Part shown: positions 1 through 64,000 of the stretch, in pieces | Numbering within the stretch: position 1 is the stretch's first letter | Layout of the letters: every line of letters starts with the position of its first letter | NCBI GenBank assembly: GCA_013151255.1 | Contig: JAADIQ010000117.1 | Span: forward strand, 1 to 64,000 | Direction: 5' to 3' | Length of the DNA stretch: 64,000 nucleotides | Origin: Alphaproteobacteria bacterium | GTDB lineage: Bacteria; Pseudomonadota; Alphaproteobacteria; Caulobacterales; Parvularculaceae | Translations under genes and position numbers: made by a program | Notes under the pieces: model-generated | Database searches by the model: none | What the model saw: the letters and a program-made list of their open reading frames with translations, nothing else | Told to the model about the DNA's origin: nothing

Positions 1-250
1 TAAGACGAATGCAGACTTCGTCGGGGAGATTCTCCGCGCCAACAGCCGAAATCAAGCAACCCTTGTCGCTGACATTGCGGGTAATACATTCGATTACGGA
101 ATTATTTCTCAAAATCAACTTGGCGTTTTTGAACGCCGCCGCGCGACCCTGTTCGCGCTTGTCGTTGGGGTTGGGTATGGTCTCGCGCGGCGCAATCTTG
201 GCTGACTTTGTCACGCGTTTGCCAAAGCTTGGTTTTTCCGGAGCCGACAT
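1..250 (-). CDS. PilZ-domain protein (C-terminus cut by window edge)
   Basis: An 83-residue open frame runs off the left edge. It starts at ATG 250-248, with an in-frame TGA 15 bases upstream and an AAAGG-like ribosome site. After a charged leader of about 35 residues it shows the PilZ-like pattern of an Arg-rich entry (DKREQGRAAAF), an LILRNNS strand and a [C/V]xTRNVSDKGCLIS segment, where family members usually carry an (N/D)xSxxG motif. PilZ domains commonly bind cyclic di-GMP and control motility or envelope functions. Whether this copy binds it is unknown, because the second half lies outside the window. The assignment rests on pattern recognition over a short stretch, so confidence is moderate. 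Confidence 0.6.
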   Translation of the reverse strand, partial: MSAPEKPSFGKRVTKSAKIAPRETIPNPNDKREQGRAAAFKNAKLILRNNSVIECITRNVSDKGCLISAVGAENLPDEVCIRL

Positions 251-343
251 CGGCAAGCCCTTTCATCCGGGCGATATTTTGCCTGGTCTGGGTAAATCGT
301 TGGTTAACAACAGGTTGCACCTTGTCGCAGCCTGGCCTCCAGA

Positions 344-961
344 CTAATCAACCCGGGCGCAAGCCTTTTTCCAGGCCTCACGGGCGGTTGCGCGTTTGAA
401 ATAGGCGTTTGTTTTATCCCCCATCAGCGCCCCGTTTTTGGTAATCTTAACCAGAAACAGCGGGTAGATCACCGAGATATCGGCTAACGAAAATTCATCC
501 AGCAGGTAGCCGTCATCGCCCAAATTCGCCTCGATAAAATCAAGGCAGTTTTTGGTTTCTTTTTCCGCCCAGACTTTCATCGCCGGGATGCGGTGCTCTT
601 CCGGTAAAATCGCTGTTTGCGCTATCAGCATGTTGATGTACCCGCCCATGCCGGCCTCGCCAAAATGCAGCCATTGCAGATAGCGCCCATAGTCGCTGTC
701 ATCCGGGCGCCGCGCCAATCGTCCGTCTGCGTACTTATTCGCCAGATATTCAATTATCGCTGTCGATTCAACGATGCGCTCGTCGCCATCAAACATCACC
801 GGGGTCTTGCCCAGCGGATTGAGCGCAAGATATTCCGGCGCCTTCATTTTCGCACGGTCCATCTGGCGGGTTTCAATATCCGCCTCAAGCCCGAGCTCTT
901 CGAGCGCCCACAGAACGCGCAGTGACCGCGTATTGGGGAAATGATATAATTTCAACGTCAT
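344..961 (-). CDS. Glutathione S-transferase family protein
   Basis: 205 residues, the usual length for a soluble bacterial GST. The N-terminal thioredoxin-like domain (about 1-80) begins MTLKLYHFPNTRSLRV, with the candidate catalytic Ser/Asn-Thr region at residues 10-13. It contains the glutathione-binding NPLGKTPVM loop (cis-Pro) and the ESTAIIEYLA motif. The all-helical C-terminal domain follows and includes LADISVIYPLF, the N-capping box region of GSTs. The family conjugates or reduces substrates with glutathione in the cytoplasm; the substrate cannot be inferred. The start at 961 is preferred over an upstream in-frame ATG because it matches where family members begin. The gene is monocistronic and divergent from the gamma-glutamyltransferase. 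Confidence 0.9.
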   Translation of the reverse strand: MTLKLYHFPNTRSLRVLWALEELGLEADIETRQMDRAKMKAPEYLALNPLGKTPVMFDGDERIVESTAIIEYLANKYADGRLARRPDDSDYGRYLQWLHFGEAGMGGYINMLIAQTAILPEEHRIPAMKVWAEKETKNCLDFIEANLGDDGYLLDEFSLADISVIYPLFLVKITKNGALMGDKTNAYFKRATAREAWKKACARVD

Positions 962-1127
962 AGCATGCCGCCTTTTAATGTGAGCGGGCTTTATAGCACT
1001 AGATAGAAGTCCGCCCAGACAAAACAGCAGCGCCGCCAAACCCTTGAACCCACTATCGCTGGCGCCGCTGCAGGATTATGGTGACGGCTCACAAACCAGA
1101 CCTGCACAGCCATTAAAGGGCCCCAAA

Positions 1128-2942
1128 ATGTTGAAGTTTCCGCAACCATCATCCGTCTCCGGCTGCGTTCTTGCCGCCGCATGCGCCGCATTCCTAACGT
1201 TTGGCGCGGGCCCCATAGCGCTGGCTGAAGAGGCCGCCGCACAGCTGGATATTGGGCCCGGCGGCCGCCCGGTCGGGGAAAGCTGGTCGCGCAGTCCGGT
1301 CTTTGCCGCCAATGGCATCGCCGCCACCGCCCATCCGCTGGCAACCCAGACCGCCATAGAGATTTTAAAAAAGGGCGGCAGCGCGGTGGACGCTGCAATT
1401 GCAACCAACGCTGTTCTCGGCCTGATGGAGCCGACCGGCAACGGTATTGGCGGCGATCTGTTCGCCATTGTGTGGGACCCGAAAACCAAAAAACTCTATG
1501 GCCTCAACGGATCGGGCCGCTCGCCCATGGGCCGCTCGCTTGAACAAACGGTAGAACGCTCCGCCGCTATCGTCGGCGCCGGAAATGGCATCCCGCCCTT
1601 AGGCCATCTGCCGGTCACGGTGCCGGGAACGGTTGACGCCTGGTTTGAGCTGCATGAAAAATTCGGCCGGCTTTCAATGCGCCAAAACCTTAAACCGGCT
1701 ATCGATTACGCGAAGAACGGATTTCCGGTCTCGCCGGTCATTGCGATGTATCTGGCGCGCAATGAAGCCGCGTTCGTTCGCCGCGAAGAGATGATCGGCG
1801 AATATGACAACGCCAAAGCGACGTATTTTTCCGAAGGCCCGCCAAAGGCCGGCGAGATTTTCCGCAACCCGGATCTTGCCCGCACACTTGAAGTCGTCGC
1901 CAAAAAGGGCCGCAAAGGCTTTTACAAAGGCAAAATCGCCCGCACGATTGACGCTTATATGAAGCGCATCGGCGGCGATTTGCGCTATGAGGATTTTGCA
2001 GCCCACAAAAGCCAATGGGTCGACCCGGCTTGCGTTGACTATCGTGGGTATGACGTATGCGAATTACCGCCCAACAGCCAGGGCTTTGCGGCGCTGCAAA
2101 TGCTGAACATTCTGAAAAATATCGACCTCACGCAGTGGTCGCGCGGCTCGGCTGAGGTTATTCACTATATCGTTGAAGCCAAACGATTGGCGTTTGAAGA
2201 TGTCGCGCGGTTCTACGCTGACCCGGATTTTTCCGACATTCCTGCGGGCAAGCTGTTGTCGGATAAATACGGCCGTGAACTTTTTGATCGCATCGACCCC
2301 GCCCGCGCGATGACGGCGCCGCATGAATTGATTGAGGACAAGCTTGAGGGTCCTGGCGACACCACCTATTTCGCGGTTGCTGACGCAGACGGCATGATGG
2401 TTTCGCTCATTCAGTCGAACTATCGCGGCATGGGCTCTGGCCTGGTGCCCGACGGTCTCGGCTTTATGCTGCAGGACCGCGGCGAGCTTTTCTCGCTCGA
2501 TCCCGGCCACCCAAACGCCTACGCCCCCGGCAAACGCCCATTTCACACCATCATTCCGGCCTTCGTCATGAAAGACGGCGCACCCTATATGTCGTTTGGT
2601 CTAATGGGCGGCGCGATGCAGCCGCAAGGCCATGTTCAGGTGCTGATCAACATCATCGACTACCATATGAATGTTCAAGAAGCCGGCGACGCGGCGCGCA
2701 TCAATCATACGGGCGGGCGCCAACCCACCGGCATCGATCTCGACCCCGTCGGCCGTCTTGATGTTGAGCCCGGCATCCCGGAGGCGACACGCGAACGCCT
2801 CGAAGCGATGGGACACAATGTCAATGTTGTTGATAACGGCGTCGCCTTTGGCGGCTATGAAGCCATTCTTCGCGACCCGGAAACCGGCGTCTATGTCGGG
2901 GCGACGGAAATGCGCAAAGACGGCTCGGTCAGCGGGTATTAA
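1128..2942 (+). CDS. ggt: Gamma-glutamyltransferase, periplasmic
   Basis: 604 residues, typical for the family. A signal peptide (about residues 1-34, hydrophobic core LAAACAAFLTFGAG, cleavage near ALAEEA) directs export. The large-subunit region has GGSAVDAAIATN and GNGIGGDLFAIVWD. The autoprocessing site and nucleophilic Thr lie near residue 411 in the GDTTYFAV motif that starts the small subunit, and the C-terminal half has the LMGGAMQPQGHVQ signature. The enzyme hydrolyses or transfers the gamma-glutamyl group of glutathione. The GST gene next door is divergent, so a shared glutathione theme is only suggestive. The ATG at 1128 gives a clean signal peptide; an earlier in-frame start at 1044 would bury it. 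Confidence 0.93.
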   Translation: MLKFPQPSSVSGCVLAAACAAFLTFGAGPIALAEEAAAQLDIGPGGRPVGESWSRSPVFAANGIAATAHPLATQTAIEILKKGGSAVDAAIATNAVLGLMEPTGNGIGGDLFAIVWDPKTKKLYGLNGSGRSPMGRSLEQTVERSAAIVGAGNGIPPLGHLPVTVPGTVDAWFELHEKFGRLSMRQNLKPAIDYAKNGFPVSPVIAMYLARNEAAFVRREEMIGEYDNAKATYFSEGPPKAGEIFRNPDLARTLEVVAKKGRKGFYKGKIARTIDAYMKRIGGDLRYEDFAAHKSQWVDPACVDYRGYDVCELPPNSQGFAALQMLNILKNIDLTQWSRGSAEVIHYIVEAKRLAFEDVARFYADPDFSDIPAGKLLSDKYGRELFDRIDPARAMTAPHELIEDKLEGPGDTTYFAVADADGMMVSLIQSNYRGMGSGLVPDGLGFMLQDRGELFSLDPGHPNAYAPGKRPFHTIIPAFVMKDGAPYMSFGLMGGAMQPQGHVQVLINIIDYHMNVQEAGDAARINHTGGRQPTGIDLDPVGRLDVEPGIPEATRERLEAMGHNVNVVDNGVAFGGYEAILRDPETGVYVGATEMRKDGSVSGY

Positions 2943-2943
2943 T

Positions 2944-2980
2944 TAGAGCGCCTGGCGAAAAAGTGGAAACCGGTTTTTCG
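2944..2980 (+). repeat. Short dispersed intergenic repeat, copy 1
   Basis: A stretch of about 37 bases built around GGCGAAAAAGTGGAA, just after the ggt stop codon. A close relative lies in opposite orientation at 17753-17792; by eye about 30 of 36 positions agree, including the 15-base core. This resembles the short conserved intergenic motifs common in alphaproteobacterial genomes. No function is assigned. Confidence 0.6.
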
Positions 2981-2986
2981 CCTCCC

Positions 2987-3002
2987 GACCGCGAAGGCGG
3001 TC
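2987..3002. terminator. Small hairpin between convergent genes
   Basis: GACCGC-gaag-GCGGTC forms a perfect six-base stem with a four-base loop between the convergent ggt and amidohydrolase genes. There is no T run on either side, so termination is only a guess from position. Confidence 0.35.
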
Positions 3003-3102
3003 GAGTCATAATCTGCGCGCCTTCGCGTGCGGGCCGGCGCGCAACAAAGAATCTAGGGCGTCGGGCGATTCCTATTAATCGCCTGGCGCACTGGCGCGGG
3101 AC

Positions 3103-3918
3103 TTAAAGTTTGAAAACACGCCTGGCGGTTTGCGCCAGAAACTTGGCTTTGGTTTCATCATCCAGCCCCAGGCCATCCAGTCGTTCCAGACAGCGCGTCG
3201 GCGACAGCATCGGGTAATTGGTGCCGAACATCACCCGGTCTTTGCCCGGGCCCTTCATCAACGAGACAAAGCTTTCCGGCAGACGGTGCAGCGCATAAGC
3301 GCTGGTGTCGACATAGAAGTTTTTAAACTTATGGATCAGCGACACAACTTCGTCGAGCCAGGGAAAACCCACATGACCGCCAACAACGGTAAGCTCGGGA
3401 AAGTCGAGCAGAACATCTTCGAGATAGGGAATGGGCCGCCCGGTCTCAGACCGCTTTAACGGGCCGGTATGGCCAATTTGCGTGCAGAAAGGCAGGCCCT
3501 CATCGACGCAAGCGGTATAGATCGGATAATAGCGCCGGTCGTTCGGCGGCAGATCCCACAGCCATGGAACAATCCGTACGCCGACGAACTTGCCGGTTTT
3601 GGCGCGCGCGCGGATTTCTCTCACCGCCCCCATCGGATCGTTCAAATCCGCCGAAATAAACCCCTTCAGACGCTCTGGGGCGACGTCTATCGCCATCTCA
3701 ACATCGTCATTTGAAATCAGATCGCCGCCCGGCCCAGACCAGGCCGAAATCAACGATGTCGCGACGCCGGCCGCATCCATCTCTGCGATCAATGCTTCAG
3801 GCTTTGGAACCGGCGGATCCTCGCTTTGGCTGGTCCAGCGCCATAAGCTCGCCAGCCACGGCTCGCGCATAAACCGCGCCGTTGGCAGTTGCGCCCAAAC
3901 ATCGATGATTTCCATCAC
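3103..3918 (-). CDS. Amidohydrolase family protein (amidohydrolase-related, ACMSD-like)
   Basis: 271 residues with the TIM-barrel features of the amidohydrolase_2/ACMSD group. It opens MMEIIDVWAQLP where relatives have the metal-binding HxH; that HxH is absent here. QIGHTGP (about 145) and VVGGHVGFPWLDE (about 185) supply candidate metal or acid-base His residues, and FYVDTSAYA and VMFGTNYPML (Asn-Tyr-Pro, where many members have the DxP of FGSDYP) close the barrel. Relatives are metal-dependent hydrolases or decarboxylases of aromatic or lactone compounds. With the first metal ligands and the final Asp missing or altered, the reaction is uncertain. It is convergent with ggt. Confidence 0.8.
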   Translation of the reverse strand: MMEIIDVWAQLPTARFMREPWLASLWRWTSQSEDPPVPKPEALIAEMDAAGVATSLISAWSGPGGDLISNDDVEMAIDVAPERLKGFISADLNDPMGAVREIRARAKTGKFVGVRIVPWLWDLPPNDRRYYPIYTACVDEGLPFCTQIGHTGPLKRSETGRPIPYLEDVLLDFPELTVVGGHVGFPWLDEVVSLIHKFKNFYVDTSAYALHRLPESFVSLMKGPGKDRVMFGTNYPMLSPTRCLERLDGLGLDDETKAKFLAQTARRVFKL

Positions 3919-3995
3919 ATCCTCGCTTGTCAGTGAAGGCGATGGTCCGCCGCAGCAACGCGCCGCGCAATAGTTTTATGCAGCACGCACTGCAA

Positions 3996-5266
3996 TCAGG
4001 TGTTCATGGAATCGAAGAAATCCTGATTGGATTTGGTTTGTTTGAGCTTGTCGATAAGGAATTCGATGGAGTCCGATACTCCCATCGGCGACAGGATGCG
4101 GCGCAGGACAAATATTTTCTGCAATTGCACTGGCGGCGTGATGAGGTCTTCTTTGCGGGTGCCGGATTTGGCGATGTCGATCGCCGGATAGGTGCGTTTG
4201 TCGGCAACCTTACGGTCGAGGATTAACTCGGAGTTGCCGGTGCCTTTGAACTCTTCAAAGATTACCTCGTCCATTTTCGAGCCGGTCTCAATCAACGCAG
4301 TTGCGATAATCGTCAGCGAGCCGCCCTCTTCGATGTTGCGCGCGGCGCCGAAAAATCGCTTCGGCCGTTGCAGCGCATTGGCGTCAACGCCGCCGGTCAG
4401 CACCTTGCCGGAAGATGGCACTACGGTGTTATAGGCCCTGCCGAGCCGGGTAATGGAATCCAGCAGGATCACCACATCGCGGCCATGTTCAACAGCCGCT
4501 TGGCTTTCTCAATCACCATTTCCGCAACCTGAACATGGCGCGTCGCTGGTTCGTCAAAGGTTGAGGAGACAACTTCGCCCTTCACCGAGCGCTGCATATC
4601 AGTCACCTCTTCCGGCCGCTCGTCGATGAGCAACACGATGAGATAGGCTTCCGGGTGGTTTGCCGCGATGGCGTGGGCGATGTTTTGTAGAATAACCGTC
4701 TTGCCGGTGCGCGGCGGCGCGGTGATGAGCGCGCGCTGACCCTTGCCGAGCGGCGCGACCAGATCGATTACCCGCGCGGTGAGGTCTTTAGTGGTTTCAC
4801 CCACAACTTCCATGTTGAACCGTTCTTCCGGGTAGAGCGGCGTCAGATTATCGAAATGCACCTTGTGGCGGGCTTTTTCCGGGTTCTCAAAATTGATAGT
4901 TGCGACCTGCAACAGCGCAAAATAACGCTCGCCATCCTTCGGGCTGCGGATTTCACCGATGACCGTGTCGCCAGTGCGCAACGCAAACCGGCGGATCTGG
5001 TTTGGCGAGACATAAATATCGTCAGGCCCGGCAAGATAGTTGGCCTCCGGCGAGCGCAGGAAACCAAATCCGTCCGACAAAACCTCCAACACCCCGCCGG
5101 CGGAAATTTCTACGTCATGGTCGGCCAGCTCCTTGAGGATTGAAAACAGCATGTCCTGCTTGCGCATGGTCGACGCGTTCTCAACCTCCAGCTCTTCTGC
5201 GAAAGCCAAAAGCTCAGCCGGTGATTTCTGCTTCAGCTCGTCGAGCGTCATTTTTTCAGGCAGCAT
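3996..5266 (-). pseudogene. rho: Transcription termination factor Rho, split by a one-base frameshift
   Basis: Two adjacent frames make one Rho. The upstream frame (5266 to about 4493) carries the N-terminal helical domain ([16 protein letters not shown]), the RNA-binding cold-shock-like fold ([14 protein letters not shown]), and the P-loop APPRTGKT with [12 protein letters not shown]. The downstream frame resumes at [14 protein letters not shown] and carries the Q-loop/R-loop region to [11 protein letters not shown]. Adding one G (CTGGTTGAACAT instead of CTGTTGAACAT, near 4491-4494) restores [15 protein letters not shown] and a 423-residue protein, exactly family length. Rho is an RNA-dependent hexameric helicase, usually important for growth, so a sequence or assembly error is more likely than a true null. 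It is last in hemE-hemJ-rho. The start at 5266 has a GAGG ribosome site. Confidence 0.9.
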
Positions 5267-5444
5267 GGAAGACCTCAATCGGAAAACGCCCGCACGGAAC
5301 CGGCGGGTCAAACGGCTAAATAAGAAAATGGCGCGGTGCGTCAGCGGCCATAAAGCCAGCGTTAGCACCCAGGAAGGGAACGTTGCCCTAGATATAGGGC
5401 GGCGCGGCGCGGCGTCAATCCATGGATGATAAAACGCCGCGGGG

Positions 5445-5892
5445 TTAAAACGGTTTGACGATCACCAAAATAACGATCGCGATCAACAAGATAAACGGAG
5501 CTTCATTCGTAACCCGCCAGAACCGCTCGCTGCGCGGGCGTTCACCGGCCTCGAATTTCCGCCGGGAGGCGGCATAAAACCCGTGAATTGCCGACATCAC
5601 CACCACCAGCACCAGCTTGATATGCAGCCATGTCTCCGAAAGTAGGGCCGGGTTGGCAATCAGCATCAAGATGCCGAGCACCCAGACGGCGCCCATGGCC
5701 GGATTGATAATCCCCCTCAGCAGCCGGCGTTCCATCTGGACGAAGTGGCGCTCCGCCTCGCCGCCCTTTTCCGACTTGTGGTGGTAAATAAACAGCCGCG
5801 GCAGATACATCATGCCGGCCATCCAGGCGATCACAGCGCAGGTGAACCGCCTTAATCCATAAATAATACTCAGCTAAACCCGCGCCCATCAT
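5445..5892 (-). pseudogene. hemJ: HemJ-type protoporphyrinogen oxidase, frameshifted near its start
   Basis: The HemJ/UPF0093 family is a small haem-pathway membrane oxidase. The 129-residue frame from 5834 holds most of the protein: AWMAGMMYLPRLFIYHH, a second hydrophobic segment, HIKLVLVVVMSAIHG and a C-terminal helix ending VKPF. The expected first residues EYYLWIKAVH, with a conserved His, lie in another frame starting at ATG 5892. A net loss of two bases (or gain of one) near 5839-5842 separates them; restoring two gives about 149 residues, the usual length. The 5892 start overlaps the hemE stop (TGATG), which supports it as the original start and implies translational coupling. Either an indel error or a real 5' lesion explains it. 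Confidence 0.8.
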
Positions 5893-6923
5893 CCCTCCCC
5901 GCGTAGGTGGCGCACCAGCGCCGCAACGTTTTCCGGCGGTGTTTGCGGCGTGAACCCATGACCGAGGTTGAAAATATAAGGCACGTCGCAGAAGATTTTC
6001 AGCAGATTATCAGCCGCCCGTTTCATCTCATCGCCGCCCTTGATCACCACCAGCGGATCAAGCCCGCCCTGCACCGTGGTATGGCCGCTTAAATAGCCCC
6101 GCGCCCAGGCTGGATTCATTCCATAATCGATACTCAGCCCATCACATATCGCCAGCATGGCATATTCCGCCGCCTTCTCGCCGACCCCTTTGGGAAACAA
6201 AATCACCGGCGTTTCCGGATGGGCTTTTTTAACCCCTTGGGCAATTTTGTTGAGCGGCCCTACTGAGACTGCGTTGAGGACCGGCCAGGGCAGACCCCCC
6301 GCCCAGGTGTCGAACAATTGCACCGCATCGGCGCCTGCTTCTATCTGCGCGTTTAGGTAGTCAATCGTGAGATCACTGAGGAGATCGATCAGGCTCTTCA
6401 GAAAAACCGGGTCGCGGTAATACCACTCGCGAAGCGACGCCGGGTCGCGCATCGATTGCCCCGCCAGCATGTAGGTCGCGACCGTCCAGGGCGCCCCGGC
6501 AAAGCCGATTAGCGCCTTGTCAGGATCAAGCGCCGCTCGCGTTGCGCGCACGGTTTCAAACACCGGCGCGAGGCTTTTCAAAACATCTTGCCCGCGAAAG
6601 CGATCAATATTTTCGGGGGTTATGACCGGATTAAGCCGTGGGCCCTCGCCTTCGCCAAAAGTTAAGCTCTGGCCCATGGCATGCGGGATCAACAAGATAT
6701 CGGCAAACAAAATAGCCGCATCAAGATCAAACCGGTGGACCGGTTGCAGCGTCACTTCGCTGGCGAGCTCAGGGTTGAAACACAGCTCCAGAAACGAGCC
6801 GGCTTTGGCGCGCAATTCGCGATATTCCGGAAGATAGCGCCCTGCCTGACGCATGAACCAGACCGGCGGTATGGCCTGAACCTCTCCGGCTAGCGCGTTA
6901 AGAAACTTTGATTGTCGTGTCAT
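5889..6923 (-). CDS. hemE: Uroporphyrinogen decarboxylase
   Basis: 344 residues, full length. The N-terminal PVWFMRQAGRYLPEYR is the first family signature with the substrate-binding Arg residues, DAAILFADILLIPHAMG carries the conserved Asp, and the second signature region lies around GFAGAPWTVATYML. It converts uroporphyrinogen III to coproporphyrinogen III in cytoplasmic haem synthesis. Its stop overlaps the hemJ start, and rho follows, the classic alphaproteobacterial order. In Caulobacter the chromosomal origin sits directly upstream of hemE; the intergene upstream of this copy carries origin-like motifs, so replication and transcription here may be linked. Confidence 0.96.
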   Translation of the reverse strand: MTRQSKFLNALAGEVQAIPPVWFMRQAGRYLPEYRELRAKAGSFLELCFNPELASEVTLQPVHRFDLDAAILFADILLIPHAMGQSLTFGEGEGPRLNPVITPENIDRFRGQDVLKSLAPVFETVRATRAALDPDKALIGFAGAPWTVATYMLAGQSMRDPASLREWYYRDPVFLKSLIDLLSDLTIDYLNAQIEAGADAVQLFDTWAGGLPWPVLNAVSVGPLNKIAQGVKKAHPETPVILFPKGVGEKAAEYAMLAICDGLSIDYGMNPAWARGYLSGHTTVQGGLDPLVVIKGGDEMKRAADNLLKIFCDVPYIFNLGHGFTPQTPPENVAALVRHLRGEG

Positions 6924-6963
6924 GGGTTGAATTTTTTACCTGTTAACTTTTCATAAAGGAATC

Positions 6964-6978
6964 TTAATAAAGGATTAA
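6964..6978. promoter_or_regulatory. CtrA-type binding motif TTAA-N7-TTAA in oriC region
   Basis: The sequence reads TTAA, seven bases (TAAAGGA), TTAA, an exact match to the CtrA response-regulator consensus. In Caulobacter CtrA binds the origin next to hemE and silences replication in swarmer cells. The site lies 41 bases upstream of hemE and could also act on its promoter. Confidence 0.6.
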
Positions 6979-7024
6979 TTTAAAGAAGGCCCGTGGATTC
7001 AGGGGATAACAGGCGGGCATAGTT

Positions 7025-7033
7025 TGATCCACA
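7025..7033 (+). promoter_or_regulatory. DnaA box (TGATCCACA)
   Basis: TGATCCACA is one base from the general TTATCCACA box and is the form of the G-boxes in the Caulobacter origin. It lies in the middle of the hemE-ppsR intergene, between the two GANTC sites. Confidence 0.6.
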
Positions 7034-7309
7034 GACATCATCCAAAAGACTCACAAGCTTTTACGCAGGGAGGAAAATTTCAACATCATGGTGAAAAGAG
7101 CGTTAAGCGTTTAAAATCACGTTACCACCTGCCAACACAGCTTCTGGAAAGCCTTGGATATCCAAAACCTGGTGTGAGGGCGAAAGTATAAACTTACCCA
7201 AAGCGGTTATTCTATTTCCCCTGGGCGCCAGCCCGGTATGACTTATGGGTTATGAACAGCCAAAAATCAGCGCTCGCGAAACCCATGTGTTTTCCCTTAT
7301 AGTTCCCCA

Positions 7310-8188
7310 ATGTCTCAATCCGCACCTGATGCTGACGCCGAACCGAAAGCTGCGCGCAAAACCGCGCCGCTGGCGACGTTCTTTCATGTTCACCTGGTCT
7401 CTGATTCGACCGGCGAGACATTGAACGCGATGTTGAAAGCGACGGCCTCGCAATTTGTTGCGGCCAAACCGCTGGAGCATATTTATGCGCTGGTGCGTTC
7501 GGCAACGCAGATGGAAAAAACCCTGGCTGAAATTGAGGCCTCCCCCGGGATTGTGCTTTATACAATCATCAATCCGGAACTACGCCGGCTGTTAGAAATC
7601 CGCTGCAGCGAGTTGCAGACGCCGGCGATATCTATTCTCGATCCGCTGCTGAACGCCTTCACCGATTATCTCGGGCTTGAGCAGTCGCATCAGCGCGGCG
7701 CCCAGCACCAGCTTGACGAGAAATACTTCAAACGCATTGCAGCGCTTGATTACACGCTCTCCCATGATGACGGGCAAATGGTGTGGGATCTTGAACCCGC
7801 CGATGTTGTGGTCATAGGCGTCAGCCGCACCTCGAAAACACCGACTTGCATGTATCTGGCAAATCGCGGCGTGAAGGCTGCGAATGTGCCGTTGATACCA
7901 ACCTCTGACCCGCCGCCGGAATTGTTCAAATTACGAAAGCCGCTGATCGTCGGTTTGGTGGCCAGCCCGGAGCGGCTCGCGCAAATCCGCAAAAGCCGGC
8001 TTGGCGGGCTTAATGCTACCGGCGTCGCTGAAGAATATTCCGACCATGATCTGATCCGCGCGGAGGTTTTGCGCGCCAAGCGGCTCTGCGCAAAACATCG
8101 CTGGCCGGTGATCGATGTAACGCGCAAATCAGTGGAGGAAACCGCCGCCGCCATTCTCACCAAACTATCCGCGCGCCAAAACCGATGA
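7310..8188 (+). CDS. ppsR: PpsR-type kinase/pyrophosphorylase (PEP synthase or PPDK regulatory protein)
   Basis: 292 residues of the DUF299/PPSR family. The core begins FHVHLVSDSTGET (about residue 24) and includes SHDDGQ and the P-loop-like GVSRTSKTPTCMYLANRG (about 165-182), all family hallmarks. These bifunctional proteins use ADP to inactivate, and phosphate to reactivate, phosphoenolpyruvate synthase or pyruvate phosphate dikinase. The first about 20 residues are Ala/Pro-rich and poorly conserved, and no Shine-Dalgarno is seen before ATG 7310, so the start could lie slightly downstream. The gene overlaps maf by four bases (ATGA) and heads the maf-aroE-coaE run. Confidence 0.9.
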   Translation: MSQSAPDADAEPKAARKTAPLATFFHVHLVSDSTGETLNAMLKATASQFVAAKPLEHIYALVRSATQMEKTLAEIEASPGIVLYTIINPELRRLLEIRCSELQTPAISILDPLLNAFTDYLGLEQSHQRGAQHQLDEKYFKRIAALDYTLSHDDGQMVWDLEPADVVVIGVSRTSKTPTCMYLANRGVKAANVPLIPTSDPPPELFKLRKPLIVGLVASPERLAQIRKSRLGGLNATGVAEEYSDHDLIRAEVLRAKRLCAKHRWPVIDVTRKSVEETAAAILTKLSARQNR

Positions 8189-8787
8189 CGAACCCACCGC
8201 AAATTATTCTGGCCTCCGGCAGCGCCATTCGCGCCAATATTTTGCGCGGCGCCGGCGTTCCGTTCGACATTATAAAGCCCAACGTCGATGAGGCGGAGAT
8301 CAAAACGGAGGCCGCCAGCGCCGGTATAACGCTGGAACAAATGGCGATGATGCTGGCGGAGGCTAAAGCCCTTGATGTGGCCAAAACCACAGACGCCATC
8401 GTCATCGGCGCCGACCAAATTCTGGAATTTGAAGGCCGCGCCTTTGACAAGCCGCAAACTATGGATGAGGCGCGCGCGCGCCTGATGGAAATGGCGGGCG
8501 CCGCACATACGCTTATCAACGCGGTGGCAATCGCAAGAAACGGCGACACCATCTGGCGTAACCTTGAGCGCCCAGAACTCCACTTGCGCGATTTGACCGA
8601 GGTGGAAATCGACGCCTATCTCGCCGCCGCCGGGCCTGAAATTTTAACCAGCGTCGGCGCCTATCAAATTGAGGGCGTTGGCGCCCGGCTGTTTGATAAA
8701 ATTGACGGCGATTATTTTTCGGTGCTCGGCCTTTGTCTTTTCCCCGTCCTCGATTGTCTGCGCCGCGAAGGCGCGCTGGCGTTTTAA
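8185..8787 (+). CDS. maf: Maf-family nucleotide pyrophosphatase
   Basis: 200 residues. The N-terminal IILASGSAIRANIL is the Maf LASxSxxR motif, and VIGADQILEFEGRAFDKP carries the conserved GADQ acidic residue. TSVGAYQIEGVGARLFDKIDG is the C-terminal signature with its basic and acidic contacts. Maf proteins hydrolyse modified or canonical NTPs (dTTP, UTP, 7-methyl-GTP, depending on subgroup) and are linked to septation control. Which subgroup this belongs to is not clear by eye. Overlaps with ppsR and near-contact with aroE imply one transcript. Confidence 0.93.
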   Translation: MTNPPQIILASGSAIRANILRGAGVPFDIIKPNVDEAEIKTEAASAGITLEQMAMMLAEAKALDVAKTTDAIVIGADQILEFEGRAFDKPQTMDEARARLMEMAGAAHTLINAVAIARNGDTIWRNLERPELHLRDLTEVEIDAYLAAAGPEILTSVGAYQIEGVGARLFDKIDGDYFSVLGLCLFPVLDCLRREGALAF

Positions 8788-8788
8788 G

Positions 8789-9631
8789 ATGCGCGAAAAA
8801 CCCATCCTCGCCGGGGTTATCGGATCGCCCGTCGCTCATTCGCTGTCGCCGCTGATTCACACAATATGGGCGCATCGCGCACAGATTGACGGCTATTATA
8901 TGCCGGTTGAGGTTCCGGCCTCCTATGATGATTTTGCCAAAACCATGGATGCGTTGCGAACGATTGGCTTTGCCGGCGTCAATGTGACGTTGCCGCATAA
9001 AGAAAATGCGTTGCGCTATAGCGATGAAGCGAGCGAACTTGCGTCCAAGACCGGTGCAGCCAATATGCTGACCTTTACCGATAATGGTTCCTATGCAGAT
9101 AATTCAGATGTTACAGGATTTGAAAGCGCCGTAAAAAGCGCCGCGCCGGATTTGTCGGTCAAGGGCGCCTGTCTTGTCCTCGGCGCTGGCGGCGCATCGC
9201 GTGCAATTATCATCGCTTTGCAAAACCTGGGCGCAAAGAGTATTTTCATCACCAACCGAACCGAACAAAAAGCTGCGGGCCTGGCTGAAAAGTTCGGGTT
9301 GAAAACCCTTGCCTGGGCGAAGCGCAAGGACGCCGTTGAAAGCGCCGACCTCGTCGTCAACACAACCAGCCTCGGCATGAGCGGGCAGCCGCCGCTTGAT
9401 TTGGATGGCGCCAAAATAAAGCCCGGCGCCGTTATTGCCGACATTGTTTATACGCCGATGGAAACTCCTTTGCTGAAATTGGCGAGAGAGGTCGGCAATC
9501 CCGGCGTCAACGGATTGGCCATGCTGATGCATCAGGCCGCGCCCGGGTTTCGCGCCTGGTTTGGGGGCGAAGCTGAAGTCGATGAGGATTTGCGCACCGC
9601 GCTGGTCGGTGAGTTAGAAAGGCGGCGGTGA
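8789..9631 (+). CDS. aroE: Shikimate dehydrogenase
   Basis: 280 residues. The substrate domain carries [15 protein letters not shown] and NVTLPHKEN, with the catalytic Lys. The NADP-binding domain has [10 protein letters not shown] (about 130) followed by [10 protein letters not shown], and the C-terminal [10 protein letters not shown] motif is intact. It reduces 3-dehydroshikimate to shikimate in aromatic amino acid synthesis. ATG 8789 lies one base after the maf stop; a longer frame from 8669 only reads inside maf. The stop overlaps the coaE start (TGATG), so it is translationally coupled. Confidence 0.95.
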
Positions 9632-10230
9632 TGATTAAAATCGGCCTGACCGGCTCTATCGGCATGGGAAAATCGACAGTCGCAAAAATGTTTGGCGACT
9701 TGGGCGCCATGGTGTGGGACGCGGACGCGGCCGTGCACCGGATGTATGCGCGTGGCGGCTCGGCGGTTAAACCGGTCGGGGCGCTATTCCCAGACGTAAT
9801 TGTCGACGGCGCGGTAGACCGCGCGCGGCTGGCGTCAGTAGCGCTTGGCGCGCCGGCGAACCTTCAAAAGCTTGAAGCGGTGGTCCACCCGCTTGTCGCC
9901 GCCGACCGCGAGGCGTTCATGAGCGCCGCGGCGCATGCGGGCGCGCCGGCCGTGGTGTTGGATATTCCGTTGCTGTTTGAGAACGGCTCGGAGAAATTCT
10001 TTGATACCGTCGTCGTCGTCAGCGCGCCAGCAGATGTGCAGCGCGCCCGCGCGCTGGCGCGACCGGGGATGAGTGAAGAGAAATTTGCCGCCATCCTCGC
10101 AGAGCAAATGCCGGATGCGGAAAAGTGCACTAAGGCGGACTATGTGATTTCAACCGGCCAGACGCTTGACGAAACGCGGAGCGAGGCCGGGCGCGTCTAT
10201 GAAAAAATTATGGCGCGGGCGAGGCCTTAA
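9628..10230 (+). CDS. coaE: Dephospho-CoA kinase
   Basis: 200 residues. P-loop [17 protein letters not shown] at the N-terminus, the DADAAVH motif (conserved Asp-Ala-Asp of CoaE), the CoA-domain region HPLVAADR and the LID-like [15 protein letters not shown]. It phosphorylates dephospho-CoA, the last step of coenzyme A synthesis. Two tandem ATG codons (9628 and 9631) are possible; the first overlaps the aroE stop. Its 3' end overlaps the convergent hydrolase gene by 23 bases. Confidence 0.95.
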
Positions 10231-11083
10231 GCCGCTCCAGAAAAGCTGAATAACGCGCCATGGCGTCATTTGCATATTGTTCATTATACCAATCAATATA
10301 ATCAGCATCCAGAAACGGGTCGTCGAATACGTGTTCGGCATCTGGATAAATCATCATGTCAACCGGGTCGCCGGCGCGTTTTTTACGCTCGAAATATGAA
10401 ATGCATTGCGCGGCGTCAACGATAGTGTCGCTGCCGGCGATCAACGTCAAAACGTCCGGTTGGCCGCGCCATTGGCGGAACCGCGACAGCGCGCCGGAAC
10501 CGCAATAGGGATAAAATAAAATCACGCCGTTGATTGCCGGCGGTTGCTCGGCTTCATGCTTAAGCCCCGCCGGCCAGCGGCGCTTAAAGTCCATGGTGAG
10601 GTAGTCCATCACCGTCCAGCCGCCATGGGACCAGCCGGCCAGGATGATGCGCTTAGCGTCAAGCCGCGGGTCGGCCTCGGCAATATGGATGGCCGCCAAA
10701 ACGTCGCCGGCGCGTTCCTGGCCGAGCAGCGCCTTGCCCTGACAGACAATATCGAGCGCGGCTTGGCGTGAAAACCCGCGCGGTCCAGTGCTGTCGACAA
10801 TCATCGCTGCATAGCCCGCGCTATTGGCGACATCCGCCCACTGATGATGAAACGGAACGTCAACGCCGGCGCAGCCATGAAACTGAAGAACAACCGGATA
10901 AGGCGCCGCTCCCCCCTCTGGAAGACGCAGCTCAATCGCGCCCTCAATCAGCTTGATGCGGTCTTCAAGGGATGTTTTCGAGACTTTGCTTGCAGCAAAA
11001 CCTAGCATCACCGGCTCACGTTTCCAGACAAACAGTACAGAGACGACTGCAATCAAGACGACAATATAATGCCAGCGTTTCAT
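10208..11083 (-). CDS. Dienelactone-hydrolase-like alpha/beta hydrolase, membrane-anchored or secreted
   Basis: 291 residues. An N-terminal hydrophobic helix (about 5-20, [15 protein letters not shown]) suggests a signal anchor. The catalytic domain shows the oxyanion strand VLQFHGCAG, the nucleophile elbow GWSHGG (Ser), an acid in [10 protein letters not shown] and a His in [10 protein letters not shown], the order of the dienelactone hydrolase family. Relatives hydrolyse esters, lactones or peptides; the substrate is unknown. It is convergent and overlapping with coaE, and follows the PfkB kinase gene by 12 bases on the same strand, so the two are probably cotranscribed. Confidence 0.8.
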
Positions 11084-11095
11084 CGACAGGAGCCC

Positions 11096-12094
11096 TTACA
11101 GAAGGTCAGATTTCTCCGCCAGCGCTTTCAGCGACTGCGCCGGGCGCGCGCCGAAATGGCTGATGATTTCGCTGGCCGCGAGCGAGCCGATGGCGCCGGC
11201 TTGCGGCAATGAAAACCCGCGCGCGAGCCCAAACAAAAGCCCCGCAGCATAACCGTCGCCGGCGCCGGTGGTGTCTTCGAGCGCGTCTGGATTTATCGCT
11301 TCGATCTCAACCACATCCCCCTCGCGCGGGATGAGCAGCGAGCCTTTCTCCGAGCGCGTAACGGCTGTTAGCGGACATAGTTGCCGAGCTTTTTCCGCAA
11401 TGATGTTCAAGTCATCGCTACCGAACAGGGCCGCCGCCTCATCATCATTGGCAAGCAGAATATCAACATGGCCGGAGATGAAATCGGTGAGAACGGCGGC
11501 TTGACGTTCAACAACGCCGACATCCGACAAAGTCAGCGCCGCACTCTTGCCATTGGCTTTGGCGATTGCGCAAGCGGAAATAAACGCCTCGCGCGCAATC
11601 GGCTGTTCAAATAGATAGCCTTCAAAAAAAGTAATCTGTGCACGGTTTATCTGCGTCTCATCGACATCGTCAGGCGAGACATAACCGGCGGCGCCAAGAA
11701 ACGTCGACATTGAGCGTTGTGCGTCGGGCGTCACATTAATCAGGCAGCGCCCGGTTTCCGGCCCGTCCTTCAAAGGCGCCGTGTTAAACTCCACGCCGAG
11801 GGCGCGCAGGTCATGGCGGAAAATCTCGCCGAGTTCGTCGTCAGCGACCTTGCCGATAAACCCGCCCTTGCCGCCAAGTGAGGCGATGCAGGCAATGGAG
11901 TTGGCCGCCGAGCCGCCAGAAATTTCAACCGCCGCCGCCATTCCGGCATAAATATCGCGCGCCCGGTCCTCATCTATGAGAATCATCCCGCCTCTGGGGA
12001 TGTCATGGCTCGCCAAAAAAGCGTCGTCGGCTTTCGCCAGAACATCAACAATAGCATTGCCAACGCCGATGACGTCGAGTTGTGGTGCGGTCAT
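11096..12094 (-). CDS. PfkB-family carbohydrate/adenosine kinase
   Basis: 332 residues. The N-terminal signature VIGVGNAIVDVLAKAD and ISGGSAANSIACIASLGGKG matches ribokinase-type enzymes. The C-terminal EDTTGAGDGYAAGLLFGL is PfkB signature 2 with the catalytic Asp and the anion hole. Close alphaproteobacterial relatives are usually annotated adenosine kinase (adenosine to AMP), but sugar kinases share the fold, so specificity is a family-level guess. ATG 12094 has a GAGGG ribosome site; the 26-residue upstream extension is not supported. Confidence 0.88.
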   Translation of the reverse strand: MTAPQLDVIGVGNAIVDVLAKADDAFLASHDIPRGGMILIDEDRARDIYAGMAAAVEISGGSAANSIACIASLGGKGGFIGKVADDELGEIFRHDLRALGVEFNTAPLKDGPETGRCLINVTPDAQRSMSTFLGAAGYVSPDDVDETQINRAQITFFEGYLFEQPIAREAFISACAIAKANGKSAALTLSDVGVVERQAAVLTDFISGHVDILLANDDEAAALFGSDDLNIIAEKARQLCPLTAVTRSEKGSLLIPREGDVVEIEAINPDALEDTTGAGDGYAAGLLFGLARGFSLPQAGAIGSLAASEIISHFGARPAQSLKALAEKSDLL

Positions 12095-12280
12095 GAAATT
12101 CCCTCGCAAAGGCGTCGCCAAGCCCGAAGCTGATAAAGCAGCGCTTATAGAAAGCGCCCCCCGCCCGTGCAAGCTTACCGCGCTGCTGTCTGATTGTTAA
12201 CCCAAACATGGTGTTGATGGCGCCGCCGGAGGTGTCTACCGTTCGCCCGCGAATGGCCAACCCAGTGGATAGAAAACAAA

Positions 12281-12679
12281 ATGAAAATGTCCGAGACGAT
12301 AGCGCCGTGTCACAAGACGCGATTATCGCCGATACCAGTGATGTTGGCCGCGCTGCTTTTGCTCGCTGCCTGTTCATCAATAAAGCAGGCTGCGCCGTTG
12401 TCAGCCGTAAGGCCTGCCGCGCCGTCGGCGCCGGTGTTTCAACTGGATGAGATTTTAGGCGCCGCCCCGGCAACGCTCGACGACCGGCTTGGCGCGCCTG
12501 CGCTCACCCGGCGCGAAGGCGATGGAGAATTTCGCCGCTATAGTTTATCGACTTGCACGCTGATTGTTATTCTCTACCCGGATGATATGGGCGCGGTACG
12601 CGCCGCCCATGTCGACGCCGCCGCGCTGACATCGGATGAAGAAAAACCAAATCTTGAGGCCTGCCTCGCGGCCGGTTAA
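12281..12679 (+). CDS. Putative lipoprotein, unknown function
   Basis: 132 residues. A basic N-terminus is followed by a hydrophobic stretch [17 protein letters not shown] is a good lipobox, with the lipidated Cys near residue 31. The mature part is Ala/Pro-rich, then a small domain with [23 protein letters not shown] and a second Cys near the end (LEACLAAG) that could pair in a disulfide. Similar small lipoproteins occur in relatives, but I assign no function. It is convergent with, and overlaps by four bases, the AmpG-like gene. A start at a later ATG (Met21) is possible and would give a shorter signal peptide. Confidence 0.7.
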
Positions 12680-14007
12680 GGCGGCGGCTCGCCCGTGGGC
12701 GCGGCCTCGCCGGCGTTCTTTTCCGGGCGCCCAAGAAGAAAAACCAATAGCGCTGCGGGAATGCCGACCAGCGCCGTTATGACAAAGAACCAGGCAAAGC
12801 CCACCGCCTCAACCATAAAGCCGGAAAAGCCGCCGACAAACTTTCCGGGCAAGGCGTAAAACGAGCTGAAAAGCGCATATTGCGTGGCCGTAAACGCGGT
12901 GTTGGTCAGGCTCGACATATAGGCGATGAGAATGGTGCCGGCCGCCCCATAAGCGATATTATCGACAATAACCGCCACGGCGAGATCTGTTGTTGTTGCT
13001 GACGATATCGCCAGCCAGCTATAGATAAGGTTGGTTGCGGACTGAGAAATAACCCCAAACAACAATGCGTGTTTTATGTTGACGCGTAAGATCAAAATGC
13101 CGCCAAGGAAAACCCCGAACAAGGTTGCAATTAATCCGGCGACGGAGCGAACTGCGCCGATGGTGGTTTTGTCGTAACCAAGCTCGATATAAAGCGGCCC
13201 GGTCATGTAGCCCATGAGAAAATCCGGAACCCGGAACAGCGCGATAAACAAAAGAATGACCAGCGCATGAGCGCCATAACGCGAATAAAAGTCACGAAAC
13301 GGTCCGATGACGGATTGCGACACCATTTTTGAAAAAGGCGCCCGCGGCGGTGGAACATATTCGCGCACTTCAACTTTTGGCGCGAATATCGCTGTGAGCA
13401 ATCCAATTCCCATCAGCAGCGCCATGAACTGATAGGCCGCCGCCCAGTTGACTTTGTCGGCGACAAACAACGCCCCGGCGCCGGCGACCATAATCGCCAC
13501 CCGGTAGCCATATTGATACATCGCCGCCATTACGCCCTGTTCCTCGTCGCTGGCCGCTTCGATGCGCCAGGCGTCGATGGCGATGTCTTGCGTCGCCGCC
13601 GCAAACGCCATTGCAATTGCGATAAGCGCAACGGGAAGAAGGTTATCCGCCGGATTGACGCTCGACATCGCCAGCAATGTCAGTGCAACGCCAACTTGCG
13701 CCACCGCCATCCAGGCGCGCCGGCGCCCGATAAATTTTTCAAGGAACGGGATCGGCAACCGGTCCACCGCCGGCGCCCATAAAAATTTGAAGGTGAACGC
13801 AAACCCCGTCCACGCGAACAGGCCGATCTCGCCTTTGCTGACGCCAGCTTCCGCCAACCACAGCGAAAGGTTCTGGTAAATCATGTAGAACGGTAACCCA
13901 GCGGAAAAGCCGAGCAGCAACATGATCAGACTGCGCGGGCGCGCATAACCGATCAGGGACTGGGCTAAAGATTTATGAGCACCCGACGCAATTTTTTTAT
14001 CTGCCAT
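12676..14007 (-). CDS. AmpG-like MFS transporter (muropeptide permease family)
   Basis: 443 residues with about 12-14 hydrophobic segments. It begins [25 protein letters not shown], as AmpG proteins do, followed by [19 protein letters not shown] and the AmpG-type [13 protein letters not shown] motif after transmembrane segment 4. AmpG imports GlcNAc-anhydroMurNAc peptides from the periplasm for cell-wall recycling. No recycling hydrolase is adjacent, so the substrate is inferred from family similarity. The N-terminal 25 residues are polar and cytoplasmic. Confidence 0.88.
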
Positions 14008-14048
14008 AAAAAAAGGCTAGGGGAGTTTTCCGACGGAATAAAGGCGCA

Positions 14049-15944
14049 TCACGATGCGACGGAGAAATCGCTTTTGGCGCTGCCCCATTTTTCGATCACA
14101 GCGATGAGCTGGTCGGGCTCAAATGGCTTGGAGATGAAGTCGTCCATGCCCGCCGCGACGCATTTTTGGCGGTCGGACGCCATCGCATTGGCGGTGAGTG
14201 CAATAATCGGCACGCGCGCGTTTCGGCTTTCAAGCTTGCGGATGCGCCGCGCCGCCGTTAGCCCGTCAATCTCGGGCATGTGCATATCCATCAGGACAAC
14301 ATCATAAGCGCCGCGCTCCAGGGCGTCGACCGCATCGCCGCCATTGACAGCGACATCAACCTTGTGGCCGGCGCGTTTGATGATGGCCGTCGCCAACACC
14401 GCGTTTATCTGATTGTCTTCCGCAAGCAGAATATTGAAGATTGCCTTGGGCGCGGCGGCGTCAGCGCGCGGCAGCGGCGCTTCCGGCGTGGTTTTCGCGC
14501 GCTCGCCGGCGAGTTGGTCGTAAAGCGAGGCCTGGCGTATCGGCTTGATAAAATATCCCTCAAACCCGGCCTCGCGCAACTCGCCAATGCGGTTGCGGGT
14601 TAAAGGAGAGAGCATCACAAAAGACCGGTCAGCAGCGCGCGCCAAAGGCGCTGCGCCCTCGCTTGCAAGGTAAATATCGCAGAGCAAAACAGCGCTTGGG
14701 TTTTCCTCTATGGTCTGGTGCGCTTCACGCGCGGAGCTGGCGCAGAAGACCCGCCTTACGCCGATGCCTTGAAGTTGCAGTTCAAGGCTACGCTGCAAAA
14801 TCGGCGATCGGGTGGCGATGATAACGGGCGCCTCAATCTGTGGTCGTTCTGGATGCTGAGTTTCTTCATAATCAAACACAACCTCGAATGAAAAAACGCT
14901 GCCGACGCCAGCGGCGCTGTCAATCGTAATATCGCCCTGCATCGCCCGAACAATTTTTTGTGCAATTGAAAGCCCGAGACCGGTCCCCTCTTTTCTTTTG
15001 TCGGCGTCAGTATCGGCTTGCGAGAACTCGTCAAATATCGTCGCGCGGATTTTTCCGGGAATGCCGATGCCGGTGTCGCGCACATCCATCCTGATGGTTG
15101 CGGCGGCGGCGTCTTTTTTGATGAGATGTGCTTCGATGCTGACGCCGCCGCTATCGGTAAATTTGACGCCGTTGCCTGTGAGGTTGATCAACACCTGGCG
15201 CAAGCGCGCCTCATCGCCAAACAACGTCGCTGGAATCTTTTCATCAATATAGGCGGTAATCTCAACGCCCTTGTCGGCCGCGCGCGGGGAGAGCAGTTCT
15301 GCAACGCCCTGGATTAGCGAGAACGGGCTAAAGGGTTGCGCGTCAAGTTCAAGCTTGCCGGCGTCGATTTTTGCATAATCAAGAAGGTCGTTGATGAGGG
15401 CGAGGAGCGCGGCGCCGGATTCGCGCACCGATTCCGCATAAGCGCGCTGGTTTGGCTCCAGCGCGGTGTCGAGCAGCAGGCCGGTCATGCCGATAATGCC
15501 GTTTAGCGGCGTGCGCATTTCGTGGCTCATCGTCGCCAGAAATTGCATTCTTGCGGCGCCGCTGGCGCTTTCATTAGCGCTGGAACTTTCGCTTACCGGG
15601 TTGTTGTGGGGCTCGGTTCCGGGGCCTGGCCTGGCGCCGTTATCATCCGTATCCGAAGGGTCTATGGAAACGCCGGCGTATAGTCTTTCTCCCGCGCTCA
15701 AAACGCTTTCTTCCCAATCAATGATAAGGTCGCGCGCGCCGACTTGCGCCGATGTTCTGTAAGCGGCCGGCGCTCCCCGGCTGGCTGCGTGATTGCCGGG
15801 CGCAAAGGCGCGCCCAACCCATTTTTCAGGCGGTGTTGTAAAAAGCTGAGCAAAAGCGCGCGAGACAAAGCGGATCGCGCCATCGCGATCACACACAACA
15901 AGCTCACGGATGTAGCGAGGATCGCCACGATCGCCTGCACGCAT
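14049..15944 (-). CDS. PAS-type hybrid histidine kinase with C-terminal receiver
   Basis: 631 residues, no transmembrane segment. Residues about 10-120 look like a PAS sensor ([21 protein letters not shown]). HisKA has [18 protein letters not shown] with the phospho-His (about 138). HATPase has the N box ([10 protein letters not shown]), DTGIGIPG and [11 protein letters not shown] degenerate receiver-like domain follows ([13 protein letters not shown]), then a canonical receiver near the end ([33 protein letters not shown]). It is a cytoplasmic sensor passing phosphate internally, probably to a phosphotransferase elsewhere. A 106-base palindromic repeat starts 15 bases before its ATG and overlaps the ribosome-site region. 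Confidence 0.9.
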
Positions 15945-15958
15945 AATGATACCATTCC

Positions 15959-16064
15959 CTAGACCACGTTCACAAATTGTTGAATCATAGAGCGTGGTCT
16001 AGATTCTTTCGTGATCGCGCATTCGAACCCAAAAACGCACACACTTTTTGTGAATGCGCTCTAG
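15959..16064 (+). repeat. Two-hairpin palindromic repeat, copy A
   Basis: A 106-base element bounded by CTAG at both ends. Hairpin 1 has stem CTAGACCACG / CGTGGTCTAG; hairpin 2 has stem GCGCATTC / GAATGCGC enclosing a conserved AACCCAAAAAC and CACTTTTTGTG. Copies B and C share the linker AGATTCTTT and the hairpin 2 loop, but carry different, mutually compensating stem bases. It lies between the histidine kinase start and the comM end. Confidence 0.8.
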
Positions 16065-16118
16065 GCGGTGATGGCCAATTATGGGAGTGCGGCTTTGAAA
16101 AAGAGTTGAGAGGCGTAG

Positions 16119-17666
16119 TTAATAAAGACGGTTAAATCGCTGTTGCAATTTGAGATAACGACAACGCGGCGCTGCCTTCACGGCGGCGAAAAAACTTACC
16201 GCTTCGGCGATGTGGCGGCGCTTGACGCCATCGTCGCCATCGAGATCGGCGAGCGTGCGGGCGACGCGCTTTATTCTTGTATAGGCTCTGGCCGAAAGGC
16301 TGAGCGCTTCTGCGGCGCGCAATAAAAGCGCCGCGCCTTGCGCATCTGGCTCGGCGGTTGTGGTCAGCGCCGCGTCGCTCAGCGCTGCGTTGGTGGCGCC
16401 CGATCGTGACATTTGCGCTTCGCGCGCGGCGGCGACGCGCGCGGCGACCGTTGCGGTGGTCTCGCCATTTGCCGGCGCGGAGAGATCGCCTGGCGTCACC
16501 GCCGGCAGTGCGACGGTCAAATCCATCCGGTCGAGCAGCGGCCCGGAGATGCGCGATTGATAAACTTCCTCGCAATTCGGACCGCGCCCGCAAGCGCGCC
16601 CGCTCGCCCGGCCATAACCGCAGCGGCACGGGTTCATCGCGGCAATCAACTGGAACCGCGCCGGGTAGCGGACATGGAAATTAGCCCGCGCGATCAAGAC
16701 GTCGCCGGTCTCCAGCGGCGCGCGCAAGCTGTCGAGTACGGGGGCGGAAAATTCCGGCATTTCATCGAGGAATAAAACCCCGTGATGGGCGAGCGAGGCC
16801 TCGCCCGGTTTGGCGCGGATGCCGCCGCCAATCATCGCCGCCATCGAGGCGGAATGGTGCGGCGCCCGATAGGGCCGCGCGCGCGTCAGCCGGCCATTTT
16901 CCAACAGCCCGGCAAGCGATTGAACCATCGAGACTTCGAGCATTTCCGCCGGGGTTAAGGGCGGCAACAGCCCGGCAAGGCGCGCCGCCAGCATTGATTT
17001 GCCGGCCCCGGGCGGGCCGACCATGAGGAGGTTATGCCCGCCTGCCGCGGCGATCTCGAGCGCGCGCTTGGCGGTTTCCTGGCCGCGCACATCGATAAGG
17101 TCGGCGACCGCAACCGGCGCCTCAAGCGCGCCCGGTTCGGGTTTGGAAAGGATTTGCGTCCCTTTGAAGTGATTGACCATCTGGATCAGCGATTTCGGGG
17201 CGATAATATCCGCCTCGCCGCCGGCCCAGGCCGCTTCCGCGCCGCTGGCATAGGGGCAGATCAGGCCAAGCCCCAGCGCATTGGCCGACACCGCCGCCGG
17301 CAACGCCCCGGCGACCGGCGCTATTGAGCCGTCGAGGCCAAGCTCGCCCATCACCGCAAAGCCGTCTGCGGCGTCATGGGGCGCGGCGCCCATCTCAATC
17401 AGCACGCCGAGCGCAATAGCGAGGTCATAGTGGCTGCCTTCTTTTGGCAGGTCCGCGGGCGCCAGATTAACGGTGATCCGTTTTGGCGGCATGCCCAGCC
17501 CAACGGCGGATAATGCGGCGCGAACACGCTCTTTCGCCTCCGAAACCGCCTTGTCCGGTAAACCGACAATGGCGAAGGCGGGCTTGCCGCCAGTGAGCTG
17601 CACCTGGACTGTCACTGGCGCCGCCTCGACCCCGTGAAATGCGAAAGTAGTAATCTGGGCGACCAT
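16119..17666 (-). CDS. comM: ComM/YifB-type magnesium-chelatase-like AAA+ ATPase
   Basis: 515 residues. The N-terminal Lon-protease-like fold includes VGLPDKAVSEAKERVRAAL, followed by PADLPKEGSHYDLAIAL. The AAA+ core has Walker A GPPGAGKSMLA (about 218), Walker B GVLFLDEMPEF, and the Cys-rich NPCRCGYG zinc-type segment. The Mg-chelatase C-terminal part ends the protein. ComM is a hexameric helicase that extends branch migration in natural transformation; YifB members in non-competent species are less understood. The start at 17666 (MVAQITTFAFHG) matches family members and excludes a 12-residue extension. Confidence 0.93.
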   Translation of the reverse strand: MVAQITTFAFHGVEAAPVTVQVQLTGGKPAFAIVGLPDKAVSEAKERVRAALSAVGLGMPPKRITVNLAPADLPKEGSHYDLAIALGVLIEMGAAPHDAADGFAVMGELGLDGSIAPVAGALPAAVSANALGLGLICPYASGAEAAWAGGEADIIAPKSLIQMVNHFKGTQILSKPEPGALEAPVAVADLIDVRGQETAKRALEIAAAGGHNLLMVGPPGAGKSMLAARLAGLLPPLTPAEMLEVSMVQSLAGLLENGRLTRARPYRAPHHSASMAAMIGGGIRAKPGEASLAHHGVLFLDEMPEFSAPVLDSLRAPLETGDVLIARANFHVRYPARFQLIAAMNPCRCGYGRASGRACGRGPNCEEVYQSRISGPLLDRMDLTVALPAVTPGDLSAPANGETTATVAARVAAAREAQMSRSGATNAALSDAALTTTAEPDAQGAALLLRAAEALSLSARAYTRIKRVARTLADLDGDDGVKRRHIAEAVSFFAAVKAAPRCRYLKLQQRFNRLY

Positions 17667-17752
17667 GGGTTTTCCTGGTTTGCCGTTGCGCCAGTGAACC
17701 ATACTGCACGCAAAAAGAGAACATTACAAGAACATACTGAAAGAAGCATCAT

Positions 17753-17792
17753 CGCGCGAAACGGGTTCCACTTTTTCGCCCGGCACTCTAAG
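17753..17792 (-). repeat. Short dispersed intergenic repeat, copy 2
   Basis: The reverse complement carries the GGCGAAAAAGTGGAA core seen at 2944-2980, with flanking similarity. It lies between divergent comM and the SLOG-like gene, so it could affect either promoter; nothing else indicates function. Confidence 0.6.
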
Positions 17793-17824
17793 CAAAGAGC
17801 CGGAAAACCAGAGCACGGACTTCA

Positions 17825-19711
17825 ATGACAGACGCCTTATCGCCGCCCAAACCGGTTATGACGTTGCGCATCGGGGTTACCGGCCACCGCCAGTCTCGCC
17901 TGCCGGCCGACCAGCTTGAGCGGATCGGCGATCAGATCCAGATGATATTGGCGCTGGCGGCTGAGGGGCTGGACAAAGCGCATGCACAGTATGCAGATGA
18001 TTACGCCGGCGATGAGCGCCAGTTGTTTTTTGTCAGCGCGCTTGCCGACGGCGCCGACACGCTCGCCGCCAGGCGCGCTATCGGCGCGGGCTGGCGCCTA
18101 TTGGCGCCGCTGCCGTTTTCCAGGGCAAGCTATGCGCGCGATTTTTCTACGGAGGACCGCGACCAGTTTGAAGCGCTATTGAGCCAGGCCGATGCGGTGG
18201 CCGAGCTTGACGGGTTGCGTGATGCGCCGGCGAACGAAGAACGCGCCTATCTTCAGGCCGGTCTCGTCACGGTCGAACAGTCCGACATTATTATCGCCGT
18301 TTGGGATGGCGAGGGCGCGCGCGGCATTGGCGGTACGGCGATGATTAAGGACGAGGCCGTGTCCCTGGGCAAGCCGGTGATCTGGGTGAACGCGGCCGCC
18401 GACACGCCGCCGGTTTTTATAAGCGCTGAAAATAATACGCCGCCATTGTCAGAAGCTGTGTCGCCGGAGAACATCCTTGGGGCCATCGATGCGGTGGTGG
18501 CGCCGCCGGCAAGCAGTGAAATTGAGCATGCGTTTTCCGGTGAGAAAACACATGCGCTGGCGGCCTATCGCGTATTCGCTGAGGAAGGCGCGCACCGGTT
18601 CAATTACGGATCATTTTTTCAGTTCTGGGAAAAGCTGTTTGCCGGCAAATGGCCGTTCGCCATCAGCCTTACCTGCCCAACGCCGGCTGAAGAAATATTT
18701 GAAGCGCGCCAATCAACGTTGGCGCAAAAACTTCAATCGACAAGCCATGACCAGCGTATTTTTAACGATCTGATCATCCCGCGCTTTGCCTGGGCTGACC
18801 ATCTCGCGGTCCATTACGGCAACCTCTATCGCTCTTCTTACTTTTTCAATTACCTGTTTGCGGCGGTCGCGGTTTTTCTGGCGCTGTTTGATCTGGTTGC
18901 GGGCGAGTTTGGCTTTGGCAGCAAGACGCTGTGGATCGGCAGCGAGGTGGCGATCATTATTGCGATCTTGTTTGTCACCACCGCCGGCAAGCGCGGACGA
19001 TGGCACGAAAAATGGATTGACTATCGTCAGCTTGCGGAGGAAATGCGCCAATACCGGCTCTACTATCTGACGCTCGGGCGCGACGCCGGCAGCGACCTTT
19101 CCAGGGGCGAGGGCGGCGAGGCCGCCAGCTGGGTCGACTGGTATTTCGCCGCATCTTGCCGCGAGGCGGGGATGACGTCGGGCGCGTTCGACGCCGGTTC
19201 CATCCGCCGTATCGCCGAGACCGTGCTGAAAGAGGAAATCACCCCGCAAATCGCCTATCACGACAAAAAAGCCGGCACGCTTCACATAATGGAACACCGC
19301 CTCCACCATCTGGGTGAATATGCTTTTGGCGCCACGCTGCTGGTGTGTCTGTTCTATCTCGGCCTCGTCTTCCTTGCCGGCAAGGAGCCGGGCCTGGCGA
19401 CATGGGCCTATGAAACCAAGAACGGCGTCAAAGGCGCGGTGACGATGATGACCGGGTTTTTGCCCGCGCTTGGGGCGGCGTTTTTTGGCGTCCGGGTGCA
19501 GGGCGAGTTTGGCTCAACCGCGGAGCGCTCTCACGCCACCGCCGCGCAGCTAAAAACCCTTGCAGAAAAGTTCAAGGCGCTGAGCGCCGCGCAAACGCCG
19601 CGCCTGGAAGCTTTGCGGTTGCGGGTTGAAGAAACCGCGCGCGCCATGCTGATGGAAAATATGGACTGGCGCATGCTCTATATCTCCAAGCCTTTGAATC
19701 TGCCCGGATAG
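17825..19711 (+). CDS. SLOG-like nucleotide-sensor domain fused to a four-TM (SLATT-like) region
   Basis: 628 residues, no family named with certainty. Residues about 14-220 resemble a SLOG/LOG-type Rossmann domain: it starts RIGVTGHRQSRLP, then FFVSALADGADTLAA, LLAPLPFSRASYARDF and SDIIIAVWDGEGARGIGGT, the layout of DprA/LOG-like nucleotide-binding folds. Two hydrophobic pairs follow (about 338-358 and 368-388; 498-517 and 538-560), separated by a conserved-looking soluble part with EKWIDYRQLAEEMRQYR, as in SLATT 2-TM effectors. In known conflict systems SLOG domains sense or bind nucleotide signals and SLATT segments are predicted membrane effectors. It is followed 165 bases later by the TIR-like gene. 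Function here is inference. Confidence 0.7.
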   Translation: MTDALSPPKPVMTLRIGVTGHRQSRLPADQLERIGDQIQMILALAAEGLDKAHAQYADDYAGDERQLFFVSALADGADTLAARRAIGAGWRLLAPLPFSRASYARDFSTEDRDQFEALLSQADAVAELDGLRDAPANEERAYLQAGLVTVEQSDIIIAVWDGEGARGIGGTAMIKDEAVSLGKPVIWVNAAADTPPVFISAENNTPPLSEAVSPENILGAIDAVVAPPASSEIEHAFSGEKTHALAAYRVFAEEGAHRFNYGSFFQFWEKLFAGKWPFAISLTCPTPAEEIFEARQSTLAQKLQSTSHDQRIFNDLIIPRFAWADHLAVHYGNLYRSSYFFNYLFAAVAVFLALFDLVAGEFGFGSKTLWIGSEVAIIIAILFVTTAGKRGRWHEKWIDYRQLAEEMRQYRLYYLTLGRDAGSDLSRGEGGEAASWVDWYFAASCREAGMTSGAFDAGSIRRIAETVLKEEITPQIAYHDKKAGTLHIMEHRLHHLGEYAFGATLLVCLFYLGLVFLAGKEPGLATWAYETKNGVKGAVTMMTGFLPALGAAFFGVRVQGEFGSTAERSHATAAQLKTLAEKFKALSAAQTPRLEALRLRVEETARAMLMENMDWRMLYISKPLNLPG

Positions 19712-19876
19712 TTTCACCCATCTGGGTGACATAACGTGGAAATGCGTAAACCCCAGGTTTTTATTGCCAAACTGTAAGCCATAGGGCGGTGCTGGACGGT
19801 TGCGGCGTGCAGTAAAAATGCGCCATTTTGCAATCCGCGCCGGCGATTGGGACGCTGGCGTAATGAGAGTAAGTTG

Positions 19877-21931
19877 ATGTCTGTAATTTCCGTTCTGCAT
19901 GCGCCCCGCGATCAAGTCCTCGGCCGAAAAATCGCCGATGCGCTTTCGCGCTATGGCCATGCGCCGCGCCGGATCAGCGGCGATCCGTGTACGGGTGATT
20001 TGGCGCTTGCCGACAATGCGGCGATCGTCATCTGGTCGACGGCGGCGTTAAAGCTCGCCCGGCTGAATGAGCAAGCGCGCGATGCGTTTCGGCGCGGCGC
20101 GCTGATCCCTGTGGCGGTCGGCGGCGCGTCGGCGCCGAGCGGGTTTGACGCGCTGGCGCCAGTTGATCTGTCGGGCTGGTCCGGCGACGATAATGATCCG
20201 CGCTGGCGGTTCGTTCTGGAGGAGATCAACATTGCCGCCCAGCGCCAGCAGCTGGCGGACGCCAATGTCTGGGCCGAGCCCGAGGCGGGGGTTGCCGATG
20301 AGCCTGTGGCGGAAGACCAGTTGTTGGACGATGCACTTTTTGATGAGGTGGGGCTGGATATTCCAGCGCTCGATCATGATGCGGAAATCATCGAGGCGCG
20401 TGAAGATTTCATGCCGCCGCCGGCGCGCCCGGCGGCGGCAAGCGCGCACAGAAAATTTAATCCCTTGGCAGTAGCTATCGCGGGCGGGTTGGCGATTGGC
20501 GCCGTGGCCGGCGCGGCGATTTTACTGGCGCCGGGTTTTCTGACGTCGACAGACGGCGCCCAAATCAATGTGGCTGAGGGCGCAACGCCGGCGGAACCTG
20601 GTGCGCTGGCTTTTGTTCAGCCGTCAGATGGTTTTAATAGCGCCAACAACGAGGCTGCCACGCCCGGCGATAGCCAAACAATGGGCGCAAACGCCAATCC
20701 TGCCGCGGCGTTTAATCTGGATGCAGAGGAAATGCGGCTGACGCCGCCTGTCTTGCGCGACGCCGATGGACTGGCGAGCGCCGCGCCCGAGGCCGTCTCA
20801 GAAGACGCACAAGTGCTGGAGTTGGCCTTCGCGCTTGGCTTCGACGAAGAGGGCGCGGAAATTCCGACAACGGACGAAATCACATTGTCGGAAGAGGTAT
20901 CTGCGGAGGACGCCGCCTTAGAAGCTGCCGCCCAGGAAGAGGCGGCGAAGATTAAACTGTTTGCAGCCATCGCCCGCGGCAAGCAGGAATTGGCGTCCAA
21001 TGGCGTTGTCGCTCCGGCCCTGCCGGAAGAGACTGCGCCGGCGCTCGCCGCACCAGAACAGGCTCTGTCAGACGCGATTGGGCCAGACGAGACCGCGCCA
21101 GATGCGGCGCCGGTAAACGAGCCGGCTGCAATCGCGACCCTGCCCGTTCAAACGGCGCCGCCCGCTGCCGGCAATGTCTTTAAAGAATGCGCCGACTGCC
21201 CGGAAATGACGCGGCTTGAGCCGGGCGAATTTCGCATGGGCGCGCCCGCCTCCGAGCCGGCGCGTCATATTTCTGAAGGCCCGGTGACGCCGGTGACGGT
21301 TTCCAAACCCTTCGCTATTGCAACCACCGAGGTCACCTTCGCGCAATGGGACGCTTGCATCGCCGATGGCGGCTGCCGCTACCTGCCGCCGGACCAGGGC
21401 TGGGGCCGCGCCGACCGCCCAGCGGTCAATGTCTCGTTTGATGACGCCAAGGCCTATGCGACGTGGCTGTCGCAAAAAACCGGCAAGACTTATCGGTTGC
21501 CAAGCGAGGCGGAGTGGGAATATGCCGCGCGCGCCGGAAGCCGTGGCCCGTTTGCCATCGGCGCCACCGGCGCGAGCGCCAGCCTCGCGCCGACAACGGC
21601 AAACTATAATGCGCATTTCGGCTATGGCGGCAAAAAGGGCGAATACCGCAAACAGACAGTGCCGGTAGCGAGCTTTGCGCCAAACAAATTTGGCCTTTTC
21701 GACATGCACGGCAATGCCTGGGAGTGGACCGCCGATTGCTGGGCCGAGAGCCACGAGGGCGCGCCGCAAGACGGCTCCGCCGCGCTTGGCGGCGATTGCA
21801 GCCGCCGGGTCCTCAAAGGCGGAGCCTGGAACACCGGCGGCTGGCGCTTGCGCTCAGCCCACCGCATCGGAAAACCGCACACGGCGCGCGAATATGACAA
21901 CGGCTTTCGCGTGGTGCGCGATCTGGATTAA
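19877..21931 (+). CDS. TIR-like domain, single TM helix and sulfatase-modifying-factor (FGE) domain protein
   Basis: 684 residues. Residues 1-130 have a TIR_2-like order: VISVLHAPRDQVLGRKIADAL, IVIWSTAALKLARLNEQARDAF (a Glu at the position of the TIR NADase catalytic residue), LIPVAVGG, and DLSGWSGDDNDPRW. A single TM helix lies at about 197-222 (VAIAGGLAIGAVAGAAILL), then a 200-residue acidic, Ala/Pro-rich linker. Residues about 435-684 form an FGE/SUMF1-like domain: PGEFRMGAPASE, RPAVNVSFDDAKAYATWLS, YRLPSEAEWEYAARAG, GNAWEWTADCW, and RVLKGGAWNTGGWRLRSA. Formylglycine-generating or ligand-binding C-type-lectin-like roles are both known for this fold. It probably forms an operon with the SLOG-like gene. 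Confidence 0.8.
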   Translation: MSVISVLHAPRDQVLGRKIADALSRYGHAPRRISGDPCTGDLALADNAAIVIWSTAALKLARLNEQARDAFRRGALIPVAVGGASAPSGFDALAPVDLSGWSGDDNDPRWRFVLEEINIAAQRQQLADANVWAEPEAGVADEPVAEDQLLDDALFDEVGLDIPALDHDAEIIEAREDFMPPPARPAAASAHRKFNPLAVAIAGGLAIGAVAGAAILLAPGFLTSTDGAQINVAEGATPAEPGALAFVQPSDGFNSANNEAATPGDSQTMGANANPAAAFNLDAEEMRLTPPVLRDADGLASAAPEAVSEDAQVLELAFALGFDEEGAEIPTTDEITLSEEVSAEDAALEAAAQEEAAKIKLFAAIARGKQELASNGVVAPALPEETAPALAAPEQALSDAIGPDETAPDAAPVNEPAAIATLPVQTAPPAAGNVFKECADCPEMTRLEPGEFRMGAPASEPARHISEGPVTPVTVSKPFAIATTEVTFAQWDACIADGGCRYLPPDQGWGRADRPAVNVSFDDAKAYATWLSQKTGKTYRLPSEAEWEYAARAGSRGPFAIGATGASASLAPTTANYNAHFGYGGKKGEYRKQTVPVASFAPNKFGLFDMHGNAWEWTADCWAESHEGAPQDGSAALGGDCSRRVLKGGAWNTGGWRLRSAHRIGKPHTAREYDNGFRVVRDLD

Positions 21932-22024
21932 AACCGGGCTCCCGAAAACCGCTTGGCGAGCCCGCCAATCGTTACCAGTGTTTTAACGACCGCATTTTTT
22001 TATGCTCCGAGGGGCCGGCGGCGG

Positions 22025-22053
22025 TTGCAGCCTTCATTTCTCCTGCTTATATC
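22025..22053 (+). promoter_or_regulatory. Possible promoter upstream of dnaK
   Basis: TTGCAG, a 17-base spacer and TATATC lie about 170 bases before dnaK. The spacing suits a housekeeping-type promoter. No convincing RpoH (CTTG/CCCCAT-type) element or CIRCE repeat was seen in the 293-base intergene, so heat control is not demonstrated. Confidence 0.3.
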
Positions 22054-22224
22054 CCGGTCGAACGTGCGGGGCGCCGAAACTGGCGGATCGCGCACAATCT
22101 GTTGATGATAAAAGGGGCGCGCCTTATTCCGGCGCTTTTCAGGCAAAGGCCGGGGCTTTCCCGGCTGGCGGTCGATTGAAGGCTGGATATTGAAAATGGC
22201 GGCTCGCTTAAGGGAGACGATAAA

Positions 22225-24162
22225 ATGGCGAAAGTAATTGGCATCGACCTCGGAACGACGAACTCATGCGTCGCCGTGATGGAGGGCAAAGAGCCGAAAG
22301 TGATTGAAAATGCCGAGGGCGTGCGCACAACGCCGTCAGTGGTTGCCTTTACCGAAGACGGCGAGCGCCTGATCGGACAGCCGGCCAGGCGCCAGGCGGT
22401 GACCAATCCGGAAAACACATTCTTCGCGATCAAGCGCCTCATTGGCCGCCCGTTCGGTGACCCTACAGTTAAAAAAGACCAGGGCATGGTCCCCTACTCT
22501 ATCGTCAAAGGCGACAATGACGACGCCTGGGTCGAGAGCCGCGGCGAGAAATATGCGCCGTCACAGATTTCAGCGTTCATCCTGCAAAAAATGAAAGAAA
22601 CCGCCGAGGCCTATCTCGGCGCTGAGGTGACGCAAGCGGTGATCACCGTGCCGGCCTATTTCAATGACGCCCAACGCCAGGCGACCAAAGACGCCGGCAA
22701 GATTGCCGGGCTTGAAGTTTTGCGGATCATCAACGAGCCGACGGCGGCAGCGCTTGCTTACGGTCTCGACAAGAAAACCGGCAATCAGAAAATCGCCGTT
22801 TACGACCTCGGCGGCGGCACTTTCGATGTCTCGATCCTGGAGATTGGCGACGGCGTCTTTGAAGTCCTGTCCACCAATGGCGACACGTTTCTGGGCGGTG
22901 AAGATTTCGACCTTCGCATCGTCAATTACTTTGCCGACGAGTTCAAAAAAGAACAGGGCATTGATCTGAGGAAAGACAAGCTGGCGCTGCAACGGCTGAA
23001 AGAAGAGGCTGAAAAGGCCAAGAAAGAGCTTTCCACCACGTCGCAATATGATGTGAACCTGCCCTTCATCACCGCCGATGCATCAGGCCCGAAACACCTG
23101 ACGATGAAGCTTTCGCGCGCCAAACTGGAAAGTCTTGTTGAAGATTTGGTCAAGCGCACGGTCGATCCGTGCAAAGCCGCGCTCAAAGATGCGGGGCTTT
23201 CTTCCGGCGACATTGAAGAAGTGATTCTGGTCGGCGGCATGACGCGGATGCCGAAAGTCCAGGAAACCGTCAAACAGTTCTTCGGCAGAGAGCCGCATAA
23301 GGGCGTCAACCCGGACGAAGTTGTGGCGCTGGGCGCGGCTATTCAGGCCGGTGTCCTGCAAGGCGACGTCAAAGACGTTCTCCTGCTCGATGTAACGCCG
23401 CTGTCGCTCGGCATTGAAACCCTTGGCGGCGTCTTTACCCGCCTTATCGATCGCAACACCACCATCCCGACTAAGAAGTCGCAGACATTTTCAACCGCTG
23501 AAGACAACCAGTCAGCGGTGACCATCCGCGTCTTCCAGGGCGAGCGCGAAATGGCCGCGGACAACAAAACCCTTGGCCAGTTCGACCTTGTCGGCCTGCC
23601 GCCGGCGCCGCGCGGCATACCGCAGGTTGAGGTGACGTTCGACATTGACGCCAACGGCATCGTCCATGTTTCGGCAAAAGACAAAGCCACCAACAAAGAA
23701 CAATCGATCCGCATTCAGGCCTCCGGCGGTCTGTCCGATGACGATATCGAGAAAATGGTCAAGGACGCCGAGGCCAACGCCGAGGCTGACAAAGAACGCC
23801 GCGAGGCAGTGGAGGCGAAAAACCGCGCTGAAGCGCTGGTTCATTCGACCGAGAAAAACCTTGAGGAATTTGGCGAGAAAATCACCGACGAAGACCGCCT
23901 GGCGATCGATGAGGCGGTGACCGCATTGAAGGCGACGCTTGAAAATGAAGAGGCGGGCCTTGAGGAGATTAACGCTCAGGCGACGACGCTGGCCCAAGCC
24001 TCGATGAAACTTGGCGAGGCGATGTATAAAGAAGGCGCCGAGGCTGCTGAAACCGATGCGGCGGCGGACGCTGCCGCTGATGGCGGCGAAGAAGACGCGG
24101 CCAGTGGCGACGATGTCGTCGATGCCGACTTTGAAGAAGTTGACGGCGACAAGAAGGACTAA
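22225..24162 (+). CDS. dnaK: Chaperone DnaK (Hsp70)
   Basis: 645 residues, full length. The ATPase domain opens [18 protein letters not shown] and has the phosphate-2 loop [18 protein letters not shown] and the adenosine motif [14 protein letters not shown]. The linker region around [18 protein letters not shown] leads to the substrate-binding domain. The C-terminal lid ends with an acidic Ala/Asp-rich tail ([13 protein letters not shown]), as in proteobacterial DnaK. It is the cytoplasmic ATP-dependent folding chaperone working with DnaJ and GrpE. GGGAG provides the ribosome site, and dnaJ follows 154 bases later. Confidence 0.98.
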
Positions 24163-24201
24163 ACTGGAACGGGCCGTGCATAAACTATCGCACCGGCCCG
24201 T

Positions 24202-24228
24202 CCCCGCTCATCCCGCGAAAAGCGGGGC
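24202..24228. repeat. GC-rich hairpin between dnaK and dnaJ
   Basis: CCCCGCT at 24202-24208 can pair with AGCGGGG at 24221-24227, or CCCGC at 24212-24216 with GCGGG at 24222-24226 around a GAAAA loop. Such alternative pairings are typical of alphaproteobacterial intergenic palindromes. It might lower dnaJ expression relative to dnaK. There is no T run. Confidence 0.45.
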
Positions 24229-24316
24229 CCGGACAAAGTTTGGGTTTGCGTAAAATGCGTGATGGGCGGTTTTGAGGGGCTAACCGAATTAGAACCCTGA
24301 AGGGGGCCGCGCAAAT

Positions 24317-25468
24317 ATGGCGCCGCAATGTTTTTACGAAGTCCTGGGTGTTGAACGCGGCGCAGACGGCGCGGCGATCAAATCCGCCTTCCGTAAGCGC
24401 GCCATGATATACCATCCGGACCGCAATGCGGATAATCCGGAGGCGGAGCAAAAATTTAAACAGCTTGGCGAGGCATACGAAATCCTCTCCGACGGTCAAA
24501 AACGCGCCGCCTATGACCGCTTTGGCCATGCCGCGTTTGAAAATGGCGGTGGCCGGGCAAGCAACGGGTTTGGCGGCGCCGCTGGCGCAACGGCCGGTTT
24601 CTCCGATATTTTCGACGACATATTTTCCGAATTCATGGGCGGTCAGCGCGCCGGCCGACGCGCCGGTCCCGGCCGTGGCGCAGACCTTAAATATAATCTC
24701 GAGATCAGCCTCGAAGACGCCTTTGGCGGCAAAAAGGCTGAAATCAGCGTGCCAGGCTCGGTCTCTTGCGATACTTGCGAAGGCTCTGGCGCGGCGCCTG
24801 GTTCCGGGCCGGTGGTGTGCAAAACCTGCAAAGGCGCCGGGCGGGTCCGCATTCAGCAGGGGTTTTTCACCATCGAGCGCACCTGCCCGCATTGCAACGG
24901 CGAGGGGCGGATGATCTCTGATCCGTGCTCGGACTGTTCCGGCCAGGGCCGTGTGCGCCGTCAGCGCGAGCTGTCGGTTGATATTCCGGCCGGGATTGAA
25001 GATGGCACCCGCATCCGCCTTTCCGGCGAGGGCGAGGCCGGCCCGCGCGGCGGACCGGAGGGGGATTTATACATCTTTGTCGGCGTTAAAGAACACGATC
25101 TGTTCGAACGCGACGGCCCCGATCTTTATTGTGCGTTCCCGATCCCGATGACCACCGCCGCGCTTGGCGGCGAGTTTGAGACCCCGACCATCGATGGCGG
25201 CCGGGTTAAAATTTCCGTGCCCGAAGGCGCCCAGACCGGCAAGCGCTTCCGCGTGCGCGGGCGCGGCATGACGCAACTAAATTCAAAAGCCCGCGGTGAT
25301 CTCTATGTCGAGGTTCAGGTCGAAACCCCGACCGGCCTCAATCCCGAGCAGAAACAATTGCTCAAGCAATTCTGCGAAGCCGGCGGCGGCGAAGACTGCT
25401 GCCCGCAAAGCCAGAACTTCTTCCAGCGGGCGAGGAACTTTTGGGGTGATGTGACTGAGGGCCGGTAA
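24317..25468 (+). CDS. dnaJ: Chaperone DnaJ (Hsp40)
   Basis: 383 residues, type I DnaJ. The J domain (1-70) has the YHPDRN motif with HPD, a G/F-rich region follows ([14 protein letters not shown]), and four zinc-finger repeats are all intact: [24 protein letters not shown] and CSDCSGQG. The substrate-binding beta domains and dimerisation region complete the protein. It delivers clients to DnaK and stimulates its ATPase. An AGGGGG ribosome site precedes ATG 24317. Confidence 0.98.
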
Positions 25469-25490
25469 GTATAACCACCTGATTCACATT

Positions 25491-25535
25491 GGTTTTCCAC
25501 GGCCCCCTCGAAAATTCGCCCAAAGGTGGAAAACC
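25491..25535. terminator. Long-stem inverted repeat after dnaJ
   Basis: GGTTTTCCAC (25491-25500) and GTGGAAAACC (25526-25535) are perfect ten-base inverted arms around a 25-base loop, between the convergent dnaJ and MAPEG genes. There is no T tract after either arm, so this could be a bidirectional, possibly Rho-assisted, stop or a protein-binding palindrome. Confidence 0.45.
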
Positions 25536-25597
25536 GTATGGGCGCTGACGTGCATCGGAATTTGGAACCAGTAGAATAAATGTTTCCAACCTGGGCT

Positions 25598-25996
25598 CTA
25601 AAACCCGACGCGAACAAGCTCAAACCCGACCATCAGCGTACCCGTGGTTGCAACGCCCCACATCGCCGAGCGCAACACTGGGATGCCGAGGAAATAAACA
25701 ACCGAGAACGCGACACGACCGCCGACGAACAGGATCGCCCCCCATTGGGTGAGCGGCGTCGACAGACCGATGAGATGGGCGATCAACACCAGCGGAACAA
25801 ACAGCGCCATGCCTTCGAGGTGGTTGGCGATGATGCGGGCCATCCGCCCCTGCAGAACGGACGGATCGCGAGGCTCGTCTCTGGGCCCGAGGCCCCATTT
25901 AAGGCCATGGGTCGCCGGGACCAACCCGCCCTGAACCGATAGCAGCACCAGCAAAATAACCACCACGCCGAACAACGCCTGTAATTCGATTGACAT
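25598..25996 (-). CDS. MAPEG-family membrane protein
   Basis: 132 residues with four hydrophobic helices: LFGVVVILLVLLSVQGG, GMALFVPLVLIAHLIG, LTQWGAILFVGGRVAFSVVYFLG and the C-terminal WGVATTGTLMVGFELV. The RxxxNHLE segment (RIIANHLEGMALF) is the MAPEG hallmark after helix 1. Relatives are glutathione- or lipid-related membrane enzymes, or eicosanoid-type proteins of unknown bacterial role. It is divergent from an HxlR regulator across 79 bases, a common arrangement of a regulator with its target. Confidence 0.85.
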   Translation of the reverse strand: MSIELQALFGVVVILLVLLSVQGGLVPATHGLKWGLGPRDEPRDPSVLQGRMARIIANHLEGMALFVPLVLIAHLIGLSTPLTQWGAILFVGGRVAFSVVYFLGIPVLRSAMWGVATTGTLMVGFELVRVGF

Positions 25997-26075
25997 GCCT
26001 CAACTCCCTTTTTTGAAGGAACTATAAAAAACATAGTTACTAGCCAAAGGCAAGCGGCCTGACTAAACTGTCCCG

Positions 26076-26387
26076 ATGAGCGAGCAGCTGCCCAAATGTC
26101 CGATTGCCCGCACGGCGATGATCCTCGGATCGCGTTGGACGGCGCAGATTATCCGCGAGTTATTGGACAATGACCGGCGGCGGTTTCAGGACTTCTCCGA
26201 CGGGCTCGACGGCATCACCCCGGCAACGCTTTCAAACCGGCTTAAAATGCTCGAGGAAAGTGGCGTCGTGGCGCGAAAAATTTATGAAACGCATCCACCG
26301 CGTGCGGACTATGTGTTGACGGCGAAGGGCAAGAAGATGGCCGCCATCATCGGCGCGATGCGAGACTGGGGTGCGAAATACGGATGA
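26076..26387 (+). CDS. HxlR-family winged-helix transcriptional regulator
   Basis: 103 residues. CPIARTAMILGSRWTAQIIREL is the HxlR opening, with the redox-prone Cys near residue 8. RFQDFSDGLDGITPATLSNRLKMLEESGVV forms the winged helix and YVLTAKGKKM the wing strand. HxlR proteins are dimeric regulators, often responding to reactive aldehydes or redox state. The divergent MAPEG gene and the overlapping downstream DUF3088 gene are its likely targets. Confidence 0.92.
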   Translation: MSEQLPKCPIARTAMILGSRWTAQIIRELLDNDRRRFQDFSDGLDGITPATLSNRLKMLEESGVVARKIYETHPPRADYVLTAKGKKMAAIIGAMRDWGAKYG

Positions 26388-26731
26388 GCCGCGATATAAT
26401 TTTCCTGCTTGCGCCCGGCTTTGAAGATAATGACCGCCGCGAATATTGTCCGGAATGCGCCGAGATTTGGGGTGTTTTAAATTACTTTCCGGCGATCCTT
26501 CACGGGCTCGATATTCGCTATCAACCTATTGCGCGGCCGCGCGCGGAGATGGTCGATATGCTGGGCGAGGAGCATCAGAACTGCCCGACACTGGTTTTGG
26601 CGCAAGGCGTTGATGCGGGCGCGGATACGTATGTCAAAACCGCGAACGGGCACAGCTTCCTCGATAACGCCCGCGACATCGGCAAATATTTCGCCCATCG
26701 TTACGGCGTTGCGGTTCCGCGCGGGTCGTAA
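26384..26731 (+). CDS. DUF3088-family protein
   Basis: 115 residues. It opens IIFLLAPGFEDNDRREYCPECAEIWG, with a CPEC motif resembling a thioredoxin-like redox pair, and later has NCPTLVLAQG; this matches the DUF3088 family as I recall it. The fold is probably thioredoxin-like; its biochemical role is not established. The start overlaps the HxlR stop by four bases (ATGA), implying coupled translation, and HxlR sensors often control redox proteins, which fits. Confidence 0.8.
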   Translation: MSRDIIFLLAPGFEDNDRREYCPECAEIWGVLNYFPAILHGLDIRYQPIARPRAEMVDMLGEEHQNCPTLVLAQGVDAGADTYVKTANGHSFLDNARDIGKYFAHRYGVAVPRGS

Positions 26732-26760
26732 AGGCCGGCGCTTGCGCCTATATTGAACCC

Positions 26761-27267
26761 ATGCCCGATGACGCTGGCCATAAATATGCAAAAACCCTGG
26801 CGTTTCGCCCGGCCTGTCCGCAAGGCGATGCGTCGCTGCTGATTGCGTTCGCCCGCGACCTTTATTGCGAAAGCCTTGGCAGCGATGCTGAGTTCCGGCG
26901 CGATTACGGCGCATACGGAGAGAAATTCCCGCTATGGATTGCCGCCTGCATCGGCGCTGATCCGGGTTTTGCCGTCCTACTTATCGAAGAAGGCGCGGCA
27001 ATCGGCCTGACCGTGCTTGGGATCAGCCGGCGTAAAGCGCTCGGTCATGTGCATCATTTCTATATAGTTCCGGAGCGCCGCGGACGCGGCTTTGGCGGGC
27101 TGCTCGATGATTATGCGCGCTGCACGCTTGGTCGCGCTGGCGCATCGCGGGCGCGGCTCAACGTAACGCCGGGCAATGCGCGCGCAATCCGGTTTTATCT
27201 TGCGCAAGGCTGGCAAAAGACCCCCCGCGCCGCCAGCCGTCTTATCAATATGGAGGTTGCGCTTTAA
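26761..27267 (+). CDS. GNAT-family N-acetyltransferase
   Basis: 168 residues. The acetyl-CoA motif A is HHFYIVPERRGRGFGGLLDDY (R-x-x-G-x-G/A), preceded by AIGLTVLGISR and followed by LNVTPGNARAIRFYLAQGW, the motif B pattern NxxAxxFYxxxGW. It transfers an acyl group to an unknown amine in the cytoplasm. It sits 29 bases after the DUF3088 gene and 46 bases before dapB. Confidence 0.88.
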   Translation: MPDDAGHKYAKTLAFRPACPQGDASLLIAFARDLYCESLGSDAEFRRDYGAYGEKFPLWIAACIGADPGFAVLLIEEGAAIGLTVLGISRRKALGHVHHFYIVPERRGRGFGGLLDDYARCTLGRAGASRARLNVTPGNARAIRFYLAQGWQKTPRAASRLINMEVAL

Positions 27268-27313
27268 GCCGGATGCGCTACCGCTAAAGCACTGCGAAAA
27301 AGAGACCGAACGA

Positions 27314-28135
27314 ATGCCCAAATCATCCATCCTTGTCGCCGGCGCCGGCGGGCGCATGGGCAGAAATGTCGTCGCCGAATTGCTGCGCACGCCCGGCGTG
27401 ATGTTGGCGGGCGGGTTTGAGCGTCCGGGCGGGCCGGCTGTCGGTAAAGATATCGGCGTTCTCGCCGGGCTCGACGCAATCGGGTTGAAGATTGAAGAAG
27501 ACGCCAGCGGCCTGAAAGACGCCGCCGCGCTGATCGATTTTACCACGCCGAAGGCCAGCATCGCCCACGCCAAGGCAGCCGCTGCGGCGGGCGCCGCCCA
27601 TATCATCGGCGCCACCGGGTTTTCCGCTGAAGAAAACGCTGAAATCGCGACGCTGGCGGAGACAATTGCGATCGTTAAATCCGGCAATATGAGCGTTGGC
27701 GTCAACCTGCTGATGGCGCTGGTGGAAGACGCCGCCCAGGCGCTGGGGGATGCTTACGACATCGAAATAACCGAGGCGCATCATGGCGCTAAGGTCGATG
27801 CGCCCTCCGGCACGGCGCTGATGCTGGGCGCAGCGGCGGCGCGCGGGCGCGGCGTCCGGCTGGAGGACAAAGCCGCCGGCATTGACGGGCCAAGGGCCGG
27901 AAAGCGTAAAGTCGGCGATATCGGGTTTTCGGTCTCACGCGGCGGCGGCATTATCGGCGAGCATTCGGTCCATTTTGCCGGCGCGCAAGAGGTAATTACG
28001 CTGTCCCACAGTGCGATAGACCGCGGCCTGTTCGCCAAAGGCGCCGTCGCGGCGGCGCAATGGGCGATTGGCAAACCGCCCGGGCTATATTCCATGCGCG
28101 ATGTTTTAGGGCTCAACAAAGCGCAGAAAGCATAG
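27314..28135 (+). CDS. dapB: 4-hydroxy-tetrahydrodipicolinate reductase
   Basis: 273 residues. The nucleotide-binding VAGAGGRMGRNV is at the N-terminus, with IDFTTPKA and GATGF in the Rossmann domain. The active-site signature EAHHGAKVDAPSGTAL supplies the catalytic His and Lys, and RGGGIIGEHSVHF closes the substrate domain. It makes tetrahydrodipicolinate for lysine and cell-wall diaminopimelate. ATG 27314 matches family length; the longer frame from 27176 only reads inside the GNAT gene. Confidence 0.96.
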   Translation: MPKSSILVAGAGGRMGRNVVAELLRTPGVMLAGGFERPGGPAVGKDIGVLAGLDAIGLKIEEDASGLKDAAALIDFTTPKASIAHAKAAAAAGAAHIIGATGFSAEENAEIATLAETIAIVKSGNMSVGVNLLMALVEDAAQALGDAYDIEITEAHHGAKVDAPSGTALMLGAAAARGRGVRLEDKAAGIDGPRAGKRKVGDIGFSVSRGGGIIGEHSVHFAGAQEVITLSHSAIDRGLFAKGAVAAAQWAIGKPPGLYSMRDVLGLNKAQKA

Positions 28136-28206
28136 AATTCGAACGACCTCAAAGACCTTCCTGAAACCATGGCCTGTCAAAGTGGGCTCCAGTTTCAGGG
28201 GCCAGC

Positions 28207-28719
28207 ATGCGCACAGAAATTATCACTGCCGGAGTATTGATCGCCAGCGCTGTCTTCGGCGTGGGCTATCTCGACAGGGCCGCGCCAGAACCGCAGACGC
28301 GCAACCTCGCGTCGGTGACAACGCCAGCGCCAACAAATAATCGCTGGGCCCGCGAAGTGCGCATCACCGCCTCGCGCGACCACCAGTTTTATGTCAACGC
28401 TGAAGTCAATCGACGCAGCGCAAAGTTTCTGGTTGATACCGGCGCCAGTTATGTGGCGTTGCGCGATTCCGATGCGCGCGAAGCCGGGATTTATACATCG
28501 CATACAGACTATAACTACCCGGTCCGCACTGCCAATGGCGAGACCAAAGCGGCCTTCGTCACCCTTGATGAAATTGAGATAAACGGCATCCGCGTCGAAG
28601 GCGTCAAAGCCTTCATCCTCCCCGACAACCAGCTTGCGGTAAACCTGTTGGGGATGAGCTTCCTGTCGAGAATAGAAAGCGTGGAGGCTAGAGCTGGGGA
28701 ACTGGTGCTAAGGGGGTAG
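28207..28719 (+). CDS. Retropepsin-like aspartic protease, membrane-anchored (TIGR02281-type)
   Basis: 170 residues. An N-terminal hydrophobic helix (about 6-22, ITAGVLIASAVFGVGYL) is followed by a linker and one retropepsin fold. FLVDTGASYVALRDSDA carries the catalytic DTGA, and NLLGMSFLSRIESVEARAG is the conserved C-terminal ILG-type segment. One catalytic Asp per chain implies a homodimer facing the periplasm. The physiological substrate in alphaproteobacteria is unknown. It follows dapB by 71 bases on the same strand. Confidence 0.87.
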   Translation: MRTEIITAGVLIASAVFGVGYLDRAAPEPQTRNLASVTTPAPTNNRWAREVRITASRDHQFYVNAEVNRRSAKFLVDTGASYVALRDSDAREAGIYTSHTDYNYPVRTANGETKAAFVTLDEIEINGIRVEGVKAFILPDNQLAVNLLGMSFLSRIESVEARAGELVLRG

Positions 28720-28838
28720 GCTTGGGCGTGCTTGCCGCCATGCTTCAGCAACAATGCTTGATGGTTTGCATAACTGCTTTTGTCGTTTAGTATTTCAATT
28801 AATAAAACTTGGATGAGGGTATTGGCGGGAGATATCAC

Positions 28839-31079
28839 ATGCGAAAAACTCGATTTTTAAGAGCTGATAAAGCTTTGTTTTTCATCGTTAGCGCGATTGT
28901 CGGAATATTGGTGGCGGAACACGCCTCGGCGCAACCTACAACTCCCGAACTTATTCCGCTTTATCATTGGTACAGCCCCTCGCGTGGCGACAATTTCACA
29001 ACCGCAGACCCTGCATGGGCTGGACAACCTGGTGATACGCAATCGCCTGATTACAGATTTGTTGGTGTATTGGGGTATATTCTCGCGCCTACACGCGGGT
29101 CAGCACCGCCAGATACTGTTCCATTATATAGTTGGTATAACCCACAAAGGGGCGATAACTTCTTATCGAGCAACCCAACCTGGCGCCCGCGCAATGCAAG
29201 TGACAATAGCCGTGACCCTAACTATCGACTTGGGCGTTTGGAAGGTTATATTTATAATCGCCCGCTAGCAGGCACCCTACCACTTCAGAGTCACTGGAGC
29301 CCGTCACGCGAAGACAACTTCGCCGCAGCGCATACGACTTGGGTCGGGGAGGTTGGCAAAACGTCCAATCCTGACTATCGGCTTTATCGCAACGAGGGGT
29401 ATATTGTCAGCCCCTATGAGGTGCACGACTTCAATATACGGACAATTGCCAACGGTGTTGCGAAAAAATTCGGTGTGGGTGCGGCGTTGGTTGCGCCGAG
29501 AGCGGTGGGCCGCACAGGAGAGATTAGCGGGACCAGACCATTATTGGTGCTGCTGGCGCAATCGCCAGCGGTCCAAATGGATCGCAGCACGGACTATTAC
29601 GAAGAGCTGATATTTGGAACTGATACAGACGATGGACCAAATGTGGGGAGTATCACTTCCTACTTTCGAGAAATGTCGCAAGGCAAGTTTACGTGGTCTC
29701 GTGCGGGTGTTGTTGGCCCTGTAACGGTTGCAAATTCTATCATAGCGCCGGCTGGCGTTGTGGAGTCGAGTCGCGCCACCTTGGTTTCAGCGGCGGTGAG
29801 GCAAGCCGCGGCGTCCGGATTTTCCTTTCGCCGTTATGACCGCAACGGCGATAACACGGTCGACCAATACGAATTGAGCGTTATCGTATTTTATGCGTAT
29901 GATTTACCAGGTGCGAATGCGGGGCAGGCATTTACGATTACTGTTAATTTACCGGGCGGGTTAACGCTTCAGGCCAATACGCCCTACCTGCCGGAATCAA
30001 GCGGTATTCAAGTTATTGCACATGAATTAATGCATGCTCTGGGTACTGGTGTTGATAACGACATTTATGGATCGGGCAGTGGTGGGTCGAGTTTGATGTC
30101 GGCCAGCGTTTCGGCTGATCATAAACCAATCCATCTTGACCCATGGCACAAGATGCGTTTGGGTTGGGTTAGTCCACGCCTTGAGGCTATATCCCCCTTC
30201 ATTCCGCCGTCTTCCGCGAACCTATCAGTTCCTGTGCGGAACACATATCAACCAATCCTATTTCATGACTTTAACCGACCCTACAGTTCTGTGTGGCAGG
30301 ACTTTGAAATGTTCCTTATGGAATATCGAAGCGCAGCCATGGGCGCCAACTATGATACCGATGTAGCAGATACGGGGGTGGCCCTATGGTATGCCCGTAT
30401 GGGTGATCCTCTGATCCCGGGAGAAACCAACGGTCCATTTGAGTCGCCGCCCAATCCACCCGAACTCGTTATGGAAGACCAGTCAGGTTGCAACCCATCC
30501 GACACGACGCCAACAAGTCGAACGTGGAACAGCGGCGTCGGACAAGCATTGTGGATCGTCAGCGCCTTGGAGCAATGCCGCGGTCTTACGCCCTATTGGC
30601 GCGAAGAACACGGTAGGGCCGACATCAACTGGTATCCACGCAACGTTAATCCGACAAGCGCCTATCAGGGCGTAGCGGATTTATCACCGCGGCCTGGAGA
30701 CAATGTGCCGCTTGGCGACCCAAGCGGCCTTCGATTCAAGATTGGCGACGATACTGGGTCGCGCAGCAGCGTTGAGGTTGAGTGGAGTTTTAGTGACCAG
30801 CCCTTTTTGCCTAGGATAGATAAAATACTTGGCGGTTCTACTCGTAGGCCCGGTCAGGTTGTTTCAATTGTTGGAAACTTTGGCTTGGAGGGCAACAAAA
30901 TTGCCCGGCTATCATCAACCGCCGCTCAATATGATCTCGAAATCGTCCGCTACGGTGTTGATGAAGTTTGGGTGAAAATTCCGGATGATGTTCCTGATGG
31001 AAGCTATCGATTGCACCTGATGACACGGGAGAGGGGCCTACGCAAAGGCAACTCCGTCTGGATCAATGTAAGACGTTAG
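28839..31079 (+). CDS. Secreted M6-like metalloprotease with N-terminal GDNF-type repeats
   Basis: 746 residues. A signal peptide (about 1-30, ending EHASA) leads to three tandem repeats of about 45-50 residues with the pattern LxxYxWYxPxxGDNFxxxxPxW...DYRxxxxEGYI (DUF5648-like). The metalloprotease part has YYEELIFG, SITSYFREMSQGKF and the zinc motif VIAHELMHALG (about residue 393), and a later DPWHKMRLGW, as in immune-inhibitor-A/M6 peptidases. The C-terminus (about 655-746) resembles an IPT/TIG Ig-like fold. By eye the base composition is more AT-rich than neighbouring genes, suggesting acquisition. It is presumably an exported protease acting outside the cell. GGGAG precedes ATG 28839. 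Confidence 0.8.
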   Translation: MRKTRFLRADKALFFIVSAIVGILVAEHASAQPTTPELIPLYHWYSPSRGDNFTTADPAWAGQPGDTQSPDYRFVGVLGYILAPTRGSAPPDTVPLYSWYNPQRGDNFLSSNPTWRPRNASDNSRDPNYRLGRLEGYIYNRPLAGTLPLQSHWSPSREDNFAAAHTTWVGEVGKTSNPDYRLYRNEGYIVSPYEVHDFNIRTIANGVAKKFGVGAALVAPRAVGRTGEISGTRPLLVLLAQSPAVQMDRSTDYYEELIFGTDTDDGPNVGSITSYFREMSQGKFTWSRAGVVGPVTVANSIIAPAGVVESSRATLVSAAVRQAAASGFSFRRYDRNGDNTVDQYELSVIVFYAYDLPGANAGQAFTITVNLPGGLTLQANTPYLPESSGIQVIAHELMHALGTGVDNDIYGSGSGGSSLMSASVSADHKPIHLDPWHKMRLGWVSPRLEAISPFIPPSSANLSVPVRNTYQPILFHDFNRPYSSVWQDFEMFLMEYRSAAMGANYDTDVADTGVALWYARMGDPLIPGETNGPFESPPNPPELVMEDQSGCNPSDTTPTSRTWNSGVGQALWIVSALEQCRGLTPYWREEHGRADINWYPRNVNPTSAYQGVADLSPRPGDNVPLGDPSGLRFKIGDDTGSRSSVEVEWSFSDQPFLPRIDKILGGSTRRPGQVVSIVGNFGLEGNKIARLSSTAAQYDLEIVRYGVDEVWVKIPDDVPDGSYRLHLMTRERGLRKGNSVWINVRR

Positions 31080-31209
31080 GATTTGGCTGGTATTGTTTTG
31101 GAACACATGGCCGGGAATCATGCGTGCCGCCGTGTGTTTATGCGTTCATCACGTCGCACCTCTTTACTTTGATGTAATAGCGTCTGTTGCCTACCACTGA
31201 TCTTGAGCC

Positions 31210-32457
31210 CTAGCTCTCCCTTGCCATCAAACTCGGCAGCGTTCCTAAATCGGCGCCGGCCTGGCGCATCAGGATTTTTCGCAAAGGCGCGATTTTTCCG
31301 ACCATGCCGATGCCAACATCGCGGGCGAGGCGCAACGGCCCGAAATCATTCGAGAACAGACGATTTAGCAAATCCATGCCGAGTGCCAGCGATGTAGAAT
31401 CAAACCGGCGCCAGCGCTGATAGTTTTGCAAAATGCTGAGCGAACCGATGTCGAGCCCAACATCGCGCGCATCGCGCAACACGTCGGCAAGCGCGGCGAT
31501 ATCTTTGACGCCGAAATTATAGCCCTGCCCGGCAATCGGGTGGACCGCGCGGGCCGCATCGCCAATCAGCGCCAGACGCGGGGCGATGAAGCTTTGGGAT
31601 AAGTGAAACGCCAACGGGTAGGACCAGCGCGGGCCCGCCAGCGACAACGCGCCGAGATAATCGCCAAAGCGGTTTTCAATCTCACGGACGAAGTCTTCAT
31701 CGCTGAGCGCCAGATAGGCCGCAGCGGCGTCCTCGCGCTCAGTCCAGACCAGCGACGATCTATTGTTGGTTAAAGGCAAAATCGCAAACGGGCCCGACGG
31801 CAAAAAGAACTCCTGCGCAACGCCTTCATGCGGGCGCTCATGGGCGACGGTGACGACGATGCCGGCCTGTTTGTAGCGCCACTGATTGACCTTGATATTG
31901 GCCTCTGCACGCAGGGCTGAAAACCGTCCATCCGCCGCCACAACCAGGCTCGCATTGATGGCGCGGCCGTCCTCCAGCGTCACTGTCGCTTCGGCCGGGC
32001 CATAGACCGTTCCTGTGCGCCGCGCCGGCGCAAAAAGCGTAATCTCTGTCTCGGCGGCGACCGCATCAAGCAAAACCTCGCGCAGCAGCGTGTTCTCGAC
32101 GATCCAGCCGAGCGGGGTTTCCTCGTCAAGCTCGCGGCTGTCGAAATGCAGCGCAAACATCGACACCGCGCCGTCGTCAAACCGGGATTTTGCGCGCCCG
32201 TCGGTGACCAGAATATCGCGGATCGCCTCAGCCCCGGGCGCAATCCGGTCCCACAGGCCAAGCCGCTTGAACACCCGCGCGGTGGCGTAGGATATCGCCG
32301 TGGTGCGGCCATCAAACGCGGCATTGCGCATCGCCGCCGGGTCGGCCGCGTCAATTACCGCAACGCCAAAGCCCTGCCGCGCCAGGGCGAGCGCGCCAAG
32401 GCCGCCGGCCAGCCCGCCGCCGACAATAGCAATATCAAATTGAAAGGTTTCAGCCAT
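31210..32457 (-). CDS. UbiH/UbiF/VisC-family FAD-dependent hydroxylase
   Basis: 415 residues. The FAD motif DIAIVGGGLAGGLGALALARQG is at the N-terminus, followed by the DG motif VVAADGRFSALR. The second FAD motif is LIGDAARAVHPIAGQGYNFG, diagnostic of ubiquinone-biosynthesis hydroxylases. It adds a hydroxyl group to the ubiquinone ring; which position (C4, C5 or C6) cannot be told from sequence alone. ATG 32457 starts right before the FAD motif; the longer frame adds an unconserved 32 residues. It is divergent from the ammonium transporter. Confidence 0.92.
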   Translation of the reverse strand: MAETFQFDIAIVGGGLAGGLGALALARQGFGVAVIDAADPAAMRNAAFDGRTTAISYATARVFKRLGLWDRIAPGAEAIRDILVTDGRAKSRFDDGAVSMFALHFDSRELDEETPLGWIVENTLLREVLLDAVAAETEITLFAPARRTGTVYGPAEATVTLEDGRAINASLVVAADGRFSALRAEANIKVNQWRYKQAGIVVTVAHERPHEGVAQEFFLPSGPFAILPLTNNRSSLVWTEREDAAAAYLALSDEDFVREIENRFGDYLGALSLAGPRWSYPLAFHLSQSFIAPRLALIGDAARAVHPIAGQGYNFGVKDIAALADVLRDARDVGLDIGSLSILQNYQRWRRFDSTSLALGMDLLNRLFSNDFGPLRLARDVGIGMVGKIAPLRKILMRQAGADLGTLPSLMARES

Positions 32458-32567
32458 AACTGGCCAAGGATCGCGCGTTAAGCTCCCCGCGTCCAGCTTG
32501 GCGCTTGCAGCTGCGGCGAAAAGCGCGGCATAGAAAGCAGCAGAACAACACACGGCGGAGTTTGACG

Positions 32568-33839
32568 ATGCGCAAATCGGCTTGGATCATAGCAATAGCG
32601 GCTACGCTCATCGCCGGCGGGACGGCGCTGGCGCAAGATATCACCACCGCCAGCGACGAGACCCGCTATCTTCTCGACACCGCGCTGTTTGTGTTTGCCG
32701 GCCTTGCGGCGGTTTTATTTGTGTTTGGCCTGGGGCTGCGCGATGTCGGCCTTGCCCGCACCCAACATGCGCCAGCGGTCTGCCTACGGACCATTGGCCT
32801 CATAGGCGTCGGCGCGTTTTCGTTCTGGCTGGTCGGCTATAATCTCATTCACATGGTTGAGGCTGGCGGGTTTCTTGGCGCGTTTGAGCCGTGGCGGCCC
32901 AATGATGTTGACCCGATGGCGGTTGGGCGGGCGTCGGGCTCGGTGTGGTTTTTCCAGATGGGCCTGGCGGTAATCCCGGCGGCGATTGTTTCCAGCGCCG
33001 TGTCGGAGCGGGTTAAAACCTGGCCGTTCATTTTATTTGCCGCCGCTATGGCTGGCCTTATCTATCCGATTACCGCTGCCTGGGTGTGGGGCGGGGGCTA
33101 TTTCGCTGAAGTTTGGCGGACGGTGGATTTTGGCGGTGCGGCGGTTATTCACATGACCGGTGGTGCGGCCGCGCTGGCCGGCGCGTTGGTTATAGGCCCG
33201 CGGCCGGGGCGCTATCATGAGGACGGCCCGCGGCCGGCGGCGTCAACCGCGCTGCCGCTCTCAGCTTTTGCGGCCGGGTTCATTCTGACGGCGTGGATTG
33301 TTATTCTGGCGGGTAAATTAGGATCGTTTTCATCGATTGAACCGGCGATTTCCCTCGGTGTCATTTCAGCCAATGTGGTGGTTGCGGTCGCCGGTGCGGT
33401 GTTGGCGGCGCTGTTTCTCACGCAAATTGTTTACCATCGCGCCGGGCTGGTCACCGTCATCAATGCGGTGATTGCCGGGCTGGTTGCGGTTTCTGCCGAC
33501 CCTATGCATCCGGCGCTGTGGCAGGCGGCGATGGTTGGCGCGGTTGGCGGGGTGATTGTCACCGTCGCGCCGCCTTTTCTCGACAGGTTTCGCATAGATG
33601 ACGCCGGTTTTGTCATTCCGGCCCATCTTTTATGCGGCTTCTGGGCGATGATGATCACGCCCTGGTACAATCCGGACGTCTCACTCCTCGGACAGCTTAT
33701 TGGCGCGGGCGCGATCGCGGTTTTCGCCTTTTCCTTGAGCGCACTATTCTGGATGGCGCTGAAATATTCTCTCGGCGTTCGCTTGCGCAGCGATGAAGAT
33801 GTGAGCGGCGGCGTAGGCGAGGCCCGAATAAGCGATTAA
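32568..33839 (+). CDS. amt: Ammonium transporter (Amt family)
   Basis: 423 residues, with a signal-like first helix (IIAIAATLIAGGTALA) and about 11 further membrane segments. The twin pore histidines are recognisable in AVIHMTGGAAALAGALVIGPR and in VIPAHLLCGFWA. The external Trp/Phe gate region may be GSVWFFQMG. It is a channel for ammonium uptake across the inner membrane. No glnK (PII) gene follows, unlike the common glnK-amtB operon, so its regulation may differ. ATG 32568 yields the signal-like start. Confidence 0.9.
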   Translation: MRKSAWIIAIAATLIAGGTALAQDITTASDETRYLLDTALFVFAGLAAVLFVFGLGLRDVGLARTQHAPAVCLRTIGLIGVGAFSFWLVGYNLIHMVEAGGFLGAFEPWRPNDVDPMAVGRASGSVWFFQMGLAVIPAAIVSSAVSERVKTWPFILFAAAMAGLIYPITAAWVWGGGYFAEVWRTVDFGGAAVIHMTGGAAALAGALVIGPRPGRYHEDGPRPAASTALPLSAFAAGFILTAWIVILAGKLGSFSSIEPAISLGVISANVVVAVAGAVLAALFLTQIVYHRAGLVTVINAVIAGLVAVSADPMHPALWQAAMVGAVGGVIVTVAPPFLDRFRIDDAGFVIPAHLLCGFWAMMITPWYNPDVSLLGQLIGAGAIAVFAFSLSALFWMALKYSLGVRLRSDEDVSGGVGEARISD

Positions 33840-33946
33840 ATGCTACTATTGGTTAATAGCCGTTAACCCTTTTTCGCGCCCGCCATGTCAATATTCCCTT
33901 AAGTTCTCCTACTATATCCTCAACACTAGCGCTCCGTACCCGTCTT

Positions 33947-36316
33947 ATGTCAAAACATCGCAGAAACCTTTCCCGTCGATCCGCACGCAATCGCGACCAA
34001 TTTGCCGAACTGGTCGCCAGCCTGCGCAGCTTTGCCCGCAATGTGCTGATGCGCGCGGGCGGGCTTTCCATGATATTGCTTGGCGTCTTGCTGGCGGTAG
34101 CGCTGGCGACATTCTCAATCAGTGATCCGAGTTTTAATACCGCAACGCCCGCGCCGGTGCAGAACCTTGCCGGCATGGCCGGGTCCAGCCTTGCTGACCT
34201 TTTGTTTCAGACTTTTGGGGCGGCGGCGTTCCTGTTGATTGCGCCGTTGGGCATATGGGGAGGCTCGGCGCTGCTTCACGGCGCGCCGGAAGATATCCCG
34301 CCGCGCTTTTGGCGACGGTTGATAAGCCTGCCGATCGCCCTCTTGGCCGCATCTGCCGCCCTTTCTGTTGCGCCGCCGCCGGCGATTTGGCCGTTTGTCG
34401 CCGGTCCCGGCGGGTTTATCGGCGACTTGTGGCTGGCGGGTATAACCGCACTCCTGGCCCCGGTAGGCCTGCCTTTTCTGGGCGTCGTTTCCGCAGGCGT
34501 CTTCGCCTTCATTGCGGTTATTGCTTATGCGATCCATTGCGGCCTCACCCGCGAGCGGTTCATGGAGGCCTATTGGGCGCTTGAAGACGCCTATCTTGCG
34601 GTCACGGGCTTTGTGTCCGACCGGCTTGATGCGTTGAAAGGCAAGGTGGACGAGGACGAAGACTTTGGTGATGAAGATGAGGCCGCCTTTGATGAAGACG
34701 ATGCTGGCGCGGCGTTGTCCAGCAAACGCAAAATAATCCGTAAGCGACTTAAAGAACAAGAAAGCAAGCGTGAACGCCGCGAAAGGCAACCGGTTCTGCC
34801 GGTGTTTTCCGCCGGCGACTATGAGCTGCCGCCGCTCAACCTTCTGGTCAAACCGCACCACCCCAATCGCGCCGTTATCTCTGACGAGGCGCTCGAACAG
34901 AATGCACGAATGCTGGAAAACGTGCTGTCGGATTTTGGCGTGCGCGGTGAAATCATCAATGTCCGCCCCGGCCCGGTGGTGACGCTTTATGAGCTGGAGC
35001 CTGCTGCGGGGGTGAAATCGTCTCGGGTTATAGGGCTTGCCGATGATATCGCCCGCTCGATGAGTGCGATTGCATGCCGCGTCGCGGTGGTTCCCGGGCG
35101 CAATGTCATTGGCATTGAATTGCCCAACCACGACCGCGAAATGGTGTTCCTGCGCGAGCTTCTGGGCGCTGGCGAATATGAAAGTTCCGGCGGTGATTTA
35201 ACGATTGCGCTCGGCAAAGGCATTGGCGGCGAGCCGGTATTTGTCGATTTGGCGCGCATGCCCCACCTTCTGATTGCCGGAACGACGGGTTCGGGCAAAT
35301 CGGTTGGCATCAATACGATGATTTTGTCGCTGATTTACCGCATGGCGCCCGATCAGTGCAAACTCATCCTGATCGACCCGAAAATGCTCGAATTATCTGT
35401 CTACGAAGATATCCCGCATCTTCTGTCACCCGTAGTCACCGATCCGAGAAAAGCGGTTGTCGCGCTAAAGTGGACAGTGCGGGAAATGGAAGAGCGCTAC
35501 CGCCGGATGTCAAAGGTTGGCGTACGCAACATCGCCGGGTTCAATGAGCGCGTCGCCGAAGCGGAGGAAAGCGGCGAGACCCTGAAGCGGACGGTCCATA
35601 CCGGTTATGACGAGGAAACCGGCGAGCCGGTCTATGAGACCGAGACGCTTGATTATGAAAATATGCCGTTCATCGTTGTCGTAATCGATGAGGTCGCCGA
35701 CCTGATGATGGTCGCCGGCAAGGACATCGAAGGCATGGTTCAGCGCCTCGCACAGATGGCGCGCGCGGCCGGCATTCATCTTATCATGGCGACACAGCGC
35801 CCCTCGGTTGATGTTATCACCGGCACTATCAAGGCGAACTTTCCGACCCGCGTGTCGTTCCAGGTCACTTCCAAAATCGACTCGCGAACGATTATTGGCG
35901 AGCCCGGCGCCGAGCAGCTGCTCGGTCAGGGCGACATGTTGTATATGGCCGGCGGTGGACGCCTGCGGCGCGTTCATGGGGCTTTTGTCTCGGACAACGA
36001 AGTCGAAAAGATCGTTAAGTTTCTCAAAAAACAGGGCGCGCCGGACTATGTCCAGGAGGTCACCGAATTGCGTGACAGCGACGATGGCGGCTTCGATATT
36101 GGCGGCAACACGTCGTCAGGCGATGCGCTCTACGATCGCGCGGTGGCGGTGGTGTTGCGCGACAGAAAAGCCTCAACCTCTTACGTTCAGCGGCGACTGC
36201 AAATTGGCTATAATCGTGCAGCGACGTTGATAGAAAAGATGGAAGAAGAAGGCGTCATTTCGTCCGCGAACCATGCCGGCAAGCGCCAAATCCTTGTGGG
36301 AGAAGACGCGGCCTGA
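33947..36316 (+). CDS. ftsK: DNA translocase FtsK
   Basis: 789 residues. Four N-terminal membrane segments (residues about 40-60, 85-105, 120-140, 155-190) anchor it at the division site. A short acidic linker (DEDEDFGDEDEAAFDED) replaces the long linker of E. coli FtsK. The motor has Walker A GTTGSGKSVGINTM (about 445) and Walker B FIVVVIDEVADLMMVAG. The C-terminal winged-helix gamma domain (SYVQRRLQIGYNRAATLIEKM) reads polarity sequences. It pumps the terminus region and aids XerCD dimer resolution. Confidence 0.95.
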   Translation: MSKHRRNLSRRSARNRDQFAELVASLRSFARNVLMRAGGLSMILLGVLLAVALATFSISDPSFNTATPAPVQNLAGMAGSSLADLLFQTFGAAAFLLIAPLGIWGGSALLHGAPEDIPPRFWRRLISLPIALLAASAALSVAPPPAIWPFVAGPGGFIGDLWLAGITALLAPVGLPFLGVVSAGVFAFIAVIAYAIHCGLTRERFMEAYWALEDAYLAVTGFVSDRLDALKGKVDEDEDFGDEDEAAFDEDDAGAALSSKRKIIRKRLKEQESKRERRERQPVLPVFSAGDYELPPLNLLVKPHHPNRAVISDEALEQNARMLENVLSDFGVRGEIINVRPGPVVTLYELEPAAGVKSSRVIGLADDIARSMSAIACRVAVVPGRNVIGIELPNHDREMVFLRELLGAGEYESSGGDLTIALGKGIGGEPVFVDLARMPHLLIAGTTGSGKSVGINTMILSLIYRMAPDQCKLILIDPKMLELSVYEDIPHLLSPVVTDPRKAVVALKWTVREMEERYRRMSKVGVRNIAGFNERVAEAEESGETLKRTVHTGYDEETGEPVYETETLDYENMPFIVVVIDEVADLMMVAGKDIEGMVQRLAQMARAAGIHLIMATQRPSVDVITGTIKANFPTRVSFQVTSKIDSRTIIGEPGAEQLLGQGDMLYMAGGGRLRRVHGAFVSDNEVEKIVKFLKKQGAPDYVQEVTELRDSDDGGFDIGGNTSSGDALYDRAVAVVLRDRKASTSYVQRRLQIGYNRAATLIEKMEEEGVISSANHAGKRQILVGEDAA

Positions 36317-36325
36317 TGGTGCTGG

Positions 36326-36928
36326 CTAGACCAATGCGGATTCGGCTTTTTTAGCCAAAAAGCGTTCGCATATAGGCGCAAAGGGCGAGCGAGTAGCCCG
36401 CAAATGCTCAAGATCCAAAACGGGCAGACGCATCACCGTGACTAAGCCGTAATCTGGGTGTTCTTTTTCGAATAATGCTTCGTATCCGAACTTTAAGTAC
36501 ATTGGCATGTATGGTTCGTTGGTATCCATGTAGCAAGCCGTCGATCCGTTTTCTATGCCAAACAGATAGATCAGCTTAAGAAGCTCTAGGGGCACGCGCG
36601 TTCGCCGATATTCCGGGGTCACCATGTAACGGGTGCAGACGCTCGCGGTCATTTGCTCGGATGGCGGCAAACGGTCGATCTGATAAAATTTACGATAGAA
36701 CGCAACCCCGCCCTCGTGCACCAGGTTTAACCTGACGCAACCGATAATCTTGCCGTTCTCCGTTGCGATACCCTGATACCCTGTCGGATCAAGCGGGTCC
36801 TCAATGGTCTCCAACTCGTGCTGAACGTAAGTTTGGTGCCGCTTTAATTCTTCGACATAAATCTTGTATCGAAAATTAAACAGCTCGCGGGGAGTTTCAT
36901 GATACTTACAAACCTTATACTCAGGCAT
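36326..36928 (-). CDS. LuxI/FeeM-like acyl synthase (GNAT fold)
   Basis: 200 residues, not clearly a canonical AHL synthase. FNFRYKIYVEELKRHQ resembles the LuxI/FeeM entrance (RYxIF/YV). GKIIGCVRLNL forms the central strand, and SVCTRYMVTPEYRRTRVPLELLKL matches the SRYVV-xxxYRR acyl-CoA/ACP loop of N-acyl amino acid synthases and exosortase-associated acyltransferases. The C-terminal YLKFGYEALFE ends the GNAT fold. It probably joins an acyl chain to a small amine, making a lipid-like signal or lipid. It follows the diiron-type enzyme gene by 17 bases, so they form one operon. Confidence 0.72.
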   Translation of the reverse strand: MPEYKVCKYHETPRELFNFRYKIYVEELKRHQTYVQHELETIEDPLDPTGYQGIATENGKIIGCVRLNLVHEGGVAFYRKFYQIDRLPPSEQMTASVCTRYMVTPEYRRTRVPLELLKLIYLFGIENGSTACYMDTNEPYMPMYLKFGYEALFEKEHPDYGLVTVMRLPVLDLEHLRATRSPFAPICERFLAKKAESALV

Positions 36929-36945
36929 AGAAAATTTTCGTTCCT

Positions 36946-37677
36946 TCAGGCGGTTTTAACGGCACTGTGCTCAGGAGTGATGTTGTCTGCATTCAGCTCC
37001 TCCCAGTTCCAGCCAGTATCGACTTGCTCGTGGGCGTCTTTAATCGCCGAGGAAAGCATTTGCTCATAAAGATGGCTGGTAGTTTTCATCGCATATTCGA
37101 CGCAATCCATATCCTCAGGATTTTGAAGCAGCAACTCCACGTATCGTTCCATGAGACGATTATGCGCTTGATCAATTTCAATGTGATCACGCAAGAACGT
37201 TAACGCATTATCTTTAACGCCGCTGGCGCGGAACTGTTCGGCCAGAATCGGCCCTGCCTGAGTAGGAACAAACTCAAGAAAGAAAAGATAGCCAATATAA
37301 CCGAGCGGGTTGAGGTTGTAGATCTGATAAAACGCATAAGCTGTTAACGCCGAAGTGGCGGGCAGCGGGTTTTTATGGGGTATGTTAGTATCCTTGCCGC
37401 CAAGCGTTTGGAAATCATTTAGCGCAAGCTGTTCGTGGCCGATTTCAGACACTGCATGCTGATAAAAGCTTTTGACCAAATCACGCTGACGCCCACGGAA
37501 ATAAACCGTCGCAAGCGCTTGCAGCTGCGGGTTTTCCCGAACGTAATAATAGACCTGCTTTAATATGGAGCGATATTCATCAATGGTCAGCTTTCCGCTG
37601 GCCAGATGCTTCATCGGAGGAGAGCCTAGGAATTGCTCTAGTATTGGATCAAAGCGGTTCCGTAATTCTATAAACAT
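36946..37677 (-). CDS. Haem-oxygenase-like diiron oxidase (HDO/UndA-like)
   Basis: 243 residues, all alpha, of the iron-containing redox enzyme/TENA-like fold. Candidate metal ligands form the UndA/CADD pattern: E-x2-H in SEIGHEQL (about 88-91), Glu in FLEFVPTQAG (about 137) and H-x3-D-x2-H in DHIEIDQAHNRL (about 170-177). Such enzymes use dioxygen for fragmentations, N-oxygenation or decarboxylation (UndA makes terminal alkenes from fatty acids). Paired with an acyl synthase, it may modify an acyl or amino-acid substrate; that is inference. A CtrA-type motif lies 23-37 bases upstream of its start. Confidence 0.72.
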   Translation of the reverse strand: MFIELRNRFDPILEQFLGSPPMKHLASGKLTIDEYRSILKQVYYYVRENPQLQALATVYFRGRQRDLVKSFYQHAVSEIGHEQLALNDFQTLGGKDTNIPHKNPLPATSALTAYAFYQIYNLNPLGYIGYLFFLEFVPTQAGPILAEQFRASGVKDNALTFLRDHIEIDQAHNRLMERYVELLLQNPEDMDCVEYAMKTTSHLYEQMLSSAIKDAHEQVDTGWNWEELNADNITPEHSAVKTA

Positions 37678-37699
37678 TTCGCGCCCGTTAAAAATTTTG

Positions 37700-37714
37700 T
37701 TAATGGTTTGTTAA
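37700..37714. promoter_or_regulatory. CtrA-type motif upstream of the HDO/acyl-synthase operon
   Basis: TTAA, seven bases (TGGTTTG), TTAA is an exact consensus match, 23 bases upstream of the HDO start in an AT-rich 244-base divergent intergene. A neighbouring TTAA at 37688-37691 is not at the N7 spacing. The position overlaps the likely HDO promoter and could serve activation or repression. Confidence 0.5.
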
Positions 37715-37921
37715 TAAAGCATGATAAGTGAACGAATTTCAATAACAAACTTAAATTTATACAGCGCATGCAGACGTTGTGTCGCGGATGTGGAATTCGC
37801 CTTAATAGCTGAGCGTCGCTCCCTTGTTGTGGCGGCTGAGCTGCGCTGCCTATCAGCGGGTTTCGTTAACCATTAAATAAATGCCGCCATATATATAAGG
37901 CTTTTATAGCGGGACCTTGGA

Positions 37922-39307
37922 ATGAAGACGGCAAAAAGAGGGGAAATTGGCCTTTGGAGTGCTTGTTTTGCCTCGCGCGAAACCGAGGCGGCGTTTAGCG
38001 ATTTTGTCTTTGGCCGAAACCTGGCCGCGAATGTCGGCGGCGCCAGCCTTGGGCTCATTCTTTTTGTCGCTTATATTTTTTCTGATTACATAGATGCCGT
38101 TAACCCTGACAGGGTGGCGGCCATCAGGCTTGTGACGTTCGCAATAAGCGTGTTGTTGATGTCGTCCCTTTTGGTTAAGAAATTCCGCAAATATCACGAC
38201 CCTATTTCGGCAACGGTTCTCATATTAATGGGCGCGGCCATCAATTTGATTGTCTATACGCAACCCTCGCTTGAGAACACTTATTATATAGCCCTGATAC
38301 AGGGCTTTATCCTATTCACATTGTTGCTGCGGCTAAGTTTCATCAGCATGTCAACCGTGATCATTTCGACGCAGGCCTTTTTCGTCATAGCCGCCTTCAG
38401 CCACGATGGGAGCAGGGACACAGTGCTGCAGTCGGTCAACCTGCTTTTTGTAGGCCTTATTTGCATTACAGGCTCCTATCTTTTGCAGCGCTATCAGCGA
38501 GTAGATTTTCTGAAGTCACAAACTATTCAGCATCAAAACACCAAACTTAATATTCTACTGGAAGATGCAAGACGTGATAATGAGCGCAAGCTCGCAGCGA
38601 TGAACATGCTTGTGCATTTTGTAAAAACGCCGCTTCATCAGATCAGCGGGTTTTCAGACATTGTCATGAACAGCCTTGATGGCGACGATGACAGAATTTC
38701 GATAAGCGACGGTATCGAGGGTGCGCGTTATATCAAAGGTGCAACCGCGAACTTAACCAAAAGTATAAACGACCTTCTGGCCTATCATCGTCTTGATGAC
38801 CTGGATGGAAGGTTGAGCGTTGACGAAACATCCATTGACGACCTTGCGTATGATTTTAGCGAATTGCTTTCGGAGGATGTTGATGTGCGGCTGGAAGGGA
38901 GCGGCGGCGTCATACGTACGGACGACAACGCACTCAAAACGGCGTTCGACAGTCTCGCCAAGCATTATCATGACCCGGCTTCAGGCGTGTCATCTGTGGC
39001 GATTGATATCAGCAACAAGGATGGTGTGGCTCAAATCGAGCTTCGAGATAACGGCAAAATGTTAGACGAAGAAACTTTCCAACGGGATACAGAGCCGCTA
39101 ACAAAAATCAGCAACTACTTGACGAGCGCGGGATCTGAGATGCCAATGGCGCTGCGGACAGTAGCGCGTGCGCTGGATCTGGTTGGCGGTGGGTTCGAGC
39201 ATCGTCCCCTGACGAGTGGTAATATACTGGTATTGAAACTTTCGAACTACAGCAAAGCGATGATGGGGCATGCGTTAGACGAGATGCAAGTAGGGCGCAC
39301 CGGATAG
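37922..39307 (+). CDS. Membrane sensor histidine kinase with degenerate catalytic domain
   Basis: 461 residues. Six hydrophobic helices occupy about 40-190 (such as GLILFVAYIFSDYI, LIQGFILFTLLLRLSFI), then a short coiled coil. HisKA keeps the phospho-acceptor as MLVHFVKTPLHQISGF (the Glu and Arg of the usual HELRTP are replaced). The ATPase half is degenerate: the N box is DNALKTAFDSLAKHY and the G1 box RDNGKM; a clear G2 (GxGxGL) motif is absent. It may bind ATP poorly, acting as a phosphatase, a partner or an input protein. It is divergent from the HDO/acyl-synthase operon and could sense its product; no response regulator follows. Confidence 0.78.
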   Translation: MKTAKRGEIGLWSACFASRETEAAFSDFVFGRNLAANVGGASLGLILFVAYIFSDYIDAVNPDRVAAIRLVTFAISVLLMSSLLVKKFRKYHDPISATVLILMGAAINLIVYTQPSLENTYYIALIQGFILFTLLLRLSFISMSTVIISTQAFFVIAAFSHDGSRDTVLQSVNLLFVGLICITGSYLLQRYQRVDFLKSQTIQHQNTKLNILLEDARRDNERKLAAMNMLVHFVKTPLHQISGFSDIVMNSLDGDDDRISISDGIEGARYIKGATANLTKSINDLLAYHRLDDLDGRLSVDETSIDDLAYDFSELLSEDVDVRLEGSGGVIRTDDNALKTAFDSLAKHYHDPASGVSSVAIDISNKDGVAQIELRDNGKMLDEETFQRDTEPLTKISNYLTSAGSEMPMALRTVARALDLVGGGFEHRPLTSGNILVLKLSNYSKAMMGHALDEMQVGRTG

Positions 39308-39337
39308 CCCTTCAAGCGTTGCCTTAGCGGACACTGG

Positions 39338-40435
39338 CTATGCGCGTATTGGCAGCGTCTCCGGCCGCCCAACCACCGCCCGCATGACAATTTCTAAGGG
39401 ACCGCGGCGAAACCGCCTCGACCACCGCCAGGCAAACAACACAGCCGCCAGACAAAACAGGACTGACGCCACGGCGGCGCGTTCAAGGCTCTGATTGCCG
39501 ATGAACCCTAACATTTCAAGCGCCCCCATGCCGATATAGATATGGGCGACGTATAGCGTCAGCGTCTGGCGGCCTGGTGTAGTGAAAAATATCAGTATGC
39601 CGATGGCCCGGAGCGGCGCCGCTAAAATCAAACATAGAGCGATGACGGCGCCCGCAACCCCCATGCCCGCTAGCATGTAGAACGGGCCCGGTGGAATAGG
39701 GGCGGTTCCGAGGAGATAGGCGAGGTCCCTATCGAGCGGTTGCGCCCAGCCGACGAGTACGGATGAAGCATAGGTTGCTGTGAGCCATAGGGCGAGGCTT
39801 GCGGCCAACAGCCAGGCTTGCGTCCGGAGTTTGTGCAGCGACAAGCGCGCAAGGATGAGCCCGTAAACAACAAACGCCAACCACGGCGCCACCGGATGCC
39901 AGCCGTTGAAGAACAGGTTTGTAATAAACCCGCGCATTGTCCAGAAACCTGAATAGTCAAACGTTTCCCAGTTCCAGCCGGCGTCATAGTCAAACACGAA
40001 AGCCATAATAGCGAAATCTGCTATCAGGCCGGCCATAACAAGCAACAAGACGCCATTGGAGGCCCTTAGAAGGAAGATTGCGATAAGAAAATAGACCGCA
40101 TAGTAGTGCAAAATATCAGCCGTAAAAAATGTCGTGTTCAGCAGCCCAACAATCAGTAGAAAGATTGCTCGTTTAAATATTGTGAGCGCGCTGTCTCGCC
40201 AGGGCTTGCGTTTCGCCATCAAGCCAAGCCCAACTCCCGCCAGCACCACGAACAAAGCTGCGGCGCGGCCCTCCAATGCGCTGGCGAAGGCTTCAAGCGC
40301 GCCTTGCCCTTGCGCGCCCATGACTAGCCTGAAGTTGACGAACACCATCCCGACAAGCGCTAAAAATCGGGCGAGGTCCAACCCCTCAAGCCGTGCGCCA
40401 GGCGCACCATTCTCATTGGCGGGCGTGAGGCTCAC
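39338..40435 (-). CDS. DUF418/YeiB-like multi-pass membrane protein
   Basis: 365 residues with about 9-10 hydrophobic helices. It opens RLEGLDLARFLALVGMVFVNF, the DUF418/heparan-acetyltransferase-like start with Asp-x-x-Arg, and ends WSRRFRRGPLEIVMR, matching the DUF418 C-terminal FxxGPLExxxR motif. TPGRQTLTLYVAHIYIG is the internal conserved part. It is related to membrane acyltransferases; substrate unknown. It overlaps the DUF2147 gene by four bases on the same strand. Confidence 0.85.
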   Translation of the reverse strand: MSLTPANENGAPGARLEGLDLARFLALVGMVFVNFRLVMGAQGQGALEAFASALEGRAAALFVVLAGVGLGLMAKRKPWRDSALTIFKRAIFLLIVGLLNTTFFTADILHYYAVYFLIAIFLLRASNGVLLLVMAGLIADFAIMAFVFDYDAGWNWETFDYSGFWTMRGFITNLFFNGWHPVAPWLAFVVYGLILARLSLHKLRTQAWLLAASLALWLTATYASSVLVGWAQPLDRDLAYLLGTAPIPPGPFYMLAGMGVAGAVIALCLILAAPLRAIGILIFFTTPGRQTLTLYVAHIYIGMGALEMLGFIGNQSLERAAVASVLFCLAAVLFAWRWSRRFRRGPLEIVMRAVVGRPETLPIRA

Positions 40436-40950
40436 TTTGCCTCACAGCCAAAGTCTGATGCTGGCGTTGGCGTCCAGACAATAGTTTCGCCAAACGCCTC
40501 CACGCCTTCATAGGCGTGAACTTTCAATATTGAGGCTTCGACCCAAACCGTAACGGAGAAGACCTCTTCAGTTTCCGGATCAACGATAGAGCCGCCAACC
40601 CATCGGTTGCGTCGTGGGTTGAAAGTGAGGCCCCAAATGATCGGCAGGCCGCACAGCTCGCTGGCGTAGTTGGCAAGCGTGGGGTCTTTGCGAATTCCCG
40701 GCAATGCGCGAATGACGCCGCATACCGTAGCCGCGTCGCCGCGGCATGGCGCAAACGCTACGGCGGCGTCGCCGTCGTCTGTCAGCCAATAGCCTGCCGG
40801 ACTGTGGCCGCTTGCGGCGGGCGGTTTGGCGGACACGTTGAGGCTCGCCAAACCGAAAACTAAGACGACTAAAAAGAACAGGATTAACCAGCCCCGCAGC
40901 GGCGCAACATTTCCCGCCTCAGTGGATTGTGAGTGATTGAACATTTTCAT
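40432..40950 (-). CDS. DUF2147-family exported protein
   Basis: 172 residues. After a hydrophobic helix (about 20-38, WLILFFLVVLVFGLASL) the mature region shows GYWLTDDGDAAVAFAPC, VCGVIRAL, and GGSIVDPETEEVF, the DUF2147 pattern of a beta-rich lipocalin-like fold with a Cys pair. Function is unknown; members are periplasmic. ATG 40950 with an AAGG site is preferred over GTG 40989. Its stop overlaps the DUF418 gene start (ATGA-type), so they are cotranscribed. Confidence 0.8.
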   Translation of the reverse strand: MKMFNHSQSTEAGNVAPLRGWLILFFLVVLVFGLASLNVSAKPPAASGHSPAGYWLTDDGDAAVAFAPCRGDAATVCGVIRALPGIRKDPTLANYASELCGLPIIWGLTFNPRRNRWVGGSIVDPETEEVFSVTVWVEASILKVHAYEGVEAFGETIVWTPTPASDFGCEAK

Positions 40951-41044
40951 GACAGCGGCCTTTTCCAGAATTGTTTTGACAACCCGCACAGCAGTGCTTG
41001 CTCTTAATGCTGTGCGGGGCGCGCGAGATTAGTTAAGCAGGGGA

Positions 41045-41644
41045 TTAAAACCGCACCACAGCGCCGATGAGGAATTGCCGCACTTTAAGCTCGCTAAACT
41101 TTGTCCGGCGATATTCGATGCGCATGCCGATAGAATCGGCGAGGGCGACTTCAGCGCCGACCCCGTAAAGCATGCCGCCGTCGCGTTTGTTACGGCTGAA
41201 AGTTGAAGGCGTTGCGGTGCTGTTGGCGGCGGAGAAATCGGGTTTGGAATTTGCATAACCAACCCGGCCATAAACAAGAACACGCTCGGCGGCGACAATT
41301 CCCGCCCGTGCGGAAACGTCGAACATCATCCCCGGGTCAATAGAAAAATTAGCCGTTCCCAACTGGCCGTTGGTTTCAGGACCGCCGCGAGAGATGCCAA
41401 TCTCTCCGCCCAGAACGAACTTATCAGCCACTTGCCGGTCATAGCCCGCAAAGGCGCGCAAGGCATATCCGTCCTGTTTGTCGGTGAATGTCACATTGCC
41501 TGGCGCTGTGACATTGGCCTTATTGCGATGCAGGCCGGATTGCAGGCCGATCGCCAGGCCGTCAAACTGGTTTGCTGTTTGCGCCTGCGCGGAAAGCGCG
41601 CTCAAGCTGGCGATGGCGACGGTAAGTATAGAAACATGTTTCAT
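41045..41644 (-). CDS. Outer-membrane beta-barrel protein (OmpW/PF13505-type)
   Basis: 199 residues. A classical signal peptide (MKHVSILTVAIASLSALSAQAQ) is followed by alternating hydrophobic strands suited to an eight-stranded barrel: YALRAFAGYDRQV, VLGGEIGISRGG, FDVSARAGIV, VLVYGRVGYA, MLYGVGAEVAL, GMRIEYRRTKF. The terminal residue is Phe (QFLIGAVVRF), as the BAM machine expects. Role (adhesion, permeability or other) is not predictable. Confidence 0.88.
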   Translation of the reverse strand: MKHVSILTVAIASLSALSAQAQTANQFDGLAIGLQSGLHRNKANVTAPGNVTFTDKQDGYALRAFAGYDRQVADKFVLGGEIGISRGGPETNGQLGTANFSIDPGMMFDVSARAGIVAAERVLVYGRVGYANSKPDFSAANSTATPSTFSRNKRDGGMLYGVGAEVALADSIGMRIEYRRTKFSELKVRQFLIGAVVRF

Positions 41645-41829
41645 TGTTGTATCTCCTCAAAAACCTGGCCGCCCGGCGCGGCCTTGAGGGTTGTTTCTGT
41701 CGCAATAGGGTGGGATTTCAGCGCAGCCTTTATGGAGCCATGATGGAGGCGGTTCTTCTGCGGCGTCTCCATGAAAAATCCACAAAACCTGGATGTTTCG
41801 CCCGGCAAACTGGTGCACTGTCAGAGCAT

Positions 41830-41935
41830 CTAGAGCGTGTTCACAAAAAGTGTAGGCGGTTTTTGGGTTCGAACACGCGACAACTAAAGAATCTAGACTG
41901 CGTTCCCGATTCGACAAAAAGTGAACGCAGTCTAG
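41830..41935 (-). repeat. Two-hairpin palindromic repeat, copy B
   Basis: 106 bases, opposite orientation to copies A and C. Reverse complemented it begins CTAGACTGCGTTCAC, has the AACGCAGTCTAG closing arm, then CGCGTGTTC and GAACACGC arms of hairpin 2. It is nearly identical to copy C. It ends 17 bases before the response-regulator start, placing it in that gene's leader. Confidence 0.8.
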
Positions 41936-41952
41936 GAAGATTAAGGTCAATC

Positions 41953-42654
41953 ATGTCTGAAGATAATGCTCTGGTTCTGGTGGCTGAAGATGAGGCGGAG
42001 ATTGCCGATATCTTAACCGCCTATCTGGAGCGCGCAGGGTTTCGTACAACAACGGCGCGCGACGGTGTGGTTGCGCTTGACCAATACCGGCATCTGAAGC
42101 CCGACATTATCCTGCTCGATGTGAAAATGCCAAAATGCGACGGCGTCGAGGTTTTGCGCGCCGTGCGCCAACGCTCAGACACGCCGGTGATCATGATCAC
42201 CGCGATGGCCGAAGACATCGAAAAGATTTCAGCGCTGCGGCTTGGCGCCGATGACTATGTCATCAAGCCGTTTAACCCGCTGGAAGTTGTTGAGCGCGTG
42301 AAGGCGGTGCTTCGCCGTATCAATAGTCGGGCAAACCCGGAAAGGCCGCTAAATGTCGGTCTGTTGATCATCGACCCAAGCGCGCATGCTGTTTTTGTTC
42401 GTATAGGGCGCAATCGCCAACCCGTAACGCTGACCCAGACAGAGTTCTCGCTTATCGCTCATATGGCGGCGGCGCCCAAGCGCGCCTATACGCGCACCGA
42501 GCTTGTGGACGCCTGCCTTCCCGAGGGAGAGGCGCTGGACCGCACGATTGACAGCCATGTCTCCAATGCGCGCCGTAAGCTGGATGCGGCTGGCGCAACC
42601 GGTTATCTGGAGGCGGTGCGCAGTGTCGGTTACCGGTTGGAACCGCTAATATGA
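41953..42654 (+). CDS. OmpR-family response regulator (AdeR/BaeR-like)
   Basis: 233 residues. The receiver (1-120) has the acidic pair in VAEDEAEI, phospho-acceptor Asp in IILLDVKMPKCDG (about 56), Thr in MITAM and Lys in YVIKPFNP. The winged-helix effector (about 140-233) includes TQTEFSLIAHMAA and TIDSHVSNARRKL, with VRSVGYRLE ending the wing. It overlaps the sensor gene by four bases. The AdeRS/BaeRS type controls efflux or envelope stress genes in other bacteria; targets here are unknown. Confidence 0.93.
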   Translation: MSEDNALVLVAEDEAEIADILTAYLERAGFRTTTARDGVVALDQYRHLKPDIILLDVKMPKCDGVEVLRAVRQRSDTPVIMITAMAEDIEKISALRLGADDYVIKPFNPLEVVERVKAVLRRINSRANPERPLNVGLLIIDPSAHAVFVRIGRNRQPVTLTQTEFSLIAHMAAAPKRAYTRTELVDACLPEGEALDRTIDSHVSNARRKLDAAGATGYLEAVRSVGYRLEPLI

Positions 42655-43817
42655 GCGGCGGGCCCCATCATCTGCGAACACAATTATCGCTGTCGATGAT
42701 TTTGACGGCGGTAACGGCGCTGGCAATATTCATCATCGGCATGCTGGCGTTTTATTTTTATGTCGAGCAAACCTGGATGGACGCTCTTCCGGAAGAAAAT
42801 AAGCAAACCCTCATCGCCCTGTTGAAGGGGGATGAGATTAATCCGGACGCTTTAACCACCCTTGTTGGGGTGTTTTCACTCACCTGGGCGGATGGCTATG
42901 CGTCGAAAGAGTTGGGCTTTCTCCTGCTGTTCGTATCGCTCGCAGTGTTGTGCTCGATAGCTATCGGCATCGTGGTTTCCAAACGCATTAGCCGGCCGAT
43001 TGAAGCGGTCACCGACGCTGCCTTACGCGTGGCGGACGGCCATATGGACTTCCAGGTGGATAGCGACCCATATGCATCGATTGAAGCCCGAAATCTCCTT
43101 CGAACTTTCAACCAAATGACGCAGTCTTTGCAGCAAGCCGAGCGGGAAATGACCGATTCCGCCGCGGCGATCGCCCATGAGTTGCGCACGCCTTTAACGG
43201 TGTTGCGCGGACGCCTTCAAGGGTTGGGCGACGGCGCCTTCCAGCCGACGCCGGAAATGCTTGAAGCGCTTATCGGGCAGGTAGATACGCTCGCCCGTAT
43301 TGTTGATGATCTGGGCACGTTGTCGAGAATGACGGCTGGGCGCGATGCGCCAGAAACGCAAGCCGTAGACTTGGCGAAGGAAGCCCGCACGGTAATCACC
43401 AGCCTGGCGCCGGATTTAGAAAAAGATGGCATACGGATAGAATACGCGCTTGAGCCCGCAATCGCCGAGGCTGACCCGGCGCGCATCCGCCAAGCGCTCA
43501 ACGCGCTTTTACAGAACGCTCAGCGTTATGCGGGTTCAGGAAAATATGTTCGCGTTGAGACATGCCAGGAAGGGAAGGACGCATGCCTTCGCGTCATCGA
43601 CCACGGGCCCGGCATTGTTGAAGCCGACCGCGAGCGCATCTTTGACCGCTGGTGGCGGGCCGAAAGCTCCCGCACCCGCAGCGAAGGCGGATCGGGCCTC
43701 GGCCTTGCGGTTGTGCGCGCAATTGCCCGCGCCCATGGCGGCGAGGCGGAAGTTTCCAGCAACGCAACCGGGCCAGGCGCGGTCTTTTCGCTCAGGCTGC
43801 CGGCCTCAAGCCAGTGA
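42651..43817 (+). CDS. Membrane sensor histidine kinase (partner of the AdeR-like regulator)
   Basis: 388 residues. Two membrane helices (about 15-37 and 85-108) flank a short periplasmic loop, then HAMP (KRISRPIEAVTDAALRVADG). HisKA has IAHELRTPLTVLRGRL (about 180) with the phospho-His. HATPase has the N box (NALLQNAQRYA), DHGPGI (G1), the F box RIFDRWWRAE and GGSGLGLAVV (G2). All catalytic motifs are intact. It is translated after, and overlaps, its response regulator. The mobile element attachment site begins only 15 bases after its stop. Confidence 0.93.
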   Translation: MSGGPHHLRTQLSLSMILTAVTALAIFIIGMLAFYFYVEQTWMDALPEENKQTLIALLKGDEINPDALTTLVGVFSLTWADGYASKELGFLLLFVSLAVLCSIAIGIVVSKRISRPIEAVTDAALRVADGHMDFQVDSDPYASIEARNLLRTFNQMTQSLQQAEREMTDSAAAIAHELRTPLTVLRGRLQGLGDGAFQPTPEMLEALIGQVDTLARIVDDLGTLSRMTAGRDAPETQAVDLAKEARTVITSLAPDLEKDGIRIEYALEPAIAEADPARIRQALNALLQNAQRYAGSGKYVRVETCQEGKDACLRVIDHGPGIVEADRERIFDRWWRAESSRTRSEGGSGLGLAVVRAIARAHGGEAEVSSNATGPGAVFSLRLPASSQ

Positions 43818-43832
43818 TTGCTATTTCTTATA

Positions 43833-43883
<51 letters not shown>

Positions 43884-44040
43884 TTCGCAATTGTGAGGCA
43901 CGCCCAGCCCCATCCAGTAACGCGCTGATTACAAAAAGCTTTTCATCTTCTGACAGTTAAGGTATCGAGGCCAAATATATCGGTACACGGAGTAACTGGG
44001 CGTTCTGCTACCCCGGCGCTCCCCGAAAGGAGGCCTCGCG

Positions 44041-45363
44041 ATGCCACGGAAGAGACTCACTGACACTGGAATTGAAAAGATGTCGCCGCCTAGGGCTGGG
44101 CGAATGGAGATCGGCGATTCAATCGTACGTGGTCTCGGGCTGCGCGTGAGCCCGGCAGGGAGCAAGTCGTTCTCTGTCGTCTATAAGGTTCCCGGAGAAG
44201 GCGGCGTGAACGGAAGTGGGATGCCGCTGGTGGGCAGGCAGCATCGCGTGACGCTCGGCCAATGGCCTGTCGTCAGCGTCGCGGAGGCCAGACAACGAGC
44301 GATGAAGATGCTGGCGGAGGTCTCAAAGGGCGAAGATCCACGCACCCGGCTCAGACGAGAGAATCTAGTGCGCCACGCAAACACTGTCGCCGTCGTGATA
44401 GAGCGATTCATTGACCTCGAGGCCAAGCCCAATGTGAAGAGTTGGCGCAACGCCGACAGCGTACTCAGGCTCCATGTTGTGTCGCGGTGGGGCGACCGGC
44501 CGATCCGCGACATCAGGCGGGCGGAGGTTCACGAGCTGTTGGACGAGATTGTTGAATCGGGACGAGTTGGCGCGGCCCGCGAAGTGAGAAAACACCTGTC
44601 TCGTCTCTTCAACTGGGCACTGGACAGGGAGATAGTCGCAACAAACCCGGTGCACGGGCTCAAGCGGCGCGATCTGCAGCAGAACTTGGACGCAGGGCGC
44701 GCGCTGACCGACGATGAGGTGCGCTACGTCTGGTACGCGGCGGGCGAGATGGGATATCCCTTCGGCGATTTGCATCGCCTTCTGCTTCTAACTGGCCAGC
44801 GCCGGTGCGAGTGGGCCAATGCCACTTGGGGAGAGATCAATTCGGTGGAGCGGACGTTGGAAATCCCTGCAGGACGTTTCAAGGGTGGGCGCGACCATGT
44901 TGTGCCGCTGGCCCATGACGTCTGGAGCATCCTCGAAGGGCTTCCACGTTGGAACTGTGGAGACTACCTGTTTTCGACTACCGGAGGGCGCATCCCGGTA
45001 TCCGGATTTTCAAAGGCCAAGGCCCGGCTGGACGAGAAGATGCAGGCGCGCATGGGCGAGGAGGAAGAATTCGTCCCGTTTCGTGGGCACGACTTGCGTG
45101 TGACCTGCGAGACTAGGCTGGCCAACCTTGGCTTCCCGCAGGAGATCCGTGATGCCGTTCTAGGGCATGCCCGTCCCGGTCTTCAGAAAGTGTATAACAA
45201 ACACGACTATCTTGAGGAGAAGAGCGCTGCGCTTATGCAGTACGCAGCGCATTTGATGGAGATAATCAGGCTGCAACCAGCAGAGCGCGCGAGCAATAGT
45301 CAATTTTCACAGCATGCCAGCAATATCGAAAAATGTACTTTCTATAGTCATCGCCAATTGTAA
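44041..45363 (+). CDS. int: Tyrosine-type integrase of the mobile element
   Basis: 440 residues with the layout of tRNA-targeting satellite/island integrases. The N-terminal DUF4102-like arm-binding domain (about 1-95: GDSIVRGLGLRVSPAGSKSF, VTLGQWPVVSVAEARQRA) is followed by a SAM-like core-binding domain (about 105-195). The catalytic domain has Arg in LLLTGQRRCEW, His-x-x-Arg in RGHDLRVTCETRL, His in LGHARPGLQK and nucleophile Tyr in VYNKHDY. It sits 158 bases inside the left attachment site with a GGAGG ribosome site. Its 3' end overlaps the next frame by 50 bases. Confidence 0.93.
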   Translation: MPRKRLTDTGIEKMSPPRAGRMEIGDSIVRGLGLRVSPAGSKSFSVVYKVPGEGGVNGSGMPLVGRQHRVTLGQWPVVSVAEARQRAMKMLAEVSKGEDPRTRLRRENLVRHANTVAVVIERFIDLEAKPNVKSWRNADSVLRLHVVSRWGDRPIRDIRRAEVHELLDEIVESGRVGAAREVRKHLSRLFNWALDREIVATNPVHGLKRRDLQQNLDAGRALTDDEVRYVWYAAGEMGYPFGDLHRLLLLTGQRRCEWANATWGEINSVERTLEIPAGRFKGGRDHVVPLAHDVWSILEGLPRWNCGDYLFSTTGGRIPVSGFSKAKARLDEKMQARMGEEEEFVPFRGHDLRVTCETRLANLGFPQEIRDAVLGHARPGLQKVYNKHDYLEEKSAALMQYAAHLMEIIRLQPAERASNSQFSQHASNIEKCTFYSHRQL

Positions 45364-46094
45364 GCGGTTGCTAGATGACGCGCGCCTACTTCTCTATAGC
45401 GGCAGTTCCGGCGCTGCGTTGGCTTTGGCCATCCTCGCATTTGAAGAGGCTGGAAAAGGGTACCACATAGAACTGTCAGTTAAGAAAACCAAATGGACGC
45501 CTAGTTGGCACCAATTTCGACAAGTTACAGCGTCATTCGTACTCGTCGCATCCGTTTACCAAAAGCATGGGTTGCCGCCCCCAGAACTAACACCGCGAAT
45601 GCAGGAACTGCTCAAAGAAGGCACCGAGGGCGTAAAAACATTTGCGGAATTTGCTGCTAAGCCGCCACCGGAAGAATTTCGTCAATTAGCTGGCGATGTT
45701 ATTTTAGCCAATCTCCGTGAGCTTGACGGAGATTCTTTGAAAATTGCGTTAGTGGAATTTCGATGGGTTCGAATTTTTTTTTATGAACGCCATCCGCGGT
45801 CAGATCGAGGTCTTTCGACAACGCGGGATGTACGTTGACATCGATGGCGACCAAGTGCTTTCAGACCCGGGAACAGTATTGCAACAAGATGCCTACTATT
45901 GGATTCGTGTGGCTGAGCGAACTCTGCGAATTCTTCAATTGGGTGATTTTATAGCCCCTTATGGGGAATTGGCGGCATTTTTAGAAACATTGCCTAAACC
46001 TATTCCAGAGGGAGATGCGCTGTTGAATTTGCTACAGAGCAAAGGGGCCGTAGGCGAAATTCTTGCTGATGAAATCAGAAAGTACGGAAGATGA
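45314..46094 (+). pseudogene. AbiV-family abortive infection protein, interrupted in a T9 run
   Basis: The first frame (45314-45838) shows the AbiV start: NCKRLLDDARLLLYSGSSGAA and LAILAFEEAGKGYHIEL (the FEExGK signature). The second frame (45783-46094) continues with AIRGQIEVFRQRGMYVDIDG, the usual RGLYVD segment. The frames join if the run of nine T at 45774-45782 had eight (RIFFMNAIRG), giving about 259 residues. Homopolymer error, natural slippage, or on/off phase variation are all possible. AbiV proteins are HEPN-like and block phage growth in some hosts. The GTT-TTT region lies within the coding part, so translation is likely to be truncated unless slippage occurs. Confidence 0.8.
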
Positions 46095-46185
46095 GCGCAA
46101 AGAGATAAATGCTCGAAGCATTATTTGCTTTTTGTATGTGTACGATGGAATGACCTACATTGTAATCTATAAAGAGTAACTGAAA

Positions 46186-47328
46186 ATGAAAAACATTGAG
46201 ATTGCTGAAGAGTACCGGCGGCAGCGCGTAGAAGCCGAATCCCGAAAGCAGGGATTCGATACCGTTGGCAGAGATGGTTATCTCGCGTGGGCGAAAAAGA
46301 ACAGGCCTAAGTTGCTGGAGATTGCACGAAACAACGGCTTTGAGGTTGATAGGCTCGATAGTGCAGTAGATGACTACATGCAGCTGCTCGCCGAGGCTCC
46401 TGCGCGCTCAGAATTCGACGACATTGGTAGTTATATCATTCTGAAGTCCATTATTGACCGCATAGAGAACATATGTGGCGAAGTGACAGCGCCCACGCAT
46501 GACGGTGTCGTGTTTGGAGCTTTCCCATGCTACGGGGTCAACGCATTTCAAGCTCAAGTGATGACGACTGAAGCGAGCATCATCGCTGTGAGCAACCAGT
46601 TCATTCCCTTCTGCAATCAAGTTAGTAAGGCGATGGCAAAGACTTTACGCCACATCCCAAGAGGAAATTTCACTCAGGTCGTAAATGATCCAAAAGAAGT
46701 TGACGTCCGCCTTAAAGAGGAGCCCTATCTAGCCGCCTGTTGGGCATTACTCTTTAGCCACTATGCAGTCGACGGATGGACGCCACGCAACTTGGGCTGG
46801 GGCGCTTTTTCGATTATCGAAACCTCGACTCGCGTCAGAATCTTAGAGGCAATTGAAACATTCGCTATCGCCCACGAATACGGTCACCATGTCGCAAAAC
46901 ACGGGCAGATAAACTCTTCGGCTGCGACTTCAGACCTTTTTGAAATTGAATACGAAGCAGATTTATTTGCGCGAGGCATCACGATGCGTTTTGGAACTGA
47001 AGCGACACCCCCTAACCCTTATGCGTCATCTGGTGCATGCGCAGTCATGTTGTTCGGCTTCATTGAGTTAATAGACAGGACGAAGGCGATATTGAGCAAG
47101 GGCGGCGCAGACCTTATTCAGAAGCCATGCAGTCACCCACTGATGGACGCCCGTATTCAAAACATCGAAAAATTGGACGCAAATATTCCGCCGCAAGTAC
47201 AGGCTCAATTTTCGGTCATGCGATCATGTTTTCGAGAGATAATTGAGATCGTTTGGCGGCACATTGAACCCGCCATTATTGAGGTTGCGGGCAAGGTTGA
47301 TCTTTCACAATATGCTGAAGTCGAATAA
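46186..47328 (+). CDS. Predicted zinc metalloprotease (HExxH), element cargo
   Basis: 380 residues, family not recognised. Residues about 225-232 contain AIAHEYGHHVAKHG, an HExxH motif, followed by EIEYEADLFARG, a candidate third ligand of the gluzincin pattern (HExxH...ExxxD). The N-terminal 60 residues are charged; no signal peptide or TM helix is seen, so it is probably cytoplasmic. A HPLMDARIQNIE segment with another His lies near the C-terminus. The gene is AT-richer than chromosome genes. It lies 33 bases before the DUF3644 gene, so the two may act together, possibly in defence. Confidence 0.7.
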   Translation: MKNIEIAEEYRRQRVEAESRKQGFDTVGRDGYLAWAKKNRPKLLEIARNNGFEVDRLDSAVDDYMQLLAEAPARSEFDDIGSYIILKSIIDRIENICGEVTAPTHDGVVFGAFPCYGVNAFQAQVMTTEASIIAVSNQFIPFCNQVSKAMAKTLRHIPRGNFTQVVNDPKEVDVRLKEEPYLAACWALLFSHYAVDGWTPRNLGWGAFSIIETSTRVRILEAIETFAIAHEYGHHVAKHGQINSSAATSDLFEIEYEADLFARGITMRFGTEATPPNPYASSGACAVMLFGFIELIDRTKAILSKGGADLIQKPCSHPLMDARIQNIEKLDANIPPQVQAQFSVMRSCFREIIEIVWRHIEPAIIEVAGKVDLSQYAEVE

Positions 47329-47361
47329 TAAAGTTATGCCGGAGGTTGGAATTATCTCATT

Positions 47362-48555
47362 ATGGCCAGACGTACGAGTGGAAACAGACTCAACAGACCA
47401 GAGGTAGCCGTCGTCAAAGCGATGATCGCCTCGGGCGACTACAGAGACCAAGACATTCAGGCGTACTTCACGCGGCCCACCAGAACGGTTAACCACGCGC
47501 GCATAGCCGAAATTCGACATGGCCAAAGGCATCACGCGGTTGCCGCAGCGTCAGAAGAAGAACTCAGAGAGTTTTTGTCCTGCTGGCCCAATTACGATGC
47601 GGAAACAAGCCTCAGCCCTATAGACGACGAGCTCCTCGTAAAGGCCCGTGAGGCAATGATCGCCGCAGTGCACACGTTTAACGGTGCGGGCGCAACTTTC
47701 AGGTCTGAGCTGTTCATCGTTACGGCCATAATCGCATGGACTTACTTGCTGCACGCGTGGTTCAAGCGCGAGGGAATTGACTATCGTCATAGAAGGGGCG
47801 GAGAGGTTGTTCGAACCAGAGAGGGGGCGGAAAAATATTTCGAGCTCGGCGCTTGCCTTCGCCACGGACGGTCTCCTGCCTCTGCAGGTGTGTGCCGCAA
47901 CATAGAATTCTTGTTAAAGCTGCGACACGAAATTGAGCACCGCTCCACCAACAAAATTGATGATGCTCTCAGCGCGAAGTTGCAGGCTTGCTGCATCAAC
48001 TTCAATGATGCGATTAAGGAGTGGTTCGGAGATCATCTTGGCCTGGAACGTCGCTTGCCGATCGCCCTGCAATTCGTGACTTTTAACACGGCTCAACGTT
48101 CTGCGCTGAAGAAGGCGACAAGACTGCCGGAGCACATTGAAGCATCCATTGACTCATTTGAGCGAGCGCTGTCCGAAGAACAGTACAAGGACACGGCCTA
48201 CCGCTATCGGGTAGCATTTGTGCCTATCGTAAAACAACGTGCATCAGCCGCCGACACGTCCATTGAATTCATACGTGGAGGTTCTGAAGAGGCAGAGGCG
48301 GTCAACCGCGTTCTTCTCAAAGAGGTTGAGCGAAAGAGATACACAGCCTCCGAGGTGGTTCGGTTTATGCGAGCAAGTGGCTATCCACATTTTGGTATGG
48401 GGGACCACACGAAACTCTGGCAGTCGCTGGGTGCGAAAGCGGAGGGAAAGCAATTTGGTGGTGTCGGAGACTATCGCGGCCATTGGATTTGGTATGAGCC
48501 TTGGATCGATCGCGTCAGGGCTCACTGTGAAGAGCAAGGGGACCGGTATAGGTAA
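47362..48555 (+). CDS. DUF3644-family protein with HEPN-like motif, element cargo
   Basis: 397 residues. ARIAEIRHGQRH near the N-terminus is typical of DUF3644 proteins, which often start with a small HTH. In the middle, FLLKLRHEIEHRSTNK provides R-x4-H (RHEIEH), the active-site motif of HEPN ribonucleases. The remainder is helical, with a C-terminal region GDYRGHWIWYEPW of unknown role. HEPN domains cut RNA in many toxin and abortive-infection systems; whether this one does is not shown. It follows the metalloprotease gene and precedes a hairpin at 48633. Confidence 0.75.
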   Translation: MARRTSGNRLNRPEVAVVKAMIASGDYRDQDIQAYFTRPTRTVNHARIAEIRHGQRHHAVAAASEEELREFLSCWPNYDAETSLSPIDDELLVKAREAMIAAVHTFNGAGATFRSELFIVTAIIAWTYLLHAWFKREGIDYRHRRGGEVVRTREGAEKYFELGACLRHGRSPASAGVCRNIEFLLKLRHEIEHRSTNKIDDALSAKLQACCINFNDAIKEWFGDHLGLERRLPIALQFVTFNTAQRSALKKATRLPEHIEASIDSFERALSEEQYKDTAYRYRVAFVPIVKQRASAADTSIEFIRGGSEEAEAVNRVLLKEVERKRYTASEVVRFMRASGYPHFGMGDHTKLWQSLGAKAEGKQFGGVGDYRGHWIWYEPWIDRVRAHCEEQGDRYR

Positions 48556-48632
48556 GCTCGCTACCCTGGTGCTCCCCCACTGCGTGCGTAAAAGCTTGGA
48601 GTTGTTCTGATTACGGCCTGTTGTCCAAAAGC

Positions 48633-48656
48633 GCCCCACCTGCCAAAGGTTGGGGC
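48633..48656. terminator. Hairpin terminator-like structure
   Basis: GCCCCA (48633-48638) pairs with TGGGGC (48651-48656), extended by CCT/AGG after a single bulged T, around a short loop. It lies between the convergent DUF3644 and membrane hydrolase genes and is followed by TTAT, so it may stop transcription in the plus direction. Confidence 0.45.
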
Positions 48657-48784
48657 TTATCTTCGCGCACTGGATGCGGTATTTTTGTTTTTGTTCATAA
48701 ACACTCGAAATATTTGAAATCGGCCGGTTACAGACTTTGGCCCTATGGCACCCAGCAGTGCCGCTTTGTTATACATTACGCAAT

Positions 48785-50275
48785 CTAATCAGGTTCTCGC
48801 TTAAAACCTTCATCCACTAACTTAGCAACTCCTCTCACAAGATATTCTCGGCTTGACGAAACCTTAAAGTAGCTGGTGTGTATGAGTTCGTTCCAGGTCA
48901 AGAATGTCTTGAAAAACTTGGCAACTTCAATTTCCTGTGCACCACGATCGTTCAATCCGAGAACTGATCTCATCTTAGATAGCGTTTCAGCAGCGTGTTC
49001 CTTAGCATGGTTCACGAGGTCATCTTGTGCTTTGTCCGGCAACGAATAATGTGAATACCCTTGCTCTGGGGTCGTATGTACGAATTGATAGGTAACATCA
49101 GGAATGTCGCTACCAAAGGCTTGGCGCCTAACGGCAGCCCTTACTATTTTGTTGAGAGAGCCAATATAAGCTTTACTTATTAGTCGGGTGATTGGCGCTA
49201 AAACTAGCAGCACCGCCCAGAAGATGAGTACAGATATCACATATAAACCAACAACAAAAACCGGATGATCTGATCCTATAAAAGCTAGCAAATGTGATGC
49301 ATTCTCTAGTGCTGATTGATAGATGGTGTCGAATATCGCTGCACCTGGAATGCGCCCTACTGCAGCGATAAACTCTTTGCTTTCATCGTCCGTCACTTCC
49401 AACCTCATAAGAAGAGACACCATACCAGCTATAAAAATCAGAAGGGAAATAACGGCAACAACCAGCCCCCGAATAAGTGATGCGCCAAACCCCGCTCTGA
49501 ACAGATCTATCTTGGCAGACTCAGCAGCTTCGAGGCCAATGATTGCCTCATCCTCGGGGTGAAGAAACCCACACCAACGTTCCATAATGTGGCGGAGTCT
49601 ATGTCTTTTCTCCTCATAAATAGTCTTTCTACCGCGTATTACCATATACGGAAACAGAGCATGCTGGCCAAGCGCCAGAAGAAGCATTCCCCCAATTCCC
49701 AACACTAATATCCATGCATTCAATGCAGTCGATTGATCGAAGTGCGTACTTAAAGACCGATAAAGAAGAGGATTAAACAGCACCAAGAAAAGCAATAAGG
49801 CTGATATAAAAAAGCTCCTCCGGACGTATTTGCCTGCAAAAAGCTTTTCCGACGTGTAGCTGTGTAAGAAAGGTGTTCCTACAGTTATCCATGCCTTCAG
49901 ATGATCTAGCTTCTTTCCATCAAGTGTGATGTTGGCTAGGGCGGAATAGATTATATTTCCCCCATGGCTATGCCCGACAATCACATACCCCTCTTTTGAC
50001 TTTTCGGCTTTGAGTATCGCATCCGCCAACAGACTTGCCCCCTCTCCTCTTGCGGAGTCGAGGTTCTTTCCAGTCCAGACGATTGATTCTGGAGAGATGG
50101 TCGATGATGTTTTTGCGGCGACTTCTGCTACAAAGCTTCCGTCGGATTCCCACCATTTTGAGGATGAGGTGGAGTGCTGTTCGCATCTTGTGGATGCGCA
50201 AGATGCGCAAGCCACCCGTTCTTCATCCATCGTTTCCTGATCGCCGGTGCCATGCACCAACAGCAGCTTAACCAT
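48785..50275 (-). CDS. Alpha/beta hydrolase with C-terminal transmembrane region, element cargo
   Basis: 496 residues. The N-terminal half (1-150) is an alpha/beta hydrolase: LLLVHGTGDQE (oxyanion strand) and GYVIVGHSHGGNIIYSAL (nucleophile elbow GHSHG). A Cys-rich insert (ACASCASTRCEQ) sits near residue 25. About five hydrophobic segments follow (about 165-190, 190-215, 275-300, 330-365), then a soluble C-terminus. It resembles lipase-like membrane hydrolases of unknown role; membrane-attacking effectors in defence islands have this kind of layout, which is inference. It is transcribed convergently to the AbiV-DUF3644 genes. Confidence 0.7.
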   Translation of the reverse strand: MVKLLLVHGTGDQETMDEERVACASCASTRCEQHSTSSSKWWESDGSFVAEVAAKTSSTISPESIVWTGKNLDSARGEGASLLADAILKAEKSKEGYVIVGHSHGGNIIYSALANITLDGKKLDHLKAWITVGTPFLHSYTSEKLFAGKYVRRSFFISALLLFLVLFNPLLYRSLSTHFDQSTALNAWILVLGIGGMLLLALGQHALFPYMVIRGRKTIYEEKRHRLRHIMERWCGFLHPEDEAIIGLEAAESAKIDLFRAGFGASLIRGLVVAVISLLIFIAGMVSLLMRLEVTDDESKEFIAAVGRIPGAAIFDTIYQSALENASHLLAFIGSDHPVFVVGLYVISVLIFWAVLLVLAPITRLISKAYIGSLNKIVRAAVRRQAFGSDIPDVTYQFVHTTPEQGYSHYSLPDKAQDDLVNHAKEHAAETLSKMRSVLGLNDRGAQEIEVAKFFKTFLTWNELIHTSYFKVSSSREYLVRGVAKLVDEGFKREPD

Positions 50276-50570
50276 ACGTCTTCCCCGCTTTAACTCTCTA
50301 AGACATTCGGAAACATAGTGCTTCCTATAGGGTAGCGCAAATTTGGCCAGCTTTACTATGCCACAGTCAAACTAACAGTGGAGGCGGCAAATATCTACGG
50401 TTGTTTAAGTGCTGGACACCAGGGGCGGAATGCAAAAACATATTTTGACGCTCACTGGACGGGCTACTTCTTGACCTTAGCCAGCGGGTATTTTTGAGTT
50501 CAGCTACGGACGTGAAAATCGCCGTTAGCTGGCGATCTATCTTACCTGCGGAGGGTACTTGATGCTCGCA
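50276..50570. other. 295-base spacer in the mobile element, no gene recognised
   Basis: No frame of useful length, RNA gene or strong hairpin seen. It probably holds the promoter of the membrane hydrolase gene and the 3' end of the satellite transcript. Confidence 0.4.
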
Positions 50571-51050
50571 TCAACGCAGCCGCACGCACTTCCCAGTGAT
50601 ATTGCCGACTGTGCGTAGGAAGGCGAGTGCGAAGATGCCTTCTGTTGTGACTGGCAGGACGAAGGGTTCTGATTCATTGATTATGTCCGTCCATCCATTC
50701 TTCGTTAGACGGCCACGGCGAATTGTCCGCCCCCAGCCTAAGAGTGTAAAGACTGCCCAATAGTCGATGCCCGCTTCTTGCGGTACATTGTGTGGGTGCG
50801 GGCGTGTGTCGGCGAGGGATGAAAAGACCGCGAGATTATTAGCGCCAATCTGCAGGCCCGCGAGAATCAAAAAGTCTTGGTTAGAAAAATCGTCAGGCTC
50901 ATTCGAGAGCTGAGTGCCGGGTAAATCCAATGGATGCTGCCCCGCGCGTTCGGCGTGCACGCGATTCACAATCCCGTCGAGGGCGCGGAGGTCTTCGTTC
51001 GGATACTCGGCGAGGCGTTTTTCGAAGGCGTCCATCATCTTGCTGCACAC
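50571..51050 (-). CDS. Hypothetical protein, last gene of the packaging-type cluster
   Basis: 159 residues, not recognised. The first half is charged (DAFEKRLAEYPNEDLRALDG) and helical-looking; the second half has AVFTLLGWGRTIRRGRLTKNGWTD and FALAFLRTVGN. There is no signal peptide or membrane helix. The first codon overlaps the upstream gene's end, consistent with a compact phage-type operon. The function may be in particle assembly or control, but nothing in the sequence shows it. Confidence 0.55.
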   Translation of the reverse strand: MCSKMMDAFEKRLAEYPNEDLRALDGIVNRVHAERAGQHPLDLPGTQLSNEPDDFSNQDFLILAGLQIGANNLAVFSSLADTRPHPHNVPQEAGIDYWAVFTLLGWGRTIRRGRLTKNGWTDIINESEPFVLPVTTEGIFALAFLRTVGNITGKCVRLR

Positions 51051-51331
51051 GCCAACGCATCAGCCTCGCGCTGAACGGCGTCTATTTTCGCGAACTCTTC
51101 GGACGTCAGCCAGTCGCCAGACTTCTGCATCAGCCGACCATAGTCCCGCTCGCATCTGATCTTCAACATCGCAGCGCCATGAGCGGTGGGGTTGGTGCGC
51201 AAATCTTCCAGCTGTTCTTCTCGAGTGCGCTCATTCTCAACCACACCGTCGTGCTTCATGATCGTGGCGCGGGCGCCAGCTTGCGCGGGCGCGTCCACCG
51301 CCGATATCTCGTCAAGCTTGAACTCGTGCAT
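51035..51331 (-). CDS. Small phage protein with prohead-protease-like N-terminus
   Basis: 98 residues. It begins MHEFKLDEISAVDAPAQAGA, a sequence like the ISxVDxPA segment in phage head maturation or XkdF-type proteins, then a charged C-terminus (LKIRCERDYGRLMQKSGDW). The protease body is absent, so it is either a head-associated small protein or a remnant. The start at 51331 has a GAGGAAAGAG site; an alternative at 51358 would overlap the upstream gene by 8 bases. Confidence 0.55.
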   Translation of the reverse strand: MHEFKLDEISAVDAPAQAGARATIMKHDGVVENERTREEQLEDLRTNPTAHGAAMLKIRCERDYGRLMQKSGDWLTSEEFAKIDAVQREADALACAAR

Positions 51332-51350
51332 GATTCGTCTCTTTCCTCGT

Positions 51351-51992
51351 TCACGCATCTTCCTTCACCTCTTTTCCTCGAGCCAGCACGTCCAGGACGG
51401 ACACCTCCTTGCGAGCGGGAGGCGTCACGCCCATGGCGCGGGCGAGCAACGGCGCGTGGAGATTCAGCGCGCCGGTGAGTGCGTATGGTAGCGTAGCGAT
51501 CTTGCTGGCATGGACGAGGTCTTCGCGTCCCGCCGCCCTCGCCTTGGTCTGCAATTTCTCACGGTCGGTTGCTAGCTCGGCGAAGTGCTGCTCGACCGTC
51601 TGCAGGGCGCGTATCAGGTCCGCGGCGGAACGAGCCACCTTCGTGGCGCAGGCCTCGGCCTGTCGTTCGTGCTGCGCCCTCTGGCGCTCCTGCTCCCGTC
51701 GAGCGGCCTCCGCTGCGGCCTTCTCGCCGGAGGCAATGGCCGCAGCAATTTGTGAAAGGCGTTCGCGACCCTCCGCGCACTTATCAAGAAGCCTGGCCTG
51801 CCGAGCCTTCGCATCCTCATCGCCGCACTCAGCGTCGAATGCGAGGTCCGTTGCCCGCCTGGCGTCGTCGTTAATCTTGGCGATCAGCTGCTCGCGCTCA
51901 TCGCGCAGCCGTTGCAAGACCTCGTCGTGATTCACCTTTTTCAAAACACCTAGCAATGTTCTTCTCCCGTTGAGTTCCGTGCAACCGCGCAC
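51351..51992 (-). CDS. Coiled-coil phage-type hypothetical protein
   Basis: 213 residues, rich in Ala, Arg, Glu and Gln. Residues about 25-165 form a likely coiled coil (EVLQRLRDEREQL, AAEAARREQERQRAQHERQ, HFAELATDREKLQTKARA), ending in a small C-terminal part LLARAMGVTPPARKEVSV. It resembles scaffold or head-associated proteins only in composition. The start is uncertain: ATG 51992 overlaps the preceding small gene by 95 bases, while a GTG near 51935 would reduce this. Confidence 0.55.
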   Translation of the reverse strand: MRGCTELNGRRTLLGVLKKVNHDEVLQRLRDEREQLIAKINDDARRATDLAFDAECGDEDAKARQARLLDKCAEGRERLSQIAAAIASGEKAAAEAARREQERQRAQHERQAEACATKVARSAADLIRALQTVEQHFAELATDREKLQTKARAAGREDLVHASKIATLPYALTGALNLHAPLLARAMGVTPPARKEVSVLDVLARGKEVKEDA

Positions 51993-52077
51993 GTCTTATG
52001 TAGAGCCGTCTCAGCTCATGGTCTGAAAAGCCGGTGAACGCCTCGCGCCACACCCGCCGCTCAATCTCGCTCTTCAT
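51898..52077 (-). CDS. Short basic phage-type protein
   Basis: 59 residues: MKSEIERRVWREAFTGF leads to HELRRLYIRRARLHG and a basic tail. It overlaps the terminase-like gene by 17 bases and the coiled-coil gene, as phage operons often do. It has no recognisable domain and might be a small DNA- or head-associated protein. It is a true gene mainly by context, so confidence is low. Confidence 0.4.
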   Translation of the reverse strand: MKSEIERRVWREAFTGFSDHELRRLYIRRARLHGTQREKNIARCFEKGESRRGLATAAR

Positions 52078-52522
52078 CGTCAAGCTCCCGACGCATCTGT
52101 CCGCGCAACTGGGCAGCAAGCTGCCGCACGGCGCGATCAATAGCGGAGTCCTCGTGACGAACGCTGGCGTCCAATTTAAAGTTCTCGCGGTAGCGCTCGG
52201 GGATCAGCCCGCGCGCCATCAGTTCGAGCAGACGATCAGAGTACTTCCGAACCTCGCCGACCTGCTCGCCCTGGTAGAAGACGGGCTCGTTCCAGCCCTC
52301 CACGGCGCGGCGGTGAAGTTCGCGCTCAACGGCTCCGCGCGCAATCTCCTGCACCTCGTCCCATGCATCGGCGAAGCCGGGATTTCTATCTCGCTCGTCG
52401 CGGAAGGTCTTCATCGCGCCGTGCTGCGAGCCGGGCGATGCTGCTCGCGCAGCCCAGGTGACTACGCCGTGGCGTTCCAACTCCGTGAGGAATATCTGTT
52501 TGCGATCTTCGGTCAGTTTCAT
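52061..52522 (-). CDS. Terminase small subunit-like protein
   Basis: 153 residues. The opening MKLTEDRKQIFLTELERHG and VVTWAARAASPGSQHGAMKTF form an HTH of the type used by phage small terminases to recognise pac or cos DNA. DAWDEVQEIARGAVERELHRR is the conserved central helix, and YSDRLLELMARGLIPERYREN the oligomer region. In satellites a lone small terminase redirects helper packaging to satellite DNA. No large subunit is seen here, which is why satellite packaging is favoured over autonomous packaging. Confidence 0.75.
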   Translation of the reverse strand: MKLTEDRKQIFLTELERHGVVTWAARAASPGSQHGAMKTFRDERDRNPGFADAWDEVQEIARGAVERELHRRAVEGWNEPVFYQGEQVGEVRKYSDRLLELMARGLIPERYRENFKLDASVRHEDSAIDRAVRQLAAQLRGQMRRELDDEERD

Positions 52523-52591
52523 GCGCTGAATATACTTCCGCGCAACTGCAAAGGCCCGATAAGAACGTTGATCAGTTGGGGTGCGCTCGTC

Positions 52592-52912
52592 TTATCCGCA
52601 GTAGCGCGCCAGGCAAGCGCCGCTTGTTCCGGCAGAACCCGCTAACAATTCGATCAAGGATGATGTACCGAAAACCAAAAAGAGCGCAAGCCAAAAAGAT
52701 TCTAGGAGTATTTCTGTAACGGATACGCTCAGTTTTTCCGTCCCATCGTCGTTTCGATCCACTGAGGCGGATGGCCTACGGTTTGTGGTTATGCGAAATA
52801 GTGCCCAGCCAGCAAACACAAATATAAATGACCAGCCCGGATAATTTAAGATACACCAGATGGAAGCGACAAACGCTACGACGAGAATTATGGTCGAAGT
52901 TGATTTCATCAC
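52592..52912 (-). CDS. Small membrane protein of the element
   Basis: 106 residues with three hydrophobic segments: STIILVVAFVASIWCIL, YPGWSFIFVFAGWALF, and ILLESFWLALFLVFGTSSLIELL, separated by a polar loop of about 25 residues. The N-terminus has two Met choices. It is AT-richer than the neighbours. Roles such as a holin or superinfection-exclusion protein are possible but unproven. Confidence 0.5.
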   Translation of the reverse strand: MMKSTSTIILVVAFVASIWCILNYPGWSFIFVFAGWALFRITTNRRPSASVDRNDDGTEKLSVSVTEILLESFWLALFLVFGTSSLIELLAGSAGTSGACLARYCG

Positions 52913-53027
52913 GCCTTAATCATAAGGCTTAGGGTGTAGATATCGTTTACAGGTCAAGTCTAAATTGTTGTTAATGCGGTACCCTAACCCTATTAAGGGT
53001 GAACGCTAAGATCTGTGTCCGGAGTGT

Positions 53028-53573
53028 TTAGTCGGCATCTGTTGCCGCGCTATCGTGTTGGGGGAGCTGTGGGGGAGCCTCGACCTCCACGAAGCCTTTC
53101 TCCATATCCCAAGTGACATCGGAGCGGCGTCCGCCTGAGGCTATATATTCACCTAGCGTCATGCCATCGCGGTAGAGGCGCCATCTTGCGGCGGAGCGAC
53201 CCTTCTTGGGATTGCGTGAGCAGCGGACGCGGATTATGGAAGTCGATGGGAGCGGCCGGTGCCGATGACGGCCCGATGGTCTCCGCTTGGGAAGCGCGGA
53301 AATTTCCACCATGGCGGCCCAAAGCTCGGCAGGCGTGGCGGTGTCACGGGAGAGGATGAGCCGCGTCACGTTGGCTCGCGTCACATGGCCCAACGCGGCC
53401 ACGTCATCGGCTGAACGAACCTCGCGCTCTTCATCTATGTAGAATACGGTTTCCACACGGATATTATGGCCTGAGAGCGGACTGCCCAATAGAGCTGATC
53501 GCTGACCACGATGACTTTTCCTCGCGCGAGGGGCGGGCGGTGTGGGCGGAGGCGGGGTGACGGCCCGGCCCAA
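53028..53573 (-). CDS. Hypothetical protein with resolvase-like HTH segment
   Basis: 181 residues as drawn. The first 39 residues are Pro/Arg-rich (MGRAVTPPPPTPPAP) and may not be translated; a GTG at 53456 (VETVFYIDEEREV) is an alternative start. DVAALGHVTRANVTRLI resembles the C-terminal helix-turn-helix of resolvase-type proteins, and later RDGMTLGEYIASGGRRSDVTWDMEKGFVEV is a pattern seen in phage proteins of unknown role. Codon use is strongly GC-biased. Confidence 0.5.
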   Translation of the reverse strand: MGRAVTPPPPTPPAPRARKSHRGQRSALLGSPLSGHNIRVETVFYIDEEREVRSADDVAALGHVTRANVTRLILSRDTATPAELWAAMVEISALPKRRPSGRHRHRPLPSTSIIRVRCSRNPKKGRSAARWRLYRDGMTLGEYIASGGRRSDVTWDMEKGFVEVEAPPQLPQHDSAATDAD

Positions 53574-53583
53574 AAACGGGGCG

Positions 53584-53853
53584 GGGTCCGGGGGGTCCGT
53601 GTACCATGCAATTGTGCGCTTCTTACTCTTAATAACTTGATATCTGGCCTAGGTTGGACAGAACACGGACCCCCCGGACCCTTGGGAGAATTCCCTTCGT
53701 TCCCCGTGACTTGGGCGCGACCATCCCCGGACCCACCTCAGCCCCCGGCCGGACCCCGAGGTGCTAGACCCGGACCCCGGCCTGGCACTGAGGTGGGGTT
53801 TCGCGCACAGCGCTGCGTTGCGAAGGGCGGGGTCCCGGTTTGCGCCCGGACCC
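53584..53853. other. CGGACCC repeat cluster, candidate replication origin of the element
   Basis: Eight copies of the 7-mer CGGACCC or its complement occur within 270 bases, at 53584-53590(-), 53593-53599(-), 53666-53672, 53675-53681, 53728-53734, 53750-53756, 53771-53777 and 53847-53853. The first four form a perfect 19-base inverted repeat (53584-53602 against 53663-53681) around a 60-base AT-richer centre. It lies immediately after the D5/P4-type helicase gene. P4-like satellites carry such repeats at ori and crr sites bound by their primase-helicase, so this is a strong origin candidate. No promoter or gene is seen here. Confidence 0.7.
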
Positions 53854-55194
53854 TTAGAATGGAATCTCGTCACCATTGGCAACATATCGAAGCTTCACTC
53901 CGCGATAGACTGGTGGCTCTCGGCGGCCGTTCGCCTTGTCGATCCATGCTCCCTTGGCGGCCCGGATCGGGTAGTTGGCTTCTAGCTTCTGTGTCAGCTT
54001 GCTCTTTGCCATCGGGCGTGAGCCATTGTCTTCGCACCAGTTACGGTATGCGGCATAGAATGTGTCCTTGTAGCAAGTGTCATTTTGAACAATCTCACAC
54101 TTCTCGTCCAGAAATCCCGTGAGAGGGGAAGCTGCGGCCCTAGTCGCAGACAGCACGCGCTCACCCGAAGCAGGCTGCCGGATCATGCCGCCTTCTTCTT
54201 GGAGCTTGCGCCAACCGCTCATCGCCCACTTGAGGATTGCCCCGCGCTCAGCGCGAAGATGCTCGCGCAGCCCAAGGTCTTCCTTGCCGTAGAAGCTGCG
54301 CGTCATCGGAAGCACAATCAGTCGTTTCAAAAGCGCACCCGTGTCGTCGGCCAGCTCTAACGGCTCATTTGTCTGGATGATGATCCGAGTGCTGAGAACA
54401 CCTTGCCAGGCCTCCTTGAATTTGCGGTTGACCGTGAAGTGGTCCTCGCCGGTGATCCGCAATAATACGTCCGTGATTGCGGCTGGATTTGTTCCGCGCC
54501 CGTCAAGTCGCGCCTCTGACAGAAGCATCATGAGACGGCCAATGGCGGGCTGAAGGGCGAAGTCGCTGGTGATGCTCTGCAGCGAAGGCGAGCAGACGTT
54601 TTCCCGTCCGATCACCTCGGCCATGACATCGCCGATTGTCCCCTTCCCAGAGCGCGGTGGGCCCATCAGTTGAAACATGCGCTGCATACTTGTATCGGGC
54701 GTGAGTAGATAGCCGAAGATGCGTTGCAAGGCCGCGATGCACTCAGGATCTTCGCTCCATATGCTGTCGAGAAAGCGCAGCCACTCCGTCGGGTCATCCG
54801 CGTTCGGATCGTAGTCGTAGTCAACCGCATTTATGTTGACGAAGCGCGGCGTGTGTTGATGGGTTTTGCCTGTTTCCAAATCAACAAGGCCGTTCTGGCA
54901 AGAAAGCAAATTCGTTGCAATTGGCTCGCCGTCCCATGCGGGAAGGTTGCCCAGCCGACGTGCGCGAAGTGAGATGGCGTGGTATTCTATGCCTCTGATG
55001 ATCGATGCATGCGGCGTTTTCCCCTTCGCGACCAGCCAGCTTGCAATGTCGGCCTGCAGCAGGTCGCGATGTTCCTCCGTCCATTTTGGGCCCGTCCATT
55101 GCAGCCACTCGCCCTGATGCCGGATGAGCGTGCGCTCGGTGACATACTGTCGGGCGAGGTCCCATGTGCTCGGCTTCTCTTGCTCAGCCATCAA
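53854..55194 (-). CDS. D5/P4-type phage primase-helicase C-terminal ATPase
   Basis: 446 residues. The D5_N region (about 30-150, NLLSCQNGLVDLETGKTH) precedes the helicase core with Walker A MGPPRSGKGTIGDV (about 183-196), Walker B MMLLSEARLDG, sensor motif IIIQTNEPLEL and arginine-rich LLKRLIVLPMTR. The C-terminus has a DUF5906-like winged part. The TIGR01613 superfamily loads and unwinds DNA for satellite or phage replication. Its stop adjoins the repeat cluster. It overlaps the primase-like gene by 11 bases, forming a split version of the P4 alpha protein. Confidence 0.85.
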   Translation of the reverse strand: MMAEQEKPSTWDLARQYVTERTLIRHQGEWLQWTGPKWTEEHRDLLQADIASWLVAKGKTPHASIIRGIEYHAISLRARRLGNLPAWDGEPIATNLLSCQNGLVDLETGKTHQHTPRFVNINAVDYDYDPNADDPTEWLRFLDSIWSEDPECIAALQRIFGYLLTPDTSMQRMFQLMGPPRSGKGTIGDVMAEVIGRENVCSPSLQSITSDFALQPAIGRLMMLLSEARLDGRGTNPAAITDVLLRITGEDHFTVNRKFKEAWQGVLSTRIIIQTNEPLELADDTGALLKRLIVLPMTRSFYGKEDLGLREHLRAERGAILKWAMSGWRKLQEEGGMIRQPASGERVLSATRAAASPLTGFLDEKCEIVQNDTCYKDTFYAAYRNWCEDNGSRPMAKSKLTQKLEANYPIRAAKGAWIDKANGRREPPVYRGVKLRYVANGDEIPF

Positions 55195-56218
55195 TGGACT
55201 CCTTTGCTAGAAAGGAGGCTATCTGGCGCTCGACATGAAGGGTGGGATTCCGGCGGGGAACGTATCGCCCCCTGATCTTTGCCCAGTGCGCGCGATGCGA
55301 CACCTTGTCGATTTCTTGTTGTCCCGCTGGCAGCAGGAGGCAGTTGCGAACGACGCTCAGCGGAGCAATGCCATCACGAACGCAAGCGCCAATGAACGCC
55401 CACTCGTGTTCGGAGCGTGACGGATAGGCCTCTCCAGTCTCGATGTCTCGGACGCAGGAGTTCAGCAGGCGGAGCGCCCACGGTGGCAACACTTCCCAAA
55501 GAGCGTGGAGGGAAAACTCAAATTCGTCGTCGAAATCCACCGGCGCGGCCACAACACTCGGGGTAGGTTTGATGCGCCCGGCCTCGGCCAGCGGCAGTCG
55601 TGCGCCCGCATCGGCGAATAAGACCTCGCACATGCGGTCGTCGCGCTCGGCCTTTCGGTTCCGCGTTCCCGGCAAACGAAATAGGTGCTCGACCGAATGA
55701 GTAGAGTCCGGAGACAGGTCAGCAAACTCTGATCTCAGCCAGGAGCCGATGGCCCGTGCATCTTCGGTGTCACTTGTTGGGTTGTCAAAGCGCCAATGGG
55801 CCTGCCACCCGCCGCCTGTGAACGCGACATAGAAGGGTGCCCAGTCGAGACGGTTCGTAAGCTCTTCGAAAATGTCAGAATCAGGATCATCAATGTCCAG
55901 CCATGCACCAACGCAGACTTTTATATCGTTTTCGCAGGCCCGTTTACGCAGAGGGCTGCGCGGCTGGTTGCCCATGTAGTATATGCACCGCCCAGCATTG
56001 TTGTTCGCACAGGCGCGCTCGACTGCGAGGTCGATGTCGGCGAATGTGCATGTTCTCCAGTCGCCTGCGCGGGACAGATGAAAGGGGCCGCCGAATAGCG
56101 TAAAGAAGTCTCGAACCTTTTCCGGGTCGGCGTTCAGCGCTAAATTTGAAGCTGCACCTAGCAGACTTTCCTTGGATTGGCCCTCGTTAGCAGCGGGGGC
56201 CTCTTCTCTATAGGTCAT
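55184..56218 (-). CDS. Primase-like protein (RepB/AEP-type) of the element
   Basis: 344 residues. The start at 56218 overlaps the HTH gene stop (ATGA). A short Gly/Ser region leads to FFTLFGGPFHLSRAGDW, then VGAWLDIDDPDSDIFEELT with the Asp-x-Asp metal pair of archaeo-eukaryotic-type primases, and AFTGGGWQAHWRFDNP and HSVEHLFRLPGTRN with the nucleotide-binding His/Arg. The C-terminal third may be a primase-helicase linker (SRSEHEWAFIGACVRDG). It would make primers for replication from the neighbouring repeat cluster, with the helicase encoded next. Confidence 0.75.
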   Translation of the reverse strand: MTYREEAPAANEGQSKESLLGAASNLALNADPEKVRDFFTLFGGPFHLSRAGDWRTCTFADIDLAVERACANNNAGRCIYYMGNQPRSPLRKRACENDIKVCVGAWLDIDDPDSDIFEELTNRLDWAPFYVAFTGGGWQAHWRFDNPTSDTEDARAIGSWLRSEFADLSPDSTHSVEHLFRLPGTRNRKAERDDRMCEVLFADAGARLPLAEAGRIKPTPSVVAAPVDFDDEFEFSLHALWEVLPPWALRLLNSCVRDIETGEAYPSRSEHEWAFIGACVRDGIAPLSVVRNCLLLPAGQQEIDKVSHRAHWAKIRGRYVPRRNPTLHVERQIASFLAKESIDG

Positions 56219-56478
56219 TGCGCGCCTCCCCGTCGCTTCTCCAGCCACGCCAAGACGTCTTCGCGGCGGTAGCGCACATTGCGGCCGATTTTGAAGTGGG
56301 TCGGCTGGTCGAGGTGACCCTTGGTGCGGCCAATTTCAAAGAAGGGGACTGATAGCCCGGTCAGGTCGCTGACCTGTGCGGTTGTCAGAAAGCCTCCGCC
56401 GTCACCGGACAGAAGCTTAGGTAGTGTGCGCCTGATCTCATCGCGGACGCACGCGCGGATGTGTTGGTCGATACTCAT
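56215..56478 (-). CDS. Small helix-turn-helix DNA-binding protein (excisionase/AlpA-like)
   Basis: 87 residues. After a polar helix, FLTTAQVSDLTGLSVPFFE and HFKIGRNVRYRREDVLAWLEK form the MerR-type wHTH with the RY-x-R-x-DVxxWL signature of excisionase-like proteins. In satellites such small proteins control excision or replication. It is the second regulatory gene beside the AlpA-like one and starts the primase-helicase operon, so it may be its repressor or activator. Confidence 0.8.
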   Translation of the reverse strand: MSIDQHIRACVRDEIRRTLPKLLSGDGGGFLTTAQVSDLTGLSVPFFEIGRTKGHLDQPTHFKIGRNVRYRREDVLAWLEKRRGGAQ

Positions 56479-56536
56479 GCCAACGTCACCTTTTAAAAGG
56501 CGCTGGCGCGTGGCGTTAGGTCTAGAAAAACTAAAG

Positions 56537-56574
56537 CCGACGGCCAGCGCTGTTACAGCTCTGGGTTCCGTCGG
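56537..56574. ncRNA. Strong structured hairpin in the leader of the replication operon
   Basis: CCGACGG (56537-56543) pairs with CCGTCGG (56568-56574), extended inside by CCAG/CTGG with a three-base bulge. It lies in the 247-base gap between the AlpA-like and HTH genes, 60 bases upstream of the HTH start. It may be a leader RNA structure, an operator, or an antisense-RNA-like element, as P4 uses for CI RNA; this is not provable by eye. Confidence 0.4.
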
Positions 56575-56725
56575 CGCGAAGGGTCATACGTTTCGCTTTA
56601 TGGCCCATCCCTGCCGTCTAAGGGCCTCCGGTGCGCGTCGGCTTCCACGATCAGTCACGGCCCACTGCCACAAACATGGACTTCCGTAGGTCTTACGTTC
56701 CGCACAAGTAGATTATAAGCAAGCT

Positions 56726-56923
56726 TTAGGCCGCTTTAAAGGGGCATGTTCGCGCGGCGACCCGCTGCTCAATCCATTCATCAATCTCGTCCTCAACCCA
56801 TCCGACGCGAGCTGGGCCCAGCCGCACCTGACGGGGGAACTCTCCGGCGCGCATGAGCCGGTAGATGTGGTTTTTGGAATAGACGACGCGCTTCCGTACT
56901 TCGAGGAGGTCGATGATGCGCAT
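56726..56923 (-). CDS. alpA: AlpA-family transcriptional regulator
   Basis: 65 residues. IIDLLEVRKRVVYSKNHIYRLMRAGEFPRQVRLGP carries the AlpA motif S-x-x-x-IYR-x-(M/I)-x-x-GxFP-x-x-(V/I)-x-(L/I)G, with VGWVEDEIDEWIEQR as the second half, WxxxEIxxWI. It is a small DNA-binding activator that in PICIs and P4-type elements turns on integrase or replication genes. It is the first minus-strand gene, divergent from the Panacea gene. Confidence 0.9.
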   Translation of the reverse strand: MRIIDLLEVRKRVVYSKNHIYRLMRAGEFPRQVRLGPARVGWVEDEIDEWIEQRVAARTCPFKAA

Positions 56924-57155
56924 GTTACATAACTCGGTTACTACGTATGCCAGAATGGGGCCGGAAAGGGCGGCGCGCTATGACGCAGAGTTCAGCAGCC
57001 TCAATGGCGGCCTCTTGTTAAGAGACGCATCTTGAGGAGGTACGGCTTGCGATCTCTGCGCGTTCTTCCTATGTTCTTTAAGTAGCCCTTTACCAACATA
57101 CCCGCATGCTGGTAGCAAGGCGAATCAGCGAGAAGAATCAACGAGGAGGCGAGAC

Positions 57156-57602
57156 TTGGAAGCTGAACTCACCCAGCGCCAAAAAGTTGTTCTCGGAGCC
57201 CTAGCTGCTCGACCCGGCAGCAAATTTGCGCCGGTACAGGCGCAAAAACTTTTCTTCTTGATTGATGAAAACATTGCCAATCAGATTGGCGGCAGACAAT
57301 TTAGCTTTGAAGCTTATGACTACGGCCCTTTCGACAAGGAAGTCTATCATGAGCTGGAAGCGTTGAAGCAAGCCGAACTAGTCGAAATCCAAAACCCACA
57401 TCTTCGCGGTGAGCGACGATATACTCTTACGCCTGAAGGACAGGCTGTGGGTCAGGCATTTGCTGAGACCTTGGCGCCAAATATGCGCGACTACATTGGG
57501 CGCATATCAGAGTGGGTTCGGTCACTTACTTTCGCTGAACTCGTCGGCTCTATCTATAAAGCTTACCCCGAGATGAAAGCGAACAGCATCTTCAAGGGTT
57601 AA
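57156..57602 (+). CDS. Panacea-domain (SocA/DUF4065-like) protein
   Basis: 148 residues. Helical opening (LTQRQKVVLGALAARPGSK), then APVQAQKLFFLIDENIANQ and FEAYDYGPFDKEVYHELEAL, the SocA/Panacea signature with its YGPFxxxVYxxL. Panacea domains act as antitoxins that neutralise very diverse toxins, and as Clp-protease adaptors in the SocA case. It ends at a TAA whose bases overlap the convergent Ntn-hydrolase stop, so the pair is locked together. It lies between the satellite operon and the tRNA, a cargo position. Confidence 0.82.
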   Translation: MEAELTQRQKVVLGALAARPGSKFAPVQAQKLFFLIDENIANQIGGRQFSFEAYDYGPFDKEVYHELEALKQAELVEIQNPHLRGERRYTLTPEGQAVGQAFAETLAPNMRDYIGRISEWVRSLTFAELVGSIYKAYPEMKANSIFKG

Positions 57603-58384
57603 GGCTTCGGGACATCGGCTGCGTCTTCCTTCCCAAGAAGGACGTCCTTGAATCCAGCAAAATGAGCTGTCGCGTCAGAGACCATGTTCTCGAGTTCAGC
57701 TTGGTCATCATCGTTAAGTTTTCGCGCCATATGGCCATTTTTGGCCGGTTCCAGCACAGCCATCTTAATCGGCCCCTTAATACCGCCAGGATTCACATCG
57801 CAGGCATGCTTCAGCGCCCAGAGAGCGGTGAATTTACCACCCTGTAGATCTGGAGGCCCATCCTTCCAAAACACCTCACGAAACAGTGCTAGAAAAGGGT
57901 CAGTTATTGGCTGTCCACTCCCAGCTGACGCAAACCAGAGATGGTCCTTTGGGTCTTTTATTTCGGGTTGAAATGCTGGCGGCATCTGCACAGACGGATG
58001 CATAGCCCCTCTCGGTAGCTCGCAAAGAACTGGAGTTTTTGACTTCATGTCGTCGAAAGCCACAAAGGCAGCGTATTCGAGTATGTGTGGGTGAGTAGCA
58101 CTGAATTCTTCAAGGCCAGCACGAGCAAGCGTTTTGGCAAACTCAAGTCCATCCATATTTTTGAACGCGTTGGCATCCCACAGCTGCTTAATCTTCTCAG
58201 TGAACCGTTGGTGGTGCCCAACGTAACCTGTTCCGGCGATAATGATCTTGTCACCGATTATTTCGATCTTCCTGTCGGTCGGCTGCTCGATTGTACGAAT
58301 GTGATTGCCGTCACCAAAGGTAGCCGAGCTATCTGCGGCGACGACAACACCGTCCGTGCACCGAATTGCAACAATTGAAGTCAT
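57599..58384 (-). CDS. Proteasome-like Ntn hydrolase, element cargo
   Basis: 261 residues. It opens MTSIVAIRCTDGVVVAADSSATFG: Thr2 would be the nucleophile after Met removal, then the Asp of the VVVAADS-x-x-T motif and IEIIGDKIIIAGTGYVG with the conserved Lys33-like Lys and Gly47-like region. This is the proteasome beta/HslV/Anbu opening. The C-terminal third (about 160-250) has no close pattern. It may be a self-compartmentalised protease or a single-domain amidase. It is convergent with, and overlaps by four bases, the Panacea gene, and starts 180 bases before the right attachment site. Confidence 0.75.
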   Translation of the reverse strand: MTSIVAIRCTDGVVVAADSSATFGDGNHIRTIEQPTDRKIEIIGDKIIIAGTGYVGHHQRFTEKIKQLWDANAFKNMDGLEFAKTLARAGLEEFSATHPHILEYAAFVAFDDMKSKTPVLCELPRGAMHPSVQMPPAFQPEIKDPKDHLWFASAGSGQPITDPFLALFREVFWKDGPPDLQGGKFTALWALKHACDVNPGGIKGPIKMAVLEPAKNGHMARKLNDDDQAELENMVSDATAHFAGFKDVLLGKEDAADVPKP

Positions 58385-58563
58385 ATCAAGCAGCCGTGGA
58401 TATTAATAAAACAGAGCTGAATAGGTCGATTCCCATGCGTATCCGAGTCCAATTTCCACGAAACTTGAAATAACAGCCGGAAGCCACAACTTGCTCCCCC
58501 AGCGGCTCCCCCGGCGAAGCACTCCACTGTCGCGGACAATCTCAATCTTTTGTATTTCTTAGG

Positions 58564-58643
<80 letters not shown>

Positions 58644-58825
58644 GCTCCGTTTTTGCGGCTGCCTGCCGCGGAGGGGGCGTGATATGGCGCAATGAGCTTG
58701 CAAAATCAAGCGCTATTGCGCGCGCCGGGGTGCTGGTCTGGAGGTACGCGTCGCGCTGATGGGCGCAAGTGTTTTCTCGCAGACCGGGATCGGGCACACT
58801 CGCGCAAACCACCGGAGAGCCCGCC

Positions 58826-59374
58826 ATGTCCGCCGCCACTGCCGAGCCTGCAACCAGAGCCGGCCTGTTCTCGTTATTCGAAGCGCTCGCCATCGACTAT
58901 CAGACGGTCGAGCACCGTCCGGTTTTCACCGTTGACGAAGGGCGCGACCTCAAGGTTGGCATGCCGGGCGGGCATTCCAAGAATTTGTTTTTGAAAGACA
59001 AGAAAGGCGCGCTCTACCTGGTGGTGGCGTGGTGCGATACGGCGGTCGATCTGGTTGGCCTTGGCAAGGCGCTTGGCTCAAAAGGCCGGCTGTCTTTTGG
59101 CAAGCCTGAGCTGATGCGCGATACGCTCGGCGTCATCCCCGGCGCGGTGACGCCGTTTGCGCTGATCAACGAGACGGCGCGGGCGCTCCGCGAAGTGGTG
59201 CTTGACCGGGCGCTCTTACAGTTCGACCGGGTGTGGTTTCACCCGCTTGAAAACACCGCCACAAGCGGGATTGCGGTCGAAGATTTGCTCAAATTCATCC
59301 GCCATTGCGGCTTTGAGCCCCGATTAATCGAGCTTTGCGCGCCTTTAGCGGCGGATGCACAGACGGATGCATAG
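58826..59374 (+). CDS. YbaK/ProX-type prolyl-tRNA-associated deacylase
   Basis: 182 residues of the YbaK/aaRS-associated fold. FLKDKKGALYLVVAW, LGKALGSKGRLSFGKPELM with the conserved Lys and Gly/Ser (of the K-x-x-x-x-G/S editing pocket), and GVIPGAVTPFALIN are the ProXp-ala/PrdX signature. Such proteins clear Ala or Cys mischarged onto tRNA-Pro. The start at 58826 has GGAGAG at a good distance; a longer frame from 58769 extends into the tRNA flank without a site. It follows the mobile element by about 200 bases. Confidence 0.9.
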   Translation: MSAATAEPATRAGLFSLFEALAIDYQTVEHRPVFTVDEGRDLKVGMPGGHSKNLFLKDKKGALYLVVAWCDTAVDLVGLGKALGSKGRLSFGKPELMRDTLGVIPGAVTPFALINETARALREVVLDRALLQFDRVWFHPLENTATSGIAVEDLLKFIRHCGFEPRLIELCAPLAADAQTDA

Positions 59375-59449
59375 GCGAGGGCGCAAACTGGCCTTGCGTT
59401 TGGCGGGGCGCGGCCTCATTTATTGGGAACGAAGCCCCGGAGAGCCGAG

Positions 59450-60367
59450 ATGACCGAAATACTGGGCGCTGCCGCCGCGCCGGACGCGGTGGTTAAAGAC
59501 GCCACGATTGAGACCTTTGAGCAAGACGTCGTGGCGGCATCTATGGCCAAGCCAATTGTCGTCGATTTCTGGGCCGACTGGTGCGGGCCGTGCAAGCAAC
59601 TTGCGCCGGCGCTTGAAAAAGCAGTGAAAGCCGCCGGCGGCAAGGTCGACCTGGTGAAGGTCGATATCGATAAAAACCAGATGCTGGCGAGCCAGCTGCG
59701 CATTCAATCGATCCCGACGGTCTATGCATTTTATCAAGGCCGGCCGGTGGACGGTTTTCAGGGCGCGTTGCCAGAGAGCGAGATCAAAGCGTTCATCGAG
59801 CGCTTGACCGCGCTTGGCGGCGAAGCCGGTGAGCAAAGTGATCCGTCGGAGGATTACCTGAACGCCGGCGAGGCGGCGTTTGAAGAAGGCGATGTCGCGG
59901 CCGCCGCGCAGCTGTTCGGACAGGTTGCGCAAGCGGATGCCGCAAACACCCGCGCGATTGCCGGGCTCGCACGCTGCCATCTGGCGCTGGGCGATATTGA
60001 ACAAGCAAAACTAACGCTCGAACTGGCGCCGCCGGAAGCGCAAAAAGAGCCTGCGTTTGTGAGCATCAAAGCCTCGATTGCACTGGCCGAAGACAATCCT
60101 GGCGGCGCCGATATTGCGGCGCTGAAGGCAAAAGCCGAAGCTAGCCCCGATGATTTGGACGCCCGCTTTGAGCTTGCCGGCGCCTATCTGTCCGCCGGCT
60201 CGATGGAGCCGGCGATTGACGAGTTGCTGGCGGTGATTGCGCGCGACCGCGACTGGAACGATGCGGCCGCGCGCAAAAAACTGCTGACGGTGTTTGAAGC
60301 GCTCGGCGTTGCGCATCCCGCCGCCATTCGGGCGCGCCGCCAGCTGTCCTCAATCCTGTTTTCTTAA
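59450..60367 (+). CDS. CnoX-like thioredoxin-TPR co-chaperone
   Basis: 305 residues. The N-terminal thioredoxin domain (about 30-130) has FWADWCGPCKQLAPAL (WCGPC) and the cis-Pro SIPTV. The C-terminal region (about 145-300) has TPR-like helices (EDYLNAGEAAFEEGDVAAA, RAIAGLARCHLALGD). This is the layout of YbbN/CnoX, which protects clients of GroEL or DnaK from oxidation; relatives lacking the first Cys are redox-inactive, but this copy keeps both. Start 59450 has GGAGAG. Confidence 0.93.
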   Translation: MTEILGAAAAPDAVVKDATIETFEQDVVAASMAKPIVVDFWADWCGPCKQLAPALEKAVKAAGGKVDLVKVDIDKNQMLASQLRIQSIPTVYAFYQGRPVDGFQGALPESEIKAFIERLTALGGEAGEQSDPSEDYLNAGEAAFEEGDVAAAAQLFGQVAQADAANTRAIAGLARCHLALGDIEQAKLTLELAPPEAQKEPAFVSIKASIALAEDNPGGADIAALKAKAEASPDDLDARFELAGAYLSAGSMEPAIDELLAVIARDRDWNDAAARKKLLTVFEALGVAHPAAIRARRQLSSILFS

Positions 60368-60391
60368 TGCCAGGAGGGCTTAACGCGTCCC

Positions 60392-61063
60392 ATGACCGGC
60401 CAACCGATATCAAAATCAAAAGCCACCCTGCCGCAAACGATTGCGCTGTTTCCACTCTCCGGCGCGCTGTTGCTTCCGGACGGTCAGTTGCCGCTCAATA
60501 TTTTTGAGCCGCGTTACCTGAAGATGATCGACGACGTGCTTGGCGGCGCGCGGACCATTGGCATGATCCAGCCGCGGGACTTGCCGAAAAAAAACGATAT
60601 GGCGCCGGCGCTTTATCATGTTGGTTGTGCAGGACGGATCACGTCTTTTCGCGAATCCGGCGATGGTCGCTATCTGGTATCGTTGACCGGCGTGCGGCGG
60701 TTTCGGCTAATCGAGGAAATTGACGTCGAGGCGCCTTATCGCACTGCGCGCATAGACTGGGACGCGTTTGATATTGATGCGCATAAGGATGCCTCCGGAG
60801 CCGATGTCGACCGCGAGGCGTTCGTTGAAATCATGAGCGATTATCTTGATACGGAAGGCCTAAAAACTGACTGGGACGCCGTCGAAGAGGCGCCGATTGA
60901 GTCTCTGGTGGCGTCGCTGTCGATGGGGTGCCCGTTCGCGCCGAATGAAAAGCAAGCGTTGCTTGAGGCTATAACGGTTGCGGACCGGGCGAAAATCCTG
61001 ATGGCGCTGATGGAGATGTCGGGCGCAGCTGATGAACCGGGCGAGTTCGGGCCGCTGCAATGA
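60392..61063 (+). CDS. Lon substrate-binding (LonN) domain protein
   Basis: 223 residues. [27 protein letters not shown] is the LonN start, with the conserved LPLxIFEPRY. [11 protein letters not shown] and [27 protein letters not shown] complete the domain, without the AAA+ or protease parts of Lon. Such standalone proteins may act as adaptors; the role is unknown. It follows the CnoX-like gene by 24 bases and precedes a Trm112-like gene by 25 bases, so one operon is likely. Confidence 0.9.
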
Positions 61064-61088
61064 AAGCGGTTTTGGAGGGATAAGCGTT

Positions 61089-61301
61089 ATGGCGGATATT
61101 GAAAAATCGGATGAAATCGACCCGCGACTGTTAGAAATTCTGGTGTGTCCGCAATCGGGCGGCGTGCTGGTCTATGATCGCGCGCAAGCGGAGCTGTTAA
61201 GCAAGAAAGCGGGCCTTGCCTATCCGATCCGCGACGGCGTGCCGATCATGCTGGCCGAGGAAGCCAGGACCCTGAGCGACGCTGAGATTGATAAGCTTTA
61301 G
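61089..61301 (+). CDS. Trm112-family small protein
   Basis: 70 residues. [18 protein letters not shown] and [18 protein letters not shown] match Trm112/YcaR proteins. The usual CPxC zinc site has only one Cys here (CPQS), as in the proteobacterial subgroup that lacks zinc. Eukaryotic Trm112 activates methyltransferases; the bacterial partner is unknown. It lies directly downstream of the LonN-domain gene. Confidence 0.88.
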
Positions 61302-61394
61302 CAAGCCCCCCCATTCGGCGCGCCTCCTGCATTACCTGTCTGGTGCGGCCTGAATAATCACTGTTGAGGCCGGAAATTACGGGGGCGCCGGCCT

Positions 61395-62597
61395 ATGTTG
61401 TTGTTCTATGATGCAGAAAATGTCGCAACCCGGCACAATTTCGCCGCGCCGCTCAGCGTCCGGGCGATCTGGCCGGTTAACCACGCCAAGCTTCACGGCG
61501 AGCTGATCAGCGTTAATGACGCCGCATCGATCATCGCGCCGTGGCGGGCTTTGAGTGATGAACTGGCGGAAGAAAATCCGTTTTTTGAGCCCTGGGCACT
61601 GTTGCCGGCGTTGCAGCATTTTGCCGACCCGAAGGTCAAGCTTGCCTGCATCTGGCGTGGGCCTGGGCGCGAACAGCTTGTTGGGTTTGCGCCGATGCGG
61701 GTGATGCGCGGCTATGCCAGGCTGCCGCTGCGCTATTGGGCGACATGGATGCACCGCCATTGTTATTACGGCGCGCCACTGATCCGGCGCGGTTATGAAA
61801 AAGCGGCGATGGCCGCGCTTATGGAGCTGTTATGTGACGGCCCGCACAGTCAGGCGATGCTGCGGCTGCCGCATTTGGCGTCGACCGGCGCAGCAGCGCG
61901 CGCTGTCGCCATCGCCGCTGATGACGATCAGCGCCATCACTACAGTGCCGGCGAATTTTCGCGCGCGGCGTTGATCGCCGGAGGTGATGCGGCGGCCACT
62001 CCAGAAGCGGTTCTGGGCAAAAAGAGAGCCGGAAAACTGCAAAGGCAGCGCAACCGTCTCGGCGAGCGCGGTAATCCATCAATCCGTACACTAACCGATG
62101 GTAGAGAATGCGCGCGTTGGACAGAAGAATTTCTGGCGCTTGAAGGCAAGGGCTGGAAAGGCCAGCGCGGCACCTCGTTAAATTCCCACTATGCGGATGC
62201 GGACTGGTTTCGCGCCGCTGTCAAAGGCGCGTTTGAGGCTGGTAAACTACGCTTCATGCGGCTTGACCTGGACGGCCGCCCGATTGCGATGCTGGTCGGC
62301 TGGGGCGCCGGTTCCGGGTGCTCTTTTAAAACCTGTTACGACCCGGAATTTGCGCGTTATTCGCCGGGTGTGCTGCTTGAAATTGAAAACACCAAGGCGC
62401 TGTTAAGCGATCCGGACTTCGCGATGATGGATTCCTGCGCCGCCAGCGATCATCCGATGATCAACAGTTTGTGGAAGGGCCGCCGCACTATCACCGGCGT
62501 TAATATCAGCGGCCGCGCACCGGTAAAACGGGTGGTTGTCCGGCTCTGTCAGGCGCTGGAAGATTTGCGCGCCATGGTTCCGGGGTTGGGAAGCTAG
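61395..62597 (+). CDS. GNAT-family (BioF2/CelD-like) acyltransferase domain protein
   Basis: 400 residues. Two GNAT-like halves: the N-terminal half includes FAPMRVMRGYARLPLRYWATWMHRHCYYGAPLI, and the C-terminal half has WTEEFLALEGKGWKGQRGTS, LRFMRLDLDGRPIAMLVGWGAGSGC and FKTCYDPEFARYSPGVLLEIE, the Acetyltransf_6 signature. Relatives make polysaccharide or cell-envelope modifications. The stop codon TAG lies inside the CTAG start of palindromic repeat copy C, so the repeat defines the C-terminus and may have altered it. Confidence 0.8.
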   Translation: MLLFYDAENVATRHNFAAPLSVRAIWPVNHAKLHGELISVNDAASIIAPWRALSDELAEENPFFEPWALLPALQHFADPKVKLACIWRGPGREQLVGFAPMRVMRGYARLPLRYWATWMHRHCYYGAPLIRRGYEKAAMAALMELLCDGPHSQAMLRLPHLASTGAAARAVAIAADDDQRHHYSAGEFSRAALIAGGDAAATPEAVLGKKRAGKLQRQRNRLGERGNPSIRTLTDGRECARWTEEFLALEGKGWKGQRGTSLNSHYADADWFRAAVKGAFEAGKLRFMRLDLDGRPIAMLVGWGAGSGCSFKTCYDPEFARYSPGVLLEIENTKALLSDPDFAMMDSCAASDHPMINSLWKGRRTITGVNISGRAPVKRVVVRLCQALEDLRAMVPGLGS

Positions 62598-62698
62598 ACT
62601 GCGTTCACTTTTGTCGAATCGGGAACGCAGTCTAGATTCTTTGCTGGTCGCGTGTTCGAACCCAAAAACCGCCTACACTTTTTGTGAACACGCTCTAG
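62594..62698 (+). repeat. Two-hairpin palindromic repeat, copy C
   Basis: 105 bases starting CTAGACTGCGTTCAC, with closing arm AACGCAGTCTAG, linker ATTCTTT and hairpin 2 arms CGCGTGTTC/GAACACGC ending CTCTAG. It is close to copy B and shares the loop core AACCCAAAAAC with copy A. It begins inside the stop codon of the GNAT gene and ends 91 bases before amn. Confidence 0.8.
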
Positions 62699-62789
62699 GC
62701 GGCATATCCATGGTGCTGGCGCAGCCCCCTCAAAAGGGTGTATGCAGGCGGACTTGCCCTTTTGACCAAGACGCCCAAGGACCTAAGAG

Positions 62790-64000
62790 ATGACCATATC
62801 GCCGCCCGTTGATGCTCCCGCCAGCGATCTCGTTGCGTGTGAAACACCTGAGGAGGCGGTTGCGCGCCTTATCACGCTCTATGATGAGGCCCATGCGCAA
62901 CTAAAAGAACGCTTCGAGCTTTATGTCGCCGGCAAGCTGGCGCCGGAGCCGGGCGAGGCGCCAACCTATCCATATTTATGCGCGGTCGTGCCGGCGGAGA
63001 GCGCGTCTCAAACCTCCAGGCTGGCGCTCGGCCGGGTGGCGTCCACCAGCGTTTATGGCGCCACCATGACGCGCCCGGCGCTGTTTTCGGAATATCTAAA
63101 AGGCCAGCTTGAGCGGATTATGGGCCGCTACGCGGCAAAGATTTTTGTCGGGCGGTCGTTTGCGCCAATCCCGCTTGCCTTCGTGCTTGAAAAGGCCACC
63201 GTCGCATTGTCGCAGGAACAGCGCAGCGCGCTGCAATATTATTTCCACACGCCCAACCTTGTCGCCACCAATGACGATATTGTCGACGGGCACTTTGTAT
63301 TAAAGCGCAGCGGCACATTGCCGATTTCACTGTTTGGCGCGGAGCGCGTGGATTATTCGCTGCACCGCATCCAACATTATACCGCCACAAGCCCGGAGCA
63401 CTTTCAGGATTTTATTCTGTTTACAAACTATCAGCGTTATGTTGACGAGTTTGTCGCGTTTGGCAAAAAAGAAGTTGAGGCCGGCCGCGCCGATGCGCTG
63501 GTCGAGCCGCATGGCCGGATTTCGCGCAAGGGCGCGCCAGCAACCGGCGATGCGGGCAAGATGCCGCAAATGCCGGCCTATCATCTTACGCAAGCCAAAG
63601 GGCACGGCATCACCATCGTCAACATTGGCGTCGGGCCTTCAAACGCTAAAACCATCACCGATCATCTGGCGGTGTTGCGCCCGCAAGTGTGGTTGATGAT
63701 CGGCCATTGCGGCGGCCTGCGCCGCACCCAGCGGCTTGGCGATTATGTTCTGGCCCACGCTTATCTGCGCGAGGATAATGTGCTGGACGACGTGTTGCCG
63801 CCGTCCGTGCCGTTGCCGACGCTGGCGGAAGTCCAGCTGGCGTTAACGCAAGCGGTATCGGAAGTGAGCGGCATCGCCCATGGCCAGTTGAAAGAACATT
63901 TGCGCACCGGCACAGTGGTGACCACCGACGATCGCAATTGGGAATTACGCTTTGAGCGCAATGCAGTGCGCCTCAACCAGGCGCGCGCGATCGCCATCGA
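62790..64000 (+). CDS. amn: AMP nucleosidase (C-terminus cut by window edge)
   Basis: 403 residues read before the window ends. The N-terminal domain (about 1-165) is specific to AMP nucleosidase. The nucleoside phosphorylase-like part has GHGITIVNIGVGPSNAKTI and LMIGHCGGLRRTQRLGDYVLA, the usual active-site region, then GTVVTTDDRNWELR with the conserved catalytic Glu/Asp context. It hydrolyses AMP to adenine and ribose 5-phosphate, controlling adenylate levels. The start at 62790 has a GAGA site, 92 bases after palindromic repeat copy C. Confidence 0.93.
   Translation, partial: MTISPPVDAPASDLVACETPEEAVARLITLYDEAHAQLKERFELYVAGKLAPEPGEAPTYPYLCAVVPAESASQTSRLALGRVASTSVYGATMTRPALFSEYLKGQLERIMGRYAAKIFVGRSFAPIPLAFVLEKATVALSQEQRSALQYYFHTPNLVATNDDIVDGHFVLKRSGTLPISLFGAERVDYSLHRIQHYTATSPEHFQDFILFTNYQRYVDEFVAFGKKEVEAGRADALVEPHGRISRKGAPATGDAGKMPQMPAYHLTQAKGHGITIVNIGVGPSNAKTITDHLAVLRPQVWLMIGHCGGLRRTQRLGDYVLAHAYLREDNVLDDVLPPSVPLPTLAEVQLALTQAVSEVSGIAHGQLKEHLRTGTVVTTDDRNWELRFERNAVRLNQARAIAI

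Follow-up and report, generated by a model that had tools for sequence, protein, structure and literature searches.

A Repeat Array Adjoining the 3′ End of a D5-Type Helicase Gene

We found that an array of short repeats lying beside a helicase gene very probably serves an integrated PICI-like satellite as its replication origin (ori), a reading in which binding and replication are predicted from the sequence. The window, that is, the whole stretch of 64,000 nucleotides of alphaproteobacterial DNA that was analyzed, contains eight copies of CGGACCC inside positions 53584–53853, all of them exact, as a sequence-only reading of this DNA had counted. Two copies are on the minus strand (53584 and 53593) and six on the plus strand (53666, 53675, 53728, 53750, 53771, and 53847), and the window has just one further copy, at 24843. 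The array is directly 3′ of the gene for a D5-type helicase (53854–55194), where the same reading had placed it, and almost fills the gap from the helicase stop codon to the next open reading frame (ORF), which starts at 53573. Four of the copies make up a perfect 19-base inverted repeat with a 60-base center, which was likewise confirmed: the left arm (53584–53602, minus strand) and the right arm (53663–53681, plus strand) are reverse complements at 19 of 19 positions. Each arm holds two iterons at a step of 9 bp, and the inner sites are 73 bp apart. The core between the arms (53603–53662), a candidate melting region, has an A+T content of 58%, which is high for its surroundings (34% in the 400-nt flank 3′ of the helicase gene) yet modest. 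Three further iterons follow on the plus strand at 53728–53777, with steps of 22 and 21 bp, and the eighth (53847–53853, plus strand) abuts the helicase stop codon. A ninth site, at 53830, is a one-mismatch copy; in the island that carries the array, 40 places match CGGACCC with at most one mismatch, 9 of them in the array.

The abnormal feature is the clustering of CGGACCC and not its window-wide number, the total of 9 copies comparing with a mean of 9.12 in shuffled windows. The genome contains 233 copies (131 forward and 102 reverse) in 3,121,887 bases. When the genome-wide count suggested earlier was run, CGGACCC pairs separated by 0–30 bp were found at only four places in the 3.12 Mb, all within the array; this pattern excludes overlapping pairs, of which at least one is on contig C24 among the matches listed. 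The earlier claim that eight copies are improbable by chance was also upheld. None of 300 shuffles of the 400 nt contained eight copies of any 7-mer, and the Poisson probability of 8 CGGACCC copies in 264 bp is ~4e-19, for a motif picked after the fact. Shuffles were first-order Markov samples, except that those for the window motif count and for the terminator and promoter scan preserved dinucleotides.

The region 53584–53853 was the sole significant 7-mer cluster in the scan of the 14.85-kb stretch containing the island, and this result bears on an alternative that we consider unlikely, namely that the array is a crr-like accessory site, bound by the helicase and required in cis as in P4, while initiation occurs at a second site. 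Such an arrangement has a precedent in the P4 record, where crr ends 45 bp beyond the alpha gene and 4.5 kb separate it from the annotated ori. However, the same scan applied to P4 as a positive control recovered both of its known sites, crr and ori, whereas no second cluster was detected in the island and its one-mismatch copies of CGGACCC are sporadic, although an initiation site free of iterons would evade the scan. That the array acts behind the helicase gene as a terminator of transcription or as an autoregulatory operator is barely credible. One weak terminator-like match was found at 53681–53667, but shuffled sequences give 0.5, a 60-nt loop is untypical of terminators, the sites reach the stop codon, and no match to a sigma-70-type promoter was found in 53400–54000. 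Rfam models at gathering scores identified only tRNA.

A Satellite-Like Island at tRNA-Gly

The array is part of a 14.7-kb island inserted at tRNA-Gly and bounded by identical 51-bp direct repeats, the left one (att) at 43833–43883 and the right one at 58564–58614, which overlaps tRNA-Gly(gcc) at 58569–58643. A tyrosine integrase is encoded on the plus strand at 44041–45363 (Pfam PF13356/PF00589/PF22022; phrog_1, 3.6e-52), and the replication genes are on the minus strand, toward the opposite island end. Also on the minus strand are the genes of an HTH_17 protein (56215–56478, Pfam), an AlpA-family regulator (56726–56923; PF05930, 8.7e-16), and a terminase small subunit (TerS; 52061–52522; phrog_4044, 1.8e-32), the last ~1.1 kb from the array. 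Among the 18 island proteins scanned, a set that did not comprise the ORF at 45783–46094, no PHROGs match to capsid, portal, or tail families was obtained.

An element of this kind would presumably depend on a helper phage, and none was identified in the 92%-complete host assembly. In the host genome, phrog_4044 matched only the TerS of the island. The large terminase family phrog_2 had one match in the assembly (locus L238, on contig C9 of genome G000), located beside a portal-like ORF; on our reading this locus is a GTA-like cluster.

Two other genes of the island are candidates for defense-like cargo. An AbiV-like (HEPN) gene seems to be split into overlapping frames at 45314–45838 and 45783–46094, and a DUF3644/PDC-S19 gene is found at 47362–48555. 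A proteasome/HslV-like protein is encoded next to the attachment site (57599–58384), and beside its gene is that of a SocA/Panacea-like protein (57156–57602), with a Pfam match under the curated cut-off.

The Helicase and a Candidate Primase

The helicase gene, on the minus strand, encodes 446 aa with Pfam matches to D5_N, DUF5906, and Pox_D5, a C-terminal winged helix, and the end DEIPF. Its AlphaFold model (mean pLDDT 89.9) found its best match, and closest solved structure, in the SaPI5 primase-helicase 7ola (Foldseek E 5.8e-19), with a VIA Z of 31.6 over 387 aligned residues, an rmsd of 4.3 Å, and 18% identity; a profile HMM comparison with the SaPI5 primase-helicase gave E 3e-26. The predicted protein thus has the SF3 AAA+ core with D5_N and winged-helix domain of the SaPI Rep type. 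By sequence profile, its C-terminal part also matches chain 8zjr_M, RFX5 (E 4.4e-6), in line with a winged helix that would read DNA at the C-terminus of the helicase. A candidate primase is encoded by a separate gene just upstream (55184–56248, minus strand); its RepB_primase match (E 0.0079) is below the cut-off, and it aligns with the N-terminal portion of a fused protein from a Loktanella locus (L184) over 36 columns with 47% identity.

The DEIPF end of the helicase (53857–53871) resembles the C-terminal tail of SSB, which is DDDIPF. Residues 439–446, which include this end, have pLDDT below 50. A terminal PF was found in 11 of the 146 dereplicated helicases of the survey described below but, among the other mechanical ORFs of 150 aa or more at those loci, in 2 of 1386 (Fisher p 3e-10). 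The tail may interact with the host proteins that are the usual partners of SSB.

Repeats Recur 3′ of Related Helicase Genes

Scans of genome contigs and viral contigs with the single helicase sequence returned no relatives, and the survey was based on a search with alignment A1, from which the best 80 of 378 confirmed loci in genome contigs and the best 80 of 413 in viral contigs were used. The sample, made up of these better matches and of hits in 398 order genomes and 385 class genomes, is not random. It left out unclosed helicase frames, flanks shorter than 300 nt (350 nt in the inverted-repeat survey), and larger re-fetches (L027–L040 and L070–L073) of loci already counted, and every figure counts the window as one locus. 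An iteron cluster was considered significant if it was equaled in at most 1 of 300 shuffles.

Both kinds of signal were concentrated directly 3′ of the helicase gene. After dereplication at 60%, iteron clusters were detected in 34 of 97 3′ flanks, while they were found in 0 of 84 5′ flanks, 1 of 100 gene interiors, and 4 of 94 segments 400–800 nt downstream. When loci were dereplicated at 85% and the best of k = 6–8 was taken over 450 nt, the corresponding figures were 55 of 146 (3′), 2 of 123 (5′), and 1 of 146 (interiors). Inverted repeats with a score of at least 12 and a loop of 30–160 nt within 400 nt occurred in 70 of 146 3′ flanks, 5 of 122 5′ flanks, and 2 of 145 interiors. A cluster, an inverted repeat, or both were found at 84 of 146 dereplicated loci. 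The sequence-only reading had stated that related helicases without repeats would weaken the origin idea; the signal recurs at these 84 loci, but the other 62, including 8 of the 20 closest, had neither signal in the 400–450 nt tested. Allowing one mismatch in an 8-mer brought little gain, as 6 of the 91 3′ flanks lacking exact clusters became positive versus 2 of 75 5′ flanks. Upstream inverted repeats were found in L090, L105, L108, L110, and L011 and upstream clusters in L110, where GGTGACA is repeated eightfold, and L063; judging from these sequences, a few relatives, some of them phages, may have the site upstream of the helicase gene.

As another check that had been suggested, related elements were searched for their own repeats at the matching place, and some of the motifs were nearly CGGACCC: CCCGGAC five times in L154 (Sphingopyxis), CCCGGAC nine times in L184, and CCGGACC six times in L219. 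The earlier remark that CGGACCC was unfamiliar from described satellites has to be modified in that the motif is not isolated, with GGACC, CGGAC, or GACCG contained in the motifs of 20 of the 52 motif-bearing loci; otherwise the sequence varies between elements. Together with the clustering, these repeats of related helicases support the earlier proposal of a satellite replication origin. Both L154 and L184 have the gene order int, pri-rep, array, terS. In the Sphingopyxis island, genes for the small and large terminase subunits (9769–11653 of L154) were observed shortly beyond the array.

Geometry of the Sites and the Stem-Loop Alternative

At the surveyed loci, neighboring sites are usually 9–10 bp from each other. 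Same-strand neighbors no more than 25 bp apart had a step of 9 or 10 bp in 111 of 182 cases. The left arm contained an internal repeat of at least 5 nt in 56 of the 70 inverted-repeat loci, and in 51 of these 56 the offset was 9 or 10; in a control of 730 segments inside genes, 54 internal repeats were found, of which 20 had such an offset. The inner sites of the two arms were 64–123 bp apart in 54 of the 56 loci (36 and 41 bp in the remaining two), and the usual minimum of ~64 bp would leave space for two rings. Helical phasing between the arms was absent at every period tried (56 loci; Rayleigh p at least 0.33). In 49 of 70 loci the A+T content of the loop exceeded that of the whole 400 nt, with medians of 0.47 versus 0.41 (Wilcoxon p 8e-7).

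The inverted repeat might alternatively function by forming a cruciform or hairpin, a possibility raised for the archaeal plasmid pRN1, and the iterons would then be incidental. This idea draws on the published account of pRN1, which reports that replication needs a stem-loop 3′ of orf904 and that the integrity of this structure matters, and the authors describe the stem-loop as being without iteron structure (PMC4234260). We nevertheless regard the stem-loop origin as quite improbable for the window. Four of its eight sites are outside the stem, and a hairpin needs none of the 9–10 bp spacing seen between arm units in 51 of 56 relatives. Moreover, the arm of pRN1 too has two units: its inverted repeat, like that of the window located 3′ of the helicase gene, has an arm of 21 nt, in which two 6-nt units follow each other at a step of 9 bp, and a loop of 58 nt, compared with 60 nt in the window. 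In the exact-cluster test pRN1 was not significant.

Comparison with Known Replicons

Eight named records were examined. Origins of the PICI type 3′ of rep are already known, and the window array adds a new member to them. The article on these elements (PMC6092414) gives the PICI origin as the region immediately 3′ of rep, where two iteron sets flank an AT-rich region, and reports tests of the pri-rep-ori replicon of EcCICFT073. We located pri-rep of this element in the CFT073 record by means of c1499/c1500 (capsid and head-decoration, as named in that article) and the upstream int and HTH genes, and its 3′ flank was positive in the iteron test. Like EcCICFT073 and the Gram-negative PICIs, the window has an array directly 3′ of the (pri-)rep gene, with iteron sets around an A+T-richer core, and it shares with the Gram-negative PICIs an integrase with an attachment site and a regulator of the HTH/AlpA type. 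Virion genes are incomplete in PICIs, sometimes with terS present, and the 18 scanned island proteins, TerS among them, agree with this; EcCICFT073 itself has capsid-like genes, whereas none were found in that set. There are other differences. The iteron of EcCICFT073 is of the GGTAGA type rather than CGGACCC, and the window has its candidate primase and its helicase in two genes and belongs to an alphaproteobacterial host. PICIs have a primase and a Rep, which may be separate or fused, and of these the helicase of the window is clearly recognized, while its primase is a weak match. In addition, the int gene at the far end and on the opposite strand departs from the PICI map as drawn in PMC6092414 and from its rightward unidirectional transcription, while the gene order of L154 and L184 is that of the map. 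The array would place a PICI-style replicon in a satellite-like island of an alphaproteobacterium.

P4 resembles the window in having repeats directly 3′ of alpha, in both orientations and with 9-bp steps. Its crr was positive in the iteron test, and the type 1 repeats include steps of 9 bp, although the internal repeat in its best inverted repeat has an offset of 7, not 9, single copies being 9 bp apart. Unlike the window, P4 has a second annotated origin in addition to crr, both of them with type I iterons, a fused primase-helicase alpha protein, and the iteron GTGAACA. Of the P4-type framing given earlier, the location shared with crr is supported, but with a single array the window is better described as a PICI-like element with an iteron origin. 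The Streptomyces virginiae plasmid NZ_CP108186, from another phylum and with another iteron, was positive with 11 copies of CCCTGAA 3′ of its helicase gene, and it has the 9-bp arm step of the window and a 59-nt loop. Negative results were obtained in the iteron test, the sole test applied to them, for the phages 9NA, Vibrio 1.004.O, and Aeromonas KLEA5. BPP-1 had neither a significant array nor an inverted repeat in the two tests; a stem-loop has been proposed for the near-identical phage BIP-1 (PMC4234260).

A Proposed Mode of Initiation

If the array is the origin, as we consider very probable, replication would most likely proceed as follows. The integrase would first excise the island, after which the D5-type (SF3) helicase would use its C-terminal winged helix to bind the iterons in duplex form. 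The two 9-bp-phased iterons of each arm would nucleate one hexamer, and since the arms face each other, two oppositely oriented hexamers would assemble over the core, melt it, and move off both ways, so that replication would be bidirectional. The candidate primase encoded just upstream would prime synthesis, which the host replisome would extend, and the four outer iterons may add affinity or regulation.

The same layout may be of wider use. We use the term dyad for an arrangement in which each arm has two sites 9–10 bp from each other and the arms face across a core. We put forward, tentatively and with a little less than even confidence, that such an iteron-pair dyad directly 3′ of the helicase gene could serve D5/SF3 helicases whose winged helix is RFX-like as a general site for loading a double hexamer. 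It would be found in satellites, phages, and plasmids of bacteria as well as in plasmids of archaea, the “stem-loop” of pRN1 would be such a dyad, and residues of the winged helix would set the iteron in each case. Searches of the open-licence PMC literature found no survey of dyad geometry over D5-type helicases, nor any account of the pRN1 stem-loop as paired iterons, the searches not having been aimed at exactly the latter claim. The recurring layout may help explain how D5-type helicases find their start site. It also makes it possible to test how pRN1-type origins are recognized, by their stem-loop or by pairs of iterons in duplex form.

Which Protein Reads the Iterons

Across 52 loci, similarity of the motif followed similarity of the winged helix when the ATPase domain was corrected for (partial r 0.16, Mantel p 0.001), while the reverse test, with the ATPase domain corrected for the winged helix, gave 0.05 (p 0.18); L171, L221, and L018, which have low-complexity motifs, were dropped from this set. 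The correlation points weakly to the C-terminal winged helix as the reader of the iterons.

This relationship also bears on the possibility that the array is a packaging site (pac or cosB) bound not by the helicase but by the TerS of the island, which we think very improbable. The closeness of the TerS gene to the array could be taken in its favor, as could lambda cosB, which is credited with three TerS binding sites (PMC6092414). On the other hand, L154 and L184 have iterons like those of the window, yet their TerS proteins belong to phrog_309 and show no significant similarity to that of the window (E 3.5 and 28). The surveyed arrays adjoin the helicase gene and their motifs follow its winged helix, and P4 crr and the EcCICFT073 ori, which have a matching layout, are known replication sites. 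Relatives of the island TerS in viral contigs amounted to three weak loci.

The 84 of 146 loci with a signal offer many natural helicase-iteron pairs for measuring the recognition rule of D5-type winged helices, here proposed as readers of the origin. A glutamine at one wing position was observed in four of six loci with GTGAC-type motifs (L079, L169, L175, and L006) versus none of 20 with GGACC-type motifs (Fisher p 0.001). This residue may determine specificity, a suggestion made post hoc, and it is also present in L156 (CGCGTGC) and L067 (CGGGACA).
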